DNA of 32,923 nucleotides from Cyanobacteria bacterium M5B4 (lineage in GTDB: Bacteria; Cyanobacteriota; Cyanobacteriia; Pseudanabaenales; Pseudanabaenaceae). How positions within the stretch are numbered: the first letter of the stretch is position 1; each line of letters starts with the position of its first letter. The position numbers were made by a program, and so were the translations under genes. Below the pieces are notes generated by a model. It had not been told where the DNA came from. It worked only from the letters and a program-made list of their open reading frames with translations, and made no database searches. Shown here in pieces: positions 1-32,923 of this stretch. The stretch covers positions 1-32,923 of the forward strand of contig PHFO01000012.1 of NCBI GenBank assembly GCA_002861535.1, written 5' to 3'.

Positions 1-228
1 TTCAGCCGATGCTTGTCGGGCTTGAGAGTTTAACTTCTTTGCCCACGGGAACTCAGGATTGTCTGCCAAAACCTTGCAGTATTTGTACAAGTCGTTGCGA
101 GTTGTCCCTTTGTTGTCCATCCAGTACCGAAGACAAGAATTACGGATAAAAGTAGCCGTCCGCATTGCCTCATCCAAGGCTCGGAACTGCCTTTCTTTCC
201 CGTTTAATTTGTCTTCTAGGACAAGCAT
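1..228 (-). CDS. tnpB: TnpB/OrfB (IS200/IS605 family RNA-guided nuclease), N-terminal fragment, truncated by window edge
   Basis: Reverse complement from cat at 226-228 translates MLVLEDKLNGKERQFRALDEAMRTATFIRNSCLRYWMDNKGTTRNDLYKYCKVLADNPEFPWAKKLNSQARQASAE, a typical cyanobacterial TnpB N-terminus; open to the window edge so absent from the ORF track. Confidence 0.8.
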   Translation of the reverse strand, partial: MLVLEDKLNGKERQFRALDEAMRTATFIRNSCLRYWMDNKGTTRNDLYKYCKVLADNPEFPWAKKLNSQARQASAE

Positions 229-260
229 CTTAGGCTGGCATTACTGGTATAACTACAGTA

Positions 261-285
261 TCGCAAATTGCGACTAAAGTCGCAA
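261..285. repeat. Overlapping palindromes tcgcaa-a-ttgcga (261-273) and ttgcgact-aa-agtcgcaa (268-285)
   Basis: Read directly; the two hairpins share ttgcga so are mutually exclusive; located between tnpB start and element left end. Confidence 0.75.
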
Positions 286-359
286 GAGCAGGCTTTTCAT
301 CCCCGGTCTAAAGACACGGGGCTTTCAAGCCACTATATGGTAAGAGACCCTCACCCTAG

Positions 360-382
360 CCCTCTCCCCAAATGGGAGAGGG
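360..382. repeat. Hairpin core of the dispersed repeat (ccctctcccc-aaat-gggagaggg), degenerate copy
   Basis: Matches the internal hairpin of the MITE-like elements found elsewhere in the window. Confidence 0.6.
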
Positions 383-572
383 AACAAGAAAAAGTTGATA
401 TACTTCCCTTAGCCCCCTGAGCAGTTTGCCGAGCTTGTCGCACTCAGTTTAGATAGTTATAGTTATTACTCTAAAAAAGGATATAGCCCTTCTCCCACAA
501 CTGGGAACTCAGTTAAAAGAGGGTAGGAGACTCTGGATAAAAACTACTTGTCTGCACAATTCCTTGAGAATA

Positions 573-643
573 AGCGGGTGGCGGGAATCGAACCCGCAAC
601 AACAGTTTGGAAGACTGTGGTTTTACCACTAAACTACACCCGC
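573..643 (-). tRNA. tRNA-Gly (anticodon TCC)
   Basis: Minus strand GCGGGTGTAGTTTAGTGGTAAAACCACAGTCTTCCAAACTGTTGTTGCGGGTTCGATTCCCGCCACCCGC; cloverleaf stems, T-loop GGTTCGATTCC, anticodon loop CTTCCAA. Confidence 0.95.
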
Positions 644-681
644 AAGGCTTTTTAGTATACCAGATGTTAATATCTCCGTAA

Positions 682-3116
<2,435 letters not shown>

Positions 3117-3233
3117 AGGGCAGATAAGTGGAGTCTAAGTCTTAAAGTCTAGCACTATCTGACCATCCCCTGGGGCGCAGAAAAATTTTTCACTCAATGT
3201 AAAAAAAGCCAACTTCTACTGTAAGATAAAAGT

Positions 3234-3286
3234 TAGTCTAAACCACTTTACCCTCTCCTCACATACACTCCAGGCGAGGGTTTTTT
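3234..3286 (+). ncRNA. Candidate small RNA ending in an intrinsic terminator; contains a Yfr1-like CTCCTCACA motif
   Basis: -10-like TGTAAGAT (3220-3227), CTCCTCACATACACTCC, then stem CCCTC/GAGGG followed by TTTTTT (3281-3286); lies between two minus-strand genes on the opposite strand. Start inferred. Confidence 0.35.
3251..3286 (+). terminator. Intrinsic-terminator-like hairpin
   Basis: ccctc(t)cc...gg(c)gaggg followed by tttttt. Confidence 0.55.
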
Positions 3287-3361
3287 ACTGAATCTATTCC
3301 ACGCTGAGAGATTAGCACAGGTTTCAATTTTTGCATAGGGTCTAGAGCAAGAAAATTTTTG

Positions 3362-4042
3362 TCAGGTTCCAGATAGATTTGACAAGATTTGTTCCATGAA
3401 TTGGTTGATTTTTTGGAACCGATCGGGTTGTTCTTGCATCTGCTGGGGGGTCTGGATATATCTACCAGGAACTAGCTCATGACTGCAGTGGGCAATAATT
3501 GCCTCTACGCTCTCTGGTGTAGATTCGAGATGGAACTGCAACCCTAGCACCTTCCGGTTGTAAACAAAGGCTTGATTGGGGCAAGCCTCACTAGAGGCAA
3601 GGCGGGTAGCGCCAGGGGGGTTATCAAAGGTATCGCCGTGCCAATGAAAAACAGTCATAGTGGGGGGTAAGGACTGGAACAGGTCGCTGTTGATCAACTC
3701 GATCGGGAACCAGCCAATTTCCTTATGTTCTCCTTGATAGACCTTTGCGCCCAAGACATCAGCGATTAACTGCGCTCCCAGACAAACGCCAAGTACTATT
3801 TTGTTAGCTGTTATTGCTTGTTGGATCAGTCTTTTTTCTTCTTTCAACCAGGGATATTTATCTTCTTCATCGATGTTCATTGGTCCTCCCAGGATGATCA
3901 ACCAATCAAAGTCTTTTAGCTCAGGTAGAGGATCGTTTTGATAAAACTTTGTGTTAGATAGAGAATGATTGTGGTTTGTTATCCAGGTTTGAATGCTAGC
4001 TAGTCCTTCAAAGGGGACATGTTGGAGATAATGAATGTGCAT
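3362..4042 (-). CDS. Class I (type 1) glutamine amidotransferase, GMP synthase-like
   Basis: LIILGGPMNIDEED, VLGVCLGAQLIADVLGAKVY (nucleophile Cys), LGLQFHLES and E motif. Confidence 0.9.
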   Translation of the reverse strand: MHIHYLQHVPFEGLASIQTWITNHNHSLSNTKFYQNDPLPELKDFDWLIILGGPMNIDEEDKYPWLKEEKRLIQQAITANKIVLGVCLGAQLIADVLGAKVYQGEHKEIGWFPIELINSDLFQSLPPTMTVFHWHGDTFDNPPGATRLASSEACPNQAFVYNRKVLGLQFHLESTPESVEAIIAHCSHELVPGRYIQTPQQMQEQPDRFQKINQFMEQILSNLSGT

Positions 4043-4137
4043 TTCCTGTATAGCGTGAAGATCATGGCAGGCATGTTATCACAATTAAGATTTTATATCT
4101 ATCACTGTTATCTATTTCTCTGCTTGTTGAGATAAAA

Positions 4138-4231
4138 CAGGACTTACGTTGCTTTTTCTGAAACCCTCTTCCAAAAAGGGAGAGGGAACTTCCCTTCTCC
4201 CCGCTGTGGGAGAAGGGATGTGTCAAGTCCC
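4138..4231. repeat. MITE-like dispersed element, copy B
   Basis: Left end CAGGACTTACGTTGCTTTTTCTGAAACCCTC, internal CCCTCTTCCAAAAAGGGAGAGGG, degenerate right end GTGTCAAGTCCC. Confidence 0.75.
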
Positions 4232-4528
4232 CCGATCGAATCTGGTGTGAAAACTGCCGTATTTGATCCAATATTGTTTGAGACTATGCCCGGGGGTGTG
4301 CAGACTCGATCGGACGCGGTAGAGAATGACTTGCCGGTGGTCGCCCATCCAGATTTTATCGATCGGCTCCACACTAATCACTGTCCCTCCCAAAACTTTA
4401 ATGCACTCCGAAAAACGATCGATCGTGCTGTAGTCAACTGTCTCAAAGACAAAAAAGTTGCCTTGGCAAATTAGATGACGGCTACGAATCCAATTCTGTA
4501 ACTTCTTCTGGGCGATCGGGGGCAGCAT
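4223..4528 (-). CDS. cpeR: CpeR, phycoerythrin operon activator-like protein
   Basis: MLPPIAQKKLQNWIRSRHLICQGNFFVFETVDYSTIDRFSECIKVLGGTVISVEPIDKIWMGDHRQVILYRVRSSL...YWIKYGSFHTRFDRG; gene position immediately after cpeT; start chosen to follow cpeT stop by 7 nt. Confidence 0.85.
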   Translation of the reverse strand: MLPPIAQKKLQNWIRSRHLICQGNFFVFETVDYSTIDRFSECIKVLGGTVISVEPIDKIWMGDHRQVILYRVRSSLHTPGHSLKQYWIKYGSFHTRFDRGT

Positions 4529-4535
4529 AATTGTC

Positions 4536-5105
4536 TCAGGGGCTTGGCAAGGCATAACTTTCCTGCTTGACAAATTTTAGTGCCCCATGTTCGGAGCCCC
4601 AGACCTGGCGCAATGTTTCTACATCCATGCCCCGATCCCAACTGGTAAAGGTAGTCTCCGTTAATTCCACTTCACTGATCAAATAGGTGGTCTTACCATT
4701 TTTTTCGATCAGGCATTGATTCCCTTCCACAGCCCCTAAAAAACGATCGTGATGCCAAGTAAAAATCATGGAGCAGTGCCACCGCCGCTCTATATCTTGG
4801 GGCGTAATCGTCCTTAAAATGCTGAGTTCCCTGGCTGCCCCCGCAAACCGGATACTATCTTTGAGGGCAAAGTTTTCCACATAGACGTGATCGCCCCGAT
4901 CGATAAAACGATGTACCCCCTGGCGGTAAGGAGTCCAGAGGTCGTGGTCGTACACCTGTTCCGAATAGAAACCCATATCCCCAAAAAATGACCAGGGTAA
5001 AGGGCGAAAAAAGACGCGAATATGGGCAAAATCCCGCGGATAATCCTGGGACTGACGTTTATTGCTAAAATCTCCCGCAATCCATTGGGCTAATTTTTCT
5101 CTCAT
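4536..5105 (-). CDS. cpeT: CpeT/CpcT-type phycobiliprotein chromophore lyase
   Basis: LAQWIAGDFSNKRQSQDYPRDFAHIRVFFRPLPWSFFGDMGFYSEQVYDHDLWTPYRQGVHRFIDRG is characteristic of CpcT/CpeT; operon context. Confidence 0.9.
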   Translation of the reverse strand: MREKLAQWIAGDFSNKRQSQDYPRDFAHIRVFFRPLPWSFFGDMGFYSEQVYDHDLWTPYRQGVHRFIDRGDHVYVENFALKDSIRFAGAARELSILRTITPQDIERRWHCSMIFTWHHDRFLGAVEGNQCLIEKNGKTTYLISEVELTETTFTSWDRGMDVETLRQVWGSEHGALKFVKQESYALPSP

Positions 5106-5110
5106 GGCTC

Positions 5111-5638
5111 CTAATTTTGCCGAATTTCTGATGAAAAGGAAGCAGTTACGACCCCACTGCCGCCGCTGGTCTTAATTAGAGAAACCCGACAGCGCACGTT
5201 GTCATTGATAAACCAGATTTTTTCCTCCGCGGCAGCCCGATCGTAGGTGGTTGTCAACACAAAGGTATTATCTTCCGTGAAGTAATATTCCCCCACGGCG
5301 GGAATGGTTTCAGCGTAGCCCTGATCCCGCAGGAGCTTGCCCTGATACTGCCCCGTCGGAATTGGCACTAAGATCGTCTGCCCTTGGGAAATTTCCCCAT
5401 CCCAGTCTGATTCTCCATTCCAAGTCATCTGAAAAGGCGATACCACCCGATCGGGGTTGCAGTCATAGATTTTACACAGGTCAATGACCCGCTCGTCTGT
5501 GGGACTGATGTTGCTGACCACGATCGTGGAAGTTACCGCCTCAAAATGGGCAAAAGCCAGATGGTGGACACTGCGCTGGGAACGCCAGCCCCCGATCGTG
5601 CGGTCAACGAAATCCCCTATGTCCCATCTGGCTACCAT
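5111..5638 (-). CDS. cpeS: CpeS/CpcS-type phycobiliprotein lyase
   Basis: GGWRSQRSVHHLAFAHFEAVTSTIVV...VSPFQMTWNGESDWDGE...; lies between linker and cpeT. Confidence 0.88.
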   Translation of the reverse strand: MVARWDIGDFVDRTIGGWRSQRSVHHLAFAHFEAVTSTIVVSNISPTDERVIDLCKIYDCNPDRVVSPFQMTWNGESDWDGEISQGQTILVPIPTGQYQGKLLRDQGYAETIPAVGEYYFTEDNTFVLTTTYDRAAAEEKIWFINDNVRCRVSLIKTSGGSGVVTASFSSEIRQN

Positions 5639-5641
5639 AAC

Positions 5642-6400
5642 CTAAGCGGCTTCCCTAATGGAGATAATCTTGCCCCCAGACTTCTGGATATTTTGCAGAG
5701 TCCGAGAAAGCTGACTGTAGCCGACCTCGGTGGTGATGATGCCCCTACTAATGCGGGGATTAGCCCCCGATTTCGTCGCCGTGATTCTAAAACGCTTGCC
5801 GTTGCTGCTGTAGGAGCCAGAACCCTGCAAAGGCGGGACAATCTTAGTGGGCAAATTACTGCCCAAATCAGAGATGAGCTTTGCCCCCCTGCCCACGGTA
5901 TCAGCCGCAAAGCCCCGCACCAAGGCAAAGGTACGATTAAAGCTGACATTTTTGGCTCCTACTTGGCTGCGATTTCCCACCACGTAGGGGACAGTATGCT
6001 CGCCAAAATTTGCCTGGTACTCGGCACTGTCAATATAAGAATTGATTTCCGCCTCGTAACCCAACTGGTTGTAGCGCAACACATGGTCAGAAATTTCCCG
6101 CTGATCCTGAGGGGCACGACCCAGAAAATGCTTAAAATTTAGCTCAATAAATCGATAGGGGTTAGAAGTTTCAAAAAACAACTGACGATAGAGGTCAGAC
6201 AAACCTACCGCCCGCACAAAGCCCCGCACTGTGATGTCTCCATTGCGCAGCATAGACTCAGCGCTGGTAAGACGCTGACTTTCTAAGACATGGGCATTGC
6301 TCAAAACTTGGCGGTAAACTGCGCGGATCACAATTTGTAAATCCTCTTCCGTGGCATTTTTGTAGAGTGCAATAGGCTCTGATTCAATCCAAAGGGTCAT
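5642..6400 (-). CDS. cpeE: Phycoerythrin-associated rod linker polypeptide CpeE
   Basis: PBS linker domain (ESQRLTSAESMLRNGDITVRGFVRAVGLSDLYRQLFFETSNPYRFIELNFKHFLGRAPQDQREI) plus C-terminal CpcD-like domain. Confidence 0.85.
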   Translation of the reverse strand: MTLWIESEPIALYKNATEEDLQIVIRAVYRQVLSNAHVLESQRLTSAESMLRNGDITVRGFVRAVGLSDLYRQLFFETSNPYRFIELNFKHFLGRAPQDQREISDHVLRYNQLGYEAEINSYIDSAEYQANFGEHTVPYVVGNRSQVGAKNVSFNRTFALVRGFAADTVGRGAKLISDLGSNLPTKIVPPLQGSGSYSSNGKRFRITATKSGANPRISRGIITTEVGYSQLSRTLQNIQKSGGKIISIREAA

Positions 6401-6425
6401 AGTTAAACTCCCAGATAAAAATCTA

Positions 6426-7178
6426 CTAAATAATTTCTCTAATGCTGACGATCCTGCCCCCCGATCGTTGAATGCGCTGGATTTGGGGAGTCATCTTAGA
6501 AGCCGAAACCAGGTACTCGGTGGTGCTGACGCGGCGGCGGCTATCGAACTTAAAGCCCGTTGCTACAATTTTGAACCGCTTCTCGGTGCCAGAGCCAATT
6601 ACCGTAGCCTTTGCGGGCTTGATCTTGTTGGCACTGTTGGTAGCAATGTTGTAAACCAACTGGGAAGCAGTCACTGCGCTATCAATTTGGGCAGCACCCC
6701 GATCGAGGGCAAACATGCGGTTGTAGCCTACCTGCTTGTAATTCGCCTCTGTAGAAGTACCCCGATCGAAGGGGACAGTGTTTTCGCCGAAGGCATTTTG
6801 ATATTCTTCACTGTCGATGTAAGAGTCAATTTCCGCATCGTAACCTTCCGCCACACAGCGCACGATATGCTCCGAAACTTCCCGCTGATCCTGGGGGGCA
6901 CGACCCAATAGATGCCGGAAGTTCAGCTCCACAAAGCGGTAAGGGGCACAACTTTCAAAGTAGCGGCTCTTGTAAAAATCAGACTTTGCCACCAAGCGCA
7001 CAAATTCCTTCACCGAAATCGATCGGTTGCACAACTGGGACTCCGCCGTCAATAAACGCTCACTTTCCATAATGTGGGGATTGCCCAAAACATGTTTGTA
7101 AACACCACGAATAATCGTCTGTAAATCCTCGATCGTGCTATTAGGAAGCAACTCCAACCGCGTTAATAAAGTAGCCAT
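6426..7178 (-). CDS. cpeD: Phycoerythrin-associated rod linker polypeptide CpeD
   Basis: MATLLTRLELLPNSTIEDLQTIIRGVYKHVLGNPHIMESERLLTAESQL...NFRHLLGRAPQDQREV; start set at ATG 7178 after AGAGGA. Confidence 0.87.
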   Translation of the reverse strand: MATLLTRLELLPNSTIEDLQTIIRGVYKHVLGNPHIMESERLLTAESQLCNRSISVKEFVRLVAKSDFYKSRYFESCAPYRFVELNFRHLLGRAPQDQREVSEHIVRCVAEGYDAEIDSYIDSEEYQNAFGENTVPFDRGTSTEANYKQVGYNRMFALDRGAAQIDSAVTASQLVYNIATNSANKIKPAKATVIGSGTEKRFKIVATGFKFDSRRRVSTTEYLVSASKMTPQIQRIQRSGGRIVSIREII

Positions 7179-7242
7179 AAAAAATCCTCTTAATAAAAAA
7201 TAATTCATAAAAAATTAAAAAGGGGGACTTTCCCCCCACCAC

Positions 7243-8094
7243 CTACACAGGGGTAATACTGGCAATAACGCCGCCCTGTTGATGAATGCGTTGATACTCC
7301 TGGGAGAGTTTTTCGTAGGGCACTAAAAAGACCTGATTGCTCCGCCGGAACTTAGAGATATTGTTCACCACCTTAGCGCGGTAGCCCGTCACTTCAATGC
7401 GATAGACCTTACCGCCAGAGCTAGCATCGACACCATGACGGGAACGAGCCGCCAAAGCAGGAGTACGGAAGGTCAAGCCTGGTACGACTACAGCGGTAGG
7501 GGTTTGTTGAATCACTAAAGAATTGAGCTTGGGACTCTTGCCTGCCAAGTCTCCTTTGAGGCTACTGCTAGAAGCACCCCGCACCAACTGGAAGAAGTGG
7601 GTAAACTGCACCATGGTCTGACAGGCTTCCGACTTGTAACCCCGCAGATAGGGCACCACATATTCCCCAAAAACGGTTTGGTATTCGTCGCTGTCAATAT
7701 AGGTGTCAATGTCTGCCTCAAAACCCTGGTTATCTAACACATCACTGTGCATCCGCATCTCTTCTAGGTCGCGGGGAGCACGCCCCAAAAGATGACGGAA
7801 GTTTAACTCGATCGCGCGGTAACGGGGCACGTTAGTAAAGAAACGGGAGCGATAGAGGTCAGACTTAGCTACCGCCCGCACAAATTCCCGCACGCTCAGT
7901 TCATTGCGCTTAAATTGGGATTCCGGTACGGCTAGGCGCTCACTTTCCATGACGTAGGCATTGCCCAACACCTGACGATAGATAGCGCGAATCATGGTTT
8001 CGGCTTCTTCCCCCGATCGTCCAGGCACCCACTCCAGCGGCGGGGTTTCGTCAAAAAGGCTTACTCCCAAACGGGAAGCTGGTCCAAAAGGCAT
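7243..8094 (-). CDS. cpeC: Phycoerythrin-associated rod linker polypeptide CpeC
   Basis: MPFGPASRLGVSLFDETPPLEWVPGRSGEEAETMIRAIYRQVLGNAYVMESERL..., PBS linker plus CpcD domain; start at ATG 8094. Confidence 0.88.
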   Translation of the reverse strand: MPFGPASRLGVSLFDETPPLEWVPGRSGEEAETMIRAIYRQVLGNAYVMESERLAVPESQFKRNELSVREFVRAVAKSDLYRSRFFTNVPRYRAIELNFRHLLGRAPRDLEEMRMHSDVLDNQGFEADIDTYIDSDEYQTVFGEYVVPYLRGYKSEACQTMVQFTHFFQLVRGASSSSLKGDLAGKSPKLNSLVIQQTPTAVVVPGLTFRTPALAARSRHGVDASSGGKVYRIEVTGYRAKVVNNISKFRRSNQVFLVPYEKLSQEYQRIHQQGGVIASITPV

Positions 8095-8203
8095 TTTTAT
8101 CTCCTTAGGGTGTATCAAAGTTTTTTTGAAAAAACAATAGAACGTAAGACCATCGCTGGTTTATACGCTTTGTTATGATCAATATTCATATAGTTAGGTG
8201 CCC

Positions 8204-8267
8204 CCGATCGTTAAGATTTGCAAACTTTGTCGGTAATCCGCCACAGCCGATCGTTAAGATTTGCAAA
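8204..8267 (-). promoter_or_regulatory. Direct repeat upstream of cpeC (2 x TTTGCAAATCTTAACGATCGG), putative regulator binding sites
   Basis: Identical 21-mers ccgatcgttaagatttgcaaa at 8204-8224 and 8247-8267, spacing 43 bp, 110-173 bp upstream of the cpeC ATG. Confidence 0.5.
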
Positions 8268-8534
8268 GTTGGACATCAGCCCTAGTTTCTACCTATTCAT
8301 TAAATTATCCACCTATTCAAGGAAAACGCTCTAAATTATCATCTAATTTACTGATATTCCTGCTATTGATTAAATCCTAATGTGAAATTCCTCTGCTGTT
8401 TTGGGAAAGGTCTGGGTGAAATTTCCAGTTTTAATTGCGCGGTCATTTGTTTATTTTTAGGCAAACCTTAACTTTTTACCCCTTGATCTTATTTCTTTAA
8501 TCTAACATACTAAAAGGAATCATTCATTAAGCCA

Positions 8535-11500
8535 ATGAAACTTCCTGCAATCAAGACAGCTAAGGGTTATCCCCTCCGCGGTGTTCTCGTTTTAGCGTTT
8601 GTTACCCAGACTATTTTAATTTCCGGTCTTGTCATGATCGGTTCTTGGTGGCGTGAACGCCAGGCAATTATACAAGTTTCCCAACAATTACGATCGGAAT
8701 CGACAAAATCGGTCACGACCTTTTTAGAAAAATACTTAGAAGGACCCTACCTAGTTAACTCAATAAATACCAAAGCATGGGAGTTGGGCATACTTGATCT
8801 AAAGGATGAAAATTTTGAACGTGTAGGTAAATTCTTTTGGGAGCAAATGCAAATTTATGATGTTAGTTTCATTAACTTTGGTGCTTCCAATGCTTCCTAT
8901 ATTGGGTTAGAAAGGTTTGATGATGGCACTCTGCAAATATGGGAGGTTTCATCAAAGAAATATGGCAATATTGACAACTACTTCTATAAAGTGGATGAGC
9001 GCGGCAATCGCACTACCGTGATTAGGGAAAAATTCGATTCTCGATTATTTATAGACACTGAAGCCTGGTATAAAGATGCCGTAAAAGCTGGTAAACCCCT
9101 ATGGACTTCTATCTATAGCTGGCTCGATCGGGCGGTTATTTCTATTTCTGCTAGTCACCCTTTATATGATAAACAGGGAAAGTTAGTTGGAGTATTTGGC
9201 ACGGATTTAATTCTGACGCAAATTGGTAAATCCCTGCAAAGTGCCCGCCTTAGTCCTAATACGGAGATTATTTTAATTGAGAAGGATGGGATGCTAGTAG
9301 GTACATCTAATTTATCTCCCGTGAGTGTAGTAGAAAATAAGTTTGCTAAGAGGTTACATATTACGGAAAGTTCTGATCCTTTAGTAGGATCTTTAGGGAA
9401 ATATTTAGCTAATTATAGTTCTATCTCTGAGCTTACCGATCGGGGCGATTTATCTTTTGTCCATAATAATAAGCGCTATGAACTAAAAATTACTGCCTAT
9501 GTAGATCAACACTATCCCGGGCTAGAGTGGTTCATTTTAGTAATGACACCAGAGTCGGATTTAATGACCTTAGTGAAACAAAATGACTACGGGAATATAA
9601 TCTGGATTTGGATTTCTTTGGGCAGTACTCTAACCTTAGCTTTATTTACATCCCAGTTTTTTATTAAGCCAATTAAGCAGTTAAGTTTAGCCTTTGAGTC
9701 TTTAGCTAGAGGCAACTTAAAGGAAAGATTAGCTATTACTGGTATTGAGGAGTTTACCCATTTGTCTGATTCTTTTAATGCCATGGCAGACCATTTAACT
9801 AATTTAATTTATGAGCTAGAGGCATCCAAGGCAAACTTAGATCAAAAAATTCAAGCCAGTACCAAAGAATTAAAACTCTCAGAAGAAAAATTCGCTGCCG
9901 CTTTTATCGCTAGTCCTAACCCGATCGCTATTATTAAATTACCTGAAACCACTTTTATCGAAGTAAATGAAGCCTTCTGTAAGCTATCAGGCTATAAGAG
10001 TGAGGATGTCATAGGTCGCAAAGTGGCAAAATTAGGAATCTTCACCTCAGAAACTTTCCGCGGTATTTCTAAGGAGTTATTGGAGTACGGTAGGGTAAGA
10101 AATTTTGAATTTGATTACTGGAATCGCCAGGGAGAAAAACGTACAGCTGTAGTGGCGATCGAGATGACTGACTTTGGCAGTGATGTTTATTTAGTCGCGA
10201 TCGTAAATGACATTACAGAACAGAAGCGCTTTCAGTTAGAACAAGAACGATCGCGTGCCGCCTTAGAACAAAGGGATATTGTCCTCTATCGGCAAAACTA
10301 TTACCTCAAGAATCTCAATAGTGATCCCCGGACTATGAGTGGAGATTTGAGTACTGCTTTTAGCATTTTTACGGAAACATTAACTATGGCGTTAAATGTC
10401 GATCGGGCGGGAATTTGGCTACTTAATGAAGGGGAGGGTCAATTAGTTTGTCAAGACTTTTATGCCCAGGATGACGTGAGACATTATAACGGAAGATCGG
10501 TAAATTTAGACTTAATTAAACGTTACTGGAAGTATATCGATCGGGATAGTTTCTTAAGTTCTGAAGATATTCATTGGGATGAGAAATTTAGCGAAGTTGT
10601 GGGGACACCGATTAAAGACGAACAAGTAATTGCCAGCTTTGATACTAAAATCCATCTCGGCGTAAAAACGATCGGGGTTTTAACAGTAGAAAGTCTCACA
10701 CCCCACATCTGGCTACCAGAGGAACAGAGTTTTATCCGATCGGTGTCAGACCTAATTACTCTGTCTATACAAGCGGCAGAAAGAGTGAAAACGACAGAAG
10801 AATTGGCAAAGGCAAAGGATAGCGCCGATCGGGCAAACAGAGCCAAGAGTGAGTTTTTAGCCAACATGAGCCACGAGTTACGCACACCCCTCAATGGTAT
10901 TTTAGGCTATGCCCAGATATTACAACGTCAGGACTTGCCCAGTAATGTACAAAAAGGAATCCAGACCATCTTTAATTCTGGTAATCATCTTTTAACCCTA
11001 ATTAACGACATTCTGGATCTGTCTAAAATCGAAGCGCGGAAGATGGAGCTACATCCTCATCCCGTTCATCTACAGTCATTTTTACGGGGTGTTATAGAAA
11101 TTAGCACAGTCAGAGCAGAACAGAAAGGAATTGAATTTATTCATTCTTTTAGTCCAGACCTGCCAGAGGGTATAGTGACAGATGAAAAACGATTGCGTCA
11201 GGTGCTCTTAAATCTTTTAGGTAATGCTATTAAATTTACCGATCGGGGTTATGTTAGTCTCGATGTTAAGTGTGAAGGAGGAACAGGAACAGAAAAAGCC
11301 CTTACTTTTAGCATTGCAGATACAGGTATTGGCATGACACCAGAGCAAAAAGGATTACTGTTTCAAGCATTTCAACAGGTAGGAGATGAACAACGTAAAG
11401 CAGAAGGGACAGGTCTTGGTCTTTCTATTTCCCAACGATTAGTGCAGATGATGGGGGGAGAAATCTCCGTAGAAAGCATATATGGCGAAGGTAGTCGTTT

Positions 11501-12212
11501 TTGGTTTACGGTCTCTTTCCCGATCGAAGAAAATGTTGTAACTCAGCAATATGAAGAGCATCATAGGATTGCAGGCTACAAAGGGGAAAGACGCAAGATA
11601 TTAGTTGTAGACGATCGGGATGACAATCGAGACGTCATTTACGGTCTACTTGTACCTTTAGGCTTTCAGTTAATCACTGCTCAAGATGGTGTAGAAGGGA
11701 TAAAGGTAGCAGAGGCAGAAAGACCAGATTTGATCATTACAGACTTAGTAATGCCCAATATGGATGGCTTTGAGATGGTACGTCGCCTGCGTCATAATCC
11801 TTCCTTCTGTCAGACTAAAATCATTGCTTCTTCTGCCAGTGTTTTTCAATCCGATCAAGACCGCTGTATGCAGATAGGTTGTGATGGCTTTGTGGCAAAA
11901 CCTGTACAAGCAGAGGATTTGTTTAAGACGATCAAAAAAGTCTTGAACTTAGAATGGATTGAAGCACAAATGGAAGATGCCAGTGCCAAGGAAACTGTAA
12001 CAAAACCGATCGTCTTTCCTGCATCTAATATAGTGCAAGAATTAAAAGAACTAACTCTCAAAGGCTCTTTGAAAAAGGTGATTAAACGGATCAAACAACT
12101 AGAAGAAGACGATCGTTATACTGAATTTGTCAATCAAGTCAAGTCATTGGCGGAATCCTTCCAAGACCAAAATTTATTAACATTTTTAGAAAATCCTCCT
12201 GCGTCCAACTGA
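8535..12212 (+). CDS. Hybrid sensor histidine kinase: dCache sensor, TM, HAMP, PAS, GAF, HisKA, HATPase_c, receiver
   Basis: Two TM segments flanking a Cache-like extracytoplasmic domain; PAS (FIEVNEAFCKLSGYKSEDVIG); H-box MSHELRTPLNGILGYAQ; N/G boxes (LLGNAIKFTD, GTGLGLSISQRLVQMMGG); receiver ILVVDDRDDNR...ITDLVMPNMDGFEM. Confidence 0.93.
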   Translation: MKLPAIKTAKGYPLRGVLVLAFVTQTILISGLVMIGSWWRERQAIIQVSQQLRSESTKSVTTFLEKYLEGPYLVNSINTKAWELGILDLKDENFERVGKFFWEQMQIYDVSFINFGASNASYIGLERFDDGTLQIWEVSSKKYGNIDNYFYKVDERGNRTTVIREKFDSRLFIDTEAWYKDAVKAGKPLWTSIYSWLDRAVISISASHPLYDKQGKLVGVFGTDLILTQIGKSLQSARLSPNTEIILIEKDGMLVGTSNLSPVSVVENKFAKRLHITESSDPLVGSLGKYLANYSSISELTDRGDLSFVHNNKRYELKITAYVDQHYPGLEWFILVMTPESDLMTLVKQNDYGNIIWIWISLGSTLTLALFTSQFFIKPIKQLSLAFESLARGNLKERLAITGIEEFTHLSDSFNAMADHLTNLIYELEASKANLDQKIQASTKELKLSEEKFAAAFIASPNPIAIIKLPETTFIEVNEAFCKLSGYKSEDVIGRKVAKLGIFTSETFRGISKELLEYGRVRNFEFDYWNRQGEKRTAVVAIEMTDFGSDVYLVAIVNDITEQKRFQLEQERSRAALEQRDIVLYRQNYYLKNLNSDPRTMSGDLSTAFSIFTETLTMALNVDRAGIWLLNEGEGQLVCQDFYAQDDVRHYNGRSVNLDLIKRYWKYIDRDSFLSSEDIHWDEKFSEVVGTPIKDEQVIASFDTKIHLGVKTIGVLTVESLTPHIWLPEEQSFIRSVSDLITLSIQAAERVKTTEELAKAKDSADRANRAKSEFLANMSHELRTPLNGILGYAQILQRQDLPSNVQKGIQTIFNSGNHLLTLINDILDLSKIEARKMELHPHPVHLQSFLRGVIEISTVRAEQKGIEFIHSFSPDLPEGIVTDEKRLRQVLLNLLGNAIKFTDRGYVSLDVKCEGGTGTEKALTFSIADTGIGMTPEQKGLLFQAFQQVGDEQRKAEGTGLGLSISQRLVQMMGGEISVESIYGEGSRFWFTVSFPIEENVVTQQYEEHHRIAGYKGERRKILVVDDRDDNRDVIYGLLVPLGFQLITAQDGVEGIKVAEAERPDLIITDLVMPNMDGFEMVRRLRHNPSFCQTKIIASSASVFQSDQDRCMQIGCDGFVAKPVQAEDLFKTIKKVLNLEWIEAQMEDASAKETVTKPIVFPASNIVQELKELTLKGSLKKVIKRIKQLEEDDRYTEFVNQVKSLAESFQDQNLLTFLENPPASN

Positions 12213-12278
12213 TGTAAGCAGGGCAGGCATAGGAGCAACTTAGAGTTACAATTAAAAAGCTCATTTACACCAAAACCT

Positions 12279-12986
12279 ATGTTCCTGTGGCTCAGAAGAT
12301 GTTTATTACTGCTCTGTTTAGTGTTGGTTGTGGGTTGCACGATCGGTAATGCTAAAGACGTTCCACCAGGGGAAAGTACTGCTGTGGTGAGCAATCGTCC
12401 TAATACCGAGGCAAAGAAAAATTTGAATTTACCTCAATTGCAAGGCACCGCAACAGTGGAATTGAAGTTGAGCTATGGTCCTGTGATCCTAGAAATTGAT
12501 GGCAATAGTGCCCCCATCACCGCGGGCAACTTCGTTGACCTAGTCAGTAAGGGCTTCTACAACGGTCTCACCTTCCATCGGGTCGTTAAGGAACCCTCTC
12601 CCTTTGTGGCTCAGGGGGGCGATCCCCAGGGCACGGGCACGGGTAACTACATTGATGCCAAAACTAACCAAATTCGTTACATTCCCTTAGAGATTTTGGC
12701 AGAGGGAGACAGCAAACCCACTTACAGCAAGGTTCTTCCCCCTGGACAAAAGCCTAAATTGAAGCATGCCCGCGGCGCTGTTGCCATGGCACGCACTCCT
12801 TCCCCTGATTCCGCTTCCTGCCAATTCTACATCGCCCTTGCCGACATCAACTTCCTCGATGGACAGTATGCGGTGTTTGGCTATGTCAAGTCGGGGATGG
12901 AATTTGTCGATCAAATTAAAATGGGCGACAAGATCGAGTCTGCCAAGGTGATTCAGGGGGCAGAGAACCTCAAACTACCTGCCTGA
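12279..12986 (+). CDS. Peptidyl-prolyl cis-trans isomerase, cyclophilin type, predicted lipoprotein
   Basis: [12 protein letters not shown] lipobox; [20 protein letters not shown]...[11 protein letters not shown]...SCQFYIAL...YAVFGYV. Confidence 0.92.
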
Positions 12987-12990
12987 CCTA

Positions 12991-14001
12991 ATGGCTTGGG
13001 TGACGGGGTTTAGTTGCCTTACTGCCCTCGGCAATACCCAGGCTACTTGGCACAGGCTCCTGCGGGGGGAGACGGGTATCCGATCGGGGGTCGCTCCTGT
13101 GGAGGATTACCCCAGTCTGGAAGCTCTCCTCCTGGCGGCGGTCAAGGAAGCGATCGGGACAAAAGTTCTGCCCCAAAACTGTCCCGTTGTCGTCGGCTCT
13201 AGTCGTCATTATCAATCTGACTTAGAAGCGGGGAGGTGGGTTCTGCCGGCTCGTCTTTCCGCTGTCGTGGCGCAGTTTTTACAGACCCAAGGCACAACGA
13301 TCGGTCTTTCCTGCGCCTGTGCTACGGGGAACTGGGCGATCATCCGCGCCCTGGAATTGTTGCAAGAATGTAACACAGTGGTAATTGCCTGCGCCGATCG
13401 GGCTGTTACGCCCCTGAGTTTAGCGGGCTTTAGGCAGATGGGTGCTCTAGGAACCGAGTGTCATCCCTTTAGCCAGGAGCGCTCCGGTATGATTTTAGGG
13501 GAAGGAGCGGCAGCTATGGTATTAGAAATTGAGGGCAAGGGGTGCCGCGTATTGGGCTGGGGCTGCAGCAACGATGCCAGTCATATCACCACGCCCCAGC
13601 GATCGGGGGAAGCGATCAAGGAGGCAATCCGTCAATGTTTACGGAGGAGCCAGATCAGCCCGGAACAGGTGGACATTATTTGCGCCCACGGCACTGCTAC
13701 CCGCCACAACGACCAGATGGAAGCAGAAATTATCGCCGAAGTGTTTCCCCATCAGCCCTGGGTCTGTGCCAGCAAAGGCGCTACCGGTCACACCCTGGGG
13801 GCATCGGCGCTGATTGAAGCCGTCCTGTGCGTTTTAATGCTACAAAATCAGGTCGTTTTCCCTGTTGTTGGTCTGGCAACACCGGCATTTAATTTACGCC
13901 TGCCCCGCCGATCGGAGTTAGTAGAAGCCAAAATAGCCCTCAACTTAAGTTTTGGTTTTGGTGGGCAAAACACGGCAGTCTGTTTGGGAAAAACCGGCTA
14001 A
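12991..14001 (+). CDS. Beta-ketoacyl-ACP synthase (FabF-like, short paralog)
   Basis: Catalytic Cys (GLSCACATGNWAI), His (CAHGTATRHND) and His (GATGHTLGAS) present; NLSFGFGGQNTA. Confidence 0.87.
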   Translation: MAWVTGFSCLTALGNTQATWHRLLRGETGIRSGVAPVEDYPSLEALLLAAVKEAIGTKVLPQNCPVVVGSSRHYQSDLEAGRWVLPARLSAVVAQFLQTQGTTIGLSCACATGNWAIIRALELLQECNTVVIACADRAVTPLSLAGFRQMGALGTECHPFSQERSGMILGEGAAAMVLEIEGKGCRVLGWGCSNDASHITTPQRSGEAIKEAIRQCLRRSQISPEQVDIICAHGTATRHNDQMEAEIIAEVFPHQPWVCASKGATGHTLGASALIEAVLCVLMLQNQVVFPVVGLATPAFNLRLPRRSELVEAKIALNLSFGFGGQNTAVCLGKTG

Positions 14002-14004
14002 CAT

Positions 14005-14121
14005 CAAGACTTACGTTGCTTTTTCGGAAACCCTCACCCTCTACTAGAAAAAATTGATCTACTTCCCTTCTCCCTTCCCCTGAGCTTGTCGGAGGGGCAT
14101 TTTTCCTCAGCGTAAGTCCTG
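14005..14121. repeat. MITE-like dispersed element, copy C, with 6-bp TSD TAACAT
   Basis: TAACAT (13999-14004)|CAAGACTTACGTTGC...GCGTAAGTCCTG|TAACAT (14122-14127). Confidence 0.85.
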
Positions 14122-14173
14122 TAACATAATAAGGACTGTTTTTGTAAGATAGAAGAATCACGGAGATATAACC

Positions 14174-14491
14174 ATGACTTTCTTTAATTCCGAAATTGTG
14201 CAGGATGAAGCCCGCCGCCTGTGGCAAGACTATCAATCTCTGATTAACCTGGGAAGTAACTACGGTAAATTCGATCGGGAAGGGAAAAAACTTTACATCG
14301 CCCAGATGGAAGCAATGACCGATCGGTTTCACATCTTTTTGAAGCGGTTTGAACTATCCGATGACTTTATGGCAAAAATGACCATGAAACAGATGCAGAT
14401 GCAATTGTCCCAAATCGGCATGACTCCACAGCAGATGTTTGATCAAATTAACCACACCCTCGCCGCTATGAAACAAGAACTAGAAAAATGA
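14174..14491 (+). CDS. DUF1825 family protein
   Basis: MTFFNSEIVQDEARRLWQDYQSLINLGSNYGKFDREGKKLYIAQMEAM...; recognised conserved cyanobacterial family. Confidence 0.8.
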   Translation: MTFFNSEIVQDEARRLWQDYQSLINLGSNYGKFDREGKKLYIAQMEAMTDRFHIFLKRFELSDDFMAKMTMKQMQMQLSQIGMTPQQMFDQINHTLAAMKQELEK

Positions 14492-14781
14492 AAGAACTGC
14501 TCTTTGCTACTTCTCTATTTCCCTATTTGTTCTTTTTGTGGTTTATTACTCGCTCCCAAAGGTTACCCAAGCTAGCTTTGGCAGGATTCTATGGCACTCT
14601 CGTTTTTGTAGCAGTTACCATACCCGCAGGAATTTATGCTGCCAACCATTATCACACGGGTTTAGCCAATGTAGATTGGTTGCACGGCGGGGCGGAGTTT
14701 TTTCTGACAGCCAGCAATATCATTTTGGTTATGGGTTTATCTTCCCTGTCTAAATTAACTTCTGAGCCTAAAGAACAATAA
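14488..14781 (+). CDS. Small membrane protein, DUF3593-like
   Basis: Three hydrophobic segments; SLFPYLFFLWFITRS...VTIPAGIYAANHYHTGLANVDWLHGGAEFFLTASN; overlaps preceding stop by 4 nt. Confidence 0.7.
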   Translation: MKELLFATSLFPYLFFLWFITRSQRLPKLALAGFYGTLVFVAVTIPAGIYAANHYHTGLANVDWLHGGAEFFLTASNIILVMGLSSLSKLTSEPKEQ

Positions 14782-14798
14782 CAACATCGGCAATTCTG

Positions 14799-15767
14799 TC
14801 AACATTCCTCTGCAAATACCCCCATGCGACGGAACTTTTGATAACGCAATTGCAACCGATCGGCGGGGGAAAGCTGTTGTAAACGATTCAAGTTTTTGAG
14901 CAAGCATTGCTTTAGGGCAGAGGCGGCAAGCAAAGGCTGACGGTGGGCTGCCCCTGGCGGTTCGGGCAAAATTTCATCAATCACGCCCAGCTTTTTCAGG
15001 TCAGTTGCCGTAATCTTTAGGGCTTCCGCAGCCTTCGGCGCTTTAGAACTATCCCGCCACAAAATTGCCGCACAAGCCTCCGGCGTTGCCACCGTGTAGA
15101 TCGAATACTCCAGCATAATTAGATGGTCGCCGATCCCTAGACCCAGAGCGCCCCCAGAGCCGCCCTCCCCAATTACCGTGCAGATGATGGGGACTTCCAA
15201 GTGAAACATCTCCCGCAAGTTCACCGCGATCGCTTCCCCCTGTCCCTCTTCCTCGGCAGAAACCCCAGGATAGGCGCCCGGAGTATCAATTAAAGTGATG
15301 ATCGGCAAACGGAACCGATCGGCGTGTTCCATCAAGCGGAGGGCTTTGCGGTAGCCCCCAGGGGAAGCCATGCCAAAATTGCGTAACACATTGTCCTTAG
15401 TATCCCTGCCCTTTTGATGTCCCAAAATTAACACCGGTTGCCCCCCCAAGCGCCCAATTCCTCCTACCAGGGCGGGGTCATCCCGCAAACAGCGATCGCC
15501 GTGGAGCTCTACCCACTCCTCCGTCATAGATTGAATGTAGTCCAGAGTACTGGGGCGGCGGGGATGGCGGGCAATTTGCATCCGTTGGGAGGGAGAGAGG
15601 GTACTAAAAATTTCTTGGCGCAGATGGTCAGCCCTTTGTTCTAATTGGGATAACTGTTCCGCTACATCGACCTGATTTTCCCGCGCCAATTCGCGGATTT
15701 GGTCGATGCGCTGCTCTAGCTCCACCAAGGGTTTTTCAAAACTAAGGACGATCGTGCGCTCTGCCAT
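14799..15767 (-). CDS. accA: Acetyl-CoA carboxylase carboxyltransferase subunit alpha
   Basis: [27 protein letters not shown]...[13 protein letters not shown]...[41 protein letters not shown]. Confidence 0.96.
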
Positions 15768-15858
15768 GGATGTTGCTGTCTACTCTTTAACCATAACCAT
15801 ACCTATAATAAGGCGCGAATCGATTAAACTTATTACGTGTAGGCATAATAAAAATTTT

Positions 15859-16488
15859 GTGGCAATTGCTCAACAACTCGATCGGATTGTCCAGGGCGTA
15901 GCCCTGTGGAATGAATGGCGGTCTGAACATCCAGATACCCCTATTGATTTGAGTAATAGTAACCTGAGTGAACTAGATTTAGCAGGGGTGAACCTCTCCT
16001 TTGCCAAACTAAACGGGGTAGATTTTTGCGACAGCAATTTAGTTGCCGCCGACCTCCGCTGTACCAACTTGAGGGGAAGTAACCTCAGCGATGCCGATAT
16101 GATGGGCGTCAATCTCAGCTACAGCAACCTCACGCGGGCGGTCATGGCGGGGGTAAACCTGAGCGGCGCCAAATTACAACGCGCCAACCTCAGCCGTGCC
16201 CTGTTAGTGGGGGCAGACTTGAGCCAAGCCGACCTCACCGAATCCGAAATGCTAAATACAAAACTCCGGCGTGCCAACCTCCAGGGCGCAAAACTAGGAG
16301 AAGCAGACCTCACCGAAGCCAACCTCTGCGAAGCTAATTTACAGAGTGCCGATTTACGGCATACTATTCTCAGTGAGGCAGACTTGAGTGACGCAAACTT
16401 AGAGAGGGCTCTGATATCGGAGCAGACTGTTTTGGGGGATGCTATCCTTTTAGGTGCTGTCATGCCCGATGGCAAAATCGTGGAATGA
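15859..16488 (+). CDS. Pentapeptide repeat protein 1
   Basis: Repeated A(D/N)Lxx units; GTG start at 15859 in frame of ORF 15706..16488, giving VAIAQQLDRIVQGVALWNEWR. Confidence 0.85.
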   Translation: MAIAQQLDRIVQGVALWNEWRSEHPDTPIDLSNSNLSELDLAGVNLSFAKLNGVDFCDSNLVAADLRCTNLRGSNLSDADMMGVNLSYSNLTRAVMAGVNLSGAKLQRANLSRALLVGADLSQADLTESEMLNTKLRRANLQGAKLGEADLTEANLCEANLQSADLRHTILSEADLSDANLERALISEQTVLGDAILLGAVMPDGKIVE

Positions 16489-16501
16489 GGAGTTAAACAC
16501 T

Positions 16502-16918
16502 GTGGCAGATCGCAATCAACTGGAAAAGTTAAAGCAGGGTGCTCAAGCCTGGAATAGTTGGCGCAAAGAAAATAAGGACGTAAAGATCGACCTCGAAGAA
16601 GCTGCCCTGAGTACTGCTCACTTGGAAGGGGTTAATTTATCGGGTGCGCTTCTCAGTAAGGCGGTGCTAATCGGTGCTAACCTTGCCCATAGTGACTTGA
16701 GTGGGGCAAACCTAGAAAAAGCAGACCTCCTTGGTGCTAACCTCGATCATGCTATGCTGATCGGCACTAACTTAGCGGGGGCTGACCTCAGTGATGCTAA
16801 GCTCAATAATGCCTTAATGATTGCAGCCAACCTCAAAGGAGCGGAAATTAGCGATGCTAGCTTTGAAAACGCTAACTTGTTCCGTGCCACTATGCCCGAT
16901 GGCAGTACCCACCCTTAG
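16502..16918 (+). CDS. Pentapeptide repeat protein 2
   Basis: VADRNQLEKLKQGAQAWNSWRKENKDVKIDL followed by A(D/N)L repeats; GTG start 16502. Confidence 0.83.
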   Translation: MADRNQLEKLKQGAQAWNSWRKENKDVKIDLEEAALSTAHLEGVNLSGALLSKAVLIGANLAHSDLSGANLEKADLLGANLDHAMLIGTNLAGADLSDAKLNNALMIAANLKGAEISDASFENANLFRATMPDGSTHP

Positions 16919-16921
16919 TCT

Positions 16922-17569
16922 ATGGCGGATAGTCAACTTTTAGCTCTAATCAAGAAGGGAGTGCCCCAGTGGAATGCCTGGAAAGCAATACAACCCAAGT
17001 CCCTCAAAATTGACCTGCGGGGGGCAGAGTTGCGGATGGCACTCCTCAAGGGGGTAGATTTTAGTGAAGTGGATTTGCGATCGGCGGACCTTTCCTATAC
17101 TAATTTGACCCAAGCCTACCTAGACAGCGCCGATTTGGAGGGGGCATACCTCAGAGAAGCTAACTTACGATCGGCGGATCTACGCCGAACCAACTTGATG
17201 GAAGCAGATTTAAGGGGTGTTAATTTGCGGGAGGCGATTTTAGACAACACCACCAGAATTGAACCCAAATGGCGTTTAATCTGGGAAATTTTGAATCAGG
17301 GGGCTAGTGGCAGGGATTTAATGGGCATTGATTTGAGCTACGGCAATCTGAGTTTTGTGGATTTTTCCTACGGGCAGTTGACCTACGCCAATCTAAGTTA
17401 CGCTAATTTTCGGGATGCAGATTTGCAGTATGCCATTTTGGTAGGGGCAGACCTGCGCTACTGTCAGTTTAGTGGGGCAAATTTGCGGGGCGCTCAGTTA
17501 GACGGGGCTGTGGTGGAAGGAACTATATTTAACGGTGCGATTCTGCCCGATGGTTCTCTCTACAGCTAA
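16922..17569 (+). CDS. Pentapeptide repeat protein 3 with internal KWRLIWEILNQGASGRDL spacer
   Basis: MADSQLLALIKKGVPQWNAWK... and two pentapeptide blocks. Confidence 0.87.
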   Translation: MADSQLLALIKKGVPQWNAWKAIQPKSLKIDLRGAELRMALLKGVDFSEVDLRSADLSYTNLTQAYLDSADLEGAYLREANLRSADLRRTNLMEADLRGVNLREAILDNTTRIEPKWRLIWEILNQGASGRDLMGIDLSYGNLSFVDFSYGQLTYANLSYANFRDADLQYAILVGADLRYCQFSGANLRGAQLDGAVVEGTIFNGAILPDGSLYS

Positions 17570-18731
17570 AAATTTGCTTTTAATTGGCGGTGGTCATAGT
17601 CATGCCTTGGTATTGCATTATTGGCGCTCTTTGCCTGGAGTAGACTTGACTTTAATCAGCGAAAATTCTACTACTCCTTATTCGGGCATGGTGCCTGGTT
17701 ACATTGCCGGTTTCTACGATCGGGAGGAGTGTTTTATTGACTTAGAAGAACTATGCCACCGATCGGGGGCGCATTTTATTAAAGATAGGGTGACGGCTTT
17801 AGATTTAGATAGTCAAACCGTCAGAATTACCGATCGTTCTCTTAGTTTTGATCTGGTTTCTTTGGATATTGGTAGTAGTCCCCTTGTGCCCGACAGTGTT
17901 AGTAGTCCCTGGGTGATTCCTGTTAAACCGATCGGGCAGTTCCTGGCTCGTTGGGAGGAAATTAGACAAATCCATCGCCCTTTAACGATCGCTATTGTGG
18001 GGGGCGGAGCGGGGGGCGTAGAGTTAGCCTTTGCTATTGCATCTAAGTTGCAAAATTCTCAGATTCACTTAATTCATCAAGGTAAAAATTTACTACCTAG
18101 TCATAATGATTGGGTACAACAAAAGGCATTACAAAAGTTAGAAGCACGAGGTATCAAGGTGCATCTAAATAATGCGGTCGTCCAAGTTAAAGACCAGATT
18201 TTAAGCAGTCATACCGGTTTCCACTTGACCTGCGATTTTGTCCTTTGGGTCACCCAGGCTAGGGGTGCTTCCTGGCTGCGATCGAGTGGCTTGACCCTAG
18301 ACGATCGGGACTTTATTTTGGTCAATAATTGCTTACGATCGGTGTCCCATCCTTTTGTGTTTGCCAGCGGCGATATTGCTAGTTTAGTCAATTGCCCTCT
18401 CCCCAAGGCGGGTGTATTTGCAGTGCGGCAAGGATTGCCCCTATATCGCAATTTACGGCGGAGCTTGCACAATCAGTCCCTTGTTCCTTTCCGTCCCCCT
18501 GTCAACTACCTGAGTTTAATCGGTACTGGAGACGGTAGAGCGATCGCTTCCTGGGGACGATGGGGGGGCAGAAGGGCGGTGGCTATGGCATGTCAAAAAC
18601 TATATCGATCGGCGGTTTATGGCAAAATTAGGGAGGCACATACGCCAAGCAATTGCTTCTCCGTTTTAGAAGAGATCAGGACTTACGTTGCTTTTTCTGA
18701 AACCCTCTCCCTTTTTGGGAGAAGGGATTGA
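17550..18731 (+). CDS. FAD-dependent oxidoreductase related to the N-terminal (NDH-like) domain of SelD-fusion proteins; C-terminus read from inserted repeat
   Basis: KNLLLIGGGHSHALVLHYWRSLPGVDLTLISENSTTPYSGMVPGYIAGFYDREECFIDL; second Rossmann IAIVGGGAGGVELAFAIASKL; final codons TYVAFSETLSLFGRRD and stop are inside repeat copy D. Confidence 0.83.
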   Translation: MVLSTAKNLLLIGGGHSHALVLHYWRSLPGVDLTLISENSTTPYSGMVPGYIAGFYDREECFIDLEELCHRSGAHFIKDRVTALDLDSQTVRITDRSLSFDLVSLDIGSSPLVPDSVSSPWVIPVKPIGQFLARWEEIRQIHRPLTIAIVGGGAGGVELAFAIASKLQNSQIHLIHQGKNLLPSHNDWVQQKALQKLEARGIKVHLNNAVVQVKDQILSSHTGFHLTCDFVLWVTQARGASWLRSSGLTLDDRDFILVNNCLRSVSHPFVFASGDIASLVNCPLPKAGVFAVRQGLPLYRNLRRSLHNQSLVPFRPPVNYLSLIGTGDGRAIASWGRWGGRRAVAMACQKLYRSAVYGKIREAHTPSNCFSVLEEIRTYVAFSETLSLFGRRD

Positions 18732-18753
18732 GAGATGAGTCAGTGTAAGTCCT
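18677..18753. repeat. MITE-like dispersed element, copy D
   Basis: CAGGACTTACGTTGCTTTTTCTGAAACCCTCTCCCTTTTTGGGAG...GTGTAAGTCCT; flanks AGAGAT / AGAGCT (5/6). Confidence 0.8.
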
Positions 18754-18755
18754 AG

Positions 18756-18772
18756 AGCTGATAAAATCAGCT
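18756..18772. repeat. Perfect inverted repeat AGCTGAT-AAA-ATCAGCT
   Basis: Read directly; 31 bp upstream of ORF 18804. Confidence 0.7.
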
Positions 18773-18803
18773 ATAAACATGCCCTTAGTGCTGACAAAAA
18801 CTT

Positions 18804-19295
18804 ATGAGTATTTCCTTTGAGCAAGCGATCGAAGCTACCGCATCTTTACTCAACCGATCGGATTTATCTCCCCAGCAATTAGGGGAAGAAATCGCCAGCC
18901 TAATTAGCACAGAAAGCGGTGCGCGGGGATTTTTTGTAACTTTTTTAACAGGAGATTGGGAACTTGCCGATCGTCCTACACCCTACATACTGCAAGCCCT
19001 GCGGGATTTCCCCCACCCCGCCGCGGAATTGTTGGTCAAAAACCTTGCCATGTCTACAGCAATGGCAATTACCCACCGCCGCAATCAGCAACTAGACCTC
19101 GCCCAGAGCTCCGATCGGGTACAACAGCGTTCCCGTCTGCTGATCCAACAAGTGGGCAGTCCCGAACTACAAACGATCGTGGCGGACATGAGCCGGGGAA
19201 ACTATGAATCCTTCTTCGACAAATGGGGCTATGACAGCGAACAGCGCCAGGCGATTGCTCAACAACTACAGGCTTGTCTGGAACAGCCAATCTAA
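18804..19295 (+). CDS. Conserved cyanobacterial hypothetical protein
   Basis: 163-aa ORF with uniform coding character; no family named. Confidence 0.65.
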   Translation: MSISFEQAIEATASLLNRSDLSPQQLGEEIASLISTESGARGFFVTFLTGDWELADRPTPYILQALRDFPHPAAELLVKNLAMSTAMAITHRRNQQLDLAQSSDRVQQRSRLLIQQVGSPELQTIVADMSRGNYESFFDKWGYDSEQRQAIAQQLQACLEQPI

Positions 19296-19472
19296 AATCT
19301 GGCTGAATTGATGAATGTTGATAAAACTCAACTGATATAACACCATCAACAGGGGAGCCTCCTGGCGTAACTGCATCCGTTTTGCCACATCCAATTGCTC
19401 CCGATCGATAATGCGGGAATTGAGCAGATATTCTTCTAAAATCCCCTGGTTAGGGGGTAGAACAAAACTCAT
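19266..19472 (-). CDS. DUF2949-like small protein
   Basis: NQGILEEYLLNSRIIDREQLDVAKRMQLRQEAPLLMVLYQLSFINIHQFSQILDWL; antiparallel 3' overlap with preceding gene. Confidence 0.65.
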   Translation of the reverse strand: MSFVLPPNQGILEEYLLNSRIIDREQLDVAKRMQLRQEAPLLMVLYQLSFINIHQFSQILDWLFQTSL

Positions 19473-19486
19473 GGCACATTTCTAGT

Positions 19487-19888
19487 TCAAGGGCAGAAAC
19501 ATACATCATATTCCCTAGAAAAGCAACCGTTATTCAGCTGCAATTCCCCGTCTGTATCCATGGCGGTGAGGGTTCGGCGAGGCTCTTGGGAAACTTCTGC
19601 AAGGGGCAGTTCATCAACTTTTTCTACGGCGGGGCTAATAAATTCAAAGTGACTTGAGCCGTCCGGATGAATGATTATACTATAAATAACACTAGGTGAA
19701 ACTGTTAATAATTCTTGTAGTTCGGCTTCCTTAGAAGTCAAGACTTGCTTAAAATCTCTTTCGCAGATTAAGCACTGTTCTTTAGCAGATGCAAAAGCGT
19801 TAATTATTTGTCTGAAGTATTCAAATAATGCTTCTATTTTACTGTCCCATAGATTTAGGTTGCTGAAGGAAGGGGACTTGTCTTTCAT
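19487..19888 (-). CDS. Hypothetical protein, PAS-like segment, possibly a truncated remnant
   Basis: LTVSPSVIYSIIIHPDGSSHFEFISPAVEKV resembles the start of a PAS domain; ends abruptly. Confidence 0.45.
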   Translation of the reverse strand: MKDKSPSFSNLNLWDSKIEALFEYFRQIINAFASAKEQCLICERDFKQVLTSKEAELQELLTVSPSVIYSIIIHPDGSSHFEFISPAVEKVDELPLAEVSQEPRRTLTAMDTDGELQLNNGCFSREYDVCFCP

Positions 19889-19929
19889 TTGCTGACCTCA
19901 ATGTTGATTACGGTCTTCATGCTTTTTCC

Positions 19930-21285
19930 TCATAATTGCGAAATGCAAGAGCCTAATTTCTTACGGGTCATCTTCATGGTAAGATAGGGGGAAGGAGCGA
20001 CTGTAACGCCTCTTCTGGTGGGTTTGATGGGTCTACCTAAACGATCGGGTAAAATGCGATAGTCAAATTGGCATAGTAAAGACAAAAGTACCATTTTCAT
20101 TTCCATCATTGCAAAGGCTGCGCCGATACAACGTCTGCCACCGCCGCCAAAGGGGATGTATTCGTAGGGAGAAAACTGTCTTTCTAAAAAACGATCGGGG
20201 TTGAATCTCTTGGCTTCTTTGTAGATGTCTTCTCTTTGGTGTAAAAGATAGATGCAGGGTACTAGGGCTGTTCCGGCAGTAAAAGTATAGTCGCCTAAGG
20301 TAAAGTCATGGCGGGGAATGCGAGGCTCAGTTAAAATGGCAATGGGATAAAGACGCAGGCTTTCTTGACAGACGGCGTGTAAGTAGTTTAACTTCCCGAT
20401 CGTTTCTGTATTGCCATCCCATTGTTTAATTTCGTTTAGTAGTCTTTGTTTGATGCTAGGATCGCGATCGATAAAATAAAGACACCAAGATAGAGCCGAA
20501 GCGGTTGTTTCATGTCCAGCTAACAATAAGGTGAGGAGTTGGTCTCTTATTTCTTTGTCTGTCATGGGATTTCCTTCTTCATCTCTGGCACTGAGCATTA
20601 AACTTAAAATGTCAGCACCTAATCCTTGTTTGCGTCTTTCGTCGATTTGAGCAAAAATAAGCCGATCGATTGCCGTTCTCCGTCGCACAAATTGCCCCCA
20701 GGCTGTCCAGTTTTGTTGCAACCAAGGTAAAAAAATAGCACTCGCGCGCCAAGGGGATGCCACTGCTTCGGTCATTTCCGTCAGCAGTTGTTCTAACTGG
20801 GTGTAACGCTCCCCTGTCTCTAGTCCAAATACTACGCGCAGAATAATGCCCAGGGAGATTTTTTGCATCACCGCTCGTACCCTGACTTTTGCTCCTTGGT
20901 ATGCCCCCAGGACGGCATCGGCAATTTCTGCCACTTTTTCGCTGTAGGTGCGCAACCGATCGCCATGGAAGGGAGGCATGAGTAATTTCCGCTGTCTTTG
21001 GTGCGCCTCTCCGTCCAATAATAGCAGGGAATATTCCCCCACTATGGGCTTGAGGATGGTAGCGCCCATACCGGAATCAAACTGGCGCGGGTCTGCCCCT
21101 AATACTTGTTGCACATATTCAGGATGATTGACAAACACAAAAGGGACAAAGGATTGCCATCTTGCAGTAAATAAATCGCCATAATCTCGAAAATTACTCT
21201 CCATATAGCTGAGGGGATCAGCAATCCACTCTATAAGTTGCAGGGCGGGGGGGTGGGCACTACCAGGGGGAAGCAAGTTTGGCAT
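19930..21285 (-). CDS. Cytochrome P450 (CYP110-like)
   Basis: I-helix LLLAGHETTASALSW, ExxR (ESLRLYP), heme loop FGGGGRRCIGAAFAMMEMK. Confidence 0.93.
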   Translation of the reverse strand: MPNLLPPGSAHPPALQLIEWIADPLSYMESNFRDYGDLFTARWQSFVPFVFVNHPEYVQQVLGADPRQFDSGMGATILKPIVGEYSLLLLDGEAHQRQRKLLMPPFHGDRLRTYSEKVAEIADAVLGAYQGAKVRVRAVMQKISLGIILRVVFGLETGERYTQLEQLLTEMTEAVASPWRASAIFLPWLQQNWTAWGQFVRRRTAIDRLIFAQIDERRKQGLGADILSLMLSARDEEGNPMTDKEIRDQLLTLLLAGHETTASALSWCLYFIDRDPSIKQRLLNEIKQWDGNTETIGKLNYLHAVCQESLRLYPIAILTEPRIPRHDFTLGDYTFTAGTALVPCIYLLHQREDIYKEAKRFNPDRFLERQFSPYEYIPFGGGGRRCIGAAFAMMEMKMVLLSLLCQFDYRILPDRLGRPIKPTRRGVTVAPSPYLTMKMTRKKLGSCISQL

Positions 21286-21321
21286 TGGAGTTGGGCTATG
21301 GTTGACTAAGTTAATTTTATA

Positions 21322-21394
21322 CAGGACTTACGTTGCTTTTTCTGGAACCCTCTCCCAAAAAGGGAGAGGGAATTTTTCCTTAGTGTAAGTCCTG
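21322..21394. repeat. MITE-like dispersed element, copy E, with 6-bp TSD TTTATA
   Basis: TTTATA (21316-21321)|CAGGACTTACGTTGC...GTGTAAGTCCTG|TTTATA (21395-21400); internal hairpin CCCTCTCCC-AAAAA-GGGAGAGGG. Confidence 0.88.
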
Positions 21395-21503
21395 TTTATA
21401 GTCATCACCAATGCTATCGAAACGATTGACTGTTTTCTATATCAAAAGTGCGAGACTCCTTACTATCTGCGTTACGATCGGGAGAAAATGAGGAAAGTTT
21501 GAG

Positions 21504-23671
21504 ATGTCGAATTTTTGTGAAGGAATTTTATACTACAGCCCCCTAGAAGAAGAATTTAATACCTACGGCAAAAATGCTGCTGTTACCGGTAAGGCGATCG
21601 CTACGATCGATGCGACTAGCGCCTACCAAACTATGCTGGGTGCCGATGCTCTAAGATATTTGACCTTGCAAATGACGGCAACTAAGGCATCGGGGCACCC
21701 AGGGGGCTTTGCCAGTATTGCCGATACGATCGCGGCGTTGGTCATGCTGGGGCATAAAAATATCATCACTGAAGTGGGGCACCACGCCCCCGGCTTCTAT
21801 AGCAATGTTTTCCTCGATCGCTCCTTAGAGGCAATGGGAATCACTACCGTCTTTGAACTCTGCCAGCGCTTCCGCGAAACCCACGGACTCCTGGGACATC
21901 TATCGGGACAAATTCCCGGGCTACTCAATCCGGCGGGTCCCCTGGGACAGGGACAACACTTTGCCATGGCGGGGGCGAAGCTCCACCCGGGGGTGCTATT
22001 CCCCGTCACGATCGGGGATGGGGGACTAGGAGAACCCTACGTTATGAGCAGTATGCAGCACTTCCATACCGCCTATCCCCAAGTGACTAACTTTTTGCCG
22101 ATTTTAGTCTGGAATGGCTTTTCCCAAGAACACCACAGCATGGTGTCAACTAAATCTAATCACGAAATGATTACCTACTGGCAGGGCAATGGCTTTAAGG
22201 AAGTAATTTTGATCGATGCTAAGGATTTTGATGATGCCCAGCAACCAGGGGACTATGTAGATAGCACGCTGTTTTCGCTGAAAAAACGGCTCACCTTTAC
22301 CCAAGCTCTTTTGGAAGCTACCGATCGGGCGGCGAAATCCGCTCTCCAGGGCAATCTCACTGTCTTGATTGTCAAGCAACTGAAGGGAGCAGGAGTCCAC
22401 GATCGGGGGGCAAAATCCCACAACCTCTACGGGCACCACACCCTCGATAACCCCCAAATTATCGCCGCTTTGCAACAGGGTGCCCTTTCCCCCGAAGCAT
22501 GGCAACTGGTACGCACTAACTGGACCCGATCAGCGGGAGGACCAGCAAGTGAAGTCGTGGTCACGGAACAGGAGCTGCCCCTCTCTCCCCTGCCCCAGTT
22601 GCCTCTCCAGGAATTTGCCCCGGGAGATAAGCAAGTCGCCACCACCGCGATGGGCACGATCGTGGGCTATGTAGGACAACAGGATAAAAACTTCGTTGTC
22701 ACTAATGCGGATGGCAATGCCGCGTCGGGAATTAACAACATCAATCAAGCCCTCAAAATCATCCACCCCACCAGCGATGACACCTACTTTCAGCAACCCC
22801 AGGGACAGGTTTACGAACCCCTCAGCGAAGATGCCTGCGCCGGTTTAGCTGTTGCCCAGGCATTGTTTGGTGCCCGATCGTTGTGGTGCTCCTACGAATC
22901 CTTCGCCATCAACGGACTCCCCATCTGGCAGACCGTGACCCAAGCTATGGCAGAATTGCGGCGACCCACCCCCGCCACTATTTGCCTCTTTACCGCTGGT
23001 GCCCTGGAACAAGGCAGGAACGGCTGGACCCACCACGCCCGGAAATCGAAAACTACTTTGCGGCAATGATGCGCAACGGCAACGTCTTCCCCCTCTTCCC
23101 CATCGATGCCAATAGTATCCAAGTGTGCTACGAGTGGGCACTAAGCCAACAAAACAAAGGCATTACCATCACTGCCAGCAAAACCCCCCTTCCCATCCAC
23201 AGCGATTTCGCCACCACCCGCCAAGCCTTAACTGACGGGGCTGTCCTGCTCAAACAGCACTCCGGCAATAAAACGATCGTTTTTGCTGTAGTAGGGGATA
23301 TGGTGCTATTACCAGTCCTCCAAGCCGCGGAAACCCTGGCATCCCAAGGCATTGGCTCTAAAATAATCAGCGTTGTTAGCCCCCGCCGCCTCTACCGTCC
23401 CACCGATATTGCTACGGAAAATTGCGCCCAAGCAGATACCGACTTCCTCTCCGACAGTGACTTCGATCGGCTGTTTGGCGGTGATGCCCTCCTGGGGATT
23501 ACCGGCGGCAGTAGCGCCATGCTCGAACCAGTCATACTCAGAAGCAAGCTCGATCGGGATGTGATCTGTTGGAAACGGGGCGAGACCTGTGCCAGTGCCG
23601 ACCAAGTGATGGCATTGAACGGTCTATCTAGCGAGCGAATTGTGGGGCAAGCACAAAAAATCCTTGCTTAA
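21504..23671 (+). pseudogene. Transketolase/phosphoketolase-superfamily ThDP enzyme, frameshifted (ORFs 21504..23069 and 22883..23671)
   Basis: KASGHPGGFASIADTIAAL, ThDP motif GDGGLGEPY...LPILVWNG; frame changes near 23030: ...GWTHH|ARKSKT vs ...(R)PEIENYFAAMMRNGNVFPLFPIDANSIQVCYEWAL. One inserted base after cac cac restores the frame. Confidence 0.8.
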
Positions 23672-23706
23672 ACTTTGCTGGGTCTGCTATATTAGTTTAC
23701 GTGAAT

Positions 23707-23778
23707 TGGGGTGTCGCCAAGCGGTAAGGCATCTGGTTTTGGTCCAGACATTCCGAGGTTCGAATCCTTGCACCCCAG
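23707..23778 (+). tRNA. tRNA-Gln (anticodon TTG)
   Basis: TGGGGTGTCGCCAAGCGGTAAGGCATCTGGTTTTGGTCCAGACATTCCGAGGTTCGAATCCTTGCACCCCAG; complete cloverleaf. Confidence 0.95.
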
Positions 23779-23873
23779 TAAACTAAACTAGCTTTATTTT
23801 TAGCAGACCAACGGAGGGGAGTGTCTACCTACGTCAACCTAATGGTAAATTGAACTGAGGTAGGCAAGTTCCC

Positions 23874-24425
23874 ATGGGCAAGCAAAGCAAGATCAAGATT
23901 ACTATCCCCCCTGTCAATATTGACCCGATCAAACTAGGCTTTGTGGTCTTTTTGGGGGTGTGGGGACTTAATGGTGCCCTGGACTACGAAAAGTTCTTCT
24001 TCTTGCACAACTTCAACCTCATTATTCATGAAGCGGGGCATGTTGTCTTTATGTTTTTGGGAGAGTTCGTTCATTTTTTGGGAGGGACTCTTTTACAGTT
24101 AATTGTACCGATCGTGGCAATTACCAGTTTTTATTTGCGGCAAGAATATTACAGTAGTTCTGTCTGTTTGTTTTGGCTATCGGTGAACTTCTTTGATGTT
24201 TCCCGCTACATGTCTGACGCTAGAAGTCAAGAACTACCTCTACTAGGAGGTGAAGCAGTAACCCATGATTGGTTCTATTTGTTTGGCACTATGGGATTGT
24301 TGAACTATGATAAAACGATCGGTGGATTTGTCTACTGTTTGGCCTGTTTAACTTGCTTAGGGGCAATTTTAGGGGGGTGTTATTTCTCACAGACTAAATT
24401 TAACCGCGATCGGATTTATCCCTAG
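23874..24425 (+). CDS. Integral membrane protein with HEAGH motif (putative M50-like metallopeptidase)
   Basis: NLIIHEAGHVVFMFLGEFVHFLGGTLLQLIVPIVAI, conserved-looking NFFDVSRYMSDARSQELPLLGG...HDW. Confidence 0.7.
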   Translation: MGKQSKIKITIPPVNIDPIKLGFVVFLGVWGLNGALDYEKFFFLHNFNLIIHEAGHVVFMFLGEFVHFLGGTLLQLIVPIVAITSFYLRQEYYSSSVCLFWLSVNFFDVSRYMSDARSQELPLLGGEAVTHDWFYLFGTMGLLNYDKTIGGFVYCLACLTCLGAILGGCYFSQTKFNRDRIYP

Positions 24426-24439
24426 GGTCTGATATTTTA

Positions 24440-24537
24440 CAGGACTTACGTTGCTTTTTTTGAAACCCTAGCCCTCTCCCAAAAAGGGAGAGGGGACTTC
24501 CCCTGAGCTTGTCGAGGGGGAGAAGGGATTGAGGGGA
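24440..24537. repeat. MITE-like dispersed element, copy F, right TIR missing; possible TSD ATTTTA
   Basis: ATTTTA (24434-24439)|CAGGACTTACGTTGC...CCCTCTCCCAAAAAGGGAGAGGGG...; ATTTTA again at 24538-24543 (AT-rich, weak). Confidence 0.75.
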
Positions 24538-24643
24538 ATTTTATTTTAATCAAAATGAGATAAGCATTCCTAAGTGTTAACGTCAGTTCGGGATAAGAAA
24601 AGTCGATACTGCTTGAAATATTAAAACGCACTCAGGTTAAGTG

Positions 24644-26683
24644 TTAAGTCAAAGGTGCTATGTCTTTCAAGTGCAGGGTCATTTTTATCGTACCTACTCT
24701 GACAGAAAATTCCCCAGCGCCATTGGGAGTAGTTAAAACCTGACCGACTTTATCTAATAACAGAACCCGTACCCGATCGCCTACTTGAGGCACATACTCC
24801 TGGGGCGGGGGGGGGGCAGGGGGGATATGGCGTTTTTGCAGTTCTTCTACTCGTTTTTCGGCAAATTGCACTGCTTCGACGGATTGGTTGCTATTTTGTA
24901 ACTTACGAATCACCCTAGCGATTTCTTTTTTAGCTTGAGCGATCGCTTGAGTGACTTCCTGTTCTTGTTTGAGACGGAGTTCTTGATATTGGGTGCGCAG
25001 ATTGCCAGATTTGAGGATAATCTCTTTGTGGAGGCGCTCCGTATCCTGGAGGAGTTGGGTCACGATCGTGGTTTTGTGCTCCTGTTCGCGGCGTTGATGC
25101 TCTAGGGCACTGATGACGCGGTTAATCTCCTGACTGCCTATGCCGACCTGGGTCTGCGCCCGTTCTAAAATGGCATCGTCTAAGCCGAGGCGTTTGGCAA
25201 TGATCAGGGCATTCGATCGCCCAGGTATGCCCCACAGCAGGCGATAGGTGGGGGCAAGGGATAGGTCGTCAAATTCCACGGAGGCATTTTCAAAGCGGGG
25301 ATCACTATATTTGAGGGCTTTGAGTTCGCCAAAGTGGGTAGTGGCGATCGTGAGACGGGTGGTGCTGGCAAAGTGTTCGAGGAGGGCAATGGCAAGGGCG
25401 CTACCTTCGCTGGGGTCAGTACCGGCACCAATTTCATCCAATAAAACCAGGGATAGGGGGGTAATCTGGGACAAAATCTGGACGATGCGCTTGATATGCC
25501 CCGAAAAAGTAGATAGGTTTTGCTCTAAAGATTGTTCATCGCCAATATCGGCTAACACATGGTCAAACCAAGGAATTTGTACAGGTTCCCTGGCGGCAAC
25601 AAACAGACCAGCCTTCGCCATCAGAGCCGCCAGACCAAAGGTTTTAAGGCTAGCGGTTTTGCCGCCGGTATTGGGCCCCGTAATTACTACGGTGCGGATT
25701 TGGGGATCGATTTTGATGTCTACGGGGACGACTCGGTGCCCCTGTTCCTGGCGCTCTTGCCATACTAAGAGGGGATGGCGCAATTCCATCAGCTGGATGG
25801 TTTGCTCCCGATCGATAAATTGGGGCGGGGATGCCTGGAGCCAATAACTATAGCGGGCGCGGGCTAGGGCTACATCGATCGTAGTGACAATTTCCAGTAG
25901 TTGCAGGAGGTCAGTAGCCACGATCGTCACCTTTTCGCTGAGGTTACGCAGAATTTGGGCGATTTCCCGTTCTTCCTGTGCTAGCAGTTGCCGCAGTTGG
26001 TTATTTTTAGGCACCAATGCCTCTGGTTCTACAAATAGGGTCATGCCACTACCAGAGCTATCGTGGACTACCCCAGGAATCTGGTCTTTGTGGGCAGCTT
26101 TGACGGACAGCACATAGCGATCGTTTCTTTGGGTGATGACTAATTCTTGCAGGGCGCTGGCTTTACGTTGCATCAAACTCTGTAAGCTCTGCCAAATTTG
26201 CTCCTTGAGGGCGCGGAGATTTTGCCGGATACTGCCTAGCTTAGGAGAAGCTCGTTCTAGGACTGTGCCACTTTCATCGATGCAATGGTAGATTGCCTGT
26301 TCTAGTTCCGGGTAGGTGCGCAGGTCAGTCACCATACTTTGCAAAATCGGAAAACCCTCCACACTTTCGATGCTGCGGCGCAGTTGGCGGGCACCGTTGA
26401 GGGTACTGGCAATTTCCACCAATTCTAGGGCAGATAGTACCCCCTGGCGCTCTGCCCGTTTGAGGGCATCGCTGACATCGGCAATGCCTTCTAAGGACAA
26501 TCCTCCTGGCAAAATTTCATCCAAGCGATAGCATTCCTGGGTCTGTTGCAAGAGCAGTTCGCTCTCCCCGATCGTGGAGGGAATGGGAGTATCTAGGGCA
26601 CGATTTCTGCCCAATTTTGTCACCGCAAAAGTGGAAAGATGTTTACACAACCGTTGCCATTCTAGTAGTTCTAGCGTTTCCAT
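24644..26683 (-). CDS. mutS2: MutS2 family protein lacking the C-terminal Smr domain
   Basis: VVITGPNTGGKTASLKTFGLAALMAKAGLFVAA (Walker A), LVLLDEIGAGTDPSEGSALA (Walker B); ends at KOW-like GDRVRVLLLDKVGQVLTTPNGAGEFSVRVGTIKMTLHLKDIAPLT*. Confidence 0.92.
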   Translation of the reverse strand: METLELLEWQRLCKHLSTFAVTKLGRNRALDTPIPSTIGESELLLQQTQECYRLDEILPGGLSLEGIADVSDALKRAERQGVLSALELVEIASTLNGARQLRRSIESVEGFPILQSMVTDLRTYPELEQAIYHCIDESGTVLERASPKLGSIRQNLRALKEQIWQSLQSLMQRKASALQELVITQRNDRYVLSVKAAHKDQIPGVVHDSSGSGMTLFVEPEALVPKNNQLRQLLAQEEREIAQILRNLSEKVTIVATDLLQLLEIVTTIDVALARARYSYWLQASPPQFIDREQTIQLMELRHPLLVWQERQEQGHRVVPVDIKIDPQIRTVVITGPNTGGKTASLKTFGLAALMAKAGLFVAAREPVQIPWFDHVLADIGDEQSLEQNLSTFSGHIKRIVQILSQITPLSLVLLDEIGAGTDPSEGSALAIALLEHFASTTRLTIATTHFGELKALKYSDPRFENASVEFDDLSLAPTYRLLWGIPGRSNALIIAKRLGLDDAILERAQTQVGIGSQEINRVISALEHQRREQEHKTTIVTQLLQDTERLHKEIILKSGNLRTQYQELRLKQEQEVTQAIAQAKKEIARVIRKLQNSNQSVEAVQFAEKRVEELQKRHIPPAPPPPQEYVPQVGDRVRVLLLDKVGQVLTTPNGAGEFSVRVGTIKMTLHLKDIAPLT

Positions 26684-26721
26684 CCCGTCCGCGTTATCTA
26701 TGGGCTAGTTAATTATAGAAC

Positions 26722-27102
26722 TCAAGTCTTGGGGTTGACCAGGCTTGTCCCCTCCCAGATATAGCCATCGGGGTCGGCGAAAAAACACAGCCGCTGCCCC
26801 CAGGGCATGATGGTAGGAGGTTGCAATATAGTCACTTTCTGGGCTAACAAATGACTATAAAACCGATCGAGGTCTGCTATTGTCAAAGCAAAGATGACCG
26901 ATCGGTCTTGGTCTGTTAAACAACGATGGAATAACTTTTCGTACCAACTTTCCTCATACAGACCGATCGTGATCTGTCCACTTTTACCTTCTACGCCTCC
27001 GTCTTCAATCTCTTTAGTAAAAGAGAACTGTAAAACATCCCGATAAAACCTATAAGAACGATAGACATCTTTAACGAACAAAGCAATATAATCGATTTCC
27101 AT
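26722..27102 (-). CDS. VOC family (glyoxalase/bleomycin resistance-like) protein
   Basis: LFVKDVYRSYRFYRDVLQFSFTKE...CFFADPDGYIWE. Confidence 0.85.
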   Translation of the reverse strand: MEIDYIALFVKDVYRSYRFYRDVLQFSFTKEIEDGGVEGKSGQITIGLYEESWYEKLFHRCLTDQDRSVIFALTIADLDRFYSHLLAQKVTILQPPTIMPWGQRLCFFADPDGYIWEGTSLVNPKT

Positions 27103-27103
27103 C

Positions 27104-28333
27104 TTAGAAGTTCCACGATCGTCTGAAAGCTAACCAACGTATTTGCCTCAACTTGTCCGTCGGTCTCCTTTGTTTGAGGACGAACTGCTGGGCAATCTCA
27201 GTGATTAAAGCCGGCACCTCAAACCGGTATTGGGCGATTTGCGGTAAACTTAGTCCTAGTTTCATCACCAAACCGATCGCTTCGATCACCTCTAGGGCAC
27301 TCTCACTGAGCAGGTGCACCCCTAATATTTTGCCATCGCGCCTACAGATAACCTTACATAGTCCTTCGGGGAAGAGGGGATAACGACTGACCTTGATATT
27401 TTTGCCGAAACGACGACGAGCGCTAGTTTCTGTCATGCCGATGCTGGCAACCCCTGGATCGGTGTTGACCACGATCGGTCTTAGAGGTATTTGCCACCGG
27501 AAGTTAAAGCCCAGGAGTTGTTTTAACAAAAAAGGAATATCCGCCTCTTGCTGACATAAAAAGACGCGGGGATTGGTGGTCTGCCCCCGATCGTTGTGGA
27601 CAATCATGCCCTGGTCTACCTTAACCCTGGCGGCAAAGAGGTGCAAAGATTCCAGATAGTCTTCCATTACTAAGGGTAAATACAAACTCTGACAAACGAT
27701 CGATTGATCGCTACTCCACAGCCTGATCTTGCCGTCTTCTAACACATCTACCGCCGAGGGCGTAGTAGTGGTCAACACATCAATCCCATCGATCTCCAAC
27801 TTTGCCTGCAACAACCGTCCAATTTCCCCATCCACCAGGGGCAAAAGCTCATTGGCAACGAACAAAGTGACCCGAGTACCCGCCCGACAAAGACTTTGGG
27901 CAATGGAACAACTGAGGGCATCCTCCCCAAAAATTGCAATACTGTCGGGAATGCGCTCAATCTTAAAAAAATCCTCGCTGGTAACGTAGGGCACCGCCGC
28001 TAAACCATGGATTTTAATGGGGGACTGCTGGGGCGGGATGCCCAATACCACCATCCTGGCCGCCAAAGTCCTGCCCTGACAACTAAAGGTCTGCTTGCCT
28101 ACAAAATGCCCTTCCCCCAGTACCACATCCACCCCCAACAAAGAGAGGGACTCTAGCCAATTGCCCAACCGATCGGTCTGGGCGGTCGCCATCGTCATCA
28201 GGCGCGTAGAGGGGACAAAGGCAACCCTAGCATAGTTTTGCGCCGCTGCTTCCGCCAATAGATAGGAAGGAATGCCCCCGCCAATCACTAGGAGATCGTA
28301 GTCGATGTCGCCTGCGGTTCTTTCCGATGACAT
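27104..28333 (-). CDS. Pyridine nucleotide-disulfide oxidoreductase-like flavoprotein lacking the redox-active Cys motif
   Basis: DYDLLVIGGGIPSYLLAEAAAQNYARVAFV then no GTCxxxGC; central Rossmann SIAIFGEDALSCSIAQSLCRAGTRVTLF; C-terminal dimerisation-like KVICRRDGKILGVHLLSESALEVIEAIGLVMKLGLS. Confidence 0.8.
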   Translation of the reverse strand: MSSERTAGDIDYDLLVIGGGIPSYLLAEAAAQNYARVAFVPSTRLMTMATAQTDRLGNWLESLSLLGVDVVLGEGHFVGKQTFSCQGRTLAARMVVLGIPPQQSPIKIHGLAAVPYVTSEDFFKIERIPDSIAIFGEDALSCSIAQSLCRAGTRVTLFVANELLPLVDGEIGRLLQAKLEIDGIDVLTTTTPSAVDVLEDGKIRLWSSDQSIVCQSLYLPLVMEDYLESLHLFAARVKVDQGMIVHNDRGQTTNPRVFLCQQEADIPFLLKQLLGFNFRWQIPLRPIVVNTDPGVASIGMTETSARRRFGKNIKVSRYPLFPEGLCKVICRRDGKILGVHLLSESALEVIEAIGLVMKLGLSLPQIAQYRFEVPALITEIAQQFVLKQRRPTDKLRQIRWLAFRRSWNF

Positions 28334-28387
28334 ATTTACAATACTTTACAAAGGATTAAGAATGACTATAGCTAACAGGAAAAGATT

Positions 28388-28702
28388 ATGACAGTAACGA
28401 ACAAAATTGACCTAAAAAATATTAACGTTAATCCTACGGGTAAGGGTGTATTTGGCTTTAGCAACTTTGCCGAAACTTGGAATGGCAGAATGGCGATGAT
28501 CGGCTTTGTCGCCGGCTTGACCTCAGAGGTGATCACGGGCAAGGGAATTTTAGCCCAGGTGGGTATCACTAACACGGCTGGCGGCTATTTGGTAGCTTTA
28601 TTTCTCGGTGGTTTTACGGTAGCCGCGATCGTGGGTTACTATGCCGTCAAGTTATCTAATCCTGTGCAGATTCCCCAGGATGAGTCTTCTTCCATTGTCT
28701 AA
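28388..28702 (+). CDS. High-light-inducible (HLIP/CAB-like) protein with a second predicted TM helix
   Basis: GFSNFAETWNGRMAMIGFVAGLTSEVITGKGILAQVGI is the CAB/HLIP motif; second hydrophobic segment YLVALFLGGFTVAAIVGYYAV. Confidence 0.88.
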   Translation: MTVTNKIDLKNINVNPTGKGVFGFSNFAETWNGRMAMIGFVAGLTSEVITGKGILAQVGITNTAGGYLVALFLGGFTVAAIVGYYAVKLSNPVQIPQDESSSIV

Positions 28703-28765
28703 CGGGAATTAAAATAGAAACTTTTAATCTTTCTTGGCTTCTGCGTAGCGTCTTCTGAGAATACA

Positions 28766-28806
28766 CAGGACTTACCCTGAGGCTAGGGTGAGGGAGTACA
28801 CTTACC
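28766..28806. repeat. Degenerate fragment of the dispersed element
   Basis: CAGGACTTACCCTGAGGCTAGGGTGAGGGAGTACACTTACC. Confidence 0.45.
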
Positions 28807-28820
28807 TTCTAATCTCTGAC

Positions 28821-29090
28821 CTAGAAAGGGCTGACCCGTTTTAGGAGCTGTCGTAGTCGCAGTAAGTGAACCAAGTGTTTTAGCTCATCACTGATCGCCG
28901 CTTCTGAGTTAGTTAATTCTTCCCTCAATTGTTCTTGGAGGAGGGCATACTCAGCAGCGGTTAGTTTTTTGCCATCGATCGGCGATCGGGCTTGGGTATA
29001 AATTTCAGTTCTCAGCACTTCTTCTGGCACATCGGCGGGGGGCAGACAAGTAGCCAGAAGCGCACTAAAGACCCAGTCGATTGGGCACAT
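28821..29090 (-). CDS. Conserved hypothetical protein
   Basis: Internal ATG start gives MCPIDWVFSALLATCLPPADVPEEVLRTEIYTQARSPIDGKKLTAAEYALLQEQL; overlaps preceding gene by 26 bp. Confidence 0.6.
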   Translation of the reverse strand: MCPIDWVFSALLATCLPPADVPEEVLRTEIYTQARSPIDGKKLTAAEYALLQEQLREELTNSEAAISDELKHLVHLLRLRQLLKRVSPF

Positions 29091-30177
29091 CCCTACAGCC
29101 TCCGGGAATAGTTTTACGAGTTTCACTGCCGCCCCAGGCACAGAGATATTGGCGGTTTTCTTCGGAAAGACCTTTCGCTCCCGTCACATCCACACCATCT
29201 ACTACAGCGCCGGTATAGGCACCGGTCTGGAAGTTGGGGTTAAAGTTGCGGTTACGAGGGGAGGCATGTTCCAGCAGTCCATGGAAAAACTTGACATTAC
29301 TGAGGTCAGTGCCCCGCAGATTTGCCCCTATCAAGATAGTGCCTGTGAAGTCGGCACCGGCTAAATTAGTAAATTCAAAGTTAGTCCTGATCATGTTTGC
29401 CCCGGACAGGATGGCGCGGCGTAGGTCAGTACGGCTAAGGTCCTGTCCCGCTAACATTGTACTGAGGTTGATTACCCTTACCCCGTGCTCCAGGTCAATG
29501 ACGTAGCCCCCGGAACCGTCCAGGATCGGTCTACCCAGTAGTCCATCCCGTTTGAGGGGGGTGAGCAGGTTGGCACTGGATAAGAATCTAATTACCTTTG
29601 CCCTACCGCCACTGTCTACACTCCCCATCAGGGCGGCGGTGCGGGCTTCGGCGATCACTCGCTCTAGGGGCCAGTCCTCCATCTGTCCTTCTTCGTCGAT
29701 CACCAGGTCGGAAATGCCTTGGAAATAGGCATCGATCGTTTGTTGTTGGGTGATGATATTTTGTTGGCTAGTTAGTTTTTCCGTGATTTCGTTCTGGCGG
29801 CTGGCGACCCACACGGCGAGGATGGCAATGATTACTTGCCCTGCCGCCCCGATCGCCCCTGGCACTCCCCTTTCCCAGTCAAGCCCTCCTACCCATTCCC
29901 AAAACTTGTTGTCCAGTTTGGTGTAACTGCCCAACAAAAATAAAGCGGCGAAAGTAATGAGGGCGGCGAAGGTGACATCCCAATGGGTGCCCAGGGGAGA
30001 AGTGCGGAAAAAGCCAAACAGGAAGGGGAGGAGGATAGGTAGACTCAAAACTGTCACCCCGATCGTGCCCCAGAAAATCCAATCCGTCTGGTTGAACTGA
30101 ATCCCTGTAGCTATCAGCCCCACTGCCCCTGTCGCTAAAATCAGGCTTAAGACTTTTAGTCTTACGATCGTCCTCAT
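29065..30177 (-). CDS. Membrane-anchored pentapeptide repeat protein
   Basis: N-terminal TM segments, then LSRTDLRRAILSGANMIRTNFEFTNLAGADFTGTILIGANLRGTDLSNVKFF. Confidence 0.85.
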   Translation of the reverse strand: MRTIVRLKVLSLILATGAVGLIATGIQFNQTDWIFWGTIGVTVLSLPILLPFLFGFFRTSPLGTHWDVTFAALITFAALFLLGSYTKLDNKFWEWVGGLDWERGVPGAIGAAGQVIIAILAVWVASRQNEITEKLTSQQNIITQQQTIDAYFQGISDLVIDEEGQMEDWPLERVIAEARTAALMGSVDSGGRAKVIRFLSSANLLTPLKRDGLLGRPILDGSGGYVIDLEHGVRVINLSTMLAGQDLSRTDLRRAILSGANMIRTNFEFTNLAGADFTGTILIGANLRGTDLSNVKFFHGLLEHASPRNRNFNPNFQTGAYTGAVVDGVDVTGAKGLSEENRQYLCAWGGSETRKTIPGGCRDVPNRLGL

Positions 30178-30449
30178 GCCCAGTCATCCTTCCTGTCTTG
30201 CTGAGTATTATAGACCCGTTCCCGCTGGTGCAGTGCCCTAGTATAGGCAAATAGGGACTCCTCCGTATGCCCCCACTTAGTGAGCAACTGGTGCAGGTCG
30301 GCTTGGATGTCCCTCGCCCCAGGAAAATCTTGGTAGCGGATCAACAGGCGGGCGAGGTCAGCTAAATTCCGATCGGTGGGAGTGCCCACCAATAGGTCAT
30401 TGACTAACTGCCGATCGGGGAAATACTGGGGATGCTGTTGGTCATTCAT
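30174..30449 (-). CDS. DUF3288-like protein
   Basis: QHPQYFPDRQLVNDLLVGTPTDRNLADLARLLIRYQDFPGARDIQADLHQLLTKWG; overlaps neighbours by 4 nt on each side. Confidence 0.75.
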   Translation of the reverse strand: MNDQQHPQYFPDRQLVNDLLVGTPTDRNLADLARLLIRYQDFPGARDIQADLHQLLTKWGHTEESLFAYTRALHQRERVYNTQQDRKDDWA

Positions 30450-31423
30450 CGGGGCTGGCGTTGCAGGACTACCATCTTAATACCCACATCGGGGTTACGG
30501 GCAATAAGGGACTGGTGGGTATCAGCAAGGAGGAGTTTTTTAAAGCCCAGGCTCACGGACTGCTCCAAGAGATTCGCCATCAACTGGTCTTGCTGGAAGG
30601 GACTCAATTGATACCAGTCATCGGTGACTAAAACCACCAATTTCCCTAGCCTAAAGTTGGCTTGTACACTCTGAATTAGCCCTTCCCCAAACAGTCGGGA
30701 TACTTTTGCCACTTGGTTTTGAATATCTGTAACCAAAATCCGATCGGGAGGGATCACCGACTTCCCAGTAAGGGGGGGATTGACTGCCACTGTAGGTTTT
30801 TGGGCTACTGCGACTCGGTGCCCAGAGGGTTTGAAAAGAATGAATAAAATAAGGGCAATTAAAATAGTGTAGGTCGCCGATCGTTTCGCCACAATGGGTT
30901 TGAGTCCTGCCCCCGCCGCCGACTGAATCAAGCGATCGATAGACAGAAATGCTGTCACAATGCGGGCTTTGAGGGGGCTAGCCTGAAAATTTGCCAGGGG
31001 CTTAATTTGCATAGACCTTTGCCCCAACCAAGTATAGAACTGGTGTAATTTGGGATCGAGGAAATCGACTACAGTTTGAGAGAAACTTACCACCTTGGGC
31101 AATAGCTGGGTCTGGACAAATTGCCATGCCACACCCAGTTCCTGTTGCACCTGGGGGGGGAGGAGGGGTTCTGTTGCAGGGGGTAAGGCGGACAAATCAG
31201 CCTGCCATTTTTGTGTTACCGGCACAACCTTTTCTAGTAGATTTGCCGCCAATTTTTTAACTGGGGCTGAGGATTTGTTTTGTCCTGCTTCTGCCGTTTC
31301 TGTGGCAGACAATTGGTTGCGCCATTGCTCTAAAGTGGGGTTAATTTTAGTTAAAAACCCCAAAGCCCAACTCTGTAGTAACAACACCGACTGCCCCAGT
31401 TTTTCCTGTATTTTATTGTTCAT
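30446..31423 (-). CDS. Hypothetical protein with a single central TM segment
   Basis: ORF 30446..31447; ATYTILIALILFILFKPSG hydrophobic stretch; start set at MNNKIQ. Confidence 0.65.
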   Translation of the reverse strand: MNNKIQEKLGQSVLLLQSWALGFLTKINPTLEQWRNQLSATETAEAGQNKSSAPVKKLAANLLEKVVPVTQKWQADLSALPPATEPLLPPQVQQELGVAWQFVQTQLLPKVVSFSQTVVDFLDPKLHQFYTWLGQRSMQIKPLANFQASPLKARIVTAFLSIDRLIQSAAGAGLKPIVAKRSATYTILIALILFILFKPSGHRVAVAQKPTVAVNPPLTGKSVIPPDRILVTDIQNQVAKVSRLFGEGLIQSVQANFRLGKLVVLVTDDWYQLSPFQQDQLMANLLEQSVSLGFKKLLLADTHQSLIARNPDVGIKMVVLQRQPR

Positions 31424-31545
31424 AGTTACGCTATAATATCGAGTCACTGTCAGATTTTATCAAGGTTATTGACTGTTCTCTCTATTGCAAGTTGTGAAAG
31501 TTCTATGCTTGAGTATGCGATCACCCCGATCGGTTTTGTAGGCTA

Positions 31546-32706
31546 ATGAAGATTCTTGTCCTCGCTTGGGAGTTCCCCCCCCGTATCATTGGCGGTATTG
31601 CTAGACATGTTGCCGGTTTATTTCCTGAAATTGTCCGCTTGGGACATGTCATCTACTTACTAACTGTGGCTGTAGAAAACTCCCTCCCCTACGAACAGGT
31701 AGATGGCATCCATGTCCATCGCCTAGAGGTACCAGACCAGAAGGATTTTTTTCAGTGGGTCCGCTCCATGAATCAGCAGATGGTAAAAATGGGGCAACAA
31801 CTGAGCACAGAAGTAGAATTTAATCTAATCCATGCCCACGACTGGCTAGTAGCCGAAGGGAGCATTACCCTAGCTGATAAAACGCAGCTACCCCTAGTTG
31901 CCACAATCCATGCCACTGAATACGGCAGGCATAACGGTATTCATACCCCTAGTCAGCGCTATGTCAGCGACCAAGAAAGGCGTTTAGGGGAGGCGGCTCG
32001 CCGTGTGATTGTCTGCTCCCAATATATGCTCAAGGAGGTAGAACGAGCTTTGGGATGTCCCCCCGCCAAAGTGGATGTAATTTACAACGGCATTACTCCC
32101 CTCCCCGCCGTGCCGGACTTCGATCGGGTAACATGGCGGCTACAGTTTGCCCCCCCCGATACCAAGATCATCTACTACGTGGGTAGGCTGTCCCACGAAA
32201 AGGGGATTTTTGTTTTACTCAATGCCCTACCCCGCATCTTAGAAACCATGGAGGGAAAGGTGCGTTGTATCATTGTCGGCTCCGGTAGTGCCCAGGAAGT
32301 TTTACTCAAACAACAGGCATCCCATCTTGGCATTAAAGACAAGTTAATTTTTACGGGATTTATGCCCGATCAGGACTTACCCAAGTTGCAAGCGGTGGCG
32401 GATTGTGCCGTTTTCCCTAGCCTCTACGAACCCTTTGGCATTGTGGCGTTAGAAAGTTTTGCTGCTGGGGTACCTGTTGTTGTTTCCGATACGGGGGGGC
32501 TGCCAGAAGTAGTAGAAGATGGCGTAACGGGGATCGTGACCAGGGTAAATAATGCCCATGACCTCGCCGAGGGCATTTTACGGGTTCTGCAAGATGAGGA
32601 ATTGGCTCGCACTCTTGTCATCCAAGCCCGGGCAGTATTAGAAACTAAATTTAACTGGGCTAAACTAGCCCAGCAAACGATCGAGACCTATCACAAATGC
32701 CTTTAA
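31546..32706 (+). CDS. Glycosyltransferase family 4
   Basis: MKILVLAWEFPPRIIGGIARHVAGLFPEIVRLGH; YVGRLSHEKGIFVLLNALPRI; FPSLYEPFGIVALESFAAGVPVVVSDTGGLPEVVEDGVTG. Confidence 0.95.
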   Translation: MKILVLAWEFPPRIIGGIARHVAGLFPEIVRLGHVIYLLTVAVENSLPYEQVDGIHVHRLEVPDQKDFFQWVRSMNQQMVKMGQQLSTEVEFNLIHAHDWLVAEGSITLADKTQLPLVATIHATEYGRHNGIHTPSQRYVSDQERRLGEAARRVIVCSQYMLKEVERALGCPPAKVDVIYNGITPLPAVPDFDRVTWRLQFAPPDTKIIYYVGRLSHEKGIFVLLNALPRILETMEGKVRCIIVGSGSAQEVLLKQQASHLGIKDKLIFTGFMPDQDLPKLQAVADCAVFPSLYEPFGIVALESFAAGVPVVVSDTGGLPEVVEDGVTGIVTRVNNAHDLAEGILRVLQDEELARTLVIQARAVLETKFNWAKLAQQTIETYHKCL

Positions 32707-32894
32707 CTGATTTTGTCGCGGTAGTTATACAAGTCATACCGATCGCTTCCATGATGACTATGCCAGAGTGGAAAACAAATAGAGTCTTGACAAGCTAGAT
32801 TTCTACCGATCGGTTATTTAGAGCAAGGGAGAAACATTACAGCTTTTACCCTAAAAACTTGGTACATCCCAAAAATGATTTACAAGGGATAGCT

Positions 32895-32919
32895 CCCCTC
32901 TCCCGCTTTGGGAGAGGGG
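32895..32919. repeat. Hairpin core CCCCTCTCCC-gcttt-GGGAGAGGGG, related to dispersed element
   Basis: Same stem as other copies; continues to window edge. Confidence 0.6.
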
Positions 32920-32923
32920 CTGG

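Follow-up and report, generated by a model that had tools for sequence, protein, structure and literature searches.

Results

A MITE at the stop codon of a ketosynthase gene

The window, by which we mean the whole 32,923-nucleotide stretch of DNA analysed, is one contig (C12) of a 2.70-Mb assembly of Cyanobacteria bacterium M5B4, which comprises 389 contigs and is 90.5% complete. Between an ORF with Ketoacyl-synt domains (12991-14001) and a downstream DUF1825 ORF (at 14174), it carries a 117-bp MITE, copy C, at 14005-14121 on the forward strand. The element has a left-type end CAGGACTTACGTTGC and, on the reverse strand, a right-type end CAGGACTTACGCTGAGG; its left terminal inverted repeat (TIR), CAAGACTTAC, lies at 14005-14014 on the forward strand with one mismatch, and its right TIR, CAGGACTTAC, at 14112-14121 on the reverse strand. 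Read on the forward strand, the ends are CAaGACTTAC on the left and GTAAGTCCTG on the right, and they stand between exact TAACAT repeats at 13999-14004 and 14122-14127, which represent the target-site duplication (TSD). The location, the mismatch and the flanking repeats were all as the initial annotation had given them. It had also claimed that the duplicated hexamer holds the stop codon of the ketosynthase gene, and this was confirmed: the TAA at 13999-14001 sits within the left repeat, so that the insertion of copy C did not alter the protein.

The window contains further copies, all on the forward strand. Copy E (73 bp, 21322-21394) has perfect 10-bp TIRs and a strong fold (z = -6.4), and the TTTATA repeats that had been noted beside it were found on both sides, at 21316-21321 and 21395-21400. 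Copy D (78 bp, 18677-18754; right end GTAAGTCCTA; fold z = -7.0) has imperfect flanks, GAGAT and GAGCT. The ORF at 17535-18731, of the Pyr_redox (NDH-2-like) type, has copy D inserted at its 3' end and takes its final 18 codons and stop from it, resulting in a MITE-encoded protein tail. Copies A (4138-4240) and F (24440-24560) have a left end only, with no recognisable right TIR and an approximate right boundary. Lone TIR-like sites at 28766 and 29389, with neither a TSD nor an element-like interior, are probably decayed copies or chance occurrences. The TIR 10-mer was not enriched within the window alone when two mismatches were allowed, and an Rfam scan of the window detected tRNAs only.

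Copy number and architecture of the family

The genome-wide TIR search proposed in the initial annotation was run, and the family was clearly multi-copy. The count of CAGGACTTACG was 161 in the window's genome (2.7 Mb), exact CAGGACTTAC occurred 199 times genome-wide versus 4 times for the reversed control, and exactly paired copies numbered 13 versus 0 for the control, the family size being roughly 100 copies. By reading approximately 247 kb of targeted stretches of the genome, some of them overlapping, we found that the copies are 57-160 bp long and have paired TIRs and no transposase ORF, which bears out the claim that the element encodes no transposase. Two element ends were distinguishable, with the consensus sequences CAGGACTTACGTTGCTTTTTCTGAAACC and CAGGACTTACGCTGAGGAAAAATTCCCC, and an end consensus of 28 bp was common to the copies, whereas the middle was variable and often palindromic. 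Forty-one of the 49 elements examined were intergenic and 7 contained the stop codon of an ORF; several copies with strong hairpins were located at gene ends.

Target-site duplications of 5 and 6 bp

The TSD was evaluated in 55 paired copies from the targeted stretches, with at most two end mismatches in total, and the expectation was obtained by re-pairing flanks between copies, comparing repeat lengths of 4 to 9 bp. An exact 6-bp direct repeat was present in 8/55 copies (expected 0.07) and an exact 5-bp repeat in 5/55 (expected 0.24); in the stricter subset with at most one end mismatch, the values were 7/45 (0.045 expected) and 5/45 (0.25 expected), respectively, and no further length stood out to a similar degree. 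Among the 55 copies, none of the remaining lengths between 4 and 9 bp showed a comparable excess, 3 bp being mildly raised (6 versus 2.0), and about three quarters of the paired copies had no exact TSD. The TSD of the family is real and is 5-6 bp, not strictly 6 bp. Hence, the 6-bp duplications claimed initially held up, with an excess of matching 6-bp flanks among the copies tabulated from the targeted stretches of the genome, but the fixed length did not, as 5-bp duplications are also made. One copy (L009, G000:C29:7611-7680) had on its flanks, in place of a 5/6-bp TSD, a near-terminal direct repeat of 15 bp (TAGTATCTGATTAGG), which may record another kind of event, for example recombination or slippage at the target.

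Empty sites and lineage restriction

Two congeners (G001 and G002), with approximately 65-75% nucleotide identity to the window at the copy C locus, had both genes of the pair but no element between them, and their stop-codon region read TAACAG in a single copy. The comparison with close relatives that had been proposed as a check thus found empty alleles in both species, the site not being occupied throughout. It was informative for copy C only, as synteny with the congeners is lost beyond 14.8 kb, where copies D, E and F lie, and the flank of copy A ends at 4.04 kb. The count of CAGGACTTACG was 0 in both of these congeners and did not exceed 12 in any one of another 35 genomes from the GTDB family, compared with 161 here. 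The left-end 27-mer had no match in 84,980 GTDB genomes, a search that may omit this genome or near-identical records; a 19-mer gave only two chance matches in IMG/VR, in a phage gene and without the right TIR, and copy C had no match in plasmids. Taken together, the empty congener site, the absence of CAGGACTTACG from the congeners and that of the 27-mer from the GTDB genomes searched indicate that the insertions belong to the window's lineage.

ISPlag1-type insertion sequences share the terminal bases

The same terminal bases were found in a cyanobacterial transposase group related to ISPlag1, NCBIfam NF049921 (transpos_IS701_2), which plasmid records label as IS701-like ISPlag1. In one genome (G411), a 341-aa IS701_2 transposase with the Pfam domains DDE_Tnp_1 and DDE_5 was present in 13 copies of identical score, and the three that were read lay in 1305-bp elements with CAGGACTTACGCA ends and the TSDs TTAAT, AAAAT and ATATC. 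Among 80 homologous loci, almost all in named cyanobacteria (Nostoc, Scytonema, Calothrix, Planktothrix, Microcoleus and others), most had CAGGACTTACGCA-type ends, and an exact TSD of 5 bp was present at 38/80 (0.24 expected) and one of 6 bp at 0/80. The TSD of IS701 itself is typically 4 bp. ISPlag1 on the Planktothrix agardhii plasmid NZ_LR882940 also has CAGGACTTACGCA ends, with the TSD TTCAA. In the taxonomic family of the window, several IS701_2 elements end in TAGGACTTACGCA, and the T variant is also carried by MITE copies here.

Small elements with such ends were not confined to the window's genome. Paired elements with the same 10-mer were present in 22/386 genomes sampled from the phylum, usually with CAGGACTTACGCA ends, and in the CAGGACTTACGCA MITEs of other cyanobacteria an exact 5-bp TSD was present in 10/20 and a 6-bp TSD in 1/20. 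The 6-bp share of TSDs was 8/13 here and 1/48 in ISPlag1-type elements and MITEs elsewhere (Fisher p = 4e-6). The CAGGACTTACGCA MITEs (for example, in G287, G049, G229, G310 and G330) were often 90-95 bp despite unrelated interiors, and this recurrent size suggests a length constraint. The complete genome G287 also has an ISPlag1-like relic (L148:301-1247; G287:C1:2129630-2130576), in which perfect 13-bp TIRs with the TSD ACCGA stand 947 bp apart and an ISAzo13 transposase fragment lies between N- and C-terminal IS701_2 pieces; the whole may have transposed as a composite unit.

Search for the mover in the window's genome

No IS701_2 transposase was detected above the cut-off in the window's genome, a 90%-complete assembly, the single match being weak (26 bits, on contig C163) with no TIRs around it. 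An IS4/IS5-type DDE_Tnp_1 (PF01609) partner was rejected, as the single copy, on C163, has no TIRs. An ISAzo13 (PF07592) partner, suspected from the G287 relic, was rejected as well: no ISAzo13 transposase was above the cut-off here, and in the relic it stands between IS701_2 fragments. Neither was an autonomous IS with the same ends as the MITEs, which would make them type I, found in the 90%-complete assembly. The initial annotation had proposed a DDE-family partner elsewhere in the genome and a search for a full IS with the same TIRs. Such a type does exist, as intact ISPlag1-type ISs of about 1.3 kb, IS701-like and sharing the terminal 10-11 bases, are present in many cyanobacteria, but neither the IS nor a matching transposase was found in this genome; a resident partner therefore remains putative. 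Among the papers listed by a literature search for the TIR, none printed it in a cyanobacterial context.

Discussion

The family is genuinely mobile and is an ordinary kind of element, having the general properties of MITEs: it is short and non-coding, with TIRs and a TSD, and multi-copy with empty alleles in relatives. Transposition, which the initial annotation had favoured over convergent hairpins, is supported by the TSD statistics and by the empty stop-codon alleles in two species of the same genus. In contrast to the ends, the copy number, the TSDs, the empty alleles and the occurrence of autonomous ISs sharing the terminal 10-11 bases, which are observed, we infer which transposase acted and that it did so in trans. 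The elements code for nothing, and a DDE transposase would be supplied in trans, recognise the CAGGACTTAC(G) ends and excise or copy the element, which would then be joined to target DNA opened by a staggered cut of 5 or 6 bp; repair of the gaps would leave the 5/6-bp direct repeat. The most likely mover would be an ISPlag1-type transposase (IS701 family), or else a near relative that has this end sequence too, and its gene would since have been lost from the genome or have escaped assembly. We consider it probable that this is a MITE family cross-mobilised by such an ISPlag1-like transposase.

The identity of the mover leaves room for other readings. With the 6-bp TSDs predominating here and almost absent among ISPlag1-type elements, with end positions 12-13 that differ from ISPlag1 and with the search of the genome having yielded no IS701_2 transposase, a true MITE family could have been moved by another transposase with a 5/6-bp stagger, its terminal CAGGACTTAC having arisen by convergence or distant descent. 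We regard this as rather unlikely, as chance would hardly produce ends that agree perfectly over 10-11 bp with those of a transposon family from the same phylum, 5-bp TSDs occur here too, and the TAGGACTTACGCA ends of IS701_2 elements in family relatives recur as a variant on the MITE copies. Somewhat more plausible, and still tentative, is an undescribed transposase or ISPlag1-type variant that used the IS701-type CAGGACTTAC end and cut with a 6-bp, alternately 5-bp, stagger, the gene for which has since gone, leaving approximately 100 orphan copies.

Readings of other kinds are far less probable. The elements resemble REP/REPIN-like palindromes moved by a RAYT (IS200/IS605-type Y1) through single-stranded hairpins in being short, intergenic, high-copy and, as in copies D and E, hairpin-forming. 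Such insertion leaves no TSD, whereas exact 5/6-bp TSDs and filled and empty alleles with one target copy indicate staggered double-strand insertion, and the fold of copy C is no better than that of approximately 8% of shuffles (16/200); we therefore think this origin very improbable. The least probable reading of all is that the copies are conserved transcription terminators or other convergent hairpins that do not move. Several do lie at gene ends with strong hairpins and may secondarily act as putative terminators, but the absence of the elements from both congeners, including the orthologous copy C site, and the common 28-bp end consensus argue against this origin, and the empty alleles and TSDs contradict it.

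As regards the preferred mover, an ISPlag1-like transposase, the window elements agree with ISPlag1/IS701_2 elements of the same phylum in the outermost 10-11 bases at either end (CAGGACTTACG) and in having a short exact TSD, and IS701_2 elements are present in the same GTDB family. On the other hand, ISPlag1 types are approximately 1.05-1.56 kb with a DDE transposase of about 340 aa, strict 5-bp TSDs and CAGGACTTACGCA ends, whereas the window elements are non-coding at 57-160 bp, have 5- or 6-bp TSDs and continue after the 10-mer with GTTGC or GCTGA, so that end positions 12-13 are TT or CT against CA in ISPlag1. The family appears to work like ISPlag1 derivatives, but we do not file it as a proven derivative because only 10-11 end bases are shared and the 6-bp share of TSDs differs. 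It likewise resembles the CAGGACTTACGCA MITEs of other cyanobacteria in being small and non-coding with the same terminal 10-mer and short TSDs, and differs from them in its unrelated interiors and in their preference for 5 bp, with one 6-bp TSD in 20.

Among described systems, Anabaena sp. 90 has 147 MITEs with ends that match none of its ISs (PMC3542288). By description, its type II MITEs are comparable to the window family, being short, with inverted repeats, mostly intergenic and without an IS sharing their ends, although their sizes are 77-541 bp (PMC3542288) against 57-160 bp. Nezha, mentioned as a cyanobacterial MITE in PMC10969869 (citing Zhou et al. 2008), can be set beside the family by description only. 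ISPlag1 is known in Planktothrix, where biosynthetic clusters have lost their function through insertion of the element (PMC9366434).

The question that the family poses is a modest one, namely, the identity of its mover and the origin of a 5/6-bp footprint. The present analysis connects a widespread class of very small cyanobacterial repeats, those ending in CAGGACTTAC, with the named autonomous transposon group ISPlag1 (IS701 family), and provides a concrete candidate transposase for elements that would otherwise be counted as partnerless. It also presents a clean species-specific burst for which occupied as well as empty alleles are at hand, and the small genome that underwent it has apparently ceased to encode the mover.
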